64,000 bases of DNA from Acidobacteriota bacterium (GTDB taxonomy: Bacteria; Acidobacteriota; Vicinamibacteria; Vicinamibacterales; CAVVIG01), in NCBI GenBank assembly GCA_003222395.1, contig QHWB01000041.1, positions 1 to 64,000 on the forward strand, in the 5' to 3' direction. The notes under the pieces are model-generated. The model made no database searches, was not told the DNA's origin, and was given only the letters and a program-made list of their open reading frames with translations. Of this stretch, positions 1 through 64,000 are shown piece after piece (the stretch's first letter is position 1; each line of letters starts with the position of its first letter). Position numbers and translations under genes: made by a program.

Positions 1-9
1 GCCAGCGAC

Positions 10-19
10 GTGTTACACT
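10..19 (+). promoter_or_regulatory. Possible promoter/operator of the first toxin-antitoxin pair
   Basis: A perfect 9-bp palindrome, GTGTTACAC, lies 8 bp before the antitoxin ATG and overlaps a -10-like TACACT. There is no Shine-Dalgarno sequence before the ATG, so the mRNA may be leaderless. VapB-type antitoxins usually repress their own promoter, so this palindrome is the natural operator candidate. The window starts too close to see a -35 element. Confidence 0.3.
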
Positions 20-25
20 CGTGTC

Positions 26-256
26 ATGGGCGATACGCTCACGATTAGGCTCAGCGACGAACTGGCCGAGGCATTGCGGCGCGAGGCGCGCGAATCGGGC
101 ATCCCGCGGGGCGAGCTGGTGCGGCAGGCGATCGCCCAGCGACTCGAGAAGACCAATTCGGCATCGGTCATGTCACGGCACTTCGGGACCATGCGCGGCC
201 CGGCCGATCTGAGTACGAACAAAGCGTATCGGCGCGCGTGGACCAAGAAACGTTGA
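26..256 (+). CDS. Ribbon-helix-helix antitoxin (VapB/CopG-like)
   Basis: A 76-residue protein opening with TLTIRLSDELAEALRREA, the beta-strand and first helix typical of ribbon-helix-helix DNA-binding antitoxins; a second helix follows around residues 28-42. The basic C-terminal tail (about residues 45-76) would bind and neutralise the toxin. It overlaps the downstream PIN-domain gene by 19 bp, so the two are translationally coupled. Expected role: dimeric repressor of its own operon and inhibitor of the co-encoded ribonuclease. The family is clear from the pattern; the exact subfamily is not. Confidence 0.8.
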   Translation: MGDTLTIRLSDELAEALRREARESGIPRGELVRQAIAQRLEKTNSASVMSRHFGTMRGPADLSTNKAYRRAWTKKR

Positions 257-663
257 TCCACATCCTCGATGCCGGCCCGCTCATCGCTTCCCTCAATCGC
301 GACGATCGGTATCACGCGTGGGCGCGCGATGCGATCGCTCGAATCGGCCCGCCTTTTTACTCGTGCCCGGAAGCGATGGCCGAAGCCGCGGCGATGACAG
401 GGCGGCCGGCCGCGATCGTGGAAATGATCCATGCCGGCGAGGTCGTGTTGAATTTCGATTTGGCCGCTCAAGCGGCGTCGGTGCTGGCGTTGCTGAAGAA
501 ATACGCCGACCGAAAGATCGATCTCGCCGATGCCTGTATCGTCCGCATGACGGAGCTCGTGCGGGATTGCCGTGTCGTGACCGTCGATCGCGCCGACTTC
601 TCCGTTTATCGGCGGAACGGCCGCGATCTGATCCCGATCATCGCGCCGCCCGCCAGGCGGTAG
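238..663 (+). CDS. PIN-domain ribonuclease toxin (VapC-like)
   Basis: A 141-residue PIN protein starting at GTG inside the antitoxin gene. The acidic residues expected for Mg2+-dependent RNA cleavage are visible: the N-terminal Asp in ILDAGPLIA, a Glu in CPEAMAEAA, and the C-terminal pair in LADACIVRM and VVTVDRADF. Length matches VapC toxins (about 130-145 residues). With the ribbon-helix-helix gene it forms a complete type II toxin-antitoxin operon. The RNA target cannot be read from sequence. The 126 bp between its stop and the converging lipoprotein gene hold no clear feature. Confidence 0.82.
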   Translation: MDQETLIHILDAGPLIASLNRDDRYHAWARDAIARIGPPFYSCPEAMAEAAAMTGRPAAIVEMIHAGEVVLNFDLAAQAASVLALLKKYADRKIDLADACIVRMTELVRDCRVVTVDRADFSVYRRNGRDLIPIIAPPARR

Positions 664-789
664 CGTCTTCAACCGTCGAGTCCTACGCGGGCTATCGTGC
701 CGAGCAGACGCAGCGACGGTTCCTGCCTGACGGACGTTCGAAGTCGCCGAGGTGCCCGTGGAGACGAACGGAGGCCGCTCGGTCGAAGG

Positions 790-1170
790 TCACTCGACGA
801 CCAGCTTACCTTTCATCCCGAGATGACCCATGCCACAGAAGACGATGCACCGAAACTCGAATTCACCGCGTTGGTTCGCGAGGAAGCGGACCGTGACGGG
901 TTGACCTACGGGAAGTTCCGCTCGAATGCCGAATGGTTTGAGTTCGAACCCGTGCTTACGGTCGGTCGTCACGAGGTGGAGCTCAACGACCTGCCCTTGC
1001 TTGACGCGAATCTCCGCTGGCTCGAACTCGAACTTGCGCGCGTTCATCGTGAGCGTGACATCGGCAGGCCGATCTGCGGTGGTCGCGGATATGAGCCGGG
1101 GATTCTTGACGCCACAGCCCAGCATCAAGAAGCTGCTTGTGGCCAGAACCGCAAGATACGTTGAGCGCAT
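790..1170 (-). CDS. CuA-type cupredoxin lipoprotein (cytochrome oxidase subunit II-like soluble domain)
   Basis: A 126-residue lipoprotein: the signal peptide ends in a lipobox (LMLGC, Cys19), then a single cupredoxin domain. The copper loop CIVFCGMGHLGM has C-x3-C-x3-H-x2-M spacing, and an upstream His is present in DRKHGFEL. That is the ligand set of the binuclear CuA centre of cytochrome c oxidase subunit II and nitrous oxide reductase, unlike the single-Cys loop of plastocyanin. There are no transmembrane helices of subunit II and no oxidase genes nearby. Inferred role: membrane-tethered periplasmic electron carrier or copper carrier. A possible ribosome site (GAGAGG) lies rather far upstream. 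Confidence 0.75.
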   Translation of the reverse strand: MRSTYLAVLATSSFLMLGCGVKNPRLISATTADRPADVTLTMNARKFEFEPAEIRVKQGQVVELHLVTTDRKHGFELKPFGIRAELPVGQPVTVRFLANQRGEFEFRCIVFCGMGHLGMKGKLVVE

Positions 1171-1245
1171 GATCGTTCATATCCTCTCATCACGACGCAG
1201 GTGCCGCACGCCACGAAGATTCTGCGGCGACGCCGTCGTCGTGTG

Positions 1246-1692
1246 CTACTGCTTTTCGTATACGGCGTAGGTCGTGGACATCAACTCGCCGGCTTCGTTG
1301 TAGTTCTTGTACGTGTTGTTGATCGTCCTGCCGTCCGGCGACAGCACGTTGGTGATCACCTGGATCACCTTGCCGCCGCGCTTGTTGACGATCTCGTTCG
1401 TGCGATCGTCCGTCTTCCGGACCGCGGTCGTCTCGGTGCGCGTGTCGCCGCTCACGCGCTCGTCCTTGCCGTCGAACATCGTGTTGTACGTCCACTCGCT
1501 CACGCGCCCCTGCGCGTTGACGGCGTGGACCGTCACTTTCATCCCGCCGCTGCCGTACGGCTCGTAGGTCATGATGTTGATCGCCGGCGGCGGCGCATCC
1601 GACTTCAGCTTCCATTTGCCGATGCGTGGATTCGTCTGCGCCGAGACCACCGCGGCGAGCAGCAGCGAGCAACCGAGGATCCGCTTCATCAT
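1246..1692 (-). CDS. Small secreted protein of unknown function
   Basis: 148 residues with an N-terminal signal peptide (MKRILGCSLLLAAVVSAQ, cleavage near Ala-Gln). The mature part begins NPRIGKWKLKSDAP and is rich in short beta-strand-like segments (VTVHAVNAQGRVSEWTYN, VIQVITNVLSPDG), which suggests a small beta-barrel or lipocalin-like fold. I do not recognise a named family. It is transcribed divergently from the next gene across only 33 bp, so both promoters must share that interval. The start could be either of two adjacent Met codons. Confidence 0.65.
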   Translation of the reverse strand: MMKRILGCSLLLAAVVSAQTNPRIGKWKLKSDAPPPAINIMTYEPYGSGGMKVTVHAVNAQGRVSEWTYNTMFDGKDERVSGDTRTETTAVRKTDDRTNEIVNKRGGKVIQVITNVLSPDGRTINNTYKNYNEAGELMSTTYAVYEKQ

Positions 1693-1725
1693 CCGCCCAT
1701 ACTATTCCATGCTACATTTCGCGGC

Positions 1726-2349
1726 ATGCCATCGAGACTGATCGTCGTGGTTGGCGCCGCCGCGGTTGCGCTCGCGTCGACGCTCGCGGCACAGCAGCAG
1801 GACAAACCGCAGCTGCCGAAAAGCCAGATCCCGGATCTCGGGCGGCCGACGAAGGTGACCGACGAGCAGCCGCTCTTCAGCTTCGAGGAATACTTCCCGG
1901 GCAAATGGAACTTCGAGTGGGACGTCCCCGAGGGCGTCCTCGGTCCGTCGGGCACGGTCAAAGGATCGATCGTCTACAAGAAGATCGAAGGTCCCTTCTT
2001 CGAGGCGACGACGACGGCGACCGCGCCGTCCGGCGCGCTGACGATCAAGGAACTGATCGCGTATCGCCGCGAGGGGAAGACGGCCTCGCGGTACATCACC
2101 GACAGCCGCGGCTTCTCGTACCAGCAGATTGCGCCGGTCGGCGGCGATCTCGGCGGCTACTTCAACCTCTATTACGAGGGGTCGCCGTTCGCGTACAAGG
2201 GCAGGACCGTGCGCATCAGGAACGCGCTGCGCCTGACGTCGCCGCTGCGGTATCGCAACTCGGTCACCGTGTCGGTGGACGGAGGCCCGTTCACGAACTA
2301 CGGCAGCGCGTGGTACGAGAAGGACGCGACCGCGACGCGGTCGCGGTGA
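1726..2349 (+). CDS. Secreted protein of unknown function, DUF1579-like
   Basis: 207 residues with a clear signal peptide (MPSRLIVVVGAAAVALASTLAAQ). The mature domain carries EEYFPGKWNFEWDVPEG followed by GTVKGSIVYKKIEGPFFEA, a Gly-Lys-Trp opening and antiparallel strand pattern reminiscent of DUF1579/lipocalin-like secreted proteins; this resemblance is from memory. The ATG at 1726 is chosen because it starts the signal peptide; the open frame extends further upstream without initiation signals. A palindromic repeat follows directly after the stop codon. Confidence 0.65.
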   Translation: MPSRLIVVVGAAAVALASTLAAQQQDKPQLPKSQIPDLGRPTKVTDEQPLFSFEEYFPGKWNFEWDVPEGVLGPSGTVKGSIVYKKIEGPFFEATTTATAPSGALTIKELIAYRREGKTASRYITDSRGFSYQQIAPVGGDLGGYFNLYYEGSPFAYKGRTVRIRNALRLTSPLRYRNSVTVSVDGGPFTNYGSAWYEKDATATRSR

Positions 2350-2360
2350 GGGTGCAGAAC

Positions 2361-2389
2361 TGTGGCGCGGCCCTTTCAGGGCCGCCACA
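2361..2389. repeat. REP-like palindrome between convergent genes
   Basis: The core GGCCCTTTCAGGGCC is flanked by TGTGGC and GCCACA, giving a near-perfect hairpin in the 43 bp between two convergent stop codons. The same core recurs at about ten other sites in the window. At this position it could serve as a bidirectional transcription terminator or mRNA stabiliser. Confidence 0.7.
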
Positions 2390-2392
2390 TCT

Positions 2393-3607
2393 TCAAGTAC
2401 GCTCGAACGTACTTGGCTCACGCTGCGGGGTTTTCGCGAGGAATAGCGACGCGAGCGCGATGAGCGCGAGCGCTGATGCCGAGAAGAACGCGTAGCGGTA
2501 ATCGCCGGTCTGGATGAAGACGCGGCCGGCGATGGCCGGTCCGAGAATACCCGCCGCACCCCATGCCGAGAACAGCACGCCGTAATTGAGGCCGAGGTTC
2601 TTCGTCCCGTAGAAATCCGCCATCGTCGACGCGATCACCGAGAGCTGCGTACCGTAGCACCAGTAGACGAGCGCGACGAAGGCGTAAAAGGTGACGACGT
2701 TGGCGCGGCCGAGGAACAGCGCCGGCATCGCGAGGGCCGACAGCAGGATCATCGTCTGCAGCGTGCGCACTCGACCGAGCGTGTCGGACAACCATCCGGA
2801 GAAAATGCGGCCGCCGGTGTTACCGAGCGAGGTGACGACGAGCGACAGCGTCGCGACGGTCGCGCCGAGACCGGCGGCACGCGTGAACGGCACGAGCTGG
2901 CTGATCGTCATCTGGCCCGCCGTCGTGCCCAGACAGAACGCGACCCACAGCGCGTAGAACGTCGGCGTCGCGAGCATCTCGCGCGTCGTGAAGTCGGCGC
3001 GCGCGGCCGTCGCCGTGTCCGGTGGATGCCAGTTCGGCGGACGGTAACCGGCCGGCGGATTCTTGAGCAGCGCGGTACCGATCATCGTCATCACGAAGAA
3101 GGTCGCGCCGAGGATCTGGAACGTCGCGCGCCAGCCGACGTTCGGCACGAGCCAGCCGCTCGCGAGGGTGCCGAAGATCGCCGAACCGCCGCCGTAGCCG
3201 CCGACCATCAGGCCGACGACGAGACCGCGCCGATCCGGAAACCATTTCGATCCGACCGGCGTCGGCGTCGCGTAGCCGAAGCCGTTGCCGATGCCGACGA
3301 TGACGCCGTAGAAGATGTAGAGCATCAGCAGCGACGTCGTGAAGCTGGCGAGCACGAAGCCGGCGCTGACGAGCAGCCCGCCGAGAAACGCGCACAACCG
3401 CGGCCCCTTCACGTCCTGGATGCGCCCCGCGACGACGAAGGTGAGCGCGAAGCAGACGATGGCAATCGTGTAGACCCATGATGTCTGGGCGCGGTTCCAC
3501 CCGAACTCGCGCTCGAGCGGCGGCACGAACACGCTCCACGCGTAGAGCGATCCGAGCGCCAGGTTCATGAGGATTCCGCCGAGGACCGGCAACCAGCGAT
3601 TGGGCAT
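2393..3607 (-). CDS. MFS transporter, oxalate/formate antiporter (OFA)-like family
   Basis: 404 residues and about twelve predicted hydrophobic segments. It opens with RWLPVLGGILMNLALGSLYA followed by WSVFVPPLEREFGW, the typical start of OFA-family major facilitator proteins. It also has GIGNGFGYATPTPVGSKWFP in the first half and a long loop between halves (about residues 185-210). OFA members exchange small carboxylates or related anions across the inner membrane; the substrate here cannot be told from sequence. It is a single gene, convergent with the secreted protein gene and followed upstream (in transcription terms) by the TPR cytochrome gene. Confidence 0.8.
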   Translation of the reverse strand: MPNRWLPVLGGILMNLALGSLYAWSVFVPPLEREFGWNRAQTSWVYTIAIVCFALTFVVAGRIQDVKGPRLCAFLGGLLVSAGFVLASFTTSLLMLYIFYGVIVGIGNGFGYATPTPVGSKWFPDRRGLVVGLMVGGYGGGSAIFGTLASGWLVPNVGWRATFQILGATFFVMTMIGTALLKNPPAGYRPPNWHPPDTATAARADFTTREMLATPTFYALWVAFCLGTTAGQMTISQLVPFTRAAGLGATVATLSLVVTSLGNTGGRIFSGWLSDTLGRVRTLQTMILLSALAMPALFLGRANVVTFYAFVALVYWCYGTQLSVIASTMADFYGTKNLGLNYGVLFSAWGAAGILGPAIAGRVFIQTGDYRYAFFSASALALIALASLFLAKTPQREPSTFERT

Positions 3608-3651
3608 GGAGGGAAAAGTATACGCGCGCAGAGCAGCCGTGAAGGGCGGCG

Positions 3652-5595
3652 CTACCGACCGAGCGAGCGCAGGAGATCGTCGATTTGCCCGGCAAGCCGA
3701 GTCTTTTCGGCGGCTGTCGCTTCTTTCTTGGCGATGGCGGCGGCGTGAGTCGCCTCGTCGCGACGGCCGGCCGCAGCAAATGCCCGCGCGAGATTGAAGT
3801 GCGCTTCGGCGTAGACCGGGCGCAGCTGCAGCGCGCGTTGCAGCAGGCGAATCGCTTCGTCGATCTCGCCGAGCGCCACGAGCACGCCGCCGAGATTGTT
3901 GTGCGCTTCGGCGTTGTCTGGTCCGGCGGCGACTGCGCGCTGATAGTGGTCGCGCGCGTCCGGCACGCGGCCGGCGGCGAGCAGCATGTTGCCGAGATTG
4001 TTGTGTGCCGCGGAGTGGCGGGGATTGTAGCGAACCGCAGCGTCGTAGGCGCGCGTCGCGTCATCCGCGCGTCCGAGCGCTTCGAGCGCGACGCCGACGT
4101 TGTAGTGCGCGGCGGCCGATTCGGGCTGCAGCCGCCGCACCGCTTCGAAATGCTCGAGCGCGCGATCGGGCCGGCCGAGCTCGAGGTACAGAACGGCCGC
4201 GTCGTTGCGAAGGTTGACGTGCGCCGGCTCCCGCGCGATCAGCGCTTCGCAGCCGATCGCGTCTTCGGTCGCCATCTTCCGGCGGATGTCCGCGGCGAGA
4301 CGCTCACGATCGGCGTTGGATCTCGTCGTCACCTGCAGCCACACATCGGCCATCTCGTCCGACGATCGCCAGCCCCATGCGACGCGAGCGGCCGGGTGCA
4401 GTGGATTGCGCGCGTTGGCGTCGGAGTTGTCGAAGACGTACTCGGTCGTGATTCGCGTTCCGGCCGGCAAAGGGACCGGTGACGCGAAGCGATATTGATC
4501 CTGCCAGTTGAAATCCCAGTTGCTGATCGAGATGAGCGATCGCGTTGCGCCGTCCGGCGCCGCGGCCCGCGCGCGCACCTCGCGCGCGCGATAATGCGCG
4601 TGCGGCTGGATCGCTTCGACGTCGACGTCGGTCGGCAGCACGTAGGAGTCGGTCACGAGGTACGACGGTTCTCCCGCGGGAATATCGAGGCTCTGACGCC
4701 CGAGCCGCAGCATCACAGGCGTCGATGCCGGCGGGCCGCTGGTGAAATACAACCCAATCTTCGGTTGCACGCGCTCGAGTCGCCCCGTCGGCCGCAGGTG
4801 CAGCTGGACGACGAAATCGGTTCCCGCGTTCAACTGCCAGCCGCGCCCGGCCGGCGCGAGCGGCGCCATCTGGCCGGGCGTCCATCCAAGGAAGTGGCCG
4901 TCGGGATAATCGGCGGACTTGAGAACGACGCCCTCGTAGCCCGGCTCCGGATCCGCCTCGTCGAGCTCGCGCGACGCGGACGTGCGGTCGATGCGGATGT
5001 TCGCGTGATGCACGGCGCGGCTGCCCGGCAGGAACTCGAGGCCGCGGACGTAACGCGTCCCGTCGACGGGAATCGCGGCCACGAAGTTGCGGAACACATC
5101 GCCGCCGTCGGCGCGAAGCGCGTAATCGGCCAACGTGACGATGAGATCGGGCACGCCGAGCTGCCAGCCGCCGTGGAATGCAGGCGGCGCTCGCCGATCG
5201 CCGCCGTCGCCTTCCGCCGCGCCTTCGTCGACCCAGCGCGACAGCTGATCGATTTCGCGATCGCTCAGCCGCCGTTCGCCGACGAACGGACCCGATCCCG
5301 CATCCGGCTTCCACGGCGGCATGTATCGACGGCGCGTCACTTCGGCGATCTGTCGCGCGTGCGCCTTCGCGTCGGCGAAGGTGACCAGGCTGAACGGCGC
5401 GGGTCCGTCGGGATGATGACAGCTCGCGCAGCGCGTCCAGAGGATCGGCGCGACGTCGCGGTTGAATGTGATGTTCGCGTCGACGAGCGACGCATGCGGG
5501 GCGGCCCTTTCAGGGCCGCCGAGGCGGGGCTGAAAGCCCCGCCCCACAACAACGGCCATCGCGATGATCGCCAACGCGTTGGATCGCGCGGTCAC
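3652..5595 (-). CDS. Exported fusion: c-type cytochrome, PHM/DBH-like copper domain, TPR repeats
   Basis: 647 residues. After a signal peptide comes a mono-haem cytochrome segment (CASCHH, Cys56-His60), then a region like copper type II ascorbate-dependent monooxygenases with an HH pair (196-197), a single LH (266) and HAH (332-334), then about six TPR repeats (roughly 430-640). Two relatives in this window keep HxH at the second site and a Met after the third. Here these are QLH and Arg, so the copper sites look incomplete. Residues 17-35, between signal peptide and haem domain, are encoded by a REP-like repeat. The stop codon lies in another REP-like sequence. Role: periplasmic redox or scaffold protein (inference). 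Confidence 0.75.
   Translation of the reverse strand: MTARSNALAIIAMAVVVGRGFQPRLGGPERAAPHASLVDANITFNRDVAPILWTRCASCHHPDGPAPFSLVTFADAKAHARQIAEVTRRRYMPPWKPDAGSGPFVGERRLSDREIDQLSRWVDEGAAEGDGGDRRAPPAFHGGWQLGVPDLIVTLADYALRADGGDVFRNFVAAIPVDGTRYVRGLEFLPGSRAVHHANIRIDRTSASRELDEADPEPGYEGVVLKSADYPDGHFLGWTPGQMAPLAPAGRGWQLNAGTDFVVQLHLRPTGRLERVQPKIGLYFTSGPPASTPVMLRLGRQSLDIPAGEPSYLVTDSYVLPTDVDVEAIQPHAHYRAREVRARAAAPDGATRSLISISNWDFNWQDQYRFASPVPLPAGTRITTEYVFDNSDANARNPLHPAARVAWGWRSSDEMADVWLQVTTRSNADRERLAADIRRKMATEDAIGCEALIAREPAHVNLRNDAAVLYLELGRPDRALEHFEAVRRLQPESAAAHYNVGVALEALGRADDATRAYDAAVRYNPRHSAAHNNLGNMLLAAGRVPDARDHYQRAVAAGPDNAEAHNNLGGVLVALGEIDEAIRLLQRALQLRPVYAEAHFNLARAFAAAGRRDEATHAAAIAKKEATAAEKTRLAGQIDDLLRSLGR
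5497..5548. repeat. Pair of REP-like hairpins inside a coding sequence
   Basis: Two adjacent palindromes, GGCGGCCCTTTCAGGGCCGCC and GGCGGGGCTGAAAGCCCCGCC (each shown with one arm pairing to the other), lie within the 5' end of the cytochrome-TPR gene. They encode residues of the short linker between signal peptide and haem domain, and the reading frame is kept. Same family as the intergenic repeats. Confidence 0.75.
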
Positions 5596-5675
5596 GGCGA
5601 CGTCAGTATAGCGGTTCGTTTGCTTGACCCTCGTCTGCCGCGGGCGTATCGTCAGCGCGATTTCCAGGAGGGGCT

Positions 5676-8675
5676 ATGAGGACGATCGCGCGTGGTCTCG
5701 TGGTCGTGGCGTGCCTCGTCATGGCGCCGACGATGGCGTTCGCACAGGCGAGCGCGATTGCAGGGGTGGTTCGCGACGGGACGGGCGCGGTGATGCCCGG
5801 CGTCACCGTCGAGGCGAGCAGCCCGGTGCTGATCGAACGCGTGCGCTCGGTCGTCACCGACGAGAAGGGCCAATACAAGATCGTCGACCTGCGGCCCGGC
5901 ACGTACACGGTTACGTTCAGCCTGCCTGGATTTTCCACAGTCAAGCGCGAAGGCATCGAGCTGACCGCCGACTTCACGGCGCCGGTGAACGCCGACATGC
6001 GGGTCGGGCAGATCGAAGAGACGGTCACCGTCACCGGCGCGTCGCCGGTCGTCGACACGCAGGGCGTCGTCCGGCGCGCGGTGGTCACGAAGGACACGAT
6101 CGACGCGATGCCGACGTCGAAGAACTGGTCGACGATCGGGGTCATGACGATCGGCGTGAGCAGCAACCAGAACGACGTCGGCGGCACGGCGGGCGAGCAT
6201 CAGAATCAGCTGAAGGCGCACGGCGGATCCTTCAACGATCGTCTGGTGCAGCTCGACGGTCTGATGATCGCGAACATGGCGTGCAACTACTCGTGCGTCG
6301 GCGTGTCGACCAACGACGCCTCGACGCAGGAGCTGAGCTACGAGCTCGGTGCGATTTCAGCCGAAACGGGCGGCGGCGGCGTTCGTGTGAACATCATTCC
6401 GAAGGAAGGCGGCAACACCTTCAGCGGATCCGCGTTCTTCAACTACGCGACGCACAACTGGCAGTCGAACAACCTGACGTCCGATCTCAAGGCGCAGGGC
6501 GTGACGTCGACCGATACGATCGATCATCTCTACGACACGAGCTTCGCGTTCGGCGGTCCGATCAAACGCGACAAGGTGTGGTTCTGGACGGCGCATCGGT
6601 ACTGGGGCTACAAGATTTTCCGCACCGACTCCTATTACGAGACGAATCCCTTCGATCTCGTCTATCAGCCGGATCTCACGAGACCGGGCGCCGACAGCCA
6701 GCCGAACATCAGCGACGACGTGCGGTTGACGTGGCAGATGTCGCCGCGCAACAAGCTGTCGGCGTACTACAACTTCGCGCCGCGCCAGACGCACTTGTGG
6801 AACCTGAGCCGCACCACGCAGGCCGATGCGGCGCAGCTGCAGCGCGTGAACCCGAATCACTTCGAGACGCTCACGTATCGGTCGACGATCAGCAGCCGTA
6901 TGCTGTTCGAGGCGGCCGCCGGCAACCTGACCGAGGACTGGACGCGCGAGCCCAACCCCGAATCGGAAACCTCGCTCCTCTATCCGGTGACCGAGGCGAA
7001 CACGGGCGTCAACTTCCGCGCGTACAGCGGCAACTACTCCCACAACATCACGTCGCTTCGTTCGTACCGCAGCGCGCTGTCCTACATCACCGGATCGCAT
7101 GCGTTCAAGGTCGGGTTCAACATGCAGCAGGGACCGAGCCGCACGAACGTGTGGACGACCTACGACTCGGCGCTGACCGTGCGCGGCGGCCAGCCGCTGC
7201 AGGTGACCGTGCGGACCACGCCGTACACGAACCTCGAGCAGCTCGTCGCCGATCTCGGCGTCTTCGCGCAGGACACCTGGACGCTCAACAAGTTCACGTT
7301 CAACCTTGGCGTCCGTTTCGACTATCTGAACAACCGCGTGCCGGCGCAGTCGGCGGTCGGCGGCACGTGGATCGGTCCGCGGCAGTTCGACGAGATCGAG
7401 AACGTGCCGGACTGGAAGGACATCGGACCGCGTTTCGGCATCGCATACGATCTCTTCGGCAACGGCAAGACGGCGCTCAAGGCGACGTTGAGCCGCTACG
7501 TGCAGACGACGACCGTCGGCTTCGCACGACAGGTGAACCCGCTCCTCATCAACAATTCGACGACGCGCAACTGGACGGATGTGAACGGCGATGGCCTTCC
7601 GCAGGTGTCGCCCGGCTGCAGCTATCCGAGCGCCGGCTGCGAGCTGAGCGCGCCGGCCAACAACGCGTTCGGCACGACGTTGACGACCACGCATTTCGAT
7701 CCCGAACTGGAGACCGGCTGGTTCAAGCGCCGCAACAACTGGGAGGTATCGAGCAGCATCACGCAGGAAATCCGGTCGAACGTGTCGGCCGAAGTGGCCT
7801 TCTTCCGTCGCGCGCAGGGACACTTCCAGATCACCGACAATCAGGTCGTGGCGCCGGCCGACTTCCAGTCGTTCTGCGTCACGGCGCCGTCCGACCCGCG
7901 ACTGCCGTCGGGCGTGAGCGGCCAGCAGATCTGCGGCCTCTCCGATCAGACGCCGGCCTCGTTCGCGCGCGTGCCGAACGTCGACAATCTCGTCACGTTC
8001 GCCGACAACTACGGCAAGCAGGTCGAGATCTTCAACGGGATCGATACGTCGGTGAACGCGCGGCTCCGCCGCGGCGTGTTCCTCAGCGGCGGCGTCGCGA
8101 GCGGCGACATCCATCAGAACGAATGCGGCGTCCGCATCGACAATCCGAGCCAGCGCGTCGTCGCGCTGCCGGGCGGCGGGGCGACGACGTTCGACACGTT
8201 CTGCGACTGGCACACGGGCTGGCTCACGCAAGTCAAGGCGTCAGGGTCGTACACGCTGCCGTGGCAGGAGGTTCAGCTCGGCGCCGTGCTGCAGAACCTT
8301 CCGGGCCAGCCCATTCTTGCCGCGTGGACGTTCACGAGCGCCGAGGCGCGGCCATCGCTTGGACGAAATCTGACGGGCGCCGCGTCGCGCACGCTCAATC
8401 TCATCGAGCCGGGAACGATGTACACCCCGCGGCGCACGCAAGTCGACGTGCGCATCTCGAAGGCCATCCGGCTGCAGGGCTCGCGGCGGCTGCAGGCGAT
8501 GGTCGACATCTTCAACGCGTTCAATTCAAACGCCGCCGTCGGCGCGACGTCTCAGGCAGGGGAGCCGCCGCCCGCGATCAACACGACCTACTCGCCGACC
8601 TCGGCCGAATGGCTGAAGCCGTTCAACATCCTCCAGGGACGCTATGTGAAGATCGGAGCTCAGCTCACGTTTTAA
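5676..8675 (+). CDS. TonB-dependent receptor with N-terminal regulatory-like domain (Oar type)
   Basis: 999 residues. A signal peptide is followed by a carboxypeptidase-regulatory-like fold (AIAGVVRDGTGAVMPGVTVE to about residue 110), then a plug domain and a long beta-barrel ending in the aromatic terminus LTF. Oar-type receptors sit in the outer membrane and import large or scarce ligands, or move proteins, using TonB energy; the ligand is unknown. A strong ribosome site (AGGAGGGG) precedes the ATG. No TonB/ExbBD or substrate-processing enzyme sits next to it. The 80 bp upstream separate it from the divergent cytochrome-TPR gene. Confidence 0.88.
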   Translation: MRTIARGLVVVACLVMAPTMAFAQASAIAGVVRDGTGAVMPGVTVEASSPVLIERVRSVVTDEKGQYKIVDLRPGTYTVTFSLPGFSTVKREGIELTADFTAPVNADMRVGQIEETVTVTGASPVVDTQGVVRRAVVTKDTIDAMPTSKNWSTIGVMTIGVSSNQNDVGGTAGEHQNQLKAHGGSFNDRLVQLDGLMIANMACNYSCVGVSTNDASTQELSYELGAISAETGGGGVRVNIIPKEGGNTFSGSAFFNYATHNWQSNNLTSDLKAQGVTSTDTIDHLYDTSFAFGGPIKRDKVWFWTAHRYWGYKIFRTDSYYETNPFDLVYQPDLTRPGADSQPNISDDVRLTWQMSPRNKLSAYYNFAPRQTHLWNLSRTTQADAAQLQRVNPNHFETLTYRSTISSRMLFEAAAGNLTEDWTREPNPESETSLLYPVTEANTGVNFRAYSGNYSHNITSLRSYRSALSYITGSHAFKVGFNMQQGPSRTNVWTTYDSALTVRGGQPLQVTVRTTPYTNLEQLVADLGVFAQDTWTLNKFTFNLGVRFDYLNNRVPAQSAVGGTWIGPRQFDEIENVPDWKDIGPRFGIAYDLFGNGKTALKATLSRYVQTTTVGFARQVNPLLINNSTTRNWTDVNGDGLPQVSPGCSYPSAGCELSAPANNAFGTTLTTTHFDPELETGWFKRRNNWEVSSSITQEIRSNVSAEVAFFRRAQGHFQITDNQVVAPADFQSFCVTAPSDPRLPSGVSGQQICGLSDQTPASFARVPNVDNLVTFADNYGKQVEIFNGIDTSVNARLRRGVFLSGGVASGDIHQNECGVRIDNPSQRVVALPGGGATTFDTFCDWHTGWLTQVKASGSYTLPWQEVQLGAVLQNLPGQPILAAWTFTSAEARPSLGRNLTGAASRTLNLIEPGTMYTPRRTQVDVRISKAIRLQGSRRLQAMVDIFNAFNSNAAVGATSQAGEPPPAINTTYSPTSAEWLKPFNILQGRYVKIGAQLTF

Positions 8676-8755
8676 CGGCCTGCCCGTGCCGTGACGACGA
8701 CAAAATTTGAGTTTTCCGTGGTTTCGTGTGCTCTGTGGTCAATTCTGGCCGCGCG

Positions 8756-8816
8756 GCTTTAGCGAAGGCCCTTCGCTAAGGCATAATTGTTGTACCGGTC
8801 TGAAGGCCGGCCCCTA
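8756..8816. repeat. Hairpin repeats between TonB receptor and cytochrome gene
   Basis: A 12-bp stem with a 3-nt loop (arms GCTTTAGCGAAG at 8756-8767 and CTTCGCTAAGGC at 8771-8782, with one G-T pair) is followed by a second REP-like palindrome around GGTCTGAAGGCCGG. There is no T-run, so it is not a classical terminator, but it could act as a transcript 3' end. Just upstream (about 8713-8742) is a short GTGGTTTCGTGT/CTCTGTGG segment of the short-period repeat type seen elsewhere in the window. Confidence 0.65.
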
Positions 8817-8839
8817 ACGTGATGTCGAAGGAGAGCGTG

Positions 8840-10288
8840 ATGTTTGTTCGAAGGTTTGCCCTGGCTGCGATCGCGGCGGGTCTGGCGATGCCGTTGGGGC
8901 TGAGCGCGCAGCAGGCTGCCGCGCCGTCCGACGTCACGTTTACGAAAGATATCGCGCCGATCCTGCAGCGCAGCTGCCAGAACTGCCATCGTCCCGACGG
9001 CGTGGCGCCGATGGCGCTCATCAACTACGAGGACGCGCGGCCGTGGGCGCGTGCCATCAAGCAGCGCACCGGCATTGGACCGCATGCGGGAGTGATGCCG
9101 CCGTGGTACGTGGAAAAGAACATCGGTATCCAGCAGTTCAAGGACGATCCGTCGCTCAGCGATGACGAGATCGCGAAGATCGCGAGATGGGTCGACGGCG
9201 GCGCGCCGCGCGGCAATCCGGCCGACATGCCGCCGCCGAGAGTGTGGGATGACCCGCGCGCATGGCATATCGGCACGCCCGATCTGATCATCAAAACGAA
9301 AGAGCTCCTGGTCAAGGGCGACGCACCCGACTGGTGGGGTGAGATTCCGAGTGTCCCGACGGGACTCACCGAGGATCGCTACGTCGCCGCGCTCGAGATC
9401 AAGGAAGTGAACGACGTCGACCTGCATGCGGGCAGCGGCCGGGCGACAGTCGGCGGACGGTTCGTGTTCCATCACATGATCTGGCGCACGCAGGTGCTCG
9501 ATCCGGCCAAGGCGGCGGAGCCGCCCGACCCGCTCGCGATCTTCAACGACGAGGAGGCCGTCAACTGGCCGGTGCACGAGGTCGGGCGCAATCCGGACTT
9601 CTTCGATCCGAAGTCGGCGCGTCTGCTGAAAGCCGGTTCCTACATCGTGTCGGACTCGATTCACCTGCACTCGAACGGGCGCGACACGCGCGCGCACCTC
9701 GAGATCGGTTTCAAGCTGCAGCCGAAGGATTACAAGCCGACCTACAAGCGGGCGGTGTTCGGCCTCGGCAACGGCGTCGACATCGACATCAGGGCGATGG
9801 AGGCGAACCAGCAGCTGCACGCATACACCGTCCTGCAGCAGCACACGAAGCTCATCTCGTTCGAGCCGCACCTGCACGCGCCCGGCGCGCGCATGTGCCT
9901 CGAGGCGATCTGGGGCTACAACATCCAGACGCTGAACTGCGTCGGCTACGATCACAACTGGGTGCGCGGCTACGACTACACCGACGATTCGGCGCCGCTG
10001 CTGCCGAAGGGGACGATCCTCCACATCGTCGGCTTCATGGACAATTCGCCGTCGAACAAGAACGTGCCCGATCCGCGCAACTGGCAGGGCTCGGGCAACC
10101 GCTCGGTGGCGAACATGTTCATCGACCTCGGCATGCGCGTCGCGCTGAACGACGATCAGTTCCAGGAAGAGATGACCCGGCGCGTCAAGGCGAATCCAGG
10201 CAAAGACGTCGTCCTCGGGTGCCCGCTGTGCGGAGTCGTCGCGAGGCAGCAATCGTCGAAGCCGACTGAGAATCAGAATCCACGATGA
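8840..10288 (+). CDS. Exported haem-copper protein: mono-haem cytochrome c plus PHM/DBH-like domain (module copy 1)
   Basis: 482 residues from the ATG at 8840, which has an AAGGAG ribosome site; two in-frame ATGs upstream lack one. Signal peptide, then CQNCH (Cys46-His50) with TFTKDIAPIL before it, then a domain with HH (211-212), HLH (275-277), HLH (344-346) followed by Met352. This His pattern matches the two copper sites of peptidylglycine/dopamine monooxygenases (HH; HxH; HxH and Met), as I recall them. Inferred role: periplasmic monooxygenase or oxidase whose copper domain receives electrons from its own haem. It overlaps the next gene by 4 bp. A homologue with the same kind of partner gene is at 33.3-34.7 kb. 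Confidence 0.78.
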   Translation: MFVRRFALAAIAAGLAMPLGLSAQQAAAPSDVTFTKDIAPILQRSCQNCHRPDGVAPMALINYEDARPWARAIKQRTGIGPHAGVMPPWYVEKNIGIQQFKDDPSLSDDEIAKIARWVDGGAPRGNPADMPPPRVWDDPRAWHIGTPDLIIKTKELLVKGDAPDWWGEIPSVPTGLTEDRYVAALEIKEVNDVDLHAGSGRATVGGRFVFHHMIWRTQVLDPAKAAEPPDPLAIFNDEEAVNWPVHEVGRNPDFFDPKSARLLKAGSYIVSDSIHLHSNGRDTRAHLEIGFKLQPKDYKPTYKRAVFGLGNGVDIDIRAMEANQQLHAYTVLQQHTKLISFEPHLHAPGARMCLEAIWGYNIQTLNCVGYDHNWVRGYDYTDDSAPLLPKGTILHIVGFMDNSPSNKNVPDPRNWQGSGNRSVANMFIDLGMRVALNDDQFQEEMTRRVKANPGKDVVLGCPLCGVVARQQSSKPTENQNPR

Positions 10289-11247
10289 ATAGAACGTTTG
10301 GTGTGCTCGCCGCGCTCGTCGTCGCGGGCGCGGCGTCGTTTCCTGCCGCTCAGTCACTCTCATACACCCGCGGACAGAACGTCGCCCCCGCGTACGAAGG
10401 CTGGGAGCAGGCCCCGGACGGCACGAAGTATTTCGTGTTCGGGTACATGAATCGAAACTGGGAGGAAGAGATCGACATTCCGGTCGGCGCCGACAACGGC
10501 TTCAGTCCCGGCGACGCAGACCAGGGGCAGCCGACGCACTTCCTCCCGCGCCGGAATCGATTCATCTTCAAGGTCAAAGTACCTGCGGCGTTCAAAGAGA
10601 AGGACGAGCTGATCTGGTCGCTCACCTCGCACGGGAAAACGGAGAAGGCGTACGCGTCGCTGCGGCCCGACTACATCCTCGACGACGTCGTGAAGGCGTC
10701 CGAGACGGGTGCGCTGGGCGCGGGCACCAGCAGTCCCGAAGTGCGCGCGAACACGCCGCCGACGCTCAAGGTCGAAGAAATCAAGGCGCGCACGATCAAA
10801 ACCGGTGAACCGCTCACCATCATCACCCAGGTGAAGGACGACGGCGTCCCGAAGCGGCGCGATCCGTCGCGCGTCGCAGCCGCACAGGCGCGCGCGGCCG
10901 AGCAGTCGACCGGTTCGTCGACGCCGACTCGCAATCCCTCGATGGTGCCTCCGACGCGCATTACCGTCGGCAAGAGCGTCGGACTGCACTTGTCGTGGTT
11001 TCTGTATCGCGGCCCGGCCGGCGCCACGGTGACGTTCGATCCCGCGCAAATCAAGGCGTGGGAAGACACGCGTACTGGCGCGGACTCGCCGTGGGCGCCG
11101 CTGTGGGTGGCGCCGGCGCTTCCGCCGGACGGCAAAGTGCCGGTGCACGTGACGTTCAGCGAGCCAGGCACGTACGTCCTCCGCTGCCGCGCCGACGACG
11201 GCGCTCTGGTGGCCGACGAAGAGGTCACGATCGTCGTCACGCGGTGA
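10285..11247 (+). CDS. Exported partner protein of the haem-copper module (copy 1)
   Basis: 320 residues, signal peptide ending near PAAQ. It starts at an ATGA overlap with the haem-copper gene. Segments VAPAYEGWEQ, GYMNRNWEEEIDIPVG, DADQGQPTHFLPRRNRF and a C-terminal Ig-like strand set (VHVTFSEPGTYVLRCRADDG) are matched in the same order by the 32.2-33.2 kb gene, so the two are paralogues. No catalytic motif is visible. The C-terminal Ig/beta-sandwich and conserved pairing point to an accessory or substrate-binding subunit. I know no characterised family name for it. Confidence 0.72.
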   Translation: MNRTFGVLAALVVAGAASFPAAQSLSYTRGQNVAPAYEGWEQAPDGTKYFVFGYMNRNWEEEIDIPVGADNGFSPGDADQGQPTHFLPRRNRFIFKVKVPAAFKEKDELIWSLTSHGKTEKAYASLRPDYILDDVVKASETGALGAGTSSPEVRANTPPTLKVEEIKARTIKTGEPLTIITQVKDDGVPKRRDPSRVAAAQARAAEQSTGSSTPTRNPSMVPPTRITVGKSVGLHLSWFLYRGPAGATVTFDPAQIKAWEDTRTGADSPWAPLWVAPALPPDGKVPVHVTFSEPGTYVLRCRADDGALVADEEVTIVVTR

Positions 11248-11310
11248 GCCTGGCCGAAACGCGTTTCGCATTCCGTAACCCGCGGACGGCAGAGACGACG
11301 TACGCAGGCC

Positions 11311-11340
11311 TTCAACAAGCCTCGCTACTTGGCATAGAAT
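11311..11340 (+). promoter_or_regulatory. Possible promoter of the Alternative Complex III-like operon
   Basis: TAGAAT at 11335-11340 resembles a -10 box; the best -35 match is a weak TTCAAC 18 bp upstream. It lies in the 135-bp gap after the module partner gene and about 40 bp before the first cytochrome ATG, which has AAGGAG upstream. Weak evidence; read-through from the haem-copper genes is equally possible. Confidence 0.22.
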
Positions 11341-11382
11341 CAGCACCTTCCCGATTCCGTTAGAGCAAGGAGTACAAAGCTG

Positions 11383-11781
11383 ATGCGTCGGCTATCGGTA
11401 GGAATCATTGGTGTGCTCATTTGCGCGTGGATGGCGATCGCCTCGGCTCAGAATCCGGGCGGCAGCGACGCCGGCAAGAAGATGAAGAACCCGGTGCCGG
11501 CGTCGCCGGAATCGATCGCGAAGGGCAAAGAGCTGTTCACCAAGAACTGCCGCTTCTGCCATGGCGCCGATGCGAAGGGCAACGGTCCCATGGCGCCGGA
11601 AGGCACGCATCCGTCGGACCTCACCGATGCGAAGTGGGATCGCGGGTCGACCGACGGCGAGATCTTCCTCGTCATCCGCGAAGGCGCGGGGCCGAAAATG
11701 GACATGAAGGGGTACAAGAGCAAGATGTCCGAGACGGACGTCTGGAACGTCGTCAATTTCCTTCGCAGCCTCGCGAAGTAA
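11383..11781 (+). CDS. Mono-haem c-type cytochrome, first gene of the Alternative Complex III-like operon (ActE-like)
   Basis: 132 residues: signal peptide to about residue 22, then one class I cytochrome c domain with CRFCH (56-60), the following GADAKGNG, and a distal Met supplied by the PKMDMKGYKSKM region. It ends WNVVNFLRSLAK, the usual C-terminal helix. In Alternative Complex III the mono-haem subunit ActE passes electrons from the penta-haem subunit to the terminal oxidase or a soluble carrier. The position directly upstream of the penta-haem gene (3-bp gap) supports that role. Confidence 0.8.
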   Translation: MRRLSVGIIGVLICAWMAIASAQNPGGSDAGKKMKNPVPASPESIAKGKELFTKNCRFCHGADAKGNGPMAPEGTHPSDLTDAKWDRGSTDGEIFLVIREGAGPKMDMKGYKSKMSETDVWNVVNFLRSLAK

Positions 11782-11784
11782 ACG

Positions 11785-12423
11785 ATGCACGCGCGATTGG
11801 CAGGCCTGAAGGCGTGCGCTGCGGGTATGTGCGTTGGCGCCGGTGGGTGCGTTGCCGTAGCGCAGCCCTTTAGCGCTGCCATGGTGATCGCGTTCGCGCT
11901 CGGCCTCGCGGCGTGCGGTTCGCAGCCGCAGCTGTCGGATGCGGTGTTCACGACCGCGCACCGCAGTCCGGGCGAAGCGGCGCGCCATTTCTTCAACTCG
12001 CATCCCCGTCCGCAGCAGCCGCTCGCGTTCCCGCACAAGACGCACATCGAGAAGAAGGCGGAGTGCACCGACTGTCACGAGACCGTGGAACGAGGACCGG
12101 TCGCCGGCATCCCCAGCGTCAAGGCATGCATGATCTGCCACAGTCAGATTGCGACGAGCAAGCCGCTCATCAAAGAGGTGACGTCGTACTCCGACAGGGG
12201 CATCGAGATTCCGTGGCAGCGCGTGTACGGCTTCTATCCGGAATCGCACGTCCGCTTCAATCACGCGCCGCACATCCGCGCGAAGGTGGACTGCGCCGCG
12301 TGCCACGGCGACGTGGCGAACATGACGGTCGCCGAGCGCGTCGTCGATCACACCATGGGATTCTGCGTGAACTGCCACAAGCAGAAGAACGCGTCGAACG
12401 ATTGTCTGACGTGTCATTTCTAG
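11785..12423 (+). CDS. actA: Penta-haem c-type cytochrome lipoprotein (ActA-like)
   Basis: 212 residues with five haem motifs: CTDCH (94-98), CMICH (115-119), CAACH (170-174), CVNCH (194-198), CLTCH (207-211), plus free His residues for axial ligation. A lipobox LAAC places the lipid on Cys44, unusually far in. Residues about 7-32, just before the hydrophobic stretch, are encoded by REP-like sequence, as if a repeat had landed inside the signal peptide. The ATG at 11785 (3 bp after the previous stop) is preferred; a later ATG at 11881 would leave a very short signal. Periplasmic electron-wire subunit of the complex. Confidence 0.8.
   Translation: MHARLAGLKACAAGMCVGAGGCVAVAQPFSAAMVIAFALGLAACGSQPQLSDAVFTTAHRSPGEAARHFFNSHPRPQQPLAFPHKTHIEKKAECTDCHETVERGPVAGIPSVKACMICHSQIATSKPLIKEVTSYSDRGIEIPWQRVYGFYPESHVRFNHAPHIRAKVDCAACHGDVANMTVAERVVDHTMGFCVNCHKQKNASNDCLTCHF
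11804..11880. repeat. REP-like sequence inside the signal-peptide region of the penta-haem gene
   Basis: GGCCTGAAGGCGTGCGCTGCGG and CGTAGCGCAGCCCTTTAGCGCTGCC-type palindromic pieces match the intergenic repeat family (CTGAAGG / CCTTTAG cores with GCGCTACG ends). They are read in frame as residues about 7-32 of the lipoprotein. Confidence 0.6.
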
Positions 12424-12545
12424 TAGCGCTCGCCTAAAAGGCTCGTGCTACACGTGCAGTTGGTACGCGAGCCTTTCAGGGAGTGCAGTTGTAGCGCGAG
12501 CCTTTCAGGGAGTGCAGTTGTAGCGCGAGCCTTTCAGGCGAGCGT
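12424..12545. repeat. REP-like array with three 29-bp direct repeats upstream of the molybdopterin-type gene
   Basis: One inverted pair (GTAGCGCTCGCC...GGCTCGTGCTAC) follows the stop of the penta-haem gene. Then three tandem units start at 12454, 12483 and 12512, each a version of GTGCAGTTGTAGCGCGAGCC plus TTTCAGGGA. The period is exactly 29 bp and there are no spacers, so this is not a CRISPR. The array fills the 130-bp gap inside the operon and could attenuate or stabilise the transcript. Confidence 0.75.
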
Positions 12546-12553
12546 GGGGATCG

Positions 12554-14734
12554 ATGGAGAGACGCGATTTCATCAAGCTGACGGCGGTCACCGGTACGAG
12601 CGCGGCGCTCGCGAGCTGCGGCAACCCGGAGCATCAGCTGATCCGCTTCGTTCCCGAGGAAGACATCATTCCCGGGATCGCGGCATGGAAGCCGAGCGTC
12701 TGCCCGGTGTGCAGCGCCGGATGCGCCGTCAACGCGCGTGTGATGGACGCCGACATCGAGACCGTTCGAAACGGTCAGCGCGGCGTCGTCCGCATGAACG
12801 TCGCGAAGAAGCTCGAAGGGCTGCCGAAGGATCCCATCAGCCGCGGCGGATTGTGCGCGCGCGGGCAGGCGGCGATCCAAATCACGTATCACCCCGATCG
12901 CATCGCGCAGCCGCTGAAGCGCGAAGGCGCGCGCGGCACCGGTCAGTTCAAGGCGATCGGTTGGGACGAGGCGATCGCGGAGCTGGTGTCAAAGCTCGAC
13001 GCGCTCGCCGCGTCGAACGATCAGAAGTCGCTGGCGATCGTCGCGCGTCCGCGGCGGAGCCGCCGATCGGAGCTGCTCGCCGAATTCGCCAGGCGGTTTG
13101 GCGGTCCGCCTCCAATCGCGTTCGACCTGTTCGGCGACGATGTGCTGCGGCGAGCGAACGCCATCAGCTTCGGCCACGATCAGCTGCCGACATTCGATCT
13201 GGCGCAGGCGCGGTACCTCATCGGCTTCGGCGCCGATTTCCTCGGCACGTGGAACTCGCCGGTCGCGCAGAATGCGGCGTATGGCGAGATGCGTCAGGGT
13301 CGTCCGGGCATCCGCGGCAGGTTCGTGCAGGTGGAATCGCGCATGACGACGACGGGCGCGAGCGCGGACGAATGGATTCCGGTGAAGCCGGGGACCGAAG
13401 GCGTGCTCGCGCTCGGCCTTGTGCATCTGATGAATCGCGGCCCTGAAAGGACCGCGCCACAGGCAGCTGCAGCGTCGCGAGCAGATGCGGCGCGGCCCTT
13501 TCAGGGTGGCGACGATGAGTACACGCCCCAGCGCGTCGAGCAGATCACCGGCGTGCCGGCAAAGCGAGTCGAGCGGATTGCGAAAGAGCTCGCCGAGCTC
13601 AGGCCCGCGGTTGCGATCGTCGGCGGTCCGCCGCTCGCGCACACGAATGCGATGTTCACGGCGCTCGCTGTCAATGCGCTGAACACCGCGCTCGGCAGCG
13701 TCAACCAGCCCGGCGGAATATTTTTTACGCCGGGCGCGGCGATCCAGGGCCCAGCCCCCAGTCCCCAGACACCGTACACGAGTCTCGGAACGGCGAAGGT
13801 GCTTCTCATCGACGACGCGAATCCGGTCTACACGTCGCCGACGGCGTGGAAGGTGAAGGACGCGATCGCGAACATCCCGTTCATCGCGAGCTTCGCCAGC
13901 TTCGTCGACGACACGAGCGTGTTCGCGGATCTGATTCTCCCGGATCATTCGTTCCTGGAATCGTGGGTGCAGAGCAGCGCGGAGTCGGGATCGCTCGAAG
14001 CGGCGAGCACCGTCGCCGAGCCGGTGATGAAACCGATTCACAACACGCGCGCGACGCCGGAGGTATTGATAGAGGTTGCTGGAAAACTGAAGGCCCCGGT
14101 GTCGCTGCCATGGAAGGACGCGGAGGAACTCGCAAAATCCGCCCAGCCCCCAGCAACCAGCAACCAGCGACCAGCAACCAGCAACCAGCGACCTGCGACC
14201 AGCCCCCGGCCCCCAGCCTCCAGCCCCCGTTTTGAGGAGCCGAGATTCGACGGCGACGCGGCGCAGTATCCGTTTCATTTCCTGCCGTATCTGTCGCCGG
14301 CGTTCGGCGACGGATCGAGCGCGCACCTGCCGTGGCTGCAGGAGATGCCGGATGCGATGACGTCCGCGATGTGGAGCAGCTGGGTCGAGATGAATCCGCA
14401 GACGGCGCAGAAGCTGAAGGTCAGAGACGGCGATCTGGTTGATCTGACCTCGACGCAAGGGACCCTGCGCGTTCCCGCCGTCATCTTCCCGGGCATCGCG
14501 CCCGACATCGTCGCCATGCCGGTCGGCCAGGGGCACGAGCATTTCACTCGGTACGCGAGCGGGCGTGGCGCGAACGCGATCAGTCTGATCGCGCCGATCG
14601 CCGAACCTGAAACGGGCGCGGTGGCGTGGGCGGCGACGCGAGTGAAGGTGGCGCGTGCCGCAGACGCGAACGGAACCCTGATTCTGTTCGCCGCCGAGAT
14701 GCGCGAGCGTCCCCACGAGTACAAGGTGAGATGA
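12554..14734 (+). CDS. Tat-exported molybdopterin oxidoreductase-type subunit (ActB N-terminal half-like)
   Basis: 726 residues. The twin-arginine motif ERRDFIKL at the N-terminus, then the Cys set C50-x2-C53-x3-C57 and C101 (GGLCARGQ), as in the N-terminal [4Fe-4S] site of DMSO-reductase-family enzymes. Body and C-terminal cofactor-cap regions follow (residues about 600-726). In characterised Alternative Complex III the ActB half lacks molybdenum and, as I recall, this cluster; here the four Cys are kept, and I see no obvious Cys/Ser molybdenum ligand. Two in-frame insertions are repeat-derived: residues about 295-320 (REP-like) and 531-556 (7-bp units). Forms the complex with the FeS, NrfD and DUF3341 subunits encoded next. 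Confidence 0.82.
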   Translation: MERRDFIKLTAVTGTSAALASCGNPEHQLIRFVPEEDIIPGIAAWKPSVCPVCSAGCAVNARVMDADIETVRNGQRGVVRMNVAKKLEGLPKDPISRGGLCARGQAAIQITYHPDRIAQPLKREGARGTGQFKAIGWDEAIAELVSKLDALAASNDQKSLAIVARPRRSRRSELLAEFARRFGGPPPIAFDLFGDDVLRRANAISFGHDQLPTFDLAQARYLIGFGADFLGTWNSPVAQNAAYGEMRQGRPGIRGRFVQVESRMTTTGASADEWIPVKPGTEGVLALGLVHLMNRGPERTAPQAAAASRADAARPFQGGDDEYTPQRVEQITGVPAKRVERIAKELAELRPAVAIVGGPPLAHTNAMFTALAVNALNTALGSVNQPGGIFFTPGAAIQGPAPSPQTPYTSLGTAKVLLIDDANPVYTSPTAWKVKDAIANIPFIASFASFVDDTSVFADLILPDHSFLESWVQSSAESGSLEAASTVAEPVMKPIHNTRATPEVLIEVAGKLKAPVSLPWKDAEELAKSAQPPATSNQRPATSNQRPATSPRPPASSPRFEEPRFDGDAAQYPFHFLPYLSPAFGDGSSAHLPWLQEMPDAMTSAMWSSWVEMNPQTAQKLKVRDGDLVDLTSTQGTLRVPAVIFPGIAPDIVAMPVGQGHEHFTRYASGRGANAISLIAPIAEPETGAVAWAATRVKVARAADANGTLILFAAEMRERPHEYKVR
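13437..13510. repeat. REP-like hairpins in frame in the molybdopterin-type gene
   Basis: CGGCCCTGAAAGGACCGCGCC and GGCGCGGCCCTTTCAGGGTGG, separated by about 30 bp, are copies of the REP-like family. They encode a Pro/Ala/Arg-rich stretch between a helix and the segment DDEYTPQRVEQITGVPA, where relatives of this protein run on without such an insert, to my recollection. Confidence 0.65.
14143..14229. repeat. Tandem 7-bp repeats (CCAGCAA / CCAGCGA / CCAGCCC) in frame in the molybdopterin-type gene
   Basis: About eleven consecutive 7-bp units of the form CCAGCAA, CCAGCGA or CCAGCCC are translated as a Pro/Ala/Thr/Ser/Asn/Gln-rich linker. The 7-bp period means the encoded peptide repeats every seven residues (PATSNQR). 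A shorter run of the same kind lies at 13747-13769. Identical CCAGCAA units form the non-coding repeats at 18.66-18.72 kb and 59.23-59.27 kb. Confidence 0.75.
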
Positions 14735-14796
14735 AACGTGGCCACGAAGAGACGAAAACACGAAGAAGAACAAAATGCGGAACGTTGAGGTTGTAG

Positions 14797-15486
14797 ATGC
14801 CGCATAGATGGGGAATGGCCGTCGATCTGGATCGCTGCACCGGATGCGGCGCGTGCGTGACGGCGTGTCACGCCGAGAACAACATCCCGACCGTCGGCGA
14901 TTCGCAGGCCGCGCGCGGGCGCGCGATGCACTGGATCCGCGTCGAGCGGTACTGGGAAGGCGAGTACCCGGACGTCACGCTGAAGTTCCGCCCTGTGATG
15001 TGCCAGCAGTGCGACGCGGCGCCGTGCGAGCCGGTCTGTCCGACGTACGCGAGCCATCACACCGACGAAGGGCTGAACGCGCAGATCTACAACCGCTGCA
15101 TCGGCACGCGCTACTGCGCCAACGCGTGCCCGTACAACGTCCGCTTCTTCGACTTCTTCCACCCGCAGTGGCCCAAGCCGCTCGACGCGCAGCTCAATCC
15201 CGACGTGTCGGTCCGCGAGGTCGGCGTGATGGAGAAGTGCACGTTCTGCGTGCAGCGCATCCACGCCGCCGCGATCGACGCGAAGGCGGCGAACCGTGAA
15301 TTGAAGGACGGCGAGATTCAGCCGGCCTGCGTCCAGTCGTGCTCGGCGAAGGCGCTCGTGTTCGGCGATCTCAACGATCCCGAGAGCGAGGTCTCGAAGC
15401 TCTCGCGGTCCGATCGCGGGCACAAGCTGCTCGACGATCTCGGCACGCTGCCGAAAGTCACCTACCTGAATCGGCCGCAGGCATGA
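14797..15486 (+). CDS. Multi-[4Fe-4S] ferredoxin subunit (ActB C-terminal half-like; DmsB/PsrB family)
   Basis: 229 residues with four Cys groups: CTGCGACVTAC (14-24), CQQCDAAPCEPVC, CIGTRYCANACPYNV, and CTFCVQRI followed by PACVQSCSAKAL. That is the layout of polyferredoxin subunits that wire a molybdopterin-type subunit to a quinol-oxidising membrane subunit. In many Alternative Complex III operons this domain is fused to the C-terminus of ActB; here it is a separate gene 62 bp downstream. There is no signal peptide, so it would be carried out by the Tat substrate partner. An alternative start is ATG at 14815, which has a GGGGA upstream. Confidence 0.85.
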   Translation: MPHRWGMAVDLDRCTGCGACVTACHAENNIPTVGDSQAARGRAMHWIRVERYWEGEYPDVTLKFRPVMCQQCDAAPCEPVCPTYASHHTDEGLNAQIYNRCIGTRYCANACPYNVRFFDFFHPQWPKPLDAQLNPDVSVREVGVMEKCTFCVQRIHAAAIDAKAANRELKDGEIQPACVQSCSAKALVFGDLNDPESEVSKLSRSDRGHKLLDDLGTLPKVTYLNRPQA

Positions 15487-16838
15487 ACGAAGCGCTCGCC
15501 CAACGCATCAGCGACGATCTCCTGCGTCCCGTCGTGACGACGACGTGGAAATTCTGGCTCCTCGTTGCCGTCCTCGGCAGCATCGTCGCGATGGGGCTCG
15601 GGACGTGGTTCTACCAGATGTACATGGGGTTCGGTCTCACCGGCATCAACATGCCGGTGTACTGGGCCTTCTACATCACGAACTTCGTGTTCTGGATCGG
15701 CATCAGTCACGCGGGCACGCTCATCTCCGCGATTCTGCGCCTCGTGAACGCAGGGTGGCGCCGGCCGGTGACGCGTTGCGCGGAAGTCATCACGGTATTC
15801 GCGCTGATGATCGGCGCGCTGTTCCCGATCATCCATCTCGGACGTCCGTGGCTGTTCTTCTGGCTCGTGCCGTACCCGAGTGAGCGGTTGATCTGGCCGA
15901 ACTTCCGCTCGCCGCTCGTGTGGGACTTCTTCGCGATCAACACCTATCTCACCGGCAGCCTCCTGTTCCTGCTGCTTCCGATGATTCCGGACTTCGCGCT
16001 GGTGCGCGACAAGACGACGGGGTGGCGCAAGAAGCTGTACAGCGTGCTGGCGCTTCGATGGCAGGGCACGACCAAGCAATGGCATCGCCTCGAGTCGGCG
16101 ATGCAGATCATGGCGATCGCGATCATCCCCGTCGCCGTGTCGGTGCACTCGATCGTGTCGTTCGATTTTTCGATGGCGGTGGTGCCGCTATGGCACTCGA
16201 CGATCTTCGCGCCGTACTTCGTGACGGGCGCGATCTTCAGCGGCATCGCGGCGCTCATCCTCGCTATGGCGACGCTGCGCAAGGTGCTGCACCTCGAAGA
16301 GTACCTGCACCCAGTACATTTTCAGAACCTCGGCAAGCTGCTGTTGATGATGAGCCTGCTGTGGACCTACTTCGTCTTCGCCGAGCGGCTCACGGCGTGG
16401 TACGGCAACGAGCCTTCGGAAGTCGAAGCGCTGATCGTCACGCAGAGCGGTTCGTTCGCGCCGCTCTACTGGACGATGGTCGTCTGCAACTTCGTCGTCC
16501 CGTTCGTCATCCTGTCGCTCAGAAAACTGCGTACCATCACCGGCTGCGTGATCGCTTCATCGACCGTGCTCGTCGGCATGTGGCTCGAGCGCTTCCTCAT
16601 CGTGGTGCCGTCGCTCAGCCACAAGTATTTGCCCTATACCTGGGGCCACTATCGGCCGCGGCCGGTCGAGATCATCATCACGATCTCGACGTTCGCGGCG
16701 ATGATGCTGCTCTACACGCTCTTCGCGAAGCTGGTGCCCATCATCTCGATCTGGGAGCTGAAGGTCGGCGAGCATCCGGTGGCCGCGGGAAAGGCGGCGG
16801 AGCTGCGCGAGCACCCGTTGTGGAAGGCGAACCCATGA
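15483..16838 (+). CDS. actC: NrfD/PsrC-like quinol-binding membrane subunit (ActC)
   Basis: 451 residues starting at an ATGA overlap with the FeS gene. About ten hydrophobic helices, with GISHAGTLISAILRL and IIHLGRPWLFFWLVPYP near the periplasmic side, are typical of NrfD/PsrC proteins that oxidise menaquinol or ubiquinol. WTYFVFAERLTAWYGNEP is a characteristic ActC segment. It anchors the cofactor subunits to the inner membrane and feeds electrons to them. No second NrfD-like gene (ActF) follows, unlike canonical Alternative Complex III operons. Confidence 0.88.
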   Translation: MNEALAQRISDDLLRPVVTTTWKFWLLVAVLGSIVAMGLGTWFYQMYMGFGLTGINMPVYWAFYITNFVFWIGISHAGTLISAILRLVNAGWRRPVTRCAEVITVFALMIGALFPIIHLGRPWLFFWLVPYPSERLIWPNFRSPLVWDFFAINTYLTGSLLFLLLPMIPDFALVRDKTTGWRKKLYSVLALRWQGTTKQWHRLESAMQIMAIAIIPVAVSVHSIVSFDFSMAVVPLWHSTIFAPYFVTGAIFSGIAALILAMATLRKVLHLEEYLHPVHFQNLGKLLLMMSLLWTYFVFAERLTAWYGNEPSEVEALIVTQSGSFAPLYWTMVVCNFVVPFVILSLRKLRTITGCVIASSTVLVGMWLERFLIVVPSLSHKYLPYTWGHYRPRPVEIIITISTFAAMMLLYTLFAKLVPIISIWELKVGEHPVAAGKAAELREHPLWKANP

Positions 16839-17344
16839 AGGCGGTTTACGCGCTCTACTCGGATCCGGACGACGTTCAGCGCGCGGTCGACGGGCTGCGC
16901 AAGGCTGGCATCGCGGACGACGACATCACTGTCATCTCTTCGGAGCCGATCGAGGAGTACGAGTTCAGCCATCGGCACCGAGCGACGTGGATCCACTGGA
17001 TCGCGGGCGGCGGCGGCGCCATCGGCCTCGCGCTGGGGACATGGCTGACCAGCTTCACCGAGCGGGCGTGGCCGATCCCGACGGGCAACATGCCGATCGT
17101 CGCGTGGTGGCCAAACCTCATCATCATGTTCGAGATGACGATGCTCGGCGCGATCCTCGCGACGGTCATCACGCTGCTCATCACGGCCAGGATCCCGGCG
17201 CGCACGCCGAAGATGTATGACCCGGAAGTGACCGACGGGAAGATCCTGGTCGGTGTCGAGAACCCCAATGAAGGATCTGTGTCGGCGATCGAGCGGGCCC
17301 TGATGTCGCCCGGCGTCGCACGGTTGAAGACTATTCAGCTGTAA
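16835..17344 (+). CDS. actD: DUF3341 membrane subunit (ActD)
   Basis: 169 residues, overlapping the NrfD gene by 4 bp. The N-terminus MKAVYALYSDPDDVQRAV forms a small ferredoxin-like domain, then two transmembrane helices (about residues 51-68 and 87-112). The central part carries PIPTGNMPIVAWWPNLIIMF, close to the conserved PTGGKPxxxWPxxxPxxFE signature of DUF3341. ActD is a structural membrane subunit of Alternative Complex III. It is the last gene of the operon; the next gene begins 87 bp downstream. Confidence 0.85.
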   Translation: MKAVYALYSDPDDVQRAVDGLRKAGIADDDITVISSEPIEEYEFSHRHRATWIHWIAGGGGAIGLALGTWLTSFTERAWPIPTGNMPIVAWWPNLIIMFEMTMLGAILATVITLLITARIPARTPKMYDPEVTDGKILVGVENPNEGSVSAIERALMSPGVARLKTIQL

Positions 17345-17361
17345 ACCCCCTCGACACGACG

Positions 17362-17367
17362 TATAAT
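17362..17367 (+). promoter_or_regulatory. Possible -10 box of the YbaK-like/CBS gene pair
   Basis: TATAAT lies 65 bp before the GTG start of the deacylase gene, in the 87-bp gap after the complex operon. No convincing -35 hexamer stands at 16-18 bp. Assignment rests on one hexamer only. Confidence 0.3.
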
Positions 17368-17431
17368 CCCCACCCGTTCTACCCTTCGATCACCAGGCAA
17401 CGGCCGGCGGTCCGCCGGCACGGAGGGACCC

Positions 17432-17938
17432 GTGAGACCGCGCTCGCTGGATCACTTCCTCAAGGAAGCGCGCGTTCCGTTCACGACGTTTCGCCACGCG
17501 CCGGCTTTCACGGCGCAGGAAGAAGCCGCCGTGTCGCACGTGCCGGGACGCTGCTGGGCGAAAACCGTCGTGTGCTTCGCCGACAACGCGCCAATCCTCG
17601 CCGTGCTTCCCGCGTACCTGATGGTCGATTTCGAGGCGCTGCGGCAGCTTGCCGGCGCGGGCGTCATCCGGCTCGCGTCCGAGCAGGAGTTCGCCGGCCT
17701 CTATCCGGAGTGCGAGCCGGGCGCGATGCCGCCGTTCGGCGATCTGTATCTCCAGCGCGTATTCGTCGATCGCACGCTCGTGGGCGAGTGCGACATGGCG
17801 TTCAACGCCGGCACGCACACCGACGCGATTCGAATGCACTACGGCGATTTTGCCGACCTCACGCGTCCGACCGTCGGTTCGTTCGGACGATTCCCGGCGG
17901 CGGGCAGCGCCGTCGTCGCCGCGGGCTCGGCCGTGTAA
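17432..17938 (+). CDS. YbaK/EbsC-type aminoacyl-tRNA deacylase
   Basis: 168 residues from a GTG with GGAGGGA upstream. It opens with LDHFLKEARVPFTTFRHAPAF, then QEEAAVSHVPGRCWAKTVVC with the lysine expected in the editing pocket, then ILAVLPAYLMVDFEAL and PPFGDLYLQRVFVD, all typical of the YbaK/ProX editing fold. These proteins hydrolyse mischarged tRNA (Cys-tRNAPro or Ala-tRNAPro) in trans in the cytoplasm. The last about 20 residues are low-complexity Ala/Gly/Ser. Probably co-transcribed with the CBS gene 32 bp downstream. Confidence 0.82.
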   Translation: MRPRSLDHFLKEARVPFTTFRHAPAFTAQEEAAVSHVPGRCWAKTVVCFADNAPILAVLPAYLMVDFEALRQLAGAGVIRLASEQEFAGLYPECEPGAMPPFGDLYLQRVFVDRTLVGECDMAFNAGTHTDAIRMHYGDFADLTRPTVGSFGRFPAAGSAVVAAGSAV

Positions 17939-17970
17939 GCGTCGGGCGCCGCACAGCTTGGGTAGGCAGT

Positions 17971-18426
17971 ATGAGATCTGTCAGAGCAGTCATCGGCGGG
18001 CGCGAAACCGTGACGGTCGCTCCGCTCGCATCCGTGTTAGAAGCGGCGCAGCTCATGGCGGCGCGTCGAATCGGCGCCGTTCCGGTCGTGGATGGAGACC
18101 GCCTTGCCGGCATCTTCACCGAGCGCGACGTCCTCACGCGTGTCGTGGCCGCCGGTCTCGACCCCTCTACCACTACCGTCGCCGACGTCATGTCGATCCA
18201 GCTGGTCGTCGCCGAGATCGGCGAACCCTACGACGCCTGCCTGCAGCGGATGCGACAAGCGCGCGTGAGGCACCTCATCGTGCTCAACCAGGGACGCCTG
18301 GCCGGCATCGTCTCGCTTCGCGACCTGATGGCCGTCGATCTGGACGAGAAAGACGAAGCGATCACGCTGCTCAACGCGTACGTGCATTACATTCCCGCGG
18401 ACATTCACGTCAAGGCTCATACGTAA
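17971..18426 (+). CDS. Stand-alone CBS-domain pair protein
   Basis: 151 residues with two CBS motifs: VLEAAQLMAARRIGAVPVVD with GIFTERDVLTRVVAAGLDP, and CLQRMRQARVRHLIVLNQG with GIVSLRDLMAVDL. Such Bateman modules bind adenine nucleotides and report energy state; those without a catalytic domain usually regulate partner proteins. No partner can be named here. An NPxDTTVADVM-like linker (DPSTTTVADVM) joins the halves. The gene converges on the pyruvate:ferredoxin oxidoreductase gene across a 290-bp hairpin-rich gap. Confidence 0.85.
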   Translation: MRSVRAVIGGRETVTVAPLASVLEAAQLMAARRIGAVPVVDGDRLAGIFTERDVLTRVVAAGLDPSTTTVADVMSIQLVVAEIGEPYDACLQRMRQARVRHLIVLNQGRLAGIVSLRDLMAVDLDEKDEAITLLNAYVHYIPADIHVKAHT

Positions 18427-18716
18427 TTCACACGCGTGGGGCCCCCACGCGCAGACACGCTCGCGCCGTAGCGCTCGCGTGTATCCAGAACAGAACGTCG
18501 CCAAGGGACGCCCGCCCGTCAGCGCCTTCGAGCCGTCCGTCGACGAGCGACAGGTCACAACATGCGGTGCCAGCCACCTCACGCGACCGCAATGCTGCGG
18601 TCGCGGACGCGGACAGGCGTTGGAAAGAAGGTTGTGAGACCGCCTTCTGGAAGATTGCTGGTTGCTGGTTGCTCGCCCGTTCAGCGGCCAGCAACTACCA
18701 GCAACCGGCAACCAGT
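18427..18716. other. Non-coding gap between convergent genes, rich in hairpins and CCAGCAA-type repeats
   Basis: It holds a perfect palindrome CGCGTGGGGCCCCCACGCG (18433-18451), a 9-bp stem GCGACCGCA/TGCGGTCGC (18583-18604), and a long imperfect hairpin (about 18656-18716). In that hairpin GGTTGCTGGTTGCT pairs with AGCAACTACCAGCAACC, built from the same 7-bp units found elsewhere. No start codon with a ribosome site was seen. Any of these stems could end transcription from both sides. Confidence 0.65.
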
Positions 18717-23492
<4,776 letters not shown>

Positions 23493-23752
23493 GCGACATC
23501 CCTCCACGCCTGGAAGGCAGGGAATTTCGAGGACTCGTCGCCTATGAAACGATGAGGGTCTGTATCGCGCGGATTTTACCCCCTTACCGGGAGGGCGGCA
23601 ACCACTCGACGGTGCCATCGGACGAGTCGGCGTCGCGGCAGAGATCGCGCTGCGGAGCAGCTGGGGCTGCGCCTGCACAAAGAAATGATGTGAGTCGCGC
23701 GCCGCTTGGATCCACCGGTGTTACCGTGCACGCTTCCCGAACGGGAGGACCA

Positions 23753-25552
23753 ATGCATACACGTCGAGCGCCGCTCATCGTTGCAGCTCTTTTCGCCGCG
23801 ACCGCCGTATCGCTCGTCGCTGCACCGCCCGCTACCGTCTGGTGGGGACAGTGGGGACAGAATCCACAGCATCAAGGCACGGTCCCGGTCGTCGGACAGA
23901 CCGGATCGCGTATCCTCGCGAACGTCGTGTACGACCCTTTCACCGATAAAGAGCAGAACGGTCCGTATGCTGCCGGCGACCTGCTGGTCCACTATCAGAC
24001 ACCGCTCATCAGCGGGAACGACGTGTTCATGGAGTTCAAGACCGGTCAGTTCTCCAACATCAAGAACTGGCAGGTGCAGACATGGGGCGAGCGGAAGTTC
24101 TCGTGGGTGAACGGCCAGCTGGTGAAGCAGTGGGAGTTCACCGGCGACTGGAAGCCGGTGCCCTTCTCGCCAGACAAGGACGGTCCCGGCTGGGAGCCGG
24201 TGTATCACGGCGCGCTCACGACTGCTGCGCTGTACGTCCCCGGATTCGGCGGCACACTCTTGAAGCTGGATCGCGCGACGGGCGCGGTGCTCGCGCGCAT
24301 CAATCCGTTCGCCACGATCGATCCGAACACGTACGCAGTCGGCCCGCTCAGTGCCGATAAGTTCGGCAACATCTATTACAACGTGATGCAGCTCGATGGC
24401 AGCGCGAAGGATCCGTGGCTCGTCGACGTTCCGCAATCGTGGCTCGTCAAGGTGACGGCGGCTGACGTGCCGAAGGCGGTGGCGTGGTCGACGCTCGTGC
24501 CGGGATCTCCCACGGCAACCGATCAGTGCACCTTCCGATACGCGATCGCAGACTTGCCGTGGCCGGTCCTGAACGCCAATGGGACGCCGGCGCCGACGCC
24601 GACGATCACGTGTGGTTCGCAGCGGCCGCCGGTCAATACCGCTCCCGCGCTCGGTCCCGACGGCACGATCTACGACATCAGCCGCGCATCGCTCGACGAC
24701 TACTACGGCTACGTCATCGCCATCAACAGGGATCTCACGCCGAAGTGGGTCTCGTCTATGCGCAACCGGTTCCATGACGGCTGCGGGACTCCGTTCCTAC
24801 CGGCAAGCGGGACGCCCGGTGGCTGCCGTGCGGGCGCACCAGCAAACGTTAGCCCGCCGGACGGCATGCCCGGATCGGGCCGCGTGCTCGACGACTCGAC
24901 GTCGGCGCCGGTCGTGGCGCCTGACGGCTCCGTCTACTACGGCGCGTACACGCGGTACAACTACGCGCAGGGTCACTTGATGCGCTGGTCGAGCGCCGGC
25001 CAGTATCTCGACACCGCAGCGCCGTGGGGCGGGTTCCAGTTCGGATGGGACACGACGCCGGCGATCTTCCCGTTCACGACCGCAACCGGTGCGCAGACGT
25101 TCGCCGTGATTACGAAGGAGAACCACTACGGCGACGTCGGCTCGTACTGCAACGACGCCACGATCTGTCCGCCAGATCGCACTGCCACGCATCCGGCATA
25201 TCCAGAGGAGTACTTCATGTCGTCGCTCACGCCGGATCTGTCGGTGAACTGGCGGTTTCAGAATACGAATCCGTTGAGCTGCACCCGCAACGCGGACGGC
25301 ACGCTGTCGTGCACGTCCGATCACCCGCGCTTCTTCGAGTGGTGTGTCAACGCGCCGGCGGTCGACGTGAACGGGACAGTGTTCTCGAACAGCGAGGACG
25401 GCAACCTGTACGAGATCGATCGCAACGGGAACCTGGTGAATATCGTGTTCACGCAGCTGGCGATCGGCGCCGCCTACACGCCGCTGTCGATTGGTCCCGA
25501 TGGACGGGTCTACACCCAGAACGACGGGCGCATGTTCGTGATCGGATTCTGA
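23753..25552 (+). CDS. Secreted PQQ-like beta-propeller protein
   Basis: 599 residues from an ATG with GGGAGG upstream; signal peptide to about residue 24. Repeated blade motifs such as ALGPDGTIYDISRAS, VVAPDGSVYYGAYTRY, AVDVNGTVFSNSEDGNLYEI and IGPDGRVYTQNDGRMFVIG indicate a seven- or eight-blade PQQ/WD-like propeller. No dehydrogenase PQQ ligands or haem motif were found, so an enzyme role is not supported; ligand binding or a scaffold is more likely. Several Cys residues in loops could form disulfides. It is divergent from the oxidoreductase gene across 260 bp in which I found no clear promoter. Confidence 0.72.
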   Translation: MHTRRAPLIVAALFAATAVSLVAAPPATVWWGQWGQNPQHQGTVPVVGQTGSRILANVVYDPFTDKEQNGPYAAGDLLVHYQTPLISGNDVFMEFKTGQFSNIKNWQVQTWGERKFSWVNGQLVKQWEFTGDWKPVPFSPDKDGPGWEPVYHGALTTAALYVPGFGGTLLKLDRATGAVLARINPFATIDPNTYAVGPLSADKFGNIYYNVMQLDGSAKDPWLVDVPQSWLVKVTAADVPKAVAWSTLVPGSPTATDQCTFRYAIADLPWPVLNANGTPAPTPTITCGSQRPPVNTAPALGPDGTIYDISRASLDDYYGYVIAINRDLTPKWVSSMRNRFHDGCGTPFLPASGTPGGCRAGAPANVSPPDGMPGSGRVLDDSTSAPVVAPDGSVYYGAYTRYNYAQGHLMRWSSAGQYLDTAAPWGGFQFGWDTTPAIFPFTTATGAQTFAVITKENHYGDVGSYCNDATICPPDRTATHPAYPEEYFMSSLTPDLSVNWRFQNTNPLSCTRNADGTLSCTSDHPRFFEWCVNAPAVDVNGTVFSNSEDGNLYEIDRNGNLVNIVFTQLAIGAAYTPLSIGPDGRVYTQNDGRMFVIGF

Positions 25553-25578
25553 GAGCACAATACAGAGTACCTATACGG

Positions 25579-25757
25579 GTGGGGCGGGCCTGGCGGCTCG
25601 CCCGCCAGTTCAACGGACCGAACTCGATCACGACCGATCAGGACGGCAACGTGTATCTGGCGGAAGTGTTCGACGGGCGCCTGCAGAAGTTCCGCCGAAG
25701 CGCGGCGCCGATCCGGCGAAGCTCGTCGGCCAGGAGCTACGTTACTCGGGTACGTAG
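25579..25757 (+). pseudogene. C-terminal remnant of an NHL-repeat protein, frameshifted
   Basis: Reading from 25579 gives QFNGPNSITTDQDGNVYLAE followed by VFDGRLQKFR, the hallmark of an NHL-repeat blade. Near 25693-25695 the frame breaks; the continuation in another frame reads PKRGADPAKLVGQELRYSGT then TAG at 25755. No start codon, signal peptide or upstream blades remain. It is what is left of a gene that once followed the propeller gene. Confidence 0.6.
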
Positions 25758-25758
25758 A

Positions 25759-26031
25759 TCAAGCCTTCGGCAGTTTCTCTTCGTCGGCGATTCGGAACGC
25801 CCCCGATTCGGCAGATTCGAGCAGCTCGCGCGCCCGGTCGACATCGGCTTCGGCGACCCACACCTCGACGGCGCCGAGGCCGTCGATCGTCAGGCCGTGC
25901 GTGTTGCGCAGCGACTCTCCACGTTCGGCGGTGGAGATCCCCTGCGCTTCAAGAAACGCCCGGACCTGTTGGGCGTGCAGCTCGCCGCTGGCAACGAACA
26001 CGCAGCGTAGTTCCGTGCTCATAACGCTCAT
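25759..26031 (-). CDS. DUF2007-type small protein
   Basis: 90 residues. CVFVASGELHAQQVRAFLEA, HGLTIDGLGAVEVWVAEADV and ARELLESAES match the small ferredoxin-like DUF2007 domain (once labelled a putative signal transducer). Function unknown; some members sense or bind metal or interact with enzymes encoded nearby, but no ligand residue stands out here. It starts 3 bp after the stop of the ornithine cyclodeaminase gene, so it is the last gene of that operon. Confidence 0.72.
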   Translation of the reverse strand: MSVMSTELRCVFVASGELHAQQVRAFLEAQGISTAERGESLRNTHGLTIDGLGAVEVWVAEADVDRARELLESAESGAFRIADEEKLPKA

Positions 26032-26034
26032 TAT

Positions 26035-27246
26035 CTAATGTAATGCCGACGCGAGCTGACGTAAGAACAAGCCGACGTCGGTGACCATCCCGATCGTCTG
26101 CGACGATCCGCGGTCGGCGAGCTTCGTGACGACCGCGGGGTTGATGTCGACGCAGACGAGCCGCACCCACGCCGGCAGCATGTTGCCGACGCCGATGCCG
26201 TGGAGCATCGACGACAGCACGAGCACGAGCGTGACGCCCTGCAGCGCCGCGGTGTAGCGATCCTGCGCCTCGACCAGGTTCACGATCGTGTCCGGCAGCG
26301 GACCATCGTCGCGGATGCTGCCGGCGAGCACGTAGTCGACGCCGCGGCGGATGCATTCGTACATCACGCCGGACTTCAGCACCCCGTGCTCGACGGCCGG
26401 CCGCAGACCGCCCGCGCGGTAGATGGCATTGATCGCGCGCATGTGGTGGCGATGACCGCCTTCGATCGCCTTGCCCGTTTCGAGATCGACGCCGAGCGAC
26501 GTTCCGAGCAGCGCCTGCTCGACGTCGTGCACGGCGAGCGCGTTGCCCGCGAGCAGCACGTCGACGTACCCGCGCCGAATCAGGTCGCAGAAATACGCGC
26601 CTCCACCGGTGTGGACGACGACCGGTCCGGCGACGAACGCGATCCGCTCTCCGTGCTTCCTGGCGTCGCGCATCATCGCCGCGATCCGTGACACGCCGAC
26701 CTCGACGCGCCGCTCCGACGAGATCTCGTTGGTCATGAACGCGAAGCCGAAACGATCGCGCGCGCGAAATTCGGGAACGATCTTCACGCCCGCGACACCG
26801 CAGACGACGAGGTCGCCCTTTCGGATGTCGCGCAGCTTGCGGCAGACGGCGCGGTGGTCTTGGATCACGATTGCCGCGTCCATCCGCTGGTTCTCGACGG
26901 TCACCCACAGGCCGCCGCGGCGCACGAACGTCTGGTGGTTGGTCGTGGAGTAGAAGTCGTCGGGGGCGCAGCCGTCGCGATCGGCCGAGACGAGGTGCGC
27001 GTCCTCGATGCGCGCAACGCGGCACCCCAGCGTGACCAGCTCTTCGAGCAGCTCCGTCAGGTCGCCGGCCTCGCGCGCGGTCACCCGCATCGAGACGAAG
27101 GACGGCTCGTCGTTGGTGCGCCCGATCCTGAAGTCGAGCACCTCGAACGCGCCGTCGTGGCGCACGACCGTGTCGAACATCGCGTTGAGCAGCTGCGAAT
27201 CGATCAGGTGGCCTTCGGCTTCGACGATCTCGGTCGCGGCGGGCAC
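26035..27246 (-). CDS. TIGR00300/LOR-SDH type ornithine cyclodeaminase
   Basis: 403 residues from a GTG one base after the DUF4159 stop. The N-terminal domain (residues 1-95, GHLIDSQLLNAMFDTVV and FRIGRTNDEPSF) and the NAD-binding C-terminal part (VVVHTGGGAYFCDLIRRGYV, DVLLAGNALAVHD, SSMLHGIGVGNMLP) match the archaeal-type ornithine cyclodeaminase family, whose C-terminal relatives occur in cyanobacterial ArgZ/AgrE. Expected reaction: L-ornithine to L-proline plus ammonia with NAD as internal redox cofactor, in the cytoplasm. No arginine-dihydrolase domain is attached. Family assignment from memory. Confidence 0.78.
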   Translation of the reverse strand: MPAATEIVEAEGHLIDSQLLNAMFDTVVRHDGAFEVLDFRIGRTNDEPSFVSMRVTAREAGDLTELLEELVTLGCRVARIEDAHLVSADRDGCAPDDFYSTTNHQTFVRRGGLWVTVENQRMDAAIVIQDHRAVCRKLRDIRKGDLVVCGVAGVKIVPEFRARDRFGFAFMTNEISSERRVEVGVSRIAAMMRDARKHGERIAFVAGPVVVHTGGGAYFCDLIRRGYVDVLLAGNALAVHDVEQALLGTSLGVDLETGKAIEGGHRHHMRAINAIYRAGGLRPAVEHGVLKSGVMYECIRRGVDYVLAGSIRDDGPLPDTIVNLVEAQDRYTAALQGVTLVLVLSSMLHGIGVGNMLPAWVRLVCVDINPAVVTKLADRGSSQTIGMVTDVGLFLRQLASALH

Positions 27247-27247
27247 G

Positions 27248-28171
27248 TCAGTGGGTGAGCGCGTACAGCACGATGTTCACGCCGACGGCGTAGCCGTTCG
27301 GCGAGAAGCGATCGAAGTACTCCTTGTTCTCCCCCTCGCGCTCCCAGGTGTCGGGGATGTCGGTGTTGTGCGCCATGACGACCATCAGGCGCCCCTTCTC
27401 GTCGTTGATGCCGCGGAAGTTCACGCGCGCGCTGTCCGCGCCGCGCTCCGAGACCGAGCCCCAGCGGCCCCAGAACTGAATCGACGACACCTGCTCGATC
27501 TCCTTCACGTCGTACAGCGTGTGCATGATTGGATGATCGAGCGGGATGTCGAAGATCGGATACGCGCTCGGCGGCAGCACGCGGCCGATCTCGTCGGCCC
27601 ACTGGTCCCACGCGTCGGTGCCCCAGAAGTCGTCGACGGTCATGAAGCCGCCCTTCAGCAGGTACGCCCGCAGCGCCTCGACCTCTTCGTCGGTGAAGCG
27701 CGCGGTGCCGGCGTCTTCCAGATGCAGCATCGTGCAGCGCGACAGCAGCGGGTCGGTCAGGCGCACCACGACGTAATCGGGCTGGCCGGATGCATCGAGT
27801 CGAACCGCCACGTTCGTCAACTCGCCGAGGCGGACCGAGAAGTTGTTGTCGGCGCCGGGGAAGTCGGTGTCCCACCCGCTGCCGCCCGCTTCGCGGCGGT
27901 TGCTGTAGTAGAAGCCGCGGCAGAAATTCCACGAGCCGTCGAAGTTTTCGCGCGCGGCCCATTTCGGCGGCGTGCGATAGAAGCGGCCGCCGCCAACCCA
28001 GATCCGCGGCCGCCAGTTCGGATCCTGTCCGACCTGCGCGAGTGCGGCCGACGCCATCGGCGCCGCCACCGCGAGCAGCAGCGCCGCGAGCAGCCGTCGG
28101 CGCGGGACAGTTCTCACGGCCTCATGATATGGCAGATTTCGTGGTTCAGCGCCGCACAATGCGCGCGCCAT
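27248..28171 (-). CDS. DUF4159 secreted protein
   Basis: 307 residues. A basic segment VPRRRLLAALLLAVAAPMAS makes a signal peptide from about residue 22; a GTG at 28117 (Val19) would give a more usual signal length, so the start is uncertain. The body has LLKGGFMTVDDFWG, YPIFDIPLDHPIMHTLYDV and GVNIVLYALTH, the conserved core of DUF4159, which resembles class I glutamine-amidotransferase-like folds. Function unknown. First gene of an operon with the ornithine cyclodeaminase and DUF2007 genes. Confidence 0.75.
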   Translation of the reverse strand: MARALCGAEPRNLPYHEAVRTVPRRRLLAALLLAVAAPMASAALAQVGQDPNWRPRIWVGGGRFYRTPPKWAARENFDGSWNFCRGFYYSNRREAGGSGWDTDFPGADNNFSVRLGELTNVAVRLDASGQPDYVVVRLTDPLLSRCTMLHLEDAGTARFTDEEVEALRAYLLKGGFMTVDDFWGTDAWDQWADEIGRVLPPSAYPIFDIPLDHPIMHTLYDVKEIEQVSSIQFWGRWGSVSERGADSARVNFRGINDEKGRLMVVMAHNTDIPDTWEREGENKEYFDRFSPNGYAVGVNIVLYALTH

Positions 28172-28259
28172 TTGATTCCCTTACGGTCGCGTCGAATACC
28201 TGTGCTGGAATCGCGCGCGCACGGCGCGGCGCTGACCGCGGGACGCTGCGCGGCTCACG

Positions 28260-28979
28260 CTATCGCCTGTCATCCCCGGCCGCATGCTTGAAAATCAGCG
28301 GCGCGGAACGGCCTCCCTGACTGTAGGTTCCTGTTAGTTCAGTAGCATTCTCGTTCAGCGTTCCCGCGTACGATCCGCCCAGGGCTGGCACGTCGAGCGT
28401 CACGCGCGCGCCGTCCTGGGTGATTCTGACCGGGATCTCGAGCCCGCCCTCACCGCGATTGACGAGAGCGCCGGTCGACGTGCCGTCGGCGTGATTCGTC
28501 ATCGTGAGGACGAGCTTCAAGCCGCCGCTGACGTCGATCGTGCCGTTCCAGCGGCCTTCCAGCTCCTTTCCGATCCGGCCGCCGGTGATCGGCGCGGCGA
28601 TCCTGGCCTCGCCCTTTCGCGTCATCGTGAACGGCACCGCGGCGCCGTCGATGTAATAGCTGCCGGATATCGATCCGCCATCATCGGACATCGTGCCGTC
28701 GAACGACTGGTCGGTGCGAGCCTGGAACTCGATCGAGCGGCCGTCGACCACGACTTTCTGCAGCGGCAGCCCGGTCAGCTGCTGCGCGGGAACGCTGACC
28801 GCGCCGGTGATGCGGCTGCCGCTCTTCGCGAAGTCGATCTGGAACGCGATGTCCATTCCCGGCGCCTGCACCAGCCCCTCCCAATGACCCGACGGATCGA
28901 CGGCCGTTTGCGCGCGCAGCGAAGCGGCGGTGAACAGAAAGATGACGACAACGACTGACGTGCGAAGAGTGCAGTACAT
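28260..28979 (-). CDS. Secreted beta-rich protein of unknown function, last gene of the ABC operon
   Basis: 239 residues; signal peptide to LRAQ (about residue 24). Two similar halves start SGHWEGLVQAPGMDIAFQID and EGRWNGTIDVSGGLKLVLTM. Each has GxW followed by strands such as GTMSDDGGSISGSYYIDG or GTLNENATELTGTYSQGG, so the protein looks like an internal duplication of a small beta-barrel domain. It begins 19 bp after the ABC permease gene and is likely co-transcribed. In other genomes this domain often sits in front of hydrolases; here no catalytic domain follows. Confidence 0.65.
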   Translation of the reverse strand: MYCTLRTSVVVVIFLFTAASLRAQTAVDPSGHWEGLVQAPGMDIAFQIDFAKSGSRITGAVSVPAQQLTGLPLQKVVVDGRSIEFQARTDQSFDGTMSDDGGSISGSYYIDGAAVPFTMTRKGEARIAAPITGGRIGKELEGRWNGTIDVSGGLKLVLTMTNHADGTSTGALVNRGEGGLEIPVRITQDGARVTLDVPALGGSYAGTLNENATELTGTYSQGGRSAPLIFKHAAGDDRR

Positions 28980-28998
28980 ATCAATCTCCTTTTGGCGA

Positions 28999-29769
28999 CT
29001 AGAAGTCTGTTTCGGCGATGTTGATCGCGGCGCCGTAGAGCATCGCGGCGGATGCAGCGGCGCTGACGAAGAGGCCTGGCCACGGCAGGCCGCCGGTCCG
29101 GAAATACACTTCAGCGGTCATGGCGCCGAAGATGCCGTAGCGCGATCCGTCGGCGACAATCTGTTCGCCGATCGCGAGCACCACCGCGACGACGCACGCC
29201 ATCAGCGCGGGACGCCAGATGTCGTCGAACACGCTCGACAGCAGGAACGCGAGGCTGAAGAAGATGAGGCCGGCCGCGAAGACGCACGCGCCGTGGACGA
29301 GCGCGTCCGCGACGGCGTAGCTCTGTCCGACAGCGGGTGAGAGCAGGGGCAGCAACAGTGAGGGCACCAGCGCGAGCGCGAGCAGCTCGGCGACCGCCGT
29401 CGCGGCCCGTATGCCGATCACGCGCGTTCGCGACACCGGCATCGACAGGGTGAACGATGCGGCGCCGCCGGAGGTCTGCGAGAGCAGGCCACCGGTGCCG
29501 AGCAGCACCGCAAACAGCGTCCACATCTGAGTGAGGTTCTGCCGGAACCACTGCCACCAGATGAAGCCACGATAGTCGTGCTGCAGCTCCACGGCCTTTC
29601 GAATCAGGCCGCCGAGCGCGCCGCCGCCGGTATCGAGCGAACGCGCCGCCGGGATGAGCGCCGACACGCGCGGGTACTCGAGCACGTTGCCCGCGGCGAG
29701 GAGCAGCAGGAGAAAGAGGCCGATGAGGAACCGGGTGCGGGTTTCGAGCCACGATTTTCGCCAGAGCAT
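28999..29769 (-). CDS. ABC-2 type transporter permease
   Basis: 256 residues and six hydrophobic segments: near residues 14-31, then WTLFAVLLGTGGLLS, LLALALVPSLLLPLL, VFAAGLIFFSLAFLL, MACVVAVVLAIGEQI and a last one near the C-terminus. The first periplasmic loop is large (about residues 35-80). The SMPVSRTRVIGIRA segment is typical of ABC-2 permeases. It pairs with the ATPase encoded immediately upstream (1-bp gap). Together they would export a lipid, peptide or antibiotic; the GntR/YtrA-type regulator upstream fits a cell-envelope stress exporter. Confidence 0.78.
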   Translation of the reverse strand: MLWRKSWLETRTRFLIGLFLLLLLAAGNVLEYPRVSALIPAARSLDTGGGALGGLIRKAVELQHDYRGFIWWQWFRQNLTQMWTLFAVLLGTGGLLSQTSGGAASFTLSMPVSRTRVIGIRAATAVAELLALALVPSLLLPLLSPAVGQSYAVADALVHGACVFAAGLIFFSLAFLLSSVFDDIWRPALMACVVAVVLAIGEQIVADGSRYGIFGAMTAEVYFRTGGLPWPGLFVSAAASAAMLYGAAINIAETDF

Positions 29770-29770
29770 G

Positions 29771-30670
29771 TCAGTCCTCCGCGGACACGGTTTCGAGGAA
29801 GATTTCCTTCAGCGTCACCGGCACGACGTCGACCGAGACCGGATTCAGCGCGCGCGCTTCATCGATGATTCGATCGGCGCCGGCGCTCGACAGCACGGTG
29901 AGCACGCGCCCTTCACGGCGCATCCGCTCGACGCCCGGCGCGCGAAAGGCCGGTTGCGGCGCGCCGCCGTCGAACACGAGCTGAATGCGCCGATAGCGTT
30001 CGCGCAGCTCCTCGAGCTCGCCCGCCACCACGGCGCGGCCGCGGTCGACGATCGCGACGCGGTCGGCGATCTGATCCACCTCGGCGATCTGGTGCGAGGA
30101 GAAGAAGACGGTCGTTTCCTGGCTGGCGACGTGCGCCACGAGCGCCTGCAGCACTTCTTCGGTCACCGCGGGATCGAGCCCCGAGGTCGGCTCGTCGAGC
30201 ACGAGCAGCTCCGCCCCGCGGCACAGCGCGAGGAGCAGCGCGAGCTTGGTGCGGGCGCCGCGCGACAGCGCTTTGATTCTGCCCGCGAGCGGCAGCTCGA
30301 ACGCGCGGAGGTACCGTTGCTCGAGGTCGCGATGCCATTTCGGATAGAACGCGGCGGTGAAGCGCACGATCTCGTCGACGGTCATGTACTCGTAGAGCTC
30401 CTTGTCCTCGCTCACGAAGCCGGTCCGGCGGCGAATCTCGACGCTCGACTCCGGCGCGTCGGCGGGAAGGCCGAACACGCGCGCCCGTCCGGCCGTCGGC
30501 CGCGTCATCCCGAGCAGGATTTTGATCGTGGTCGTTTTGCCGGCGCCGTTGCGTCCCAGAAATCCGAAGATCGAGCCGGCGGGCACGTCGAGGTCCAACC
30601 CGCGCAGCGCTTCGGTCGTTCCGAAGCTCTTTCGAAGATCGATCGTCTCGATCGTCCGCGGATCAGCCAC
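29771..30670 (-). CDS. ABC transporter ATP-binding protein
   Basis: 299 residues: Walker A GRNGAGKTTTIKI, Q-loop region in GFVSEDKELYEYMTV, signature ALSRGARTKLALLLAL (a relaxed LSGGQ), Walker B LLVLDEPTSGLDP and switch His in SSHQIAEVDQIADRV. The C-terminal about 80 residues form the extra domain of the drug-exporter ATPase class. Its start overlaps the regulator stop by 8 bp, so the regulator, ATPase, permease and secreted-protein genes form one operon. It hydrolyses ATP on the cytoplasmic face to drive the permease. Confidence 0.88.
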   Translation of the reverse strand: MADPRTIETIDLRKSFGTTEALRGLDLDVPAGSIFGFLGRNGAGKTTTIKILLGMTRPTAGRARVFGLPADAPESSVEIRRRTGFVSEDKELYEYMTVDEIVRFTAAFYPKWHRDLEQRYLRAFELPLAGRIKALSRGARTKLALLLALCRGAELLVLDEPTSGLDPAVTEEVLQALVAHVASQETTVFFSSHQIAEVDQIADRVAIVDRGRAVVAGELEELRERYRRIQLVFDGGAPQPAFRAPGVERMRREGRVLTVLSSAGADRIIDEARALNPVSVDVVPVTLKEIFLETVSAED

Positions 30671-31061
30671 GATGACCTCCAGGCGTCGTCAACCCCGCGA
30701 GCTCCGCCTCGAACAGGCGCCGGATCTCGTCGTCGCTCAGGCCGCGCGCCCGCAGCCGCTCCACGGCGGAGGCGACGATCGTCTTGCCGGCGCGCACGCT
30801 GTCGGTCACCTTCTTCGCGGGCGCGTTGGCGGAGACGAACGCGCCTGCCCCATGCCGCAGCTCGATCACGCCCTCGTGCTCCAGCTCGCGGTACGCCTTT
30901 GCGACAGTGTTCGGGTTGATCACCAGTTCCTCCGCCAGCGGCCGGATGCCCGGCAGCTGCTCGCCGGGGCGCAGCGCCCCCGTTTCGACGGCGTGCTTCA
31001 CCTGCTCCATCAACTGGAGGTAGATCGGAACGCCCAACGACGGGTTCGGCCTGAACAACAT
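30663..31061 (-). CDS. GntR-family regulator, YtrA subfamily
   Basis: 132 residues. The winged helix is clear: IYLQLMEQVKHAVETGALRP, GEQLPGIRPLAEELVINPNT and VAKAYRELEHEGVIELRHG. Only a short C-terminal helix region follows (about residues 85-130, ARGLSDDEIRRLFEAEL), which defines the YtrA subfamily. These regulators repress ABC-transporter operons in which they are encoded, and are released by envelope-active compounds. The repeated ACTGTG/CACAGT half-sites just upstream are the probable operator. Confidence 0.87.
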   Translation of the reverse strand: MLFRPNPSLGVPIYLQLMEQVKHAVETGALRPGEQLPGIRPLAEELVINPNTVAKAYRELEHEGVIELRHGAGAFVSANAPAKKVTDSVRAGKTIVASAVERLRARGLSDDEIRRLFEAELAGLTTPGGHRG

Positions 31062-31065
31062 CGCA

Positions 31066-31098
31066 ACTGTGCTACTGAACTAACACAGTATTACTGTG
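31066..31098 (-). promoter_or_regulatory. Probable operator of the GntR/ABC operon
   Basis: Three half-sites lie 5-37 bp before the regulator ATG: ACTGTG (31066-31071), CACAGT (31084-31089) and ACTGTG (31093-31098). The last two form a perfect 15-bp palindrome, CACAGTATTACTGTG; the outer pair ACTGTG-N12-CACAGT is also palindromic. Binding here would block transcription of the whole operon. The mRNA leader must be very short. Confidence 0.55.
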
Positions 31099-31207
31099 GG
31101 GGAGCGCCGGACGATTGTCAAGAAAAAAAGCGAGACCGCGCGAAAATCGCGGAAGCGCGAAATCACGAAAATACGTTAAGGTTCTGCGTGTAGTTCGTCG
31201 TGAGCTC

Positions 31208-31657
31208 ATGACGCAGACGCCGCGCGAGCTGCTCGAATTCCTCCACCGGTACGACCCGGCGATCCAGTCGCTCGCTCTCGCGGTGCGGACCGTCGTCCGT
31301 CAGGAACTCGCCCCGTGCCATGAGTACATCTTCGAGATGCGCTCGAAGGTCGTGTTGTTGTACGGCGCAACCGAGCACGTCATCGCCGACGGCATCTGCC
31401 AGATTGGCGTCTTCGCCCGACACGTGACGCTCGCGTTCCCGCGTGGGGTCGACTTCCACGATCCTGCCGGCATCCTCGAGGGCAGCGGCAAACGGATGCG
31501 TCACATCAGGGTGAAGAGACTCTCTGACCTCGATCGACCGGAGATACGGGCATTCCTTCGACAGGCGCGCAGGCGCGCCGGCCTCAAACGACGGCGCGGT
31601 GACGCCGGCGGCGAAGTGGTGACGAGAGTGAAGCAGACGCCGCGCGGAATCGTGTAA
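31208..31657 (+). CDS. DUF1801-like (YdhG-type) protein
   Basis: 149 residues from ATG at 31208; an upstream in-frame ATG at 31115 would add a basic segment that reads through a short-period repeat (GCGAAAT/CACGAAAA units at 31137-31173), so the later start is preferred. HEYIFEMRSKVVLLYGATEH and VTLAFPRGVDFHDPAGILEG followed by GKRMRHIRVKRLSDLDRPEI match the DUF1801 fold. Biochemical role unknown; members are small cytoplasmic proteins. The C-terminal tail is basic (RRRAGLKRRRG). Confidence 0.68.
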   Translation: MTQTPRELLEFLHRYDPAIQSLALAVRTVVRQELAPCHEYIFEMRSKVVLLYGATEHVIADGICQIGVFARHVTLAFPRGVDFHDPAGILEGSGKRMRHIRVKRLSDLDRPEIRAFLRQARRRAGLKRRRGDAGGEVVTRVKQTPRGIV

Positions 31658-31706
31658 GGTTTTGTCCGATTTAGAATAGTCCGGTAACGTACTAACTGGA
31701 ATTCAC

Positions 31707-32105
31707 ATGATGGCGCGCAAGAACATATCCACCGGCACGCCCTGGGAACCAATCGTCGGCTATTCGCGCGCCGTCCGCGTCGGCGACCGCGTGTGGGTGT
31801 CGGGCACGACGGCCACCGGCGACGATGGGAAGGTCGTCGGCGTGGGCGATGCGTACGTCCAGGCGAAGCGGACCTTGAAGAACATCGAATCGGCGCTCGC
31901 GCGAACGGGCGCCACGCTGCGCGACGTCGTCCGCACGCGAATGTACGTCGTGAATATCGCCGGCGACTGGGAAAAAGTCGGCCGCGCGCACGGCGAGGTG
32001 TTCGGCGACATCCGGCCGGCGACGGCGATGGTCGAAGTCCGTCGACTCATCGATCCCGACATGCTGGTCGAAATCGAGGCGGATGCGATCGTCGGGGTGC
32101 CGTGA
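31707..32105 (+). CDS. ridA: RidA-family enamine/imine deaminase
   Basis: 132 residues. [50 protein letters not shown] and [20 protein letters not shown] follow the RidA/YjgF pattern, with the Arg of the active site in [11 protein letters not shown] and the Glu near [15 protein letters not shown]. RidA hydrolyses reactive 2-aminoacrylate-type enamines in the cytoplasm. This member belongs to a divergent RidA subgroup judged from its GYSRAVRVG start. The adjoining gene on the other strand converges on it. Confidence 0.83.
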
Positions 32106-32164
32106 CCTCGTCCGACCGCGATGCTGCCCGGCGCGGCGCCGTCGGACCGTTTCGCGGCGACGCG

Positions 32165-33178
32165 CTATTTCGTTCCGCCGGTGACGTTGACCTTCACGTA
32201 CGCGTTCGACCAGCAGCATTGGAACCCGCCGCCGCCTTCACCGGTCGAATCGTTCACCTGTACGCGGAGCGTGTATTCGCCCGCGGTACCGAACGTCGCG
32301 TTGGTGGTGTTCTTCCCGCCGTTGTCCTTGTCGATGGGAGGACCGGCCGGATCGAATTTCACCGTGGCGCCGGCCGGCTGGCGGTACACCGCCCACTTCA
32401 CCGCGATCGGCGGCGGAGGCGTGAATCCCTCGGGCAGCCCGAGCGCGGCGAGATCGCCGCGTGGCCCTCGACCGCCCGTCGCACCGGTGGCGCCGCTCGC
32501 GCCGGCTGCGCCCGCGTCACCGGTTCCACGCCCGCGTCCTCGTCCGCGACCACGGCCGGTCGTTTCGGGGACGTTGATCTTCGGTCCTTCGTCCGTCACC
32601 CACGTCGTGAGCGCCAGTGGTGTGTTGACCGCGGTCGTGTACGAGGCGACCGTGTCGGTCGGCGGACCGGTGAACGCGGGACCGCCCGGCTGGAACATGA
32701 TCTTCGGCGGCGTGTTCTTGCTCGCCGCGTCTTCGAACGGCTCGACGACGTAGTCGGCCTGCGTGTGGAGCGTGATGCTGTTGGTGAATCCGTTCGCGAC
32801 GATCGTCCACGTCAGCTTCTTCTGGCCGAACTCCTTCGGCACTTTGATCGCGAGCACGCCCCATTGGCGGCCGGTCTGGAAATGCGTCGGTTGTCCCTGA
32901 TCGGGACCGCCTGGCTCGATGCGGTTGTTCGGTCCGGCGGGGATGTCGAATTCCTGTTTCGTGTTCCGGTTGAAGTACCCCACGAGCAGGCGGATGCTGC
33001 CGTCCTTGTCGTAGTACCAGCCTTCGTACGCCGGCGTCACGCTCGTGCCGCGCTCGCGAATCGTCTGCGACAGCGGCAGCGAGCTCGGCGTCTGTCCCAC
33101 GCCCTGCTTCCCCGCGCGTCCGAGCACGGTACCCGCGAGCGCCACGATCAACACACCGACGACGGCAGATCGACGCAT
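32165..33178 (-). CDS. Exported partner protein of the haem-copper module (copy 2)
   Basis: 337 residues with a signal peptide. It shares VTPAYEGWYY, GYFNRNTKQEFDIPAGPNN, PDQGQPTHFQTGRQWG and a C-terminal Ig-like end (FGTAGEYTLRVQVND) with the gene at 10.3-11.2 kb. An insertion around residues 210-245 is a run of Gly-Arg repeats followed by a collagen-like GDAGAAGASGATGATG stretch, absent from copy 1. Two adjacent Cys (QCCWSN) near the C-terminus are also specific to this copy. It lies downstream of the second haem-copper gene, with a terminator between. Confidence 0.72.
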   Translation of the reverse strand: MRRSAVVGVLIVALAGTVLGRAGKQGVGQTPSSLPLSQTIRERGTSVTPAYEGWYYDKDGSIRLLVGYFNRNTKQEFDIPAGPNNRIEPGGPDQGQPTHFQTGRQWGVLAIKVPKEFGQKKLTWTIVANGFTNSITLHTQADYVVEPFEDAASKNTPPKIMFQPGGPAFTGPPTDTVASYTTAVNTPLALTTWVTDEGPKINVPETTGRGRGRGRGRGTGDAGAAGASGATGATGGRGPRGDLAALGLPEGFTPPPPIAVKWAVYRQPAGATVKFDPAGPPIDKDNGGKNTTNATFGTAGEYTLRVQVNDSTGEGGGGFQCCWSNAYVKVNVTGGTK

Positions 33179-33202
33179 CTTCAATCCCCTGATTCCGGGT
33201 TT

Positions 33203-33247
33203 CCAGCCACGACACGAAACACACGAAACCACGAAACTCACGAAAAA
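33203..33247. repeat. CACGAAA-type short-period repeat
   Basis: Units CACGACA, CACGAAA, CACACGAAAC, CACGAAAC and CACGAAAA follow each other in about 45 bp between the two module genes. Similar units occur at 14738-14775, 31137-31173 and 49438-49517. Confidence 0.6.
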
Positions 33248-33261
33248 ATATAAATCGTGGT

Positions 33262-33295
33262 CAAAAAAAGAGGCGCCGGAAAGACACGGCGCCTC
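33262..33295 (-). terminator. Intrinsic terminator after haem-copper gene copy 2
   Basis: On the minus strand GAGGCGCCG-TGTCTTTC-CGGCGCCTC is followed directly by seven Ts: a 9-bp GC-rich stem and U-run, the textbook form. It stands 23 bp after the stop of the haem-copper gene, so expression of the partner gene beyond would need read-through or its own promoter. Confidence 0.85.
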
Positions 33296-33317
33296 ATTCT
33301 GCCACGAGTCGAAAGGC

Positions 33318-34700
33318 TTATTGCTGCTGCGCGGCGCCCGTGGCCGTGGTCGTTGCCGATGGGCGCTTGGCGAGCTCGGCCTTGAACTCGTCGTCGCTGT
33401 AGTACGTGATGTTGATCCAGGCGTGACCCATCTCGTCGACGGTGCGGTCGCCCCAGCCAACCCACTGATCCGGATCCGGATTCGATTTGTTCCCTTTCGT
33501 GTTGTCGTACCACGCGAGGAAGTGGAGGATCGTTCCCTTCGGCAGCAGCGGCGCGACGTCATCGGCGTAGATGTACATGTTGTGCCAGTTGAAATTGAAG
33601 TCGACGACCTGGCTCAACATCTCGCGCTTGCCGTCCGGATAGATCGCTTCCATCGACATGCCCTTGCCGCGCAGGTGCATGTGCGCCTGGAAGTTTTCGA
33701 TGCGCGCATTCTGCTTCAGCGCGACGAAGCTCTCGGTCGTCGTCACGGCGTTCGGGGCGATGTCGAGCGCACGCGTGCCGACGACCTGGTTGCCCGAGAA
33801 GGTGTTGAACAGCGCAAGCACCTCGCGGTGCTTCGGTTCCTGTCCCTTCGGATAGAACCACACGGCGAGCTCGGTGTGCGCCGAGACTTCCTCGCCGACC
33901 GCGTGATAGTGCATCTCCCACGTGATCTTCGACCCCGGCAGCATCAGCCGGCCGGAGTCGGGACGCATCTCGTCGCCGTTCTTGCCGACCGCCCATTCCA
34001 TGAAGAGGCCGTCGCCCGCGACGTTCGGATCGTTGGTGAACAGCGCCGGATCCATGTCCTCGGGCTGCACGAGGCGCGCGAGCGCGTGATGCGTGATCTT
34101 GCGCGCGTTCTTGCCGACCGGACGGATTTCAATCGCCCGAACCCAGCGCGGTTCGGTGAGGCCGGTCGGGACCGTCGGACGCCACCACGCGTCCTGCGCC
34201 ACCGCAGGCATCGTGTACTCGGGCGATTTGACGATGAGGTCGGCCTGACCGTACTTCGAGGCCAGCTGCCACACGGCATCCGTGGGCCACTGCTTCGGCG
34301 CGGGCATATCCTTCGGATCCCCCTTCGGCGATCCCGCCGCGACCCACGCGAGGATCGTGTCGATCTGGTCGTCGTTCAGCGAGCGATCGTTCTGGAACTT
34401 CTGGATGCCGACGGTCTTGTCGATGTGCCACGGCGGCATCTGGCGTGCGCCGACGCGCGCGGCAATCGACTTGGCCCACGGCCTGGCCTCTTCGTAGGTC
34501 GTGAGTGACATCGGCGCCATGCCGTCGGAGCGGTGGCATGCCTCGCATTTCGCTTGGAAGATCGGAGCGACGTCCTTGGTGAAGGTCGGCGTCTTGACCG
34601 TATCGGCGGCGATCGCCGGAACGCTCATCAACAAAATGCCGAGCGCAGTCGCGCCTGCACCCAGTCCGCGCCAGAGCCAGTTGTGAAACTGCTGACCCAT
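33318..34700 (-). CDS. Exported haem-copper protein: mono-haem cytochrome c plus PHM/DBH-like domain (module copy 2)
   Basis: 460 residues. Signal peptide to about residue 32; CEACH (52-56); then HH (204-205), HYH (264-266), HMH (340-342) followed by Met348/350, the same order and similar spacing as copy 1. FTKDVAPIFQAKCEACH and EARPWAKSIAARVGARQMPPW are shared landmarks. Inferred periplasmic copper monooxygenase or oxidase fed by its fused haem; no substrate is known. C-terminus is Thr/Ala/Gln-rich low complexity. Transcription runs toward the partner gene, as in copy 1, but 139 bp with a terminator separate them. Confidence 0.78.
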   Translation of the reverse strand: MGQQFHNWLWRGLGAGATALGILLMSVPAIAADTVKTPTFTKDVAPIFQAKCEACHRSDGMAPMSLTTYEEARPWAKSIAARVGARQMPPWHIDKTVGIQKFQNDRSLNDDQIDTILAWVAAGSPKGDPKDMPAPKQWPTDAVWQLASKYGQADLIVKSPEYTMPAVAQDAWWRPTVPTGLTEPRWVRAIEIRPVGKNARKITHHALARLVQPEDMDPALFTNDPNVAGDGLFMEWAVGKNGDEMRPDSGRLMLPGSKITWEMHYHAVGEEVSAHTELAVWFYPKGQEPKHREVLALFNTFSGNQVVGTRALDIAPNAVTTTESFVALKQNARIENFQAHMHLRGKGMSMEAIYPDGKREMLSQVVDFNFNWHNMYIYADDVAPLLPKGTILHFLAWYDNTKGNKSNPDPDQWVGWGDRTVDEMGHAWINITYYSDDEFKAELAKRPSATTTATGAAQQQ

Positions 34701-34801
34701 GTTCCGCTTCGCTCCTTTCGATCCGACGGGCGGTCGTCGCCCCAGTTGAAGTCAGGTCATTGTGCACGGTGGGTCCGGTCGCTGGCAAGCCTGAGGGCGA
34801 G

Positions 34802-34813
34802 TTGTTGCAACAA
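34802..34813. promoter_or_regulatory. Palindrome upstream of haem-copper gene copy 2
   Basis: TTGTTGCAACAA, a perfect 12-bp palindrome, lies about 100 bp upstream of the gene start in a 190-bp gap. It could be a regulator site; no regulator can be named. The rest of the gap near 34850-34890 holds AAAAAAGCGGAAAGCCCGCAA-like short-period sequence (T-rich on the minus strand) that may end the neighbouring beta-barrel transcript. Confidence 0.3.
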
Positions 34814-34891
34814 ATTACAGGATCGACACACGGCTCGACGAGTAGCCGAGGGAAAGCCGGCAAAAAAGCGGAAAGCCCGCAAAAACGGGGG

Positions 34892-35527
34892 TCAGAAACC
34901 GCCGCCGATTTGGAGCGCCAGGCTGCCGACTGCGCCGCGAAGACGCGTATCGTCGCGGCGATCGCCGCCGATCAGGCGATACCCGATGCCTCCGGTGAGT
35001 CGGATGCTCTTCGTCAGCCGCACGCGTGCGTCGAGCTCCGGCTCGACGACGAAGAATTCGTCGCGCACTCGAACTTCCGAGGTCACCTGACGCGTCGTCG
35101 TCTGACGCGACGGCGGGACCGCCGGCACCCGTATGAGCTGCGTGAAGGTATCGGTCAGCGTCGCTTGCCCGCCGCCGATGAGCGCCTTGGCGCCGAAGCC
35201 GACACGATCGTTCGATCGCGCCAGCCACTGCATCACGAATCCGCCGTACGCCATCCGGCGGCCGCCGGATCGGTTCGCAAGCCAGTAGCCGCCGCCCCCG
35301 ACGAACAACGCTTCGTCGGCGACCCATCCGGCGTAGCCGCCCGCGAGCTCCGACGTCTTGCGATCCACTTCGGTGACCTTCACATCGGGCGCGAACAGGA
35401 AACCGCTCTGGATGCGCTCGACGATCATCGGACCTTGCGACGGGGTCTGCGGCGTTTGCGGCGTCTGCGCGGACGCAGTGTGGACGGCGAAAACGACGAG
35501 CGCGAGGGCGAGAGCTCTACTGGTCAT
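34892..35527 (-). CDS. Outer-membrane beta-barrel-like protein
   Basis: 211 residues, signal peptide to ASAQ (about residue 21), then QTPQTPQTPSQ linker and alternating amphipathic strands (GGYAGWVADEALFVGGGGYW, RVGFGAKALIGGGQATL, LRGAVGSLALQIGGGF) ending in Phe as outer-membrane barrels do. About eight strands would fit. Ligand or role unknown. It overlaps the upstream PEGA gene by 11 bp and is probably co-translated with it. Confidence 0.65.
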   Translation of the reverse strand: MTSRALALALVVFAVHTASAQTPQTPQTPSQGPMIVERIQSGFLFAPDVKVTEVDRKTSELAGGYAGWVADEALFVGGGGYWLANRSGGRRMAYGGFVMQWLARSNDRVGFGAKALIGGGQATLTDTFTQLIRVPAVPPSRQTTTRQVTSEVRVRDEFFVVEPELDARVRLTKSIRLTGGIGYRLIGGDRRDDTRLRGAVGSLALQIGGGF

Positions 35528-36431
35528 TTTGCCCCCTCAGGCTCACGTTGAGCGGCGTCGTGTCGCCGCGGCGCACCTGCACGTCGGTGACGAACGTTCG
35601 ATAACCTGCCTTGCGAATCTCGACTGAATGCCGCCCTTCGGCCACTTCGACGAGCATCCGATCGCGATCGGTCGGACCGTGCCACACTTCGCCGTCGATC
35701 AATACCTCCGCATCAGCCGGCTGCACGCGAATCGCAAGCGTGCCGTAGCCGTCCGCAACTCCGGGAACTCCAGGTGTCGCGCGCGGCTCCGATCCGGGCG
35801 GCGGCGGCGGCGACGTCGGCGGCATGCGCGGCGACGGTGGGACCCGTCGCACGCCACCTGTCGGCGGATACATCGGCGGCTGCGGACCCGGCGTCTGCTG
35901 CGGCGGCACCTGCGCGACGGCCGGAGGCTGCGGCCGCGGCTCCGGCTGTTCGCCTGCGGCGAGTCGCTCGAGCGCGTACTTGATCTTGAAAGTGTTGTTG
36001 GGAGTCAGATAGACCTTCTGCCGTACAGTCCGATAGCCGTTCAGATACAGCGTAATCTCGTGCTCGCCCGGCTCGACGCGCAGTCGCTGGAATGCGCCGT
36101 CGAAGTCGTCGACGATGCCGGCGTAGTAGCCGTCGACAAACACCTCCGCTTCCTTCGGCTTGACCTCGAGGCGGACGGAGGCGCCGGGATCGCGGTAATA
36201 GCGATAAGGCGGATACGGGGGGTATGGATACGGCCCCCACTGATACGGAGAGCCCCACCACGGATCGTAGTACCAGAACGGATCGTAGAAGCCGCCACCC
36301 ACGACGACGACGCGCGATGGCGCGATGACGCGAACGCGGCCACCGCGCTGCGCCTCGGCTGGCACGGTCCAGCCGCCCACGACCAGTACCGCCACAGCAC
36401 ATGTAAAGAAGATGCGTTTGTCTGCAGACAC
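35517..36431 (-). CDS. Exported protein with two PEGA domains
   Basis: 304 residues from the GTG at 36431, which gives a tidy signal peptide ending AEAQ; an ATG at 36464 is the alternative but lacks a ribosome site. A Tyr/Pro-rich segment (WGPYPYPPYPPYRYYRD) precedes PEGA domain 1 (SVRLEVKPKEAEVFVDGYYA...). A Pro-rich linker then leads to PEGA domain 2 (LAIRVQPADAEVLIDGEVWH...GYRTFVTDV). PEGA domains are surface beta-sandwich modules that bind to envelope structures. It overlaps the beta-barrel gene. Confidence 0.75.
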   Translation of the reverse strand: MSADKRIFFTCAVAVLVVGGWTVPAEAQRGGRVRVIAPSRVVVVGGGFYDPFWYYDPWWGSPYQWGPYPYPPYPPYRYYRDPGASVRLEVKPKEAEVFVDGYYAGIVDDFDGAFQRLRVEPGEHEITLYLNGYRTVRQKVYLTPNNTFKIKYALERLAAGEQPEPRPQPPAVAQVPPQQTPGPQPPMYPPTGGVRRVPPSPRMPPTSPPPPPGSEPRATPGVPGVADGYGTLAIRVQPADAEVLIDGEVWHGPTDRDRMLVEVAEGRHSVEIRKAGYRTFVTDVQVRRGDTTPLNVSLRGQNDQ

Positions 36432-36560
36432 GGGAGCCTCGTCGACGAAGGCAGGCACTGGCATCAATAACTGAGCAACGGGAATGCCAGGAAACGTGCG
36501 CGGCATTGCTCGCATCTTGTCACCGCTGGACGACAACCTTGTCTGTTCGAACGGACAGGC

Positions 36561-36610
36561 TCGAGCCGTTATGAGCCGCGCATGCGCCGAGCAACCGCGG
36601 CGGGAGTGGG
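36561..36610. repeat. Dispersed repeat, copy 1 (GAGCCGTT...GCGCATGCGC...)
   Basis: About 45 bp containing GCGCATGCGCCGAGCAAC are repeated at 44259-44300 with a handful of mismatches. This copy lies between the PEGA gene and the PGPGW gene. GCGCATGCGC is itself palindromic. Confidence 0.6.
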
Positions 36611-36616
36611 ATCCCT

Positions 36617-36838
36617 CTAGCCGTTCTTTTGTCGCGCCGTCACGCGACCGGCGATCTTCCGCCCGCCGGCTTTCAATTTGTCCAACGCCCATCGCGCCCA
36701 CGCGAACTCGGCCGCGAGCAGCGCGAGCCCCGCCGCGATCATCAACCATCCTGGCCCCGGCAACACGAGCAGTGCGATCCCGAAGGCGAGCAGCGTAAAT
36801 CCGCCGGCGATGCGAAGGAGCCGGGCGATTCGGGTCAT
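36617..36838 (-). CDS. Small PGPGW membrane protein
   Basis: 73 residues with two hydrophobic helices (GGFTLLAFGIALLVLPG and WLMIAAGLALLAAEFAWA) joined by the signature LPGPGWLMI, followed by a basic tail. PGPGW proteins are small inner-membrane proteins of unknown function. Single gene with no obvious operon partner; the next gene upstream on its strand is hundreds of bp away. Confidence 0.8.
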   Translation of the reverse strand: MTRIARLLRIAGGFTLLAFGIALLVLPGPGWLMIAAGLALLAAEFAWARWALDKLKAGGRKIAGRVTARQKNG

Positions 36839-36919
36839 CGTGAGGCCACCATGTCGACGTGTTCAGTGACGAGTCGCTTGACGGAGCGGTTCACCGAGCG
36901 TAGCGTCTCCGTCACGAAG

Positions 36920-37010
36920 CAGGCCTGAAGGCCTGCGCTACCAGTCGGGTAGTGCGGCCCTTCAGGGCTGCGGGTGCAGCCCTTCAGCGCTGCGCGCCGT
37001 TCGTTGCACT
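36920..37010. repeat. Cluster of REP-like palindromes upstream of the SpdH-like gene
   Basis: AGGCCTGAAGGCCTGCGCTACC, GTGCGGCCCTTCAGGGCTGC and GCAGCCCTTCAGCGCTGCGC follow one another in about 90 bp. The last ends 29 bp before the gene start, so it lies in the leader of that mRNA if transcription begins upstream. Confidence 0.7.
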
Positions 37011-37038
37011 CATCAACTCTCTACCTGTCGAGGAACCG

Positions 37039-38928
37039 ATGTCCAACGAGTACCGCGACCTGGGGATGAGACGGCGGATTGCGCGCCGCGATTTCCTGAA
37101 TGGGATCGCTCTGGCGGTTGGTTCGGGCGCCGCCGCTCGAACGATGGCGCTCGACGCGTTTGGATGGCGCGTCCAGCCGCAGCCGGCGGGCGCGCAGCCT
37201 CTCTATCCGCCAGCCGCCACCGGTCTGCGAGGCAACTATCAGGCGGCGATCGACGCCTTCGCACCGATACAGCGCGGCGCGTATCGCAACGGGTCCGCGC
37301 TCGACGTCGACACTAGGGAGCGATACGACCTGGTGATCGTCGGCGGCGGCATCTCGGGGCTGGCGGCCGCGTACTTCTGGCGGAAGGCGCTCGGTCCCGA
37401 GCAGCGCGTGCTGGTGCTCGACAACCACGACGATTTCGGCGGCCATGCGAAGCGCAACGAGTTCCAGTACAACGGGCGCACGTTCATCGGGTACGGCGGC
37501 ACCCAGAGCATCGCGACGCCGTACCCCTACAGCTACACCGCCAAGCGTCTCATCGAGGATCTCGGCATTGCCGTCGAGCGCAACAACGAGTTCGCAGCGC
37601 GCGACGCATTCCAGAAGTTGAATCTCGGCGCGGCGATGTTCTTCGACAAGGAACATTTCGGCGAAGATCGCCTCGTCGCGGGGAACGGGCGCCTGCCGTG
37701 GCCGGAATTTTTCGCGAAGGCGCCGCTGTCTGACGCGGCGCGGCGCGACCTCACGCGCATCTACGGCAAGAATCCGGACTACATGGCCGGGATGACGGCC
37801 GACGAAAAGACCGCGCGGCTCGCCGGCATCAGCTATCAGGACTACCTGCTGAACATCGCGAAGATGACGCACGACGCGCTGCCGTTCTTTCTCGCGCAGG
37901 GCGGGCGCAACAACAAGCGCGTCGACACCACGCCGGCGCTCGAGGCGGCGCGGCGCGGATCGCCCGGCTTCAACGGGCTCGGCCTCACTTTCGACGAAGA
38001 GTTCCGCGAGAGCTCGTACACGTTTCACTTCCCCGATGGCAACGCTTCGATCGCACGGCTGCTGGTCAATCGGTTGATCCCATCGGCGATCGGCGGACAT
38101 CAGACGATGGAGACGATCGTGCAGGCGCCGCTCTCGTACGAGCGGCTCGACGAGTCGAAGTCGGCCGTGCGCATTCGGTTGAAGAGCGCCGCGGTGCGGG
38201 TATCGCCCGAGCGCGCGCGCGTCAGCGTCGCGTACCTGCACGACGGCAAGGTTCACGGCGTCAGCGGCCGCTTCTGCATCCTCGCCTGCTACAACGCGCT
38301 GATACCGGCGCTGATGCCGGAGCTGCCCGACCGGCAGAAGGACGCGCTCGCGTATCCGGTCAAGGTGCCGATGATGTACAACAACATCCTCGTCCGGCGC
38401 TGGACCGCGTTTCAGAAACTCGGCGTCTCGAACATCACCGCGCCGGGGATGTATCACACGGGCACCAGCCTCGATCCGGGGACGACCATCGGCGGCTACC
38501 GCGGCGTCACGACGCCGGAGGAGCCGATCATCGTGCGGATGGTGAGAAATCCCAACAAGCCGGGGCTGCCGCGGCGCGAGCAGCACCGCGCGGGACAGCA
38601 GGAGCTCCTCTCGATGACCTTCGAGCAGTTCGAGCTCGAGATCCGCCGTCAGCTGGCGCGCATGCTCGCCGGCGGTGGATTCGATCCGGCGGCCGACATC
38701 GTCGGCATCACGGTCAACCGATGGCCGTATGGATACGCGTACACATACGACACCATCGGCGATCCCGACGTGCCGCCGGAGCAGCGGCCGCACGTGATCG
38801 GGCGTCAGCGTTTCGGCCGCGTCGCGATCGCGAATGCTGACGCCGGCGCGGCGGCGTTCACGAATCAGGCGATCGACGAGGCTCACCGCGCGGTCGAAGA
38901 ATTATTTGTGTTCGATGGGTTGACTTAG
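37039..38928 (+). CDS. Tat-exported FAD-dependent amine oxidase-like protein (SpdH-like)
   Basis: 629 residues from ATG with GAGGA upstream. Twin-arginine signal ARRDFLNGIALAVGSGAA, then the FAD-binding fold YDLVIVGGGISGLAAAYFW (about residues 97-120), a family-typical GGTQSIATPYPYSY, and a C-terminal FGRVAIANADAGAAAFTNQA FAD-closing segment. This arrangement matches, from memory, the spermidine dehydrogenase (SpdH) group of periplasmic flavoproteins, which oxidise polyamines; SpdH also carries haem, but no CxxCH is seen here. Substrate is therefore uncertain. Confidence 0.72.
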   Translation: MSNEYRDLGMRRRIARRDFLNGIALAVGSGAAARTMALDAFGWRVQPQPAGAQPLYPPAATGLRGNYQAAIDAFAPIQRGAYRNGSALDVDTRERYDLVIVGGGISGLAAAYFWRKALGPEQRVLVLDNHDDFGGHAKRNEFQYNGRTFIGYGGTQSIATPYPYSYTAKRLIEDLGIAVERNNEFAARDAFQKLNLGAAMFFDKEHFGEDRLVAGNGRLPWPEFFAKAPLSDAARRDLTRIYGKNPDYMAGMTADEKTARLAGISYQDYLLNIAKMTHDALPFFLAQGGRNNKRVDTTPALEAARRGSPGFNGLGLTFDEEFRESSYTFHFPDGNASIARLLVNRLIPSAIGGHQTMETIVQAPLSYERLDESKSAVRIRLKSAAVRVSPERARVSVAYLHDGKVHGVSGRFCILACYNALIPALMPELPDRQKDALAYPVKVPMMYNNILVRRWTAFQKLGVSNITAPGMYHTGTSLDPGTTIGGYRGVTTPEEPIIVRMVRNPNKPGLPRREQHRAGQQELLSMTFEQFELEIRRQLARMLAGGGFDPAADIVGITVNRWPYGYAYTYDTIGDPDVPPEQRPHVIGRQRFGRVAIANADAGAAAFTNQAIDEAHRAVEELFVFDGLT

Positions 38929-38930
38929 GA

Positions 38931-39110
38931 TTACGGCGTCGCATGAGCGTCGGCGAGGAGATCGGTGACGCGCTTCACATAATCCTGCGTCTCTCGAAAC
39001 GGCGGGATCTCGCCGTACTGCGCGACGATGCCGGCGCCGGCGTTGTAGCTGGCGAGCGCGCATCCTTCAGATCGATCGCAGTACTCGGTCCCTCGGCAAT
39101 ACTCACGGCG
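38931..39110 (-). pseudogene. C-terminal remnant of a lytic transglycosylase
   Basis: Reading the minus strand from 39110 gives an unbroken 59-residue frame that includes ALASYNAGAGIVAQYGEIPP and FRETQDYVKRVTDLL before TAA at 38933-38931. SYNAGAG and FRETQDYVKRV are landmarks of the SLT (Slt70/MltC) catalytic domain C-terminus. There is no start codon after the upstream TGA, and the catalytic Glu region is gone. It ends 3 bp from the convergent SpdH-like gene. Confidence 0.65.
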
Positions 39111-39139
39111 TCACCGCGCGTATCGTTCAGGTCCGGGCT

Positions 39140-39145
39140 TATAAT
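39140..39145 (+). promoter_or_regulatory. Possible -10 box of the xanthine-dehydrogenase-type operon
   Basis: A consensus TATAAT lies 57 bp before the ATG. No convincing -35 element stands at the usual distance, so an alternative activator-dependent promoter or chance match remains possible. Confidence 0.4.
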
Positions 39146-39201
39146 CCGCTGGTCTCGTCGAGCGGACGCGGGTTCCCGACACGCACCACCGTGAGGTCAC
39201 C

Positions 39202-42105
39202 ATGCGCAAGCGTAGAATCTCGCGCCGGAAATTTCTCGAAGGAACCGGAACCGCGCTGGCCGCCGTGGGCGTCGTCGCGACGCGGCCGACAATCGCCGCG
39301 CAGCGAGCCGGCGCGGCCGCGAGCGGCGCCGCCCGCACGGCAATCCGCGTGACCGTGAACGGCGTCGCGCGTCAGGTCGACGTCGACGATCGGTGGACGC
39401 TCGCCGAGCTGCTGCGCGATCACCTGGAGCTGACCGGCACCAAGATCGGGTGCGACCGTGGCGAGTGCGGCGCGTGCACCGTGCTGCTCGACGGCAAGCC
39501 GGTCTACTCCTGCAGTCAGCTGGCCGTGTGGGTCGACGGCCGATCGGTCGAGACGGTCGAAGGCCTTGTGAAGAACGTGCAGAACGAGAAGCTGTCGGCC
39601 GTGCAGCAGGCGTTCGTGGATCGCGACGCGCCGCAATGTGGCTTCTGCACCTCCGGCCAGTTGATGGCGGCCAAAGCGCTGCTCTCGTCGAACGCGCATC
39701 CGACCGCCGAAGATGCGCGCGCGGCGATGACGGGCAACCTGTGTCGCTGCTCGAATTACAACCATTACGTCGATGCGGTCGTTGCGGCGGGCGGTCGCTC
39801 GGCTGAAAGCCTCGCGCTACCAGCGACCGGTAGGCTACCAGCGACCGGTAGGCTACCAGCGACAGGTAGGGCGAGCCTTTCAGGCGAGCCGAGCCTCGCG
39901 ATCGAAAGCCTCGCGCCACAGCGAGTCACCGCGCTGAATGTCGTGGGCCACGCAACACCGCGCATCGACGCGGTAGAGCGCGTCACCGGCAAAGCGAAGT
40001 ACACCGGCGACATCCGGCTGCCGGGAATGCTGTACGCACGCGTGCTGCGCAGTCCGCATCCGCACGCGCGGATCATCCGCATCGACACGTCGAAGGCGCG
40101 CGCGCTGCCCGGCGTCAAAGCCATCGTCACGCACGAGAACTGCAAGGTCGTGTGGGGCGCCGGCGGGATTTCCGGCGGGCAGCAGTACAACGACGAAGTC
40201 AAGAAGATCACCAAGCACCGCCGTTACGCCTTCAACAACCCCGTACGGTTCGTCGGCGATCCGGTGGCGGCGGTCGCAGCCGTCGATCGACACACGGCCG
40301 AGGACGCGCTGCAGCTGATCGACGTCGAATACGAGCCGCTCGCCTTCGTGCTCGATCCGGAAGCGGCGCTCAAGCCGGACGCGCCGAAGATCTGGCCGGA
40401 GGGCAACCTGTCGCCCAACGCGCGAAATGAGCTGATGCCCATTTCGCAGAAGCGCGGCGACATCGATGCCGGATTCGCCCAGGCGGATCACGTGTTCGAG
40501 GATCGGTTCACGACCGCCTTCGTCCATAACGCGCAGATGGAGCCGCGCGCCGCGCTGGCCGCGTGGCAGGGCGACAAGCTGACGATCTACACGCCGACGC
40601 AGGGCATCTCGAACTGCCGCACCGACATGGCGCGCGACCTCGAGATACCGCCGGAAAAAGTCGACGTCATCTGCCACTACATGGGCGGAGGCTTCGGCAA
40701 CAAGAATCAGAACCAGGATGCCGACCTCATCGCCACAGTGCTCGCCAAGGAAGCAGGCGCGCCCGTGAAGCTGGAGCTGTCGCGCAAGGAAGACTTCATC
40801 GGCGTCCATGGCCGCTGGCCGACGGTGCAGTACTACAAGGTCGGCGTGAAGAACGACGGCACGCTGACGGCGATTCAGCTGCGCGGCTACAGCGGCATGG
40901 GCCCGTACCGCAAGAACAGCGGCTCGATTGGCGGCATCGAAATCTATCAGTGCCCGAACCACGACGTCACGGTTCATCCCGTCTACACGAACAGAACCGT
41001 GTCGGGAAACTTCCGCGGGCCTGAATTCCCGCAAGGCTTCTTCGGCATCGAGTCGATGATGGACGAGGTCGCGTCGAAGCTGAAGCTGGATCCCGTCGAG
41101 TTCATCCAGAAGAACATGACGCGGAAGTTCCGTGACGAGACGCCGTACACGAACTACACGCTCGACGAATGCATCCGGCGCGGCGTGGAGGCGTTCGACT
41201 GGAAGAAGAAATGGCATCCGCCTGGCGCGGAAGGCGGTCCAATCAAGCACGGCTGCGGCGTGTCGTTCATGGCATTCCGTTCCGGACTCGGACGGAGCAG
41301 CGCCGTCATCCGCCTCGACTCGAAAGGGCGCTACGCGGTGCACGTCGGCGTCACCGATGTCGGCGCGGGCGCGAAGACGACGATGGCGCTCATCGCGGCG
41401 GAAGCGCTCGACGTGCCGCTCTCGAAGATCGACCTCGTGTGGGGCGATACGGATCGGTGCCCGTTCTCGGTCGGCGAGTCGGGCAGCCGCACGACGATCA
41501 TGACGGGACAGGCGGTCGTCGAAGCCGCGAAGGACCTGAAGAAGCAGATCGCGGAGAAGGGATTGCCGAAGGGCGACGAGGTGCTGATTGCGTCGGCGAG
41601 CCCGAATCCGCAGCTGCAGGGAAAAGTCCGCAACGCCTTCGGCGCGCATTTCGTCGAGGTGGAAGTCGACGCGCAGCTTGGCGGTGTCCGCGTCGTCCGG
41701 TACGTCTGCGTCCACGACTGCGGCCGCATCATCAACCCGCTCACGGCCGACAGTCAGATCAAAGGCGGCGCGACGATGGGGATCGGGATGGCGCTGCACG
41801 AGGATCTGCTGTACGACCGGCGATCGGGCGTGCCGCTCACGCCGGGATTCTACGGCGCGCGCATCCTGACGCACCGCGACGCGCCGCCGATCGAGGTCAT
41901 CTTCATCGAGTCCGACGACGGGCTCGGGCCGTTCGGCGCGAAGAGCATGGGCGAGTCGAGCAAGGTGCCGGCGGTCGCCGCGGTTGCCAACGCCGTCTTC
42001 AACGCGATCGGCGTGCGGATGCGTGACCTTCCGATTACTCGCGACAAGATTCTCGACGCGCTCGAGGCGCCCGGCGCGGCGATCACGGCGGGAGGTCGGT
42101 CATGA
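39202..42105 (+). CDS. Tat-exported fused [2Fe-2S]/molybdopterin subunit of a xanthine-dehydrogenase-family enzyme
   Basis: 967 residues. Tat signal ISRRKFLEG; [2Fe-2S] domain with C84-x4-C89-x2-C92-x11-C104; second cluster C146-x2-C149 and C181-x-C183. A repeat-derived linker (about 199-240) follows, then the molybdopterin domains with GGGFGNKNQNQDAD and the catalytic Glu918 in GAKSMGESSKVP. It hydroxylates an aldehyde or N-heterocycle using water, passing electrons through its FeS clusters to the FAD subunit encoded next (4-bp overlap). Fusion of small and large subunits in one Tat-exported chain is unusual for CoxL-type enzymes. Substrate unknown. Confidence 0.86.
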   Translation: MRKRRISRRKFLEGTGTALAAVGVVATRPTIAAQRAGAAASGAARTAIRVTVNGVARQVDVDDRWTLAELLRDHLELTGTKIGCDRGECGACTVLLDGKPVYSCSQLAVWVDGRSVETVEGLVKNVQNEKLSAVQQAFVDRDAPQCGFCTSGQLMAAKALLSSNAHPTAEDARAAMTGNLCRCSNYNHYVDAVVAAGGRSAESLALPATGRLPATGRLPATGRASLSGEPSLAIESLAPQRVTALNVVGHATPRIDAVERVTGKAKYTGDIRLPGMLYARVLRSPHPHARIIRIDTSKARALPGVKAIVTHENCKVVWGAGGISGGQQYNDEVKKITKHRRYAFNNPVRFVGDPVAAVAAVDRHTAEDALQLIDVEYEPLAFVLDPEAALKPDAPKIWPEGNLSPNARNELMPISQKRGDIDAGFAQADHVFEDRFTTAFVHNAQMEPRAALAAWQGDKLTIYTPTQGISNCRTDMARDLEIPPEKVDVICHYMGGGFGNKNQNQDADLIATVLAKEAGAPVKLELSRKEDFIGVHGRWPTVQYYKVGVKNDGTLTAIQLRGYSGMGPYRKNSGSIGGIEIYQCPNHDVTVHPVYTNRTVSGNFRGPEFPQGFFGIESMMDEVASKLKLDPVEFIQKNMTRKFRDETPYTNYTLDECIRRGVEAFDWKKKWHPPGAEGGPIKHGCGVSFMAFRSGLGRSSAVIRLDSKGRYAVHVGVTDVGAGAKTTMALIAAEALDVPLSKIDLVWGDTDRCPFSVGESGSRTTIMTGQAVVEAAKDLKKQIAEKGLPKGDEVLIASASPNPQLQGKVRNAFGAHFVEVEVDAQLGGVRVVRYVCVHDCGRIINPLTADSQIKGGATMGIGMALHEDLLYDRRSGVPLTPGFYGARILTHRDAPPIEVIFIESDDGLGPFGAKSMGESSKVPAVAAVANAVFNAIGVRMRDLPITRDKILDALEAPGAAITAGGRS
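39799..39925. repeat. REP-like ends around three 18-bp tandem repeats inside the molybdenum-enzyme gene
   Basis: A REP-like GGCTGAAAGCCTCGCGCTAC leads into three exact or near-exact 18-bp units CTACCAGCGACCGGTAGG (39817-39870) and a closing REP-like GGCGAGCCTTTCAGGCGAGCC. Each 18-bp unit has palindromic ends (CTACC...GGTAG). All is read in frame as the interdomain linker, giving LPATGR three times. Confidence 0.8.
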
Positions 42106-43100
42106 AGGCCTTCACCAACGCGAATCCGAAAACGGTCGCGCAGGCGCTGACGTTCATCGCCGACGCGCAGAAGAACGGCAAGAGCGTCGCGGTCGCGGGC
42201 GGCGGCAGCGACATGCTCGGCATGATGAAGGAACGTCTCCTAACGCCCGATGTCCTCGTGCACCTGCGCAGCATCCCCGGCCTCGATCAGGTGAAGCAGG
42301 AGAAGCTGGGCGGCGTCACGGGCATTGCGATCGGGGGTCAGACGACGCTCGACGCGCTGTCGCATCACGATCTCGTGCGCCGTCAATTCGCCGTGCTGGC
42401 GGAAGCGGCCGGCACCGTCGCGACGCCGCAGATTCGCAACGTCGCCACGCTGGCCGGCAACGTCTGCCAGCGCCCGTGGTGCTGGTATTACCGCAACGGG
42501 TTCAAGTGCCTGAAGAACGGCGGCAACCGCTGCTTCTCCGTCGACGGCGAGAACGAGTTTCACGCCATCTTCGGGGGCGGACCGAGCTACATCGTCCACC
42601 CGTCGGACACGTCGCCGGCGCTCGTCGCGCTCGACGCGAGGTTCACGCTCAACGGCGCGTCGGGCCGACGGGTCGTGCCCGCGGCCGAGTTCTTCACGCT
42701 GCCCTCGGTCAATGCGGCGCGCGAGAACGTGCTGAAGGACGGCGAAGTGCTCGAGTCGGTGTGGATCCCCGCGCCCGGCCGCGCCGTGAAGAGCACCTAC
42801 CACAAGATCATGGACCGCGAGGCGTGGACGCATGCCGTCGTCAGCGCGGCCGTCGTGCTCGAGATGGAGAACGATGTTTGCCGCAGCGCGCGCATCGTGC
42901 TCGGCGGCGTCGCGCCGATTCCGTGGAGGCTGCCCGACGTGGAGAAGCTGGTGGCCGGCCAGCGCGTGACGCCCGCGCTCGCGGCGCAGGCGGGTGAAGC
43001 CGCCGTCGCCGGCGCGCGTCCGCTCGCGAAGAACGGCTACAAAATCCCGCTCACGCGCGCGATGGTGACGAGGACCTTGCAGACGCTCGTCAACGCTTGA
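42102..43100 (+). CDS. FAD-binding subunit of the xanthine-dehydrogenase-family enzyme
   Basis: 332 residues; begins with the stop of the previous gene (ATGA overlap). VAVAGGGSDMLGMMKERLL and AAGTVATPQIRNVATLAGNV match the FAD site of CoxM/XdhB-type subunits. A Cys/aromatic-rich segment, CQRPWCWYYRNGFKC followed by NGGNRCFS, occurs where some members carry an extra FeS or Zn site. No Tat or Sec signal is visible, so it would ride with the Tat-exported partner. It accepts electrons from the [2Fe-2S] clusters. Confidence 0.84.
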   Translation: MKAFTNANPKTVAQALTFIADAQKNGKSVAVAGGGSDMLGMMKERLLTPDVLVHLRSIPGLDQVKQEKLGGVTGIAIGGQTTLDALSHHDLVRRQFAVLAEAAGTVATPQIRNVATLAGNVCQRPWCWYYRNGFKCLKNGGNRCFSVDGENEFHAIFGGGPSYIVHPSDTSPALVALDARFTLNGASGRRVVPAAEFFTLPSVNAARENVLKDGEVLESVWIPAPGRAVKSTYHKIMDREAWTHAVVSAAVVLEMENDVCRSARIVLGGVAPIPWRLPDVEKLVAGQRVTPALAAQAGEAAVAGARPLAKNGYKIPLTRAMVTRTLQTLVNA

Positions 43101-43136
43101 CGACACGGAATTGCTCGAGAACACAGAGCTAGATCA

Positions 43137-43207
43137 GGCACAGAGACACCGAGACACGGAGTGTTGTTTTGAAAAAAGAGTCTCTGGGTCTCCGTGTCTC
43201 TGTGGCC
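43137..43207. repeat. Long imperfect hairpin of 8-bp units (ACAGAGAC / GTCTCTGT)
   Basis: TCAGGCACAGAGACACCGAG...CACGGAG pairs with CTCCGTGTCTCTGTGGCCTGA across a 27-bp loop. Arms consist of 8-bp units. The hairpin sits in the 150-bp gap after the FAD subunit gene, and a related CTCCGTGTTCTC/GGTGTCTCTCAGG sequence runs up to the next start codon. Confidence 0.75.
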
Positions 43208-43250
43208 TGAGAACCTCCGTGTTCTCAAGCAAACTCGGTGTCTCTCAGGT

Positions 43251-43511
43251 ATGAACCGGCGCGATTTTCTCTTGCTCCGTGCCGAAGGTCGCTCGACGGT
43301 CCTGTCGTGCGAGCGCCTCTACATGCGTTTCCTCGATTCGCAACTCGACGGAACGACCAGCGCGCTGTTCGAGAACCTCGCCCGCGATCTGCGGCGCGTC
43401 AACGCCGTGCGGTTGGTCGATCCGTCATGGCTGTCGCGCGACGAGCTGCGGGCCGAGCTCGAGCTCGTGCTCGACGCGTTTCAACGACGCGGCGGTCGCG
43501 TGGAGCGGTGA
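43251..43511 (+). CDS. Small protein of unknown function downstream of the molybdenum-enzyme genes
   Basis: 86 residues starting NRRDFLLLRAEGRSTVLSCE and continuing with ARDLRRVNAVRLVDPSWLSR. It lacks a signal peptide. Codon use looks normal. It could be a small accessory protein for the enzyme encoded upstream, or unrelated; no family is recognised. The short-period hairpin repeat ends at its start, leaving only a weak CAGG ribosome site. Confidence 0.55.
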   Translation: MNRRDFLLLRAEGRSTVLSCERLYMRFLDSQLDGTTSALFENLARDLRRVNAVRLVDPSWLSRDELRAELELVLDAFQRRGGRVER

Positions 43512-43515
43512 GTCG

Positions 43516-43531
43516 GTATGGTAGTATGGTA
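43516..43531 (+). promoter_or_regulatory. Direct-repeat site before the second toxin-antitoxin pair
   Basis: GTATGGTA occurs twice head-to-tail, followed 5 bp later by the antitoxin ATG, which has no ribosome site. A similar TATGG lies across the start codon. This fits an autoregulatory operator and leaderless transcript for a ribbon-helix-helix antitoxin. Confidence 0.4.
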
Positions 43532-43536
43532 ACGCT

Positions 43537-43815
43537 ATGGTCAAGGTGACGTTCACGCTCGACGACCAGACGGTTGCCACGCTGCGGCGGACGGCCGCGC
43601 GTCTGGGCAAGGCGCAGAGCCAGGTCGTACGCGAGGCCGTGCGCGACTATGCCGATCGTGTCGGGCGTCTGAGCGAGCGCGAGCGCGTGCGCATGCTCGC
43701 GGCCCTCGACGCCATCGTCAGACGCCGTCCGACGCGGACGTCGGGCGAAGTCGACCGCGAGCTGCGGGAGATTCGCGCCGCGCGCCGCAGCGGCGGCCGC
43801 CGGCACCGCGCCTGA
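43537..43815 (+). CDS. Ribbon-helix-helix antitoxin of the second PIN pair
   Basis: 92 residues: VKVTFTLDDQTVATLRRTAA with RLGKAQSQVVREAVRDYADR, a clear strand-helix-helix motif, then an acidic/basic coiled segment (SGEVDRELREIRAARRSGG) for toxin binding. It lies 11 bp before the PIN gene. It is unrelated in sequence to the antitoxin at the window start beyond the fold. Role: repressor and toxin inhibitor. Confidence 0.78.
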   Translation: MVKVTFTLDDQTVATLRRTAARLGKAQSQVVREAVRDYADRVGRLSERERVRMLAALDAIVRRRPTRTSGEVDRELREIRAARRSGGRRHRA

Positions 43816-43826
43816 CCGTCCGCGCC

Positions 43827-44201
43827 GTGATCCATCTGGACACCTCCGTCCTCGTCGACGCCCTGACCGGACCGCGCCGCTCGGCCCCCAAAATGCGGCA
43901 GGCCATCGAGCGGGGAGAACGCATCCAGCTGAGCGCGATCGTGCTGTACGAGTGGCTGCGGGGGCCGCGGAAGACCGACGAACTGAACGATCAGGAGCTG
44001 CTGTTCCCGCGCGACAAGGCCGTCGCGTTCGGGGCGGATGACGCCGCGCGGGCGGCGCGCCTGTACAAAGAGGTGGCCCGGCCGCGCGGCCGCGAGATCG
44101 ATCTCGCGATCGCCGCGTGCGCGATTTCGCACGGTGCGTCGTTGTGGACGCTCAATCGGTCCGACTTCTCCGACATTCCTGACCTCGTGCTGGCCGACTG
44201 A
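43827..44201 (+). CDS. PIN-domain toxin of the second pair (VapC-like)
   Basis: 124 residues from a GTG. MIHLDTSVLVDALTGP carries the first Asp, AIVLYEWLRG the Glu, and REIDLAIAACA plus TLNRSDFSDIPDL the remaining acids of the PIN nuclease site. Size and motifs match VapC ribonucleases. Convergent with MscL; a 12-bp GC-rich stem follows. RNA target unknown. Confidence 0.83.
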   Translation: MIHLDTSVLVDALTGPRRSAPKMRQAIERGERIQLSAIVLYEWLRGPRKTDELNDQELLFPRDKAVAFGADDAARAARLYKEVARPRGREIDLAIAACAISHGASLWTLNRSDFSDIPDLVLAD

Positions 44202-44211
44202 TCGTTTTCCT

Positions 44212-44241
44212 ACGCGCTCGCGGTTTACGCCGCGAGCGCGT
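44212..44241. terminator. Strong hairpin between toxin and MscL genes
   Basis: ACGCGCTCGCGG and CCGCGAGCGCGT form a perfect 12-bp stem with a 6-nt loop in the gap between two convergent genes. There is no U-run, so if it ends transcription it would do so by a Rho-assisted or structure-only route, in both directions. Confidence 0.5.
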
Positions 44242-44258
44242 CTGCGCGTGACAGCCTT

Positions 44259-44300
44259 GAGCCGTTGCGAGGCGCGCATGCGCCGAGCAACAGCGGCGAG
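44259..44300. repeat. Dispersed repeat, copy 2
   Basis: GAGCCGTTGCGAGGCGCGCA followed by TGCGCCGAGCAACAGCGGCG matches the sequence at 36561-36610 at all but about six positions. Also intergenic here, between the toxin and MscL genes. Confidence 0.6.
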
Positions 44301-44339
44301 GGGGGGCCGCCGCGATAGATGAAGTGGGGCCCCACTCGG

Positions 44340-44741
44340 TTAAGAAAATGCCACAGTGCAGAAGGCGCACCGCTTCGCCGCGATCGGGACCTCGCTCAAG
44401 CACTCCGGGCACTTCTTCGTCGTCGGATCGGCCGGCGCTTCGCCGCGGCGGGCTCTCGCGACGATCGCGTTGACCGGCAGCACGACGAAGTAGTAGATGG
44501 CCGCCGCAACGAACAGGAACGAGAGCACGGCGTTGATGAAATCGCCGATTGGAAACTTCGTCCCGCGCACGTCCAGCACGAGCGCCGAAAAATCCGGCTT
44601 TCCGATCACGAGCGCGATCAACGGCGTGATCAGATCCTTCACCAGCGCCGCCACGACGGCGCCGAACGCCGCGCCGATGACGACGGCCACGGCCAGGTCG
44701 ATCACGTTGCCGCGCAGCAGGAACTGCTTGAAGCCCTTCAC
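44340..44741 (-). CDS. mscL: Large-conductance mechanosensitive channel MscL
   Basis: 133 residues from a GTG with GAGG upstream. KGFKQFLLRGNVIDLAVAVV is the MscL N-terminal amphipathic helix and gate; TM1 and TM2 (FGAVVAALVKDLITPLI and FINAVLSFLFVAAAIYYFVV) follow. The C-terminus adds CPECLSEVPIAAKRCAFC, a small two-CxxC zinc-ribbon-like end seen in several MscL branches. It forms a homopentamer in the inner membrane that opens under tension to release osmolytes. Its start overlaps the lipoprotein gene by 4 bp. Confidence 0.95.
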   Translation of the reverse strand: MKGFKQFLLRGNVIDLAVAVVIGAAFGAVVAALVKDLITPLIALVIGKPDFSALVLDVRGTKFPIGDFINAVLSFLFVAAAIYYFVVLPVNAIVARARRGEAPADPTTKKCPECLSEVPIAAKRCAFCTVAFS

Positions 44742-45271
44742 TTGTGCCTCGTCGTGAGGTCGTAGATGAGGCCGCCGATGCCACCGGCCGTCGCGCCAAC
44801 CGCCGCGCCTTTCTTCCCGCCCGCGACCGCGCCGATGAGCGCGCCGCCTCCGGCGCCGCCGCCGATGATCAGCGCGTCCTTCTCCCACGAGTGCCGTTTC
44901 GGATGCGGCGCGTCCGGCCGCGTGTCGACGATCGCCGGTGACCGGATCAGATCCTGGCGGCTGACGCCGTCGCGCAGATCGACCGGATGGAAGCCGGCCT
45001 GATCGCGGACGTACGCCGCGTGCGGCTCGCCCGGCTGCGCTGGGATGATGAGCTCGGCTCTGCGGCCATCGGCAAGCGTGACCGGCACGATCGTGGCGCT
45101 CATTCGGCCATCGGTGGTGACGATGGTGTCAGTGTATGCGCCGGAAACACCATATTGCTGCTCGAGTTGCTGAGGCGTCATCGCGTGCGTGGTCCGTTCG
45201 CACGCAATGAACGTCGTCGAGCCACCGAGCATCAATGCCACACAGAAACGTCGCATGCTGGCGTCGTTCAT
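44738..45271 (-). CDS. Glycine-zipper lipoprotein
   Basis: 177 residues with GGAGGG six bases before the ATG. Signal peptide with FIAC (Cys24) as lipidation site. The C-terminal segment IIGGGAGGGALIGAVAGGKKGAAVGATAGG is a long glycine-zipper, which can insert in membranes or pack tightly in oligomers. The middle (residues about 30-115) has no recognised domain. It is co-transcribed with mscL (4-bp overlap), so a role in envelope tension or integrity is plausible but unproven. Confidence 0.75.
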   Translation of the reverse strand: MNDASMRRFCVALMLGGSTTFIACERTTHAMTPQQLEQQYGVSGAYTDTIVTTDGRMSATIVPVTLADGRRAELIIPAQPGEPHAAYVRDQAGFHPVDLRDGVSRQDLIRSPAIVDTRPDAPHPKRHSWEKDALIIGGGAGGGALIGAVAGGKKGAAVGATAGGIGGLIYDLTTRHK

Positions 45272-45388
45272 GAGGTGCCCTCCCGACCGCGCTACATAGC
45301 AACGACAGTGCCGAAGCGGCGGGCGGGCGCTATTGAATCGCAAGAAACGGCAAGCGCCGATTGGCGCCGCCGCATTTCAAATCGCGGC

Positions 45389-45766
45389 ATGAACCGGATT
45401 GCGGGGGCGATGGCCGTCGTGGCCACCTCGCTCGGTACGACGGCCGGAACGGCGATGGCCGAGCCGCCGCACCTGACGATTCCGCGCGTGGCGCGCGCGC
45501 CGCAACTCGACGATTTCGCCGCCATGGACGCCGACGATGCGGCTGCGACATTGATCGCGGCCCTGAAAGGGCCGCGCCACACGTATCGCGGCGCTGACAG
45601 GGCCGCGCCACACGCAGCGCAGCCAGGGCTGCGGATGGTGACGGGCCCGACGGCCTGCGCTACGAGAGCGATCTCTGCGGTCTCGCCGATGTCTGCGTTT
45701 CTGACGAACGCGGCGGCTCGTATCGCGATGGACTCGTCCCGAATGCGCGCCGGAACGAATGAATGA
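45389..45766 (+). pseudogene. Truncated secreted-protein gene interrupted by REP-like repeats
   Basis: A signal peptide (NRIAGAMAVVATSLGTTAG, cleaved near AMAE) is followed by PPHLTIPRVARAPQLDDFAA, which recalls the N-terminus of long secreted proteins with a CBM9-like domain and DUF5916 barrel (from memory). After residue about 57 the frame is REP-like sequence, then antisense of the AraC gene to the stop. The remaining hundreds of residues such a protein needs are missing, so a repeat-mediated deletion is likely. A short functional protein cannot be excluded. Confidence 0.5.
45558..45662. repeat. REP-like palindromes at the break of the truncated gene
   Basis: GGCCCTGAAAGGGCCGCGCC, GGCGCTGACAGGGCCGCGCC, CAGCCAGGGCTGCGG and a closing GGCCTGCGCTACG lie in about 100 bp. 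The last contains the complement of the AraC stop codon. The block spans the point where the truncated gene loses its similarity to longer proteins. Confidence 0.65.
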
Positions 45767-46490
45767 AATGACTCAGGCTCTGGAAGCCGACCGCGAAGCA
45801 CGCCGCGGTGACCGATTCGCCGGCGCGCAGTCGTTCGGCCGCGATCGCGAGGCGGCGGTTCAGCAGATATCGATGTGGCGGCGTGCCCGTCAGCTCGCGG
45901 AAGACGCGCGCGAAATGGTACGGGCTCATGCCGACGGTGCGCGACAGGCGGCAGAGCGTGTGCGGCGTCGCGTAGTTGCAGTCGAGGATCTGCCGCGCGA
46001 GATCGATGCGACTCGCGTACCAATCGAGCTGCGCCGGGCGGCATAGACGGTCGCTTCCGCCGGCATCGAGCGCGCCGACGAGCAGCTCTCCCGCAATCGA
46101 GTCGATCGCGAGCGCGTCGGCGTCCCGCTGCAGATGCGCCACGAGCCGGCGCCGCAGATACGTACGCCGATTGGTGGCTCGCACGACCGGCGGCTGGTTC
46201 GCGAAGCGGGCAGCGTCCGCGTTCTTGAAACAGACCGCCACAACCACGTCGGTCGCATCGTCGTGGTCGTACCGGTACACGTGTCCGGGCACGGTGACGA
46301 AGAGGTCGTCAGTGCCGACAATCCAGCGCCTTCGCCGATGGCGGACGGCGAACCCTCCCCGTTCGACGAGGTTGATCGAGCAGGTGCGCGACATCTCCTC
46401 GGGCGGATCGACGTGAGGGATGTCGGCCGGGTGATCGATTCGCTCGATTGAGACGAGTGCCGAGTCGAAAAGCGGCTGCACCCGGAGCAT
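45660..46490 (-). CDS. AraC-family transcriptional regulator
   Basis: 276 residues. N-terminal about 170 residues form a cupin-like sensing domain; the C-terminal pair of helix-turn-helices is clear: TLCRLSRTVGMSPYHFARVF and ESVTAACFAVGFQSLSHFIH followed by SFRRAFGTSPSRY. It is divergent from the TonB receptor gene 168 bp away, which it may control. The stop codon lies in a REP-like sequence. The effector is unknown. Confidence 0.87.
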   Translation of the reverse strand: MLRVQPLFDSALVSIERIDHPADIPHVDPPEEMSRTCSINLVERGGFAVRHRRRRWIVGTDDLFVTVPGHVYRYDHDDATDVVVAVCFKNADAARFANQPPVVRATNRRTYLRRRLVAHLQRDADALAIDSIAGELLVGALDAGGSDRLCRPAQLDWYASRIDLARQILDCNYATPHTLCRLSRTVGMSPYHFARVFRELTGTPPHRYLLNRRLAIAAERLRAGESVTAACFAVGFQSLSHFIHSFRRAFGTSPSRYEPPRSSETQTSARPQRSLS

Positions 46491-46658
46491 TCGAGCAAGA
46501 ATACCGCGGCGGCCAAACGGCCCAGTTGTGATTTCTTGCTGTTTTTGACGCTTGTGGGCTCGCCGCTCCTCATCTACGCTCCGTCTGACCGCGTTCGCTC
46601 GCCGCTCGGCGCGCGCGACGCTGCTTGGTAGTCTGGTCGCCGGTCGATGGAGGTCTGT

Positions 46659-49400
46659 ATGACACGCTGGAATGCCCTGCTTTGGGCGGGTTTCGTGGTA
46701 CTCACGTCATTCGCGCATCCGGCGCACGCCCAGGTCGCGCAGGCGGAGCTGCGCGGGATCGTTCTCGACGAGAGCGGCGCGGCGCTGCCGGGCGCCACCG
46801 TCACCGCGATGCACGTGGACACCGGCACCGCGCGCACAACCGTCACCACGACAACCGGAGCGTTTCTGATGCCGGCCCTCCCCGTCGGCCGCTATCGGGT
46901 GGAGGCGGCGCTCACCGGTTTTTCGACCCTCGTGCAGGAGAATCTCGTTCTGGCCGTCGGCCAGTCGGCCATCGTCACGTTCACGTTGAAGGTGGCGGCA
47001 GTGCAGGAGACGGTGACGGTCGCCGCCGCGTCGCCCCTGATCGAAACGAAAAAGTCCGAGCTATCCGGGAACGTCAATCCCGAACAGGTCGCCAGCCTGC
47101 CGCTCAACGGGCGCGACTGGTTGAGCCTCGTGGCGCTCGTTCCCGGCGCGAGGGGCAACCCGGGAACGATCCGGGCCGGCTTCGGCGGCAACGACATGGC
47201 GAAGTACCAGGTCGACGGCGTAGACGTGAGCGGCCAATGCTGCGGCGGATCGAACCAGGGCTACAGCCAGGAGAACATTCAAGAGTTCGAGGTGATTACC
47301 AATCGCTTCGATGCGGAATACGGACGCGTGGCTGGTGTGGTCATCAACGCCATCACGAAGTCGGGAACGAACAGGACGCGCGCGACCGGCTTCGGGTTCT
47401 TCCGCGACAGCGACCTTGCGGACGCGAAGAGCTTCTTCACGGGCAGAGTGGAACCGTTTCACGAAAAGCAGATCGGCCTGAATGGCGGCGGCCCGATCCG
47501 GCGCGACAAGGTGTTTTACTTCGCCAGCTACGAGTATCAGGCGCGCGACCTCACCGCACAGCCGGCGACCGGCTTCCCGCAGTTCGACGTGTCGGTCAAC
47601 AACGGCATCACGCGTCATTACACCACCGGCCGCGTCGACATGCAGCCGGCGACGAGCCATCGGCTATTCGTTCGCACCTCCCAGTACAACTGGGAACAGC
47701 TGAACGTGGGCGTCGACGGCCGCAACGCCGTGTCGAATGGCTACAGCCGGCCGTCGAAGAATACCGACCTCTCGGTAGGCGAGACGTGGGTCGTCAGCAC
47801 CCGGCTCGTCAACGAGCTGCGGACGGGCTTCTCGCGAATCGACAATCAGCTGATTTCGAATTCGACACTGCCGCTCCACACGTTCCCATCGATCGTCATC
47901 GGCTCGCCGACCAACTCGCCGCAGTGGTGGAAGGAGTTCAACATCCAGGTCAACGACGCGATCAGCTATTTCATTCCGGCCTGGCACGGCGAGCACACGC
48001 TGAAGACCGGGTTCCAATTCTTTCGTCCGAAGTTCTGGGGCGCGTTCCCGAGCGGACCTCCTTCCGGGGGGTCGTATACGTTCTCGCGCGATCCGATCGA
48101 TCCGAACGATCCGAAGACGTATCCCGCGCCGAGCCGCTATTCGATCGTGCTCGGCGACACGTCGTATCTGATCACCAACCCGACCTACGCGGGCTTCTTC
48201 AAGGACGACTGGGTGGTGGCGCACAACCTGACGCTGAATCTCGGCATCCGCTACGACCTCGAGACCGGGACGGTCAACAAGGATCTGCAGAATCCGGTCG
48301 AGCCGGGCGAGAAGCAGGGCGACTACAACAACTTCGCCCCGAGGCTCGGCTTCGCGTACGACGTCGGCGGCGACGGCCGCACGGTCGTCCGCGGCGGGTA
48401 CGGCCGCAACTTCGACAAGGTGCTGCTCAACATCACGAGCAACGAGCGGCGGCAGCTCCTCGGGCAGTTCGCCACCTACACGGTTCTGAACCCGCCGTAT
48501 GACAATCCGCTCGGCGGGATCAGCTTCGACGACATCAATCGCCTGAATCTGCCGCGCAACATGACGGTGATCGCCAACGACTACAAGACGCCGACGCAGG
48601 ACCAGCTGTCGATCGGCATCGCACGGCAGCTGGCCGGCGGGTACGCCGTCCAGGTGGACTACGTGCACGCGGACGGCTTCAACGAGCCGAGGGCAAGGTC
48701 GATCAACTTCTTCGAAGACGCCGCCTCGCATCTGCCGCGCGATCCGCGCATTTACGGCCGTCCGTTCCCGCAATACATCGACATCACCCGGTACGAGACG
48801 ACGGCGAAGTCGCTGTACAACGCCTGGCAGTTTGGATTCCAGGGACGCGACGTCGGTCCATCGTGGATCCGATCGCAGTTCTCCGGCAGCTATACGCTGT
48901 CGTGGACGCACAGCGATCACGAAAGCAACCGCTTCGACGCCGTGACGAACCCGTTCAACCTGGCCGACGAGTGGTCCTTTTCGGCGAGCGATCAACGTCA
49001 TCGGTTCATCATCAACGGTCTCTCGCGGCTGCCCTGGAGCGTGAACGTCGCGGCGATCTTCTTCGCCGGTTCGAAGCGTCCGATCAACACGCGAACCAAC
49101 CTCGATCCGTTCGGCACCGGCACCGGGCGATGGCTCGATGCGACGGGCCGAACGATCCCGCGCTACAGCGAGCGAACCGAGAAGAACGACTACAAGCTGG
49201 ATCTCCGGTTGTCGAAAGAGGTCAGGGTGGGCCACGTGGCGTTGCAGGGGATGCTCGAAGCGTTCAACGTGTTCAACACGGAAAACCTGACCAACTACAA
49301 CGGCGTGTTCGGCGCGCGGACGTATTTGCAGCCGGCCGCGTCGACCGACACCTTCTATCAGCCGCGGCAAGTGCAGGTCGGGTTCAGACTGACTTATTAG
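46659..49400 (+). CDS. TonB-dependent receptor with N-terminal regulatory-like domain (second copy)
   Basis: 913 residues from the ATG at 46659, five bases after GGAGG. Signal peptide to AHAQ; regulatory-like domain (ELRGIVLDESGAALPGATVT to about residue 110); plug with VASLPLNGRDWLSLVALVPG and QVDGVDVSGQCCGGSNQGYS; long beta-barrel ending RLTY. Outer-membrane, TonB-energised uptake or secretion; ligand unknown. Divergent from the AraC gene. The two Cys in the plug (QCCGG) are unusual. Confidence 0.88.
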   Translation: MTRWNALLWAGFVVLTSFAHPAHAQVAQAELRGIVLDESGAALPGATVTAMHVDTGTARTTVTTTTGAFLMPALPVGRYRVEAALTGFSTLVQENLVLAVGQSAIVTFTLKVAAVQETVTVAAASPLIETKKSELSGNVNPEQVASLPLNGRDWLSLVALVPGARGNPGTIRAGFGGNDMAKYQVDGVDVSGQCCGGSNQGYSQENIQEFEVITNRFDAEYGRVAGVVINAITKSGTNRTRATGFGFFRDSDLADAKSFFTGRVEPFHEKQIGLNGGGPIRRDKVFYFASYEYQARDLTAQPATGFPQFDVSVNNGITRHYTTGRVDMQPATSHRLFVRTSQYNWEQLNVGVDGRNAVSNGYSRPSKNTDLSVGETWVVSTRLVNELRTGFSRIDNQLISNSTLPLHTFPSIVIGSPTNSPQWWKEFNIQVNDAISYFIPAWHGEHTLKTGFQFFRPKFWGAFPSGPPSGGSYTFSRDPIDPNDPKTYPAPSRYSIVLGDTSYLITNPTYAGFFKDDWVVAHNLTLNLGIRYDLETGTVNKDLQNPVEPGEKQGDYNNFAPRLGFAYDVGGDGRTVVRGGYGRNFDKVLLNITSNERRQLLGQFATYTVLNPPYDNPLGGISFDDINRLNLPRNMTVIANDYKTPTQDQLSIGIARQLAGGYAVQVDYVHADGFNEPRARSINFFEDAASHLPRDPRIYGRPFPQYIDITRYETTAKSLYNAWQFGFQGRDVGPSWIRSQFSGSYTLSWTHSDHESNRFDAVTNPFNLADEWSFSASDQRHRFIINGLSRLPWSVNVAAIFFAGSKRPINTRTNLDPFGTGTGRWLDATGRTIPRYSERTEKNDYKLDLRLSKEVRVGHVALQGMLEAFNVFNTENLTNYNGVFGARTYLQPAASTDTFYQPRQVQVGFRLTY

Positions 49401-49437
49401 TGAACCGTCTTCGCCGAATTAGTACCACCGCTGAATG

Positions 49438-49517
49438 GCCACGAAACACACGAAACCACGAGACCCACGAAAACGTTGACATATTTCGTGCTTTTCGTGT
49501 TTTCGTGCTTTTCGTGG
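49438..49517. repeat. Long hairpin built of CACGAAA-type units
   Basis: GCCACGAAACACACGAAACC with CACGAGACCCACGAAAA pairs with TTTCGTGCTTTTCGTGTTTT followed by CGTGCTTTTCGTGGC. Arms of about 35 bp are made of 8-9 bp units. It fills the gap between the TonB receptor stop and the peptidase start and may end the receptor transcript. Confidence 0.8.
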
Positions 49518-49545
49518 CGCGCACTTCGGGGTTCAGGGGTTCGCG

Positions 49546-50265
49546 TTGCGTTTTCTAGCTGCTGTCGCGCTGACCGCGTTTCTGACGCCGCCGGATCCGT
49601 GCCTCGAGTTCGACGCGCTGTACGCGCAGATTCGCGACCGGACGATCGCACGCGATGCGGCGCGCCGGCGCGTGACTGCGCTCATTCCAGAAATCCGCGG
49701 CGAGTTCTACGCGCGCGGCGGCGCGGACTCACCGCCGGAATCGTGGCGCTTTCCGCTGCAGGGGTACGGCGCTGAAGCGATCGGCGGGAAGAACGGCAGC
49801 GGCTACATGCCCGCCGGCTACGACTGGTTCGACGGCTACAAAAGCCGCGGACATCCGGGGCACGACCTGTTCATCCACGACAGTAACAGGGACGAGCTGG
49901 ACGATCTGACGGGACGACCGGTAACCGTGGTGAGCATGACCACGGGCATCGTCGTCGCGACGGCGCTCGAGTGGAAGGCCGACAGTGTCTTGCGTGGCGG
50001 CCGCTACATCTATATATACAGCCCGCAGCAGAACGGTCTCTTCTACTACGCTCACAACCGCGAAATTCTGGCGAAGCCCGGCGACGTGGTCGCGGCCGGC
50101 CAGGCGATTGCGACCGTCGGGCGATCGGGACGGAACGCCGCGCAGACGCGATCGCCGACGCACCTCCACGTGATGTTTCTGGCGATCGAAGATGGCTACC
50201 CCAAACCGCGCGACATCTATCCAGATCTGCGGCGGCTTGGACGACCGGAGGGGCGGCCCTTTTAG
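49546..50265 (+). CDS. M23-family metallopeptidase-like protein
   Basis: 239 residues from a TTG start with AGGGG upstream. Signal peptide about 17 residues. The LytM core has H-x-G-x-D in GHPGHDLFIHD and HxH in THLHVMFL, the Zn ligands of M23 endopeptidases, plus DVVAAGQAIATVGRSGR. It would cleave peptide cross-links in peptidoglycan in the periplasm. The last residues GRPEGRPF and the TAG stop are part of a REP-like repeat. TTG starts are uncommon in this window. Confidence 0.78.
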   Translation: MRFLAAVALTAFLTPPDPCLEFDALYAQIRDRTIARDAARRRVTALIPEIRGEFYARGGADSPPESWRFPLQGYGAEAIGGKNGSGYMPAGYDWFDGYKSRGHPGHDLFIHDSNRDELDDLTGRPVTVVSMTTGIVVATALEWKADSVLRGGRYIYIYSPQQNGLFYYAHNREILAKPGDVVAAGQAIATVGRSGRNAAQTRSPTHLHVMFLAIEDGYPKPRDIYPDLRRLGRPEGRPF

Positions 50266-50335
50266 GGCCGCGATGCGATGCCGGCCTGAAAGGCCCGCGC
50301 CACGAGGCTGAAAGGCCCGCGCTACATCACATGCG
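50250..50335. repeat. REP-like repeats at the end of the peptidase gene
   Basis: GGCGGCCCTTTTAGGGCCGC, GGCCTGAAAGGCCCGCGCCAC and GGCTGAAAGGCCCGCGCTACA form a run of three repeat copies. The first includes the peptidase stop codon; the third reaches the stop region of the convergent lipoprotein gene. Confidence 0.75.
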
Positions 50336-51056
50336 CCGGCGCGACTGCTGTCGCCCGCGACGCGCTGAGGATTGCGAGCCTCACCGCGAAGAATGTCACC
50401 GCGCCCCATGCCGCGAGCGCAATCAATCCGATCGCCACGAGCAGCAGCGGCCGATCGAGAACCGAGCCGAGCGCCGCGAGGCGCGACATCGGATCGCCGA
50501 GCGCGGCGACGCGTTCGAGCGGCTGGCGCAGCCCGCCGACCTGCTGCAGCTGCGGTCCGAGATCGGCGACGGACGCGAGACGCACGTCGAGCGACGACAC
50601 GCGATCGAGCGACGGCCGGAGCGCCGCAACCGCCTCCAGGCTGGGCCGCATCCCCGCCACGCCTTTCATCGGCTCGTTCAGCGCCGCCACCGCCTTCATC
50701 GTCGGATCGAGCGCCGCGACGCGGCCCATCGGTCCACTCAACGCGGCGACCGACTGCATGGCGGGATCGAGCGCAGCGACCTGCGTCATCGGCTCGCGAA
50801 GATTCGCGACGCCTCGCAGCGTCGGATCGAGCGCGGCCACCGACTCCATCGGCCCACGCAGCCGTTCGACGCCCTGCAGCGCCGGGACGAGCGCGCCGGT
50901 GCCCCGGGTCGAATCGCCGATCGCTTCAGTGTTACGGCGGATCGTATCGGAGCTGTTGTTGATCGCGTCGGTGTTCTGCCGCACGGTCGTTGCGACCGAG
51001 CAGCCGGCAGTTATCGCGGCGGCGACGACGATCGCGGGTATGCGTTTGATATTCAT
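50322..51056 (-). CDS. Decapeptide-repeat lipoprotein with a C-terminal transmembrane helix
   Basis: 244 residues. Lipobox ITAGC (Cys19); a polar segment to residue 56; then fourteen exact 10-residue repeats (57-196) of the form x-x-P-[M/L]-x-x-V-A-A-L, for example REPMTQVAAL, DPAMQSVAAL, SGPMGRVAAL, DPTMKAVAAL; then one hydrophobic helix (about 203-227) and a short tail. I know no family with this repeat. A lipid anchor at one end and a helix at the other suggest a protein that spans the periplasm or folds back on one membrane. Function unknown; flanked by REP-like repeats on both sides. Confidence 0.75.
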   Translation of the reverse strand: MNIKRIPAIVVAAAITAGCSVATTVRQNTDAINNSSDTIRRNTEAIGDSTRGTGALVPALQGVERLRGPMESVAALDPTLRGVANLREPMTQVAALDPAMQSVAALSGPMGRVAALDPTMKAVAALNEPMKGVAGMRPSLEAVAALRPSLDRVSSLDVRLASVADLGPQLQQVGGLRQPLERVAALGDPMSRLAALGSVLDRPLLLVAIGLIALAAWGAVTFFAVRLAILSASRATAVAPAHVM

Positions 51057-51061
51057 AAGTC

Positions 51062-51180
51062 CTCAATCACGCTCGGCTGAAGCCTTCGCGCTACCGCCTC
51101 AGTCACGCTCGGCTGAAAGCGTCGCGCTACCTCGGTCTCGATCCCGCTCCTGTAGCGCGAGCCTTTCAGGCGAGCGTGGC
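51062..51180. repeat. REP-like repeats between the lipoprotein and GMC genes
   Basis: Two copies of TCACGCTCGGCTGAAAGC-type sequence and one GTAGCGCGAGCCTTTCAGGC copy fill the gap. The last contains the complement of the GMC stop codon. Confidence 0.7.
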
Positions 51181-53115
51181 GTCGCGCTTCGCGTCGGCGA
51201 TGATAACGTCGGCGGCCTTCTCACCGATCATGTAGATCGCGCCGACGATGAACAGTCCGGGCACGTGCGGGAAGACCGACGCGTCGACGACGCGAAGCCC
51301 TTCGGTGCCGTACACCTTGAAGTCGCTGCTCAACACGCCGCCGCGATCCCGCGGCCCGATCGGGCAGCTGCACGACGCGTGGTGCCCCCACGCGTGCCTG
51401 CGCACGAAATCTTTCAGCTTCTCCTCGTCGTCGTAGCCTGGGCCCGGCAGCTCCTCTTCCATGCCGAGCGTCTCTTTGAGGCCGGCCGTCATGCGCCGCA
51501 CGAGCGAAATGCCTTTCACGACGGCCGTCAAATCGTCGCCGTTCGCGTCGGTGCCTTCGTCGAAGTAGTTGAAGTTGATTGCAGGACGCACGCGCGCGTC
51601 GCTCGACGCCAGCGCCACCTCGCCGCCGACATTGTTGGTGTGCCCCTTCAGCACGACCCAGGTCAGGCAGTTCGGATTCTGCGGCAGGCGCGTGGAGTAA
51701 CCGGGCTTGTACCCGCGAAAATCGGCGAGCAGCGCATAGCAGAAGAGATCCGGCGCCGGCTGCCCGGGAGTCGATCGCGCGATGACGCACAGCAGCGCGC
51801 CGTTCGTCGTGTAGACACCCTTGCGGCGCGTGTCCCATTCGCGGTACTGCGCGTCGCGCGTCGTGAACGTGGCGCCCCGCAGCATGTCCCACTGATTCTT
51901 CATCCGATTCACGACCGCCACTTCGTACCGGTCCTGCAGGTTCTTGCCCACTCTCGGCAGCTCCGACACCACGGGGATGCGGTGGGTGGCGAGGACGTCA
52001 GCCGGACCCACGCCCGACAGCATCAGCAGCTGCGGCGTGTTGAAGGCGCCGCCGGCGAGGATCACCTCGCGGCGCGCGTAGGCCTGGCGCTTCTCGCCTG
52101 GCGATCCGCTCGGACGCGCGTGCGCCGCATACAACCGCTCGCCCTTCAGGTATTCGACGCCGATCGCGCGTTTGCGCTCGTCGAACAGCACGCGCGCGGC
52201 GAGCGCGTCGAGCTCGATCGTCAGCCGATCCGGATGCCGTTCGCGCACGTCGAGCAGCCGCTCGCGCGTACCGAACCGCCGGTGGTCCTTCGTCGTCAGC
52301 GGCGTATAGCGCGCGCCGATCTCGTTCGCCGAGACGACGTGCCAGTCGTTCGGATCGCCGAGGCTGTCGAGGCGCGACAACGTCGGCACGCCGATTTCCT
52401 CGAGGGCGTTGCCGAACGAGCTCGCGATCACCCGCCGGATCTTGTCGTCGCGAATCGCTTCGTTCGGCGCCGCCTTTTCCGTCGGCAGCCAGCCGGAATA
52501 GCCGTGGCGGCTCGGGTTGAGGCCGAGCCTGCTCCAGAACCGCTCGAACGGACGATGGCGGCAATCCTCGATCCGTTCGAAGTACGTGCGCATGTTGTCG
52601 GCGCGCCACGACGCGTCGCCGGTCAGATCGGCGAGCTGATCCCAGTCGGCGTTGGCCGGATAGACGAGGATCATCGCGTTGTGGGCGGTGCAGCCGCCAA
52701 GCGTGCCGGCGCGCGGGTACCACACACCCTTCTCGGCCGCCACGTAATTCGGATCCTGCTGTTCCTTCGCGGGGTCCTTGTAGTGGTGAACGAAGAAGTC
52801 CCACCGCATCGCCTCGTTCTCGGTGGCGAGCGGATGAAACGCGGGCACGTCGTAGTCGGCCGTTTTCGGATTGCCGCCGGCTTCGACGACGAGGACCGAA
52901 TATCCCGCTTCGACGAGCCGCGCCGCGACGGTCCCGCCTCCCGCCCCCGATCCGACGACGATGTAATCGGCGGCAGGTGCCGCTGGTAGGGACCGAGCTT
53001 GCTCCGCCCGAACGTCCGGAATTGGCGACGCCGCTGGCAGGGCCGAGCAAGCTCGGCTCCTACCGATCAATAGAGGAGACGCAAGCGCGGCTTTGAGAAC
53101 GTCGCGGCGCTTCAC
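51166..53115 (-). CDS. GMC-family flavin oxidoreductase, exported
   Basis: 649 residues from a GTG one base after the cytochrome gene stop. N-terminal KRRDVLKAA looks like a Tat-type signal. Residues about 17-49 are repeat-encoded. Then the FAD fold YIVVGSGAGGGTVAARLVEA (51-70), NAMILVYPANADWD, AGGAFNTPQLLMLSGVGPAD, and the C-terminal HASCSCPIG and FPHVPGLFIVGAIYMIGEKA with catalytic-type His residues. GMC enzymes oxidise alcohols (choline, glucose, sterols, aryl alcohols). Electrons probably pass to the di-haem cytochrome encoded directly upstream in the same operon. Substrate not readable. Confidence 0.85.
   Translation of the reverse strand: MKRRDVLKAALASPLLIGRSRACSALPAASPIPDVRAEQARSLPAAPAADYIVVGSGAGGGTVAARLVEAGYSVLVVEAGGNPKTADYDVPAFHPLATENEAMRWDFFVHHYKDPAKEQQDPNYVAAEKGVWYPRAGTLGGCTAHNAMILVYPANADWDQLADLTGDASWRADNMRTYFERIEDCRHRPFERFWSRLGLNPSRHGYSGWLPTEKAAPNEAIRDDKIRRVIASSFGNALEEIGVPTLSRLDSLGDPNDWHVVSANEIGARYTPLTTKDHRRFGTRERLLDVRERHPDRLTIELDALAARVLFDERKRAIGVEYLKGERLYAAHARPSGSPGEKRQAYARREVILAGGAFNTPQLLMLSGVGPADVLATHRIPVVSELPRVGKNLQDRYEVAVVNRMKNQWDMLRGATFTTRDAQYREWDTRRKGVYTTNGALLCVIARSTPGQPAPDLFCYALLADFRGYKPGYSTRLPQNPNCLTWVVLKGHTNNVGGEVALASSDARVRPAINFNYFDEGTDANGDDLTAVVKGISLVRRMTAGLKETLGMEEELPGPGYDDEEKLKDFVRRHAWGHHASCSCPIGPRDRGGVLSSDFKVYGTEGLRVVDASVFPHVPGLFIVGAIYMIGEKAADVIIADAKRDATLA
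52981..53064. repeat. Second type of palindromic repeat (GCCGAGCAAGCTCGGC) in the GMC gene
   Basis: CGCTGGTAGGGACCGAGCTTGCTCC and CGCTGGCAGGGCCGAGCAAGCTCGGCTCCTACC-like copies (each within the stated span) lie 50 bp apart. The core differs from the CTTTCAG repeats. They encode the linker between the signal peptide and the FAD domain. Confidence 0.7.
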
Positions 53116-53116
53116 G

Positions 53117-55603
53117 CTACAGCGTCTTCAGAAATGCGATCAGCGCGCGCTTGTCGTTGTCGCCCAGCCCCGGTTCTTCCCTGAAGTAGTCGGTCCCGAA
53201 GTAGTGGCCCTTGTTGACGACGAGGTCCTTGCACTTGCTGACGGCGAGCATGTCGTCGACGAGTCTGCCGAGCACCGTCGGCAGATCCTTGCTCGCCTTC
53301 AGCTCGTCCTTCGTGTGCTTCAACAGCGCAAGGATTCTTTTCTTGTGCGCTTCGCGCTCGGCCGGCGGCATCTCCGAGCCGAGCAGATCGATATTGGTGA
53401 TCAGTCCGATCGGCATCCCCTTCGGGAACGGACCGATCCTCACCGAGTAGCCGCTTCCGCCGAGGAACGGAAACAGCCGGCGCGACGCGCCGACGAGCGG
53501 ACGCAGGTAATCGGGAATGTAGCCTTCAGCGACGTCGAGGTAGCTGTCGGTGGTGATGCGATCGATGACGCCGACGCCGGGTCCGTTCTCATTCGCGAAC
53601 AGCGGATCCTTGTCGCGGCGTTCGGGCCAGAGCATCTGCTCGATTGAATCCTCGAACGATCGCATGCGCGCGTCGACCGACGGGCTCCACTCGAAGTGAC
53701 CGACGGTGTTGTTCTGCAGGAACGGCGCCGTCGACCAGAGGCTGATCAGCGACGCGGGCCGGATGAATCCGCGCCCACCGCCCGGCAGCGTGTAGTCGTA
53801 CTCGGCGCCGGTGACTGGATGGCGGATCCTGATCGACCCGACCGACGGCAGCGTCTTGTACGACTCGGACGAGAAGTTGTCCCAGACGTTGTCCCTGATC
53901 GCGTTGGTCGCCAGCGGACTGCAGGCGTTGATCCCGAGCAGCGTGATCGGCACGCGTAGCTCGGTCGAGAGATAGTTGCCTTTCAGGAAGTCGTCGCGCA
54001 GCACTTTCTCGCGCATCTGCGCCCTGAAGTCGTCGGTTTTCGTCCACGCCCAGTACGCGTTCCACGCGGTGAGATAACCCGGTCCATTTGCCCCCTCGAG
54101 ATCGAGCCCCGAGGGCAGCGGAGGGATGTCGCTCGAATGACAGCGGGCGCATCGGTCGGCGAAGACCACTTTGCCGCGCTGAAGCGTCGCCGCGTCTTCA
54201 GCGAGGTATCTCGGCCCGCCCGGCGCGTCTTTCAAATAATGGGGATCGGTGCTGCCGAGGAAGAAGCGCGCCATGTTCGGCGTCTGCATCTCTGTGGCCT
54301 GCCAGTAGACCGAGTTCTTCCGCGCCGTCTCGATCGGAATCGGCGAGATCGGCCGTCCGCCGATGACCGCCCGGAAATGCAGCAGCCACTCCTCGCTGAA
54401 CAGGCCGATGTTCAGGTACACACGGTTGAGGGCGCCGAGAGCGCCGACCGAATCGGACCCGTCCTTCAGCACGCGCGGCGTCCACGTCCTGCCCGGCCAG
54501 ACGAAGAACTGCGACAGCGGGTCGCCGGCCGGAACGAAATCGTTGAACTGCTTGTTGTTCAGTCCCCCGCCGGCGATCGTCTCCCTGCCCCATTTCTTCG
54601 CCTCGAGCATCCGCGGCATCAGGTTGTAGACCGCGTTCATCGAGCGGGGGTTATTGATGCTGTCGGTCGAGACGAGCGACGTGTCGAGCGTGCCGGGGCG
54701 CGAGACGTGCAGCGCCTGATAGAAGATGCTGCTCTCGTTCTTCTCGCCGCGCCAGTTGAAGACGCGATCCCACCAGAAGTACTGCGCGCCGACGTTGGAG
54801 CTGAGGTTCTCCCACTTCGGATTCTCCGGATCGTCGGGCGGCTTGATCGGATTCGGACCGACGTGGCAGAACGCGCACGACATGCCGACGCGGTACGGGC
54901 GCACCAGCTTGCTGTCGAAGTAGTACGACGGATCGTTGTAGAAGCGCTCCGAATTCCACCGCTGGCGCGCCTGCTCGTCGAAGTTCGGATTGGGAAGGAG
55001 TCGAAGGCCGACAATGCCGGTGGGCTCGCCGTAGTAAGAGCTGACCGGAACCGTCTTTCCCCGCGCGCCGATCTTCACGCCCGGGTACTTGGTGGCATCG
55101 GCAAACGGATCGGAAGGGCAGCTCGGATCGCGGGCGTCGAGCCACAGCCCGAAACGATTCGGATCGGGTCCGGTCGCTTCCTTGAAACACGGTTCGTTCA
55201 CCAGACCGAGATAGCGCCATCGGTTGTGGCGTCCGTAACCGGCGCCGTACGGCGAGTTCGGCTGATCGGGATGCGACGAGATCGTCTTGAGGAGATCGAA
55301 GGTTCCGATGCTGTCGATCGTCAGCCGGTCCCACAGCGTGTCGTTGCCGCCGGTCCACACGAGCCACATGTTGCGCCCTTCGATCTGCTGCGGCGTGAAC
55401 GTCGGTCGCCGGCCATCGACCAGGTTGTAGTCCATGTCGTGGAAATAGTCTTCACCCGCCGCGCGCAGCGATTCCGCCTTGACGCCCGCGCGCATCGCTT
55501 CATCGAGCACCGTGCCCGGTTTGGGTTCGTCCGGTCCGCAGCCGAAGAGGCCGGCTGCAATGATTGCTGCTCCACAGATCGATAGTGTGCGCCGAGACAT
55601 CAA
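53117..55603 (-). CDS. Large di-haem c-type cytochrome lipoprotein
   Basis: 828 residues. Lipobox FGC (Cys22); haem motifs CAFCH (243-247) and CARCH (485-489). The C-terminal third includes GFIRPASLISLWSTAPFLQN followed by NTVGHF, close to the RxP...LW...PFLHNGSVP signature of the RoxA/di-haem peroxidase superfamily. Likely periplasmic oxygenase, peroxidase or electron acceptor for the GMC enzyme, whose gene follows one base later. A TTGACA-type promoter and AAGGAG ribosome site precede it. About twice the length of simple di-haem cytochrome c peroxidases. Confidence 0.78.
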   Translation of the reverse strand: MMSRRTLSICGAAIIAAGLFGCGPDEPKPGTVLDEAMRAGVKAESLRAAGEDYFHDMDYNLVDGRRPTFTPQQIEGRNMWLVWTGGNDTLWDRLTIDSIGTFDLLKTISSHPDQPNSPYGAGYGRHNRWRYLGLVNEPCFKEATGPDPNRFGLWLDARDPSCPSDPFADATKYPGVKIGARGKTVPVSSYYGEPTGIVGLRLLPNPNFDEQARQRWNSERFYNDPSYYFDSKLVRPYRVGMSCAFCHVGPNPIKPPDDPENPKWENLSSNVGAQYFWWDRVFNWRGEKNESSIFYQALHVSRPGTLDTSLVSTDSINNPRSMNAVYNLMPRMLEAKKWGRETIAGGGLNNKQFNDFVPAGDPLSQFFVWPGRTWTPRVLKDGSDSVGALGALNRVYLNIGLFSEEWLLHFRAVIGGRPISPIPIETARKNSVYWQATEMQTPNMARFFLGSTDPHYLKDAPGGPRYLAEDAATLQRGKVVFADRCARCHSSDIPPLPSGLDLEGANGPGYLTAWNAYWAWTKTDDFRAQMREKVLRDDFLKGNYLSTELRVPITLLGINACSPLATNAIRDNVWDNFSSESYKTLPSVGSIRIRHPVTGAEYDYTLPGGGRGFIRPASLISLWSTAPFLQNNTVGHFEWSPSVDARMRSFEDSIEQMLWPERRDKDPLFANENGPGVGVIDRITTDSYLDVAEGYIPDYLRPLVGASRRLFPFLGGSGYSVRIGPFPKGMPIGLITNIDLLGSEMPPAEREAHKKRILALLKHTKDELKASKDLPTVLGRLVDDMLAVSKCKDLVVNKGHYFGTDYFREEPGLGDNDKRALIAFLKTL

Positions 55604-55630
55604 ACCGCTCCTTGCTGAGTGTGAGCCGTT

Positions 55631-55658
55631 ACGCTACTTGATACGCGTTAGATGTCAA
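55631..55658 (-). promoter_or_regulatory. Likely promoter of the di-haem cytochrome/GMC operon
   Basis: On the minus strand a perfect TTGACA (55658-55653) is followed 16 bp later by TAGCGT (55636-55631), then 27 bp to the ATG with AAGGAG in between. The -10 is weak. The 204-bp gap also holds the upstream region of the divergent Old Yellow Enzyme gene, with a GTGCGC/GCGCAC-rich hairpin near 55750-55770. Confidence 0.45.
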
Positions 55659-55807
55659 GACAGCGGCGCATGACTCGAACGCGCACGAGGGCGATCGATG
55701 ACGGGCGACTTTACATTCTTGCGTCGATAAGCAAACCGCGTATTGTGCGCGCGCACTCGTGCGCATAAGATCGCCGCTCTCCAAAACTCAGAACGGACCA
55801 CACACAT

Positions 55808-57133
55808 ATGGCTGACCTGATCTTCGAGCCGCTCTCGTTCAAGAACCTCGTCGTCAAGAACCGGATCTTCCGGTCGAACATCGCGGGCCGTCTCGATAAT
55901 TACGACGGCTCGGGCAATCAGGCACGAATCAACTGGGAGGTGAAGTTCGCGCGCGGCGGCGTCGGCGCGATCATCTCGTCGTTCGTGCCCGTCCACCCGC
56001 GAGGGCGGATCCTGCCGAATTACGCGACGATCGACCGCGACGATCGCATCCCGTTCTGGAAGGCGCTCGGTCAGGCGGTTCACAAGTACGACTGCAAGTA
56101 CATCCTTCAGCTCAGCCACGGTGGGCGTCAGCGTGACGTGCCCGGCATCGAATACCCGATTGGACAGAGTTCGACCGACAGGGCCGATCCGCTGCACGGG
56201 TTCGAATGCCAGCGGATGTCGATCGACGACATTCACGAAGTCGTGAACGCCTTTGCCGAAGGCGCGCGCCGCGCGCGCGCGGCCGGCCTCGACGGCGTGG
56301 AGCTGCACGGCGCGAACGGTTATCTCATCACCCAGTTCCTCAGTTCGGCCATCAACGATCGGACCGACGAGTACGGCGAGTCGCTGCAGAACCGCGCGCG
56401 CTTCGTCATCGAGATCGTCCAGGCGATCCGCAGGAAGGTCGGCAACGACTTCCACCTGCAGATGAAGATCAGCGCCACCGACCACAACAACGCGCTGGCG
56501 TTCCTGAAATTCGAAGGCGCCGGCAACACCGTCGACGACTCGATTCAGGTGTGCAAGTGGCTGATCGACGCCGGCGTCGACAGCATTCACGTCTCGACCG
56601 GCAGCTCGTTTCCGCATCCGCGGAATCCGGCGGGCAGCGATTTCCCGGTCGAGGTCCTCAGCAACACGTACGAGCAGCTCGTTTCGAGTGGCACGCACAC
56701 GTTCCGCAACTTCGTCTTGTTCCGCGGCGCCATCACGGGAGACCTGTTCCGACAGCAGTGGCTCAGCGCCGGCGTGCCGGCCGATCAGATCGAAGGGCTG
56801 ACGCTGCCGGACGCCCGGAAGATCAAGCAGGCGGTCAACGTGCCGGTCCTGTGCACCGGCGGCTTCCAGACGGCGTCCCTCATCCGCGACGCGATCAAGC
56901 GCGGCGACTGCGACGGCGTCAGCATCGCGCGGCCGCTCGTCGCGAACAACGATCTCGTGAATCAGTTCGCGGCCGGCAAGGATCGCGCGGACAAGCCGTG
57001 CACGTACTGCAACAAATGCCTCGTGCACGTCGTGGAGCACCCGATCGGGTGCTATGAAGAGAGCCGTTACAAGAGCCGGGAAGAGATGATCGCCGAGGTG
57101 ATGTCGGTCTTCTCGCCGCCGACGTTCCAATGA
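55808..57133 (+). CDS. Old Yellow Enzyme-family NADH:flavin oxidoreductase with a [4Fe-4S] motif
   Basis: 441 residues, no signal peptide, so cytoplasmic. TIM-barrel landmarks: LIFEPLSFKNLVVKNRIFRS, ILQLSHGGRQ, DGVELHGANGYLITQFLSSA with NDRTDEYG, and CDGVSIARPLVAN. C398-x2-C401-x2-C404-x10-C415 near the C-terminus matches the FeS motif of 2,4-dienoyl-CoA reductase and trimethylamine dehydrogenase relatives, though the second flavin domain of those enzymes is absent. It would reduce enones or enoates, or oxidise an amine, with FMN. Its gene overlaps the next cytochrome gene by 4 bp. Confidence 0.83.
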   Translation: MADLIFEPLSFKNLVVKNRIFRSNIAGRLDNYDGSGNQARINWEVKFARGGVGAIISSFVPVHPRGRILPNYATIDRDDRIPFWKALGQAVHKYDCKYILQLSHGGRQRDVPGIEYPIGQSSTDRADPLHGFECQRMSIDDIHEVVNAFAEGARRARAAGLDGVELHGANGYLITQFLSSAINDRTDEYGESLQNRARFVIEIVQAIRRKVGNDFHLQMKISATDHNNALAFLKFEGAGNTVDDSIQVCKWLIDAGVDSIHVSTGSSFPHPRNPAGSDFPVEVLSNTYEQLVSSGTHTFRNFVLFRGAITGDLFRQQWLSAGVPADQIEGLTLPDARKIKQAVNVPVLCTGGFQTASLIRDAIKRGDCDGVSIARPLVANNDLVNQFAAGKDRADKPCTYCNKCLVHVVEHPIGCYEESRYKSREEMIAEVMSVFSPPTFQ

Positions 57134-58620
57134 AAGCGATCGTTCGCAGAAGTCTGGGCGTGCTCGTGGCGGTGCTCGCCGTCGTGACGCTCTGGGTGGT
57201 GGTGTCGCTTTCGATCGACCGCCCCGTGACCTACGACGAGATCACCGATCACTTCAAGTACGGATCGATTGGCAGCGAGCCCGGCGTGTCGCTGCTGCAG
57301 CCGGTCGGCGGCGTTCTGCCGCCGTATTCGGTCTTCAGCGCGCTGCCGTCGATTTGTCCGGAGAAGCTGCCGGGCGGGTACGCGTCGCTCGGGTTCGTGT
57401 TCGAGCCGGGCCACGATCTGCCGGTCGGCGTCTCGCGCCGGCGCCGCATCGGCATCGATCACGTCGGCCTCAATTGCGCCGTCTGCCACACGAGCACGGT
57501 CCGCGACACGCCGACCGCTTCGCCCCGCGTCGTCCTCGGAATGCCGGCGGCCGAGCTCGACCTGCAGTCGTTCGTGCAGTTCGTGCTCGACTGCACGCTC
57601 GACAACCGGACGACATCCGAGGCGGTCCTCGGGCACGTGAAGCAGATGCGCGATCCGCCGTCGCTCTTCGAGCGGACGCTCATTCGCTTCGGCGGGCTCG
57701 TCGATCGGGTGAAGGTGCAGACGCTTGCGCTCAGGAACCGCATCGCGCCGATCCTCGAGGACAGCGTGCCGAAGTGGGGGCGCGGCCGCGTCGACACGTT
57801 CAATCCGTACAAGGCGATCCAGTTCAACTGGCGCCTCGATCGGCTGCCGTCGGGTGAAATCGTCGGCGCGTCGGATTTCCCGTCGGTCTGGAATCAGAAG
57901 CCACGCGAGGGGATGCACCTGCACTGGGACGGCGACAACGACTCGGTCGACGAACGGAACCTGAGCGCGGCGCTCGGCGCGGGCGTGACGCCCGTCACGG
58001 TCGACCACGCGGCGCTCAAGCGCGTGCGCGACTGGATCTGGACGCTGCCGCCGCCGAAGTATCCGTATCCAATCGACCAGACGCTCGCCTCGCGCGGCGC
58101 CGGCGTCTATCAGGAACATTGCCTGCAGTGTCACGGCGGCAGCCGCTTCCGCGAAGGGGTCGTCGAAGGGCGTCTCGTCGGCCAGATCGACGACATCGAC
58201 CGCATCGGCACCGATCGGCATCGACTCGATTCATATACGTACGTGTTCGCGTCGAACCAGTACGCGCTCTATCCCGAGTCGCAGTACCGGTTCACGCATT
58301 TCCGCAAGACGCGCGGCTACGCGAACCAGCCGCTCGACGGTATCTGGCTGCGCGGACCGTACCTGCACAACGGATCGGTGCCGACGCTTCGCGCGCTCCT
58401 CGACGCGCCAGAGCAGCGGCCGAAGGCGTTCTACCGCGGCTACGACGTCTTTGATCGATCCGGCGTCGGGTTCGTGTGGGACGTGAAGGAAGCCGACGGC
58501 CGAGCCTTTTTCGCGTACAACACCGCGTTACCTGGCAACGGCAATGGCGGTCACTTGTACGGGACGAATCTGCCGGACGCGGACAAGCAGGCGATCGTCG
58601 AGTACCTGAAGACGTTTTGA
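57130..58620 (+). CDS. Di-haem c-type protein, RoxA/di-haem-oxygenase-like
   Basis: 496 residues. An N-terminal helix (about 8-28) anchors or exports it. Haem motifs CAVCH (116-120) and CLQCH (331-335). Between and after them: WGRGRVDTFNPYKA, GMHLHWDGDNDSVDERNLSA, DRIGTDRHRLDSYTY and LDGIWLRGPYLHNGSVPTLR. The last element is shared with RoxA-type rubber oxygenases and other di-haem enzymes (from memory). Likely periplasmic. A paralogue with the same landmarks is encoded at 59.3-60.8 kb. Substrate unknown: peroxide, hydrocarbon or lipid are all possible. Confidence 0.78.
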   Translation: MKAIVRRSLGVLVAVLAVVTLWVVVSLSIDRPVTYDEITDHFKYGSIGSEPGVSLLQPVGGVLPPYSVFSALPSICPEKLPGGYASLGFVFEPGHDLPVGVSRRRRIGIDHVGLNCAVCHTSTVRDTPTASPRVVLGMPAAELDLQSFVQFVLDCTLDNRTTSEAVLGHVKQMRDPPSLFERTLIRFGGLVDRVKVQTLALRNRIAPILEDSVPKWGRGRVDTFNPYKAIQFNWRLDRLPSGEIVGASDFPSVWNQKPREGMHLHWDGDNDSVDERNLSAALGAGVTPVTVDHAALKRVRDWIWTLPPPKYPYPIDQTLASRGAGVYQEHCLQCHGGSRFREGVVEGRLVGQIDDIDRIGTDRHRLDSYTYVFASNQYALYPESQYRFTHFRKTRGYANQPLDGIWLRGPYLHNGSVPTLRALLDAPEQRPKAFYRGYDVFDRSGVGFVWDVKEADGRAFFAYNTALPGNGNGGHLYGTNLPDADKQAIVEYLKTF

Positions 58621-58624
58621 TGCG

Positions 58625-58735
58625 ATTTCTGATTGCAGATTTCAGATTTTAGATTGCAGAGTGCGGATTGAATTGCAAGGCCAAACCTGCAATCTGCAAT
58701 CTGCAATCTGCAATCTGCAATCTGCAATCTGCAAT
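58625..58735. repeat. Hairpin of TGCAATC 7-bp units
   Basis: Nearly seven copies of TGCAATC (58688-58735) are preceded by a left arm with ATTGCAGATTTCAGATTTTA and GATTGCAGAG, so the whole can fold back. It ends two bases before the GAGGGG ribosome site of the next gene, so a hairpin in the mRNA leader could hide or expose that site. Confidence 0.82.
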
Positions 58736-58747
58736 GAGGGGATTCCT

Positions 58748-59176
58748 ATGGCAGGTCTGTGGTTCAAACGCGTGACGTGGCTCGGCATCCTCGCCAACTT
58801 CGGCCTCGCCGTTCCGACGCTCCTTGCGCCGGAATTCATGATTCGGCTGATCGGCATCCCCACCGCGACTCCCGTGATGTGGCCGCAGTTCGCGGCGCTG
58901 CTGCTGATTCTGCTCAGCATCTTCTACATGCCGGGCGCCAACGACTACGTGCGCTATCGGGCGACGGCGTGGACGGCGGTCTTCTCGAGGCTGGCCGGCG
59001 TCATCTTCTTCGTCGGCTTCCAGAGCCGCGAGTACCACATGTTCGGCTACTTCGATTTGGTGTTCTTCGTTCCGGAAGTGGTTCTCTTGACAGTCGCAAC
59101 GAGATCGATCGCCAACGTCGCTACCACGGAGGCCACGACGGGCACGGAGAAGATCGAGCAGTACGCGAAGGTTTGA
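58748..59176 (+). CDS. Small four-helix membrane protein of unknown function
   Basis: 142 residues with four hydrophobic segments: VTWLGILANFGLAVPTLLAP, MWPQFAALLLILLSIFYMPG, TAVFSRLAGVIFFVGF and YFDLVFFVPEVVLLTVAT. It lies between two paralogous di-haem genes and after a GAGGGG ribosome site. No family is recognised; the position suggests an inner-membrane partner of the di-haem proteins. Soluble C-terminal tail about 25 residues. Confidence 0.65.
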   Translation: MAGLWFKRVTWLGILANFGLAVPTLLAPEFMIRLIGIPTATPVMWPQFAALLLILLSIFYMPGANDYVRYRATAWTAVFSRLAGVIFFVGFQSREYHMFGYFDLVFFVPEVVLLTVATRSIANVATTEATTGTEKIEQYAKV

Positions 59177-59231
59177 TCTGCCGTGTCCTCTATGGTGGCG
59201 AGTTCCGTAATGGATAGTTGCGCGGACTAGT

Positions 59232-59272
59232 AACCAGCAACCAGCAACCAGCAACCAGCAACCAGCAACCAG
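59232..59272. repeat. AACCAGC tandem repeat before the second di-haem gene
   Basis: Just under six copies of AACCAGC in a row end 7 bp before the ATG, in the position of a ribosome site, which is otherwise absent. The unit equals the CCAGCAA units at 14.1 and 18.7 kb. Confidence 0.85.
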
Positions 59273-59279
59273 ACCTGAT

Positions 59280-60767
59280 ATGACCCTCGTGACCGACCGG
59301 ACCGCCGCCTTCAAATCGTCCCGCTTCCGCGTCATCTCTGGCGCGCTGCTCGTGCTGGCGATCGTCGGCGGCGTGTTCGCCTACAACCATTTCTTCCGCA
59401 CCGAGCCGGCGCCCTTCTTCGCCTCCGACGAGGATCATTTCCTCTTCGGGTCGATCGGCACCGAAGAAACCGACGGCATTCCGTACTGGATCTGGCTCGT
59501 CCTCCCGCGCATTTTCCCCGAGTATCTTCCGGCGCCTGGGGGGTATGCCTCGCTCGGCGTCCTCAGCAAGGACGGCCACGAGATGCCGGTCGGCTTTTCG
59601 AAGGTGACGATCGGGTTCGAGCGCGTCGGCATCAACTGCGCGATTTGTCATGCGGCCAGCTATCGCCTGCGCCCTGACGATCCGCCGACTGTGGTGGCCG
59701 CCGCGGCCTCGCATCAGATGGCGCCGCAGCAGTACGTGAGGTTTCTGTTCGCGTGCGCGTCCGATCCCAGGTTCAGCGCCGACACGATCATGGCCGAGAT
59801 CGCGAAGAACTATCGTCTGCCGCTCACCGAGCGGCTGCTCTATCGGTTCGCGATCATCCCCGGCACCAGGCGCGCGATTCTGCGCCTCAAGAATCAGGAC
59901 GCGTGGATGAACGATCGACCCGACTGGGGCAGAGGACGGATCGATCCGTTCAACCCGGTGAAGTTCGGCCGGCTCGCGCAGCAGGTGGACGCGACGATCG
60001 GCAACTCGGACATGCAGCCGGTGTGGAACCTGAACGCGCACGCCGGCGGCGTGTTTCACTGGGACGGCCTGAACACGAATCTGCAGGAAGTGGTGTTGTC
60101 GTCGGCCATCGGCGACGGCGCGAACAATAAGTGGGTCGATCGCGACTTCAGCCGGTGGAACGAGACGGATCCGCGCAGGATGTCGAGCCTGCGGCGCATT
60201 CAGAACTTCATCGGCGCCGCGAAGCCGCCGAAGTATCCGCTGCCGATCGATGCGACGCTCGCGGCGGCGGGCGCAACGGTATTTCAAGGTGAGTGCGCGT
60301 CGTGCCACGCCTTTGGCGGCGCGCGGACCGGCGCGCTGATTCCGCTCGAGGAGATCGGCACCGATCGCCACCGGCTCGACATGTGGACGCCGGCGTCTGC
60401 GGCCGCCTACAACGCGTACGGCGAGGGTCACGCGTGGAAGTTCTCGCGGTTCCGCAGCACGAAGGGCTACGCCTCGGTGCCGCTCGACGGCATCTGGCTG
60501 CGCGCGCCGTACCTGCACAACGGATCGGTTCCTTCGCTCGGCGATCTCCTGAAGCCGGCCGCGAGCCGGCCGACCGGTTTTTGGCGCGGGTACGACGTGT
60601 TCGACCCGATCTCGGTCGGATTCGTGACCGCCGGACGCGAGGCCGAGCGCGCCGGCACGTGGTTCGACACGACGCGGCCCGGCAACAGCAACGCCGGCCA
60701 TGCGTACGGCACGATGCTTCCGGCCGATAAGAAGCGTGAGCTGATTGAGTATTTAAGAACCTTCTAG
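59280..60767 (+). CDS. Di-haem c-type protein, paralogue of the 57.1 kb gene
   Basis: 495 residues. N-terminal helix about residues 18-36; CAICH (120-124) and CASCH (339-343). Landmarks match the paralogue: WGRGRIDPFNPVKFG, GVFHWDGLNTNLQEVVLSSA, EIGTDRHRLDMWTP, LDGIWLRAPYLHNGSVPSLG. The start codon follows a 7-bp tandem repeat with no clear ribosome site; GTG at 59289 is another option. Duplicate di-haem proteins may act as consecutive enzymes or as enzyme and electron donor. Periplasmic by its N-terminal anchor. Confidence 0.78.
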   Translation: MTLVTDRTAAFKSSRFRVISGALLVLAIVGGVFAYNHFFRTEPAPFFASDEDHFLFGSIGTEETDGIPYWIWLVLPRIFPEYLPAPGGYASLGVLSKDGHEMPVGFSKVTIGFERVGINCAICHAASYRLRPDDPPTVVAAAASHQMAPQQYVRFLFACASDPRFSADTIMAEIAKNYRLPLTERLLYRFAIIPGTRRAILRLKNQDAWMNDRPDWGRGRIDPFNPVKFGRLAQQVDATIGNSDMQPVWNLNAHAGGVFHWDGLNTNLQEVVLSSAIGDGANNKWVDRDFSRWNETDPRRMSSLRRIQNFIGAAKPPKYPLPIDATLAAAGATVFQGECASCHAFGGARTGALIPLEEIGTDRHRLDMWTPASAAAYNAYGEGHAWKFSRFRSTKGYASVPLDGIWLRAPYLHNGSVPSLGDLLKPAASRPTGFWRGYDVFDPISVGFVTAGREAERAGTWFDTTRPGNSNAGHAYGTMLPADKKRELIEYLRTF

Positions 60768-60784
60768 GTGCTGGGTAACAAAGA

Positions 60785-63499
60785 ATGAAGCTCGCCGACC
60801 TGCGGATGTCCGTTCAGCGGTTCCTCGGCCCGCCGTCTCCGCATCTCGAGCTGCCGACGGTGCTCGAGGACGAAGAGCGGCATTTGTCGGAGCCCAGGCC
60901 GCCAGACGCGGTCGCGGGCAGCGACGAACACCGGCTGCGCGCGATGATCGATCGGCGTCATGAGGTGAGCCGCACCGCGCTCTGCCTCTCGGGCGGCGGC
61001 ATCCGCAGCGCGAGCTTCGCGATCGGCGTCATGCAGGGCCTGTCGTGTCTGAGCGTGCTGACCGATTTCGATTACCTGTCGACGGTCTCCGGCGGCGGCT
61101 ACGCGGGCAGCTGGTTGTCGGCGTGGCTGCTGCACGACGAGATGCGGATCAAGCAGACGAAGTGCGACAGCCAGCCGGTCGGCGATCAGCTGGCCGGCGC
61201 GTGCTGCGATCCGCTGTGCCCCGAGCCGGAGCCGCTGCGCCACGTGCGCGAGTTCAGCCGTTATCTCGATCCGAGGATCGGTCTGTTTTCGATCGACGTC
61301 TGGACGCTCATCGCCACGGTCTGCCGCAACATGCTCGCGAACTGGCTGATCCTGCTGCCGCTGCTCATGGCGGCGCTGCTGGTGCCGCGTCTCTATTACG
61401 CATTCCTCGATCTCGGTGGGAACCGGAACATGTACGGCACGCCGCTCATGATCGCCAGCGGGCTGCTGATCGTCGGAACGACGGTGTGCGGCATCATGGG
61501 CCTCCGCTACGTGATCCTCAATCTGCCGGATAGTGGCGCATCCAAGGGATCGCAGGGGCAGTTCATCACCGGGTGTCTCGGACCCACGGTGACCGCTGCC
61601 GCCCTTCTCACGCTGTACTGGGCGTGGAACAACGAGCTGACCGGCACGCCGACGTCGACGGCGCTGCTCTTCGGCGGCATCATCGCGGCGCACGTCGCCG
61701 TGTGGCTCGTGTGGGGACAGCGGCAAGGACGCCGCTCCGTGACGTGGCTCGGCGCGGGCATCGCGTCGGTTATCACGGCGACCGGCCTGTGGCTCATCGA
61801 GCAGAAAATTTTCCCGAACCCGCTCGACCTCGCCAAGCTGTACACGACGTCGGCGATCCCGCTCGTTCTGCTGACGGTCGGCATGGCGGGCGCGTTGTTC
61901 GTCGCCATCGCCAGCGCCGAGACCGAAGACGATGCGTATGAGTGGTGGGCGCGGGCGGGCGCATGGCTGCTCGTCGTGCCGCTCGCGTGGCTCTCCGCGG
62001 CCACGCTCGTCTTCTTCGGGCCGGACGCGATCCATGCGCTCGCGCTGCCCTTCACACGGTTGAACCTGTCGCTCCCGGAGGCCAAGACGCTCATCGGCCT
62101 GCTGACGGCGCTGACGGGCGGCGCGGCGGCGAGGGCACTGGGTCCCGGCGCCGGCAGGCATCCGTCGTTCGCGCGCAAAGTGGTGTTCGCGCTTGCGGCG
62201 CCGACGTTCGTCGTGCTGCTGCTGACCGTCCTCAGCTGGGCGAATTTTTCACTGCTGACGCACATGCAGGCGACGTGGCTGCACTTCTATGAGCATTCGC
62301 CCGCCGGCGGCTTCGACGAGATCGTCGCGCTGTGGAGCGTTCTCGTGCTCCTCGGCCTCTCGATGAGCTATTTCGTCAACGTCAACAAGTTCTCGCTGCA
62401 CGGGATGTATCGCACGCGGCTCATTCGCACGTTCCTCGGCGCGTCGCGCACGCGCGCGGAGCGCAAGCCGAATCCGTTCACCGGCTTCGATTCGACCGAC
62501 AACATCAGCATGTCGGATCTGCGGGCGATTCAACGGCCGCTCCACATCGTCAATACGGCGCTCAACCTCGTGTCGACGAACAAGCTCGCGTGGCAGGATC
62601 GGCAGGCGGAGTCGTTCACGATCTCGGCGCTGCACTGCGGGTCGCATCTGGTCGGCTACCGCCCGTCGGACGAGTACGGCAAGCAGATCTCGCTCGGCAC
62701 CGCGATGACGCTCTCGGGCGCGGCGGTCGCGCCCAATCAGGGTTCGCAATCGTCGCCGGCGCTCACGTTCCTCCTGACGCTGTTCAACGCGCGTCTGGGC
62801 GCGTGGCTCGGCAATCCGGGTCCGGCCGGCGCGTACACATGGCGGCTGCGCGATCCGCGCTGGGGTCCGGCGCCGCTGTTCAGCGAGATGTTCGGCCGCA
62901 CGACCGACACCAACCCGTACGTGTATCTCTCGGATGGCGGACACTTCGACAACCTCGGCGTGTACGAGATGGTGCTCCGCCGCTGCCACTACATCGTCGT
63001 CAGCGATGCCGGCTGCGACGGCGGGTACACGTTCGAGGATCTCGGCAACGCGATTCGCAAGATCCGCATCGACCTCGGCGTGCCGATCACGTTCGCGGCG
63101 CCGCCGAAGATGACGAAGGACGGACAGGGGAAGACGAACCTGCACGCGGCCGTGGCGACGATCGACTACCGCGCGGTCGACGGCGCGCAGGCCAAGCAGG
63201 GATTCCTCGTCTACGTGAAGGCGACGCGGTCGGGAGACGAGCCGATCGACGTCGACAACTACGCGCGCGCCTGTCCGGAATTCCCCCACGAATCGACGGC
63301 AGATCAGTGGTTCGACGAAGCGCAGTTCGAGAGCTATCGCGCGCTCGGCGTCCATTCCATCGACACGATTGCACGACACCTGAACACGTTGAACAACGCG
63401 CCACCGACCATCCGCGACCTCTATCTCGCTGCCGAGACGTATGTCGCGGGCCGCAGTGCGCGCCCACCCGAGGTGACCGATGGCGCTCTACGCGTTTGA
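60785..63499 (+). CDS. Patatin-like phospholipase, multi-spanning membrane form
   Basis: 904 residues. N-terminal patatin elements: CLSGGGIRSASFAIGVMQGL (oxyanion loop, Gly70-Arg74) and STVSGGGYAGSW (nucleophile Ser102; the usual GxSxG is TVSGG here). The catalytic Asp-Gly-Gly comes much later (YLSDGGHFDNLGVYE, Asp717). Between them lie about eight hydrophobic segments, for example NMLANWLILLPLLMAALLVP and TALLFGGIIAAHVAVWLVWG. So the hydrolase halves are separated by a membrane domain. Expected activity: acyl-ester hydrolysis of membrane lipids. It begins 17 bp after the di-haem gene and overlaps the DUF2235 gene by 20 bp. Confidence 0.85.
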   Translation: MKLADLRMSVQRFLGPPSPHLELPTVLEDEERHLSEPRPPDAVAGSDEHRLRAMIDRRHEVSRTALCLSGGGIRSASFAIGVMQGLSCLSVLTDFDYLSTVSGGGYAGSWLSAWLLHDEMRIKQTKCDSQPVGDQLAGACCDPLCPEPEPLRHVREFSRYLDPRIGLFSIDVWTLIATVCRNMLANWLILLPLLMAALLVPRLYYAFLDLGGNRNMYGTPLMIASGLLIVGTTVCGIMGLRYVILNLPDSGASKGSQGQFITGCLGPTVTAAALLTLYWAWNNELTGTPTSTALLFGGIIAAHVAVWLVWGQRQGRRSVTWLGAGIASVITATGLWLIEQKIFPNPLDLAKLYTTSAIPLVLLTVGMAGALFVAIASAETEDDAYEWWARAGAWLLVVPLAWLSAATLVFFGPDAIHALALPFTRLNLSLPEAKTLIGLLTALTGGAAARALGPGAGRHPSFARKVVFALAAPTFVVLLLTVLSWANFSLLTHMQATWLHFYEHSPAGGFDEIVALWSVLVLLGLSMSYFVNVNKFSLHGMYRTRLIRTFLGASRTRAERKPNPFTGFDSTDNISMSDLRAIQRPLHIVNTALNLVSTNKLAWQDRQAESFTISALHCGSHLVGYRPSDEYGKQISLGTAMTLSGAAVAPNQGSQSSPALTFLLTLFNARLGAWLGNPGPAGAYTWRLRDPRWGPAPLFSEMFGRTTDTNPYVYLSDGGHFDNLGVYEMVLRRCHYIVVSDAGCDGGYTFEDLGNAIRKIRIDLGVPITFAAPPKMTKDGQGKTNLHAAVATIDYRAVDGAQAKQGFLVYVKATRSGDEPIDVDNYARACPEFPHESTADQWFDEAQFESYRALGVHSIDTIARHLNTLNNAPPTIRDLYLAAETYVAGRSARPPEVTDGALRV

Positions 63500-64000
63500 C
63501 GGAACGAACGACGACGATCGCAACACCGGCAGCACGGCCGCGGCCGTCGCCGCCGACACGAACGTGTTCCGCTTTTACAGCGCGTACACGGGCTACGCAC
63601 AGTCGCTCGGGATCAAAACCGAATACGTGCCTGGCGTCGGCACGCGCTTCGGCCTGCCGGGCAAGATCGTCGGCGGCGCGTGGGGCGTCGGATGGCTCGA
63701 TCGGATCAACGAGACCTACGAGACGCTCTGCCAGGCGTACGTCGGCGGCGATCGCGTCATCGACGTCATCGGCTTCAGCCGCGGGTCGGCCGTCGCGCTC
63801 GATTTCGTCAACAAGGTGTATGGCGACGGCATCCAGCAGAACGGACGCGTCGTCGTCGAGGAGCCGTCGATCCGCTTCGTCGGCCTGTTCGACACCGTCG
63901 CCGCGTTCGGCGTCGCCAATCTCGGGTTCGTCTTCTCGTCGCTGAACGCGTTTCATCGCCTGACGCTGCCGCCCAACGTCGAGCATTGCTTCCACGCGAT
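63480..64000 (+). CDS. DUF2235 alpha/beta hydrolase-like protein (partial, cut by window end)
   Basis: 173 codons visible. MALYAFDGTNDDDRNTGST is the DUF2235 opening (phospholipase Tle1-like fold), and VIDVIGFSRGSAVALDFVNK holds a GxSxG nucleophile motif; SIRFVGLFDTVAAFG is also typical. Its start lies inside the patatin gene (20-bp overlap), so both are co-translated. DUF2235 proteins act on lipids, as type VI effectors or as housekeeping hydrolases; no secretion genes or immunity protein are visible here. The C-terminal half is outside the window. Confidence 0.82.
   Translation, partial: MALYAFDGTNDDDRNTGSTAAAVAADTNVFRFYSAYTGYAQSLGIKTEYVPGVGTRFGLPGKIVGGAWGVGWLDRINETYETLCQAYVGGDRVIDVIGFSRGSAVALDFVNKVYGDGIQQNGRVVVEEPSIRFVGLFDTVAAFGVANLGFVFSSLNAFHRLTLPPNVEHCFHA

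Follow-up and report, generated by a model that had tools for sequence, protein, structure and literature searches.

A putative haem c-fused copper monooxygenase of the PHM/DBH fold and its Ig-like partner in an Acidobacteriota bacterium

Analysis of the window (the whole stretch of 64,000 nucleotides of Acidobacteriota DNA studied here) revealed a two-gene module that probably encodes a secreted, two-subunit type II copper monooxygenase with the fold of peptidylglycine alpha-hydroxylating monooxygenase (PHM) and dopamine beta-hydroxylase (DBH), equipped with its own electron-entry haem c and accompanied by an Ig-like subunit. Both proteins carry signal-peptide-like N-termini. This reading is drawn from residue conservation and predicted structure, together with the linkage of the two genes across several phyla. 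The first copy of the module comprises the following genes:

8840 to 10288, plus strand: large protein, copy 1, with signal peptide, N-terminal haem c domain and C-terminal PHM/DBH-like copper domain
10285 to 11247, plus strand: partner, copy 1, with signal peptide and two Ig-like domains

Predicted haem and copper sites of the large protein

The open reading frame of the copy 1 large protein opens with a GTG at 8819 and its likely start is the ATG at 8840; residue numbers used below are counted from nucleotide 8831. Its end at 10288 is overlapped by 4 nucleotides by the partner gene. The sites recognised in this protein, all on the plus strand, were:

8975 to 8989: CQNCH haem c attachment motif (C49, C52, H53)
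9095 to 9097: M89 (in MPPW), presumed distal haem ligand
9470 to 9475: H214 and H215, predicted CuH ligands (PHM H107/H108)
9662 to 9664: H278, predicted third CuH ligand (PHM H172)
9869 to 9877: H347-L-H349, predicted CuM ligands (PHM H242/H244)
10115 to 10117: M429, predicted CuM methionine ligand (PHM M314)
10220 to 10231: C-terminal CPLC motif, at least 90% conserved in alignment A2 of 57 relatives

In an alignment of 94 relatives, C49, C52, H53 and M89 were kept in every member, so that the CxxCH and methionine features of class I c-type cytochromes are present throughout, and the Pfam Cytochrome_CBB3 model matched weakly (E 6e-4). The copper residues were retained almost as strictly: H214, H215, H347, H349 and M429 each in 92 of 94 sequences, and H278 in 93. 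The exceptions were two paralogues from the same genome, L018 (823-2043) and L019 (1369-2445), natural copper-less versions that have lost nearly all of the copper ligands and kept CxxCH. In the most divergent set of paralogues (n=11), all six copper ligands were found among only 17 invariant columns. The spacings between HH, H, HxH and M in copy 1 are 64, 69 and 80 residues and resemble those of PHM, which are 65, 70 and 70 in PHM numbering. The ligands were matched to PHM through their order, their spacing and an alignment with DBH, the methionine lying outside the aligned DBH stretch. The first-pass annotation had described CxxCH joined to a series of HH, HxH, HxH and Met, this series being the copper ligand order of PHM/DBH enzymes; all of these elements occur in that order, but in the middle HxH only the first histidine is universal, since the second (H280) was conserved in only 80 of the 94 relatives.

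One could suppose that the PHM-like fold is only a binding scaffold, as in related two-jelly-roll proteins of the PNGase type, and that the haem is the sole redox centre. The fold is indeed common to PNGase F, and L018 and L019 have dispensed with the copper residues while keeping CxxCH. We nevertheless regard this as highly improbable because a scaffold would not need the six ligands that 92 to 93 of 94 members from several phyla have kept.

Fold and superfamily membership

An AlphaFold2 model of the copy 1 large protein (57 sequences) reached a pLDDT of 82.6 and a pTM of 0.80, the CPLC motif falling in a low-confidence part of it. When this model was compared with the PDB by Foldseek, the best 27 matches were all human DBH or PHM, with a top E value of 2.4e-8. 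Superposition with VIA-align gave a Z score of 17.1 with DBH (PDB 4zel) and 13.3 to 16.7 with PHM, followed by 7.2 with PNGase F, and the gap from 17 to 7 rules out a generic jelly-roll match. At the sequence level, a domain profile of 11 members matched human DBH with an E value of 1.5e-4, with the HH, H and HxH residues aligned on DBH histidines. Pfam PF03712 was matched by eight of the 11 profile members (best E 1.5e-5) and PF01082 by two, and several haem-fused relatives exceeded the PF03712 cut-off; a Pfam scan of copy 1 alone gave no significant copper-domain match. Because fold, ligands and sequence agree, the assignment of the predicted copper domain to the PHM/DBH (type II copper monooxygenase) superfamily is supported. 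The first-pass annotation had thus rightly anticipated both a PHM-like predicted fold and the conservation of its His/Met residues across homologues. A kinship with hydrazine synthase was also considered and rejected, as the weak NCBIfam and PDB matches to it span only the CxxCH segment, which is common to many such cytochromes.

The partner and its linkage to the large gene

The model of the copy 1 partner (pLDDT 84.6) consists mainly of beta strands in two blocks, and a fold search against the PDB returned generic tandem Ig matches such as titin, with low TM-scores and poor global superposition. Since it combines these beta-strand blocks with tandem Ig matches, we read the partner as two predicted Ig-like domains. 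It matched no Pfam or NCBIfam family at cut-off, in line with the earlier description of partner paralogues with no known family, and its signature reads GYxNRN...P.G..N...PG..D.GQPTHF.PRR. A C-terminal CCW motif characterizes one partner subgroup (32165-33178 on the minus strand, C84 and C111) and is absent in the copy-1 type.

When genome contigs were scanned with the alignment of partner proteins, at least 561 relatives were recovered; the 80 top-ranking loci belong to Acidobacteriota, Gemmatimonadota, Gammaproteobacteria and metagenome-assembled genomes labelled Acidimicrobiia or Cyanobacteria. Where upstream sequence was sufficient (81 partner genes), a large gene was located on the same strand within 400 nucleotides upstream in 76 cases. 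Among the other five, two were the second of tandem partners, one had its large gene just past 400 nucleotides and two had none. Among 297 Acidobacteriota genomes, the partner was present in all 28 that contain a close large protein. The co-occurrence of the two genes in other genomes, which had been put forward as a check, was thereby confirmed in several phyla. Fusions occur in both orders: the unit in C111 is a single protein of 716 amino acids with the partner first, and a second genome (G229) encodes one of 755 amino acids with the large protein first. Three pairs stand in tandem in G116. Large proteins with a linked partner group in the tree as a single clade with strong support; three of the members carried an unlinked label, but a partner gene does lie beside them. 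Judged by this linkage, the large gene and its partner are a real unit. In L108 and L121 the large gene is gone and the partner gene is left where close relatives carry the pair. A search of PLSDB for carriage of the module on plasmids gave no match.

Paralogues in the window and in the genome

As the first-pass annotation had noted, the pair at 8.8-11.2 kb recurs at 32.2-34.7 kb with the large gene preceding the partner both times. Besides this second copy, the window holds a third large paralogue:

33318 to 34700, minus strand: large protein, copy 2, with haem c and copper domain
32165 to 33178, minus strand: partner, copy 2, Ig-like, with C-terminal CCW motif and start MRRSAVVG
3652 to 5595, minus strand: third large paralogue, with haem and copper domain plus TPR repeats, and no partner gene

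Identity is 37% between the two large proteins (E 3e-93) and 31% between the two partners (E 4e-31), and the large proteins of copies 1 and 2 fall in different deep subclades of the tree; these identities and positions exclude a recent duplication within the window, and by the same sequence comparisons the two copies are old paralogues. Both copies proposed earlier are real, but more than a simple duplication is involved, as the genome (7.74 Mb) contains about 19 paralogues of the large protein and eight units of large protein plus partner, located in C15 (twice), C40, C64 (twice), C20, C84 and C111. In these eight pairs the divergence of the large proteins is correlated with that of the partners (r 0.80, Mantel p 0.0004); the pairs co-diverged and therefore multiplied as pairs. 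The TPR-tailed large paralogues belong to a clade separate from the partner-linked ones. There are six of them in the genome, often adjoining similar TonB-type receptors, and the one in the window is transcribed away from a TonB-receptor-like gene.

Proposed function

In the mechanism that we consider probable, periplasmic c-type cytochromes would deliver electrons one at a time to the haem c of the large protein, which would in turn reduce CuH and CuM. CuM would then activate O2 and hydroxylate a C-H bond in a substrate that is either small or surface-bound. As for the Ig-like partner, it would bind the enzyme and probably hold the substrate or dock the enzyme, and the many paralogues of a genome would be versions differing in substrates and electron donors. 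Copper binding, the replacement of ascorbate by haem and monooxygenase activity are predicted properties of this enzyme.

No conserved clue to the substrate was found among the module loci, and the number of paralogues suggests several substrates. Peptide amidation, the reaction of PHM, appears unlikely because the anchoring arginine is replaced and no lyase partner was seen among the sampled neighbours. In PHM, an arginine two residues before the CuM HxH motif anchors the peptide carboxylate; the corresponding position is glutamate in copy 1 and glutamine or threonine in others. No PAL lyase domain or gene was recognised among the sample of neighbours scanned with Pfam. On a broader scale, we see about an even chance that these proteins represent widespread, undescribed periplasmic copper hydroxylases that would take their electrons directly from the respiratory chain by way of a built-in haem c and need an Ig-like subunit, as a bacterial counterpart of DBH and PHM with an expanded substrate range.

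Comparison with known systems

PHM and DBH, which produce amidated peptides and noradrenaline respectively, are textbook examples whose known occurrence is mainly in animals. The large protein shares with DBH the two-domain copper core and the HH, H, HxH and M order, and the profile and superposition scores given above apply to this comparison. DBH, however, has an N-terminal DOMON domain and no haem c, depends on ascorbate and acts on phenethylamines, whereas in the protein described here the N-terminal domain is of the haem c type and the Ig-like partner is a separate protein. With PHM it has in common the fold and a similar spacing of the six ligands, and differs from it in the haem c that would stand in place of ascorbate, in that no PAL was recognised among the neighbours examined, and in the replaced arginine. 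Also comparable are the TPR-tailed, haem c-fused proteins of the PF03712 type, such as that at 3652-5595, which show the same haem plus copper core and are likewise often found beside TonB-type receptors, but differ in their TPR tail, in having no Ig-like partner and in forming their own clade. Cytochrome-fused or cytochrome-fed LPMOs, such as the cellobiose dehydrogenase and AA9 pair, are analogous in logic only, in that a haem domain feeds a copper monooxygenase; theirs is an unrelated copper fold with a single copper and a b-type haem.

The copper fold is thus already known, and Pfam reaches some of the haem-fused members. What seems new is the fusion to haem c combined with a near-obligate Ig-like partner: searches of the open-access literature turned up neither a haem-fused PHM/DBH protein nor a haem c fusion with an Ig-like partner. 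The route by which electrons reach the distant coppers of PHM and DBH and pass between them is still debated, and in a natural polypeptide joining haem and copper core, electron transfer could be tracked by visible spectroscopy. The module is abundant (eight copies here and three in tandem in a relative) in soil and marine bacteria that are mostly uncultured, and may mark a sizeable body of unrecognised oxidative chemistry.

Genomic neighbourhood and alternative roles

Copy 1 has the following genes on either side:

5676 to 8675, plus strand: TonB-dependent-receptor-like protein with CarboxypepD_reg N-terminus, upstream of copy 1; the receptor assignment is inferred from sequence type
11383 to 17344, plus strand: redox cluster downstream of copy 1, with monohaem c, pentahaem c, QrcB-like, QrcC-like FeS, NrfD and ActD proteins

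The redox cluster scored 311 bits for QrcB, 245 for QrcC and 83 for QrcA, all below the NCBIfam cut-offs, and its NrfD and ActD were above the Pfam cut-offs. With the multihaem c, molybdopterin-like/FeS and NrfD subunits typical of such complexes, and the ActD of alternative complex III, it is a Qrc/alternative-complex-III-like complex; no second NrfD (ActF) and no terminal oxidase gene was seen adjoining it. The first-pass annotation had taken a quinol-oxidising complex directly downstream as a pointer to the electron source. The cluster is there, but the hint is a weak one, as this arrangement is confined to copy 1 and its closest orthologues (L046-L048), which rules the cluster out as a general electron donor. 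Elsewhere, in two genomes (L036, 5670-8417; L131, 6895-9555), a PQQ dehydrogenase that carries a cytochrome c domain is a neighbour of the module: one adjoins the C111 module and a similar gene follows the module in G214. Such a neighbour would suit the oxidation of an alcohol product. A 684-amino-acid octahaem c protein (L034, 7507-9561) is directly divergent from the C20 module, on the other side of which lies a sulphite/nitrite reductase-like gene. Redox neighbours vary between loci and are absent at many, therefore no single donor is established.

The same neighbours could be read in the opposite direction, with a real copper domain serving as an oxidase, a reductase or a redox-sensing unit and electrons flowing from substrate to copper, to haem and to the respiratory chain. 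Some modules do have PQQ dehydrogenase-cytochrome genes or a quinone-linked complex as neighbours, and haem c domains are often the electron outlets of periplasmic dehydrogenases; against this, the six ligands are those of the two-copper sites of the PHM/DBH family, whose characterised members use O2. We hold this alternative to be rather unlikely.

CopC genes were found within about 8 kb of the module in 20 of the 80 loci, mostly in Gammaproteobacteria, and CopD-like and SURF1 genes lie near it in one gammaproteobacterial group. Together with the CPLC motif and the CCW motif of some partners, these genes would fit a module that binds, stores or delivers copper, for example to terminal oxidases, with the PHM-like fold as a mere metal carrier. 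A carrier, however, would not need haem c, at least eight units per genome are many for a chaperone, and most loci outside Gammaproteobacteria have no copper-handling neighbours, which leaves a copper-handling role distinctly unlikely. For the preferred monooxygenase, the copper and redox neighbours support copper use and periplasmic electron supply in general terms.

Two further associations were recorded. A series of housekeeping genes, infB-rbfA-truB-rpsO-pnp, named by eye from their sequences, stands upstream of the module in four Gammaproteobacteria and was taken as coincidental context. Near the module in L056, L079, L082, L114, L115 and L135, two kinds of protein recur, a planctomycete cytochrome protein of the DUF1592 type and a DUF1552-like one.
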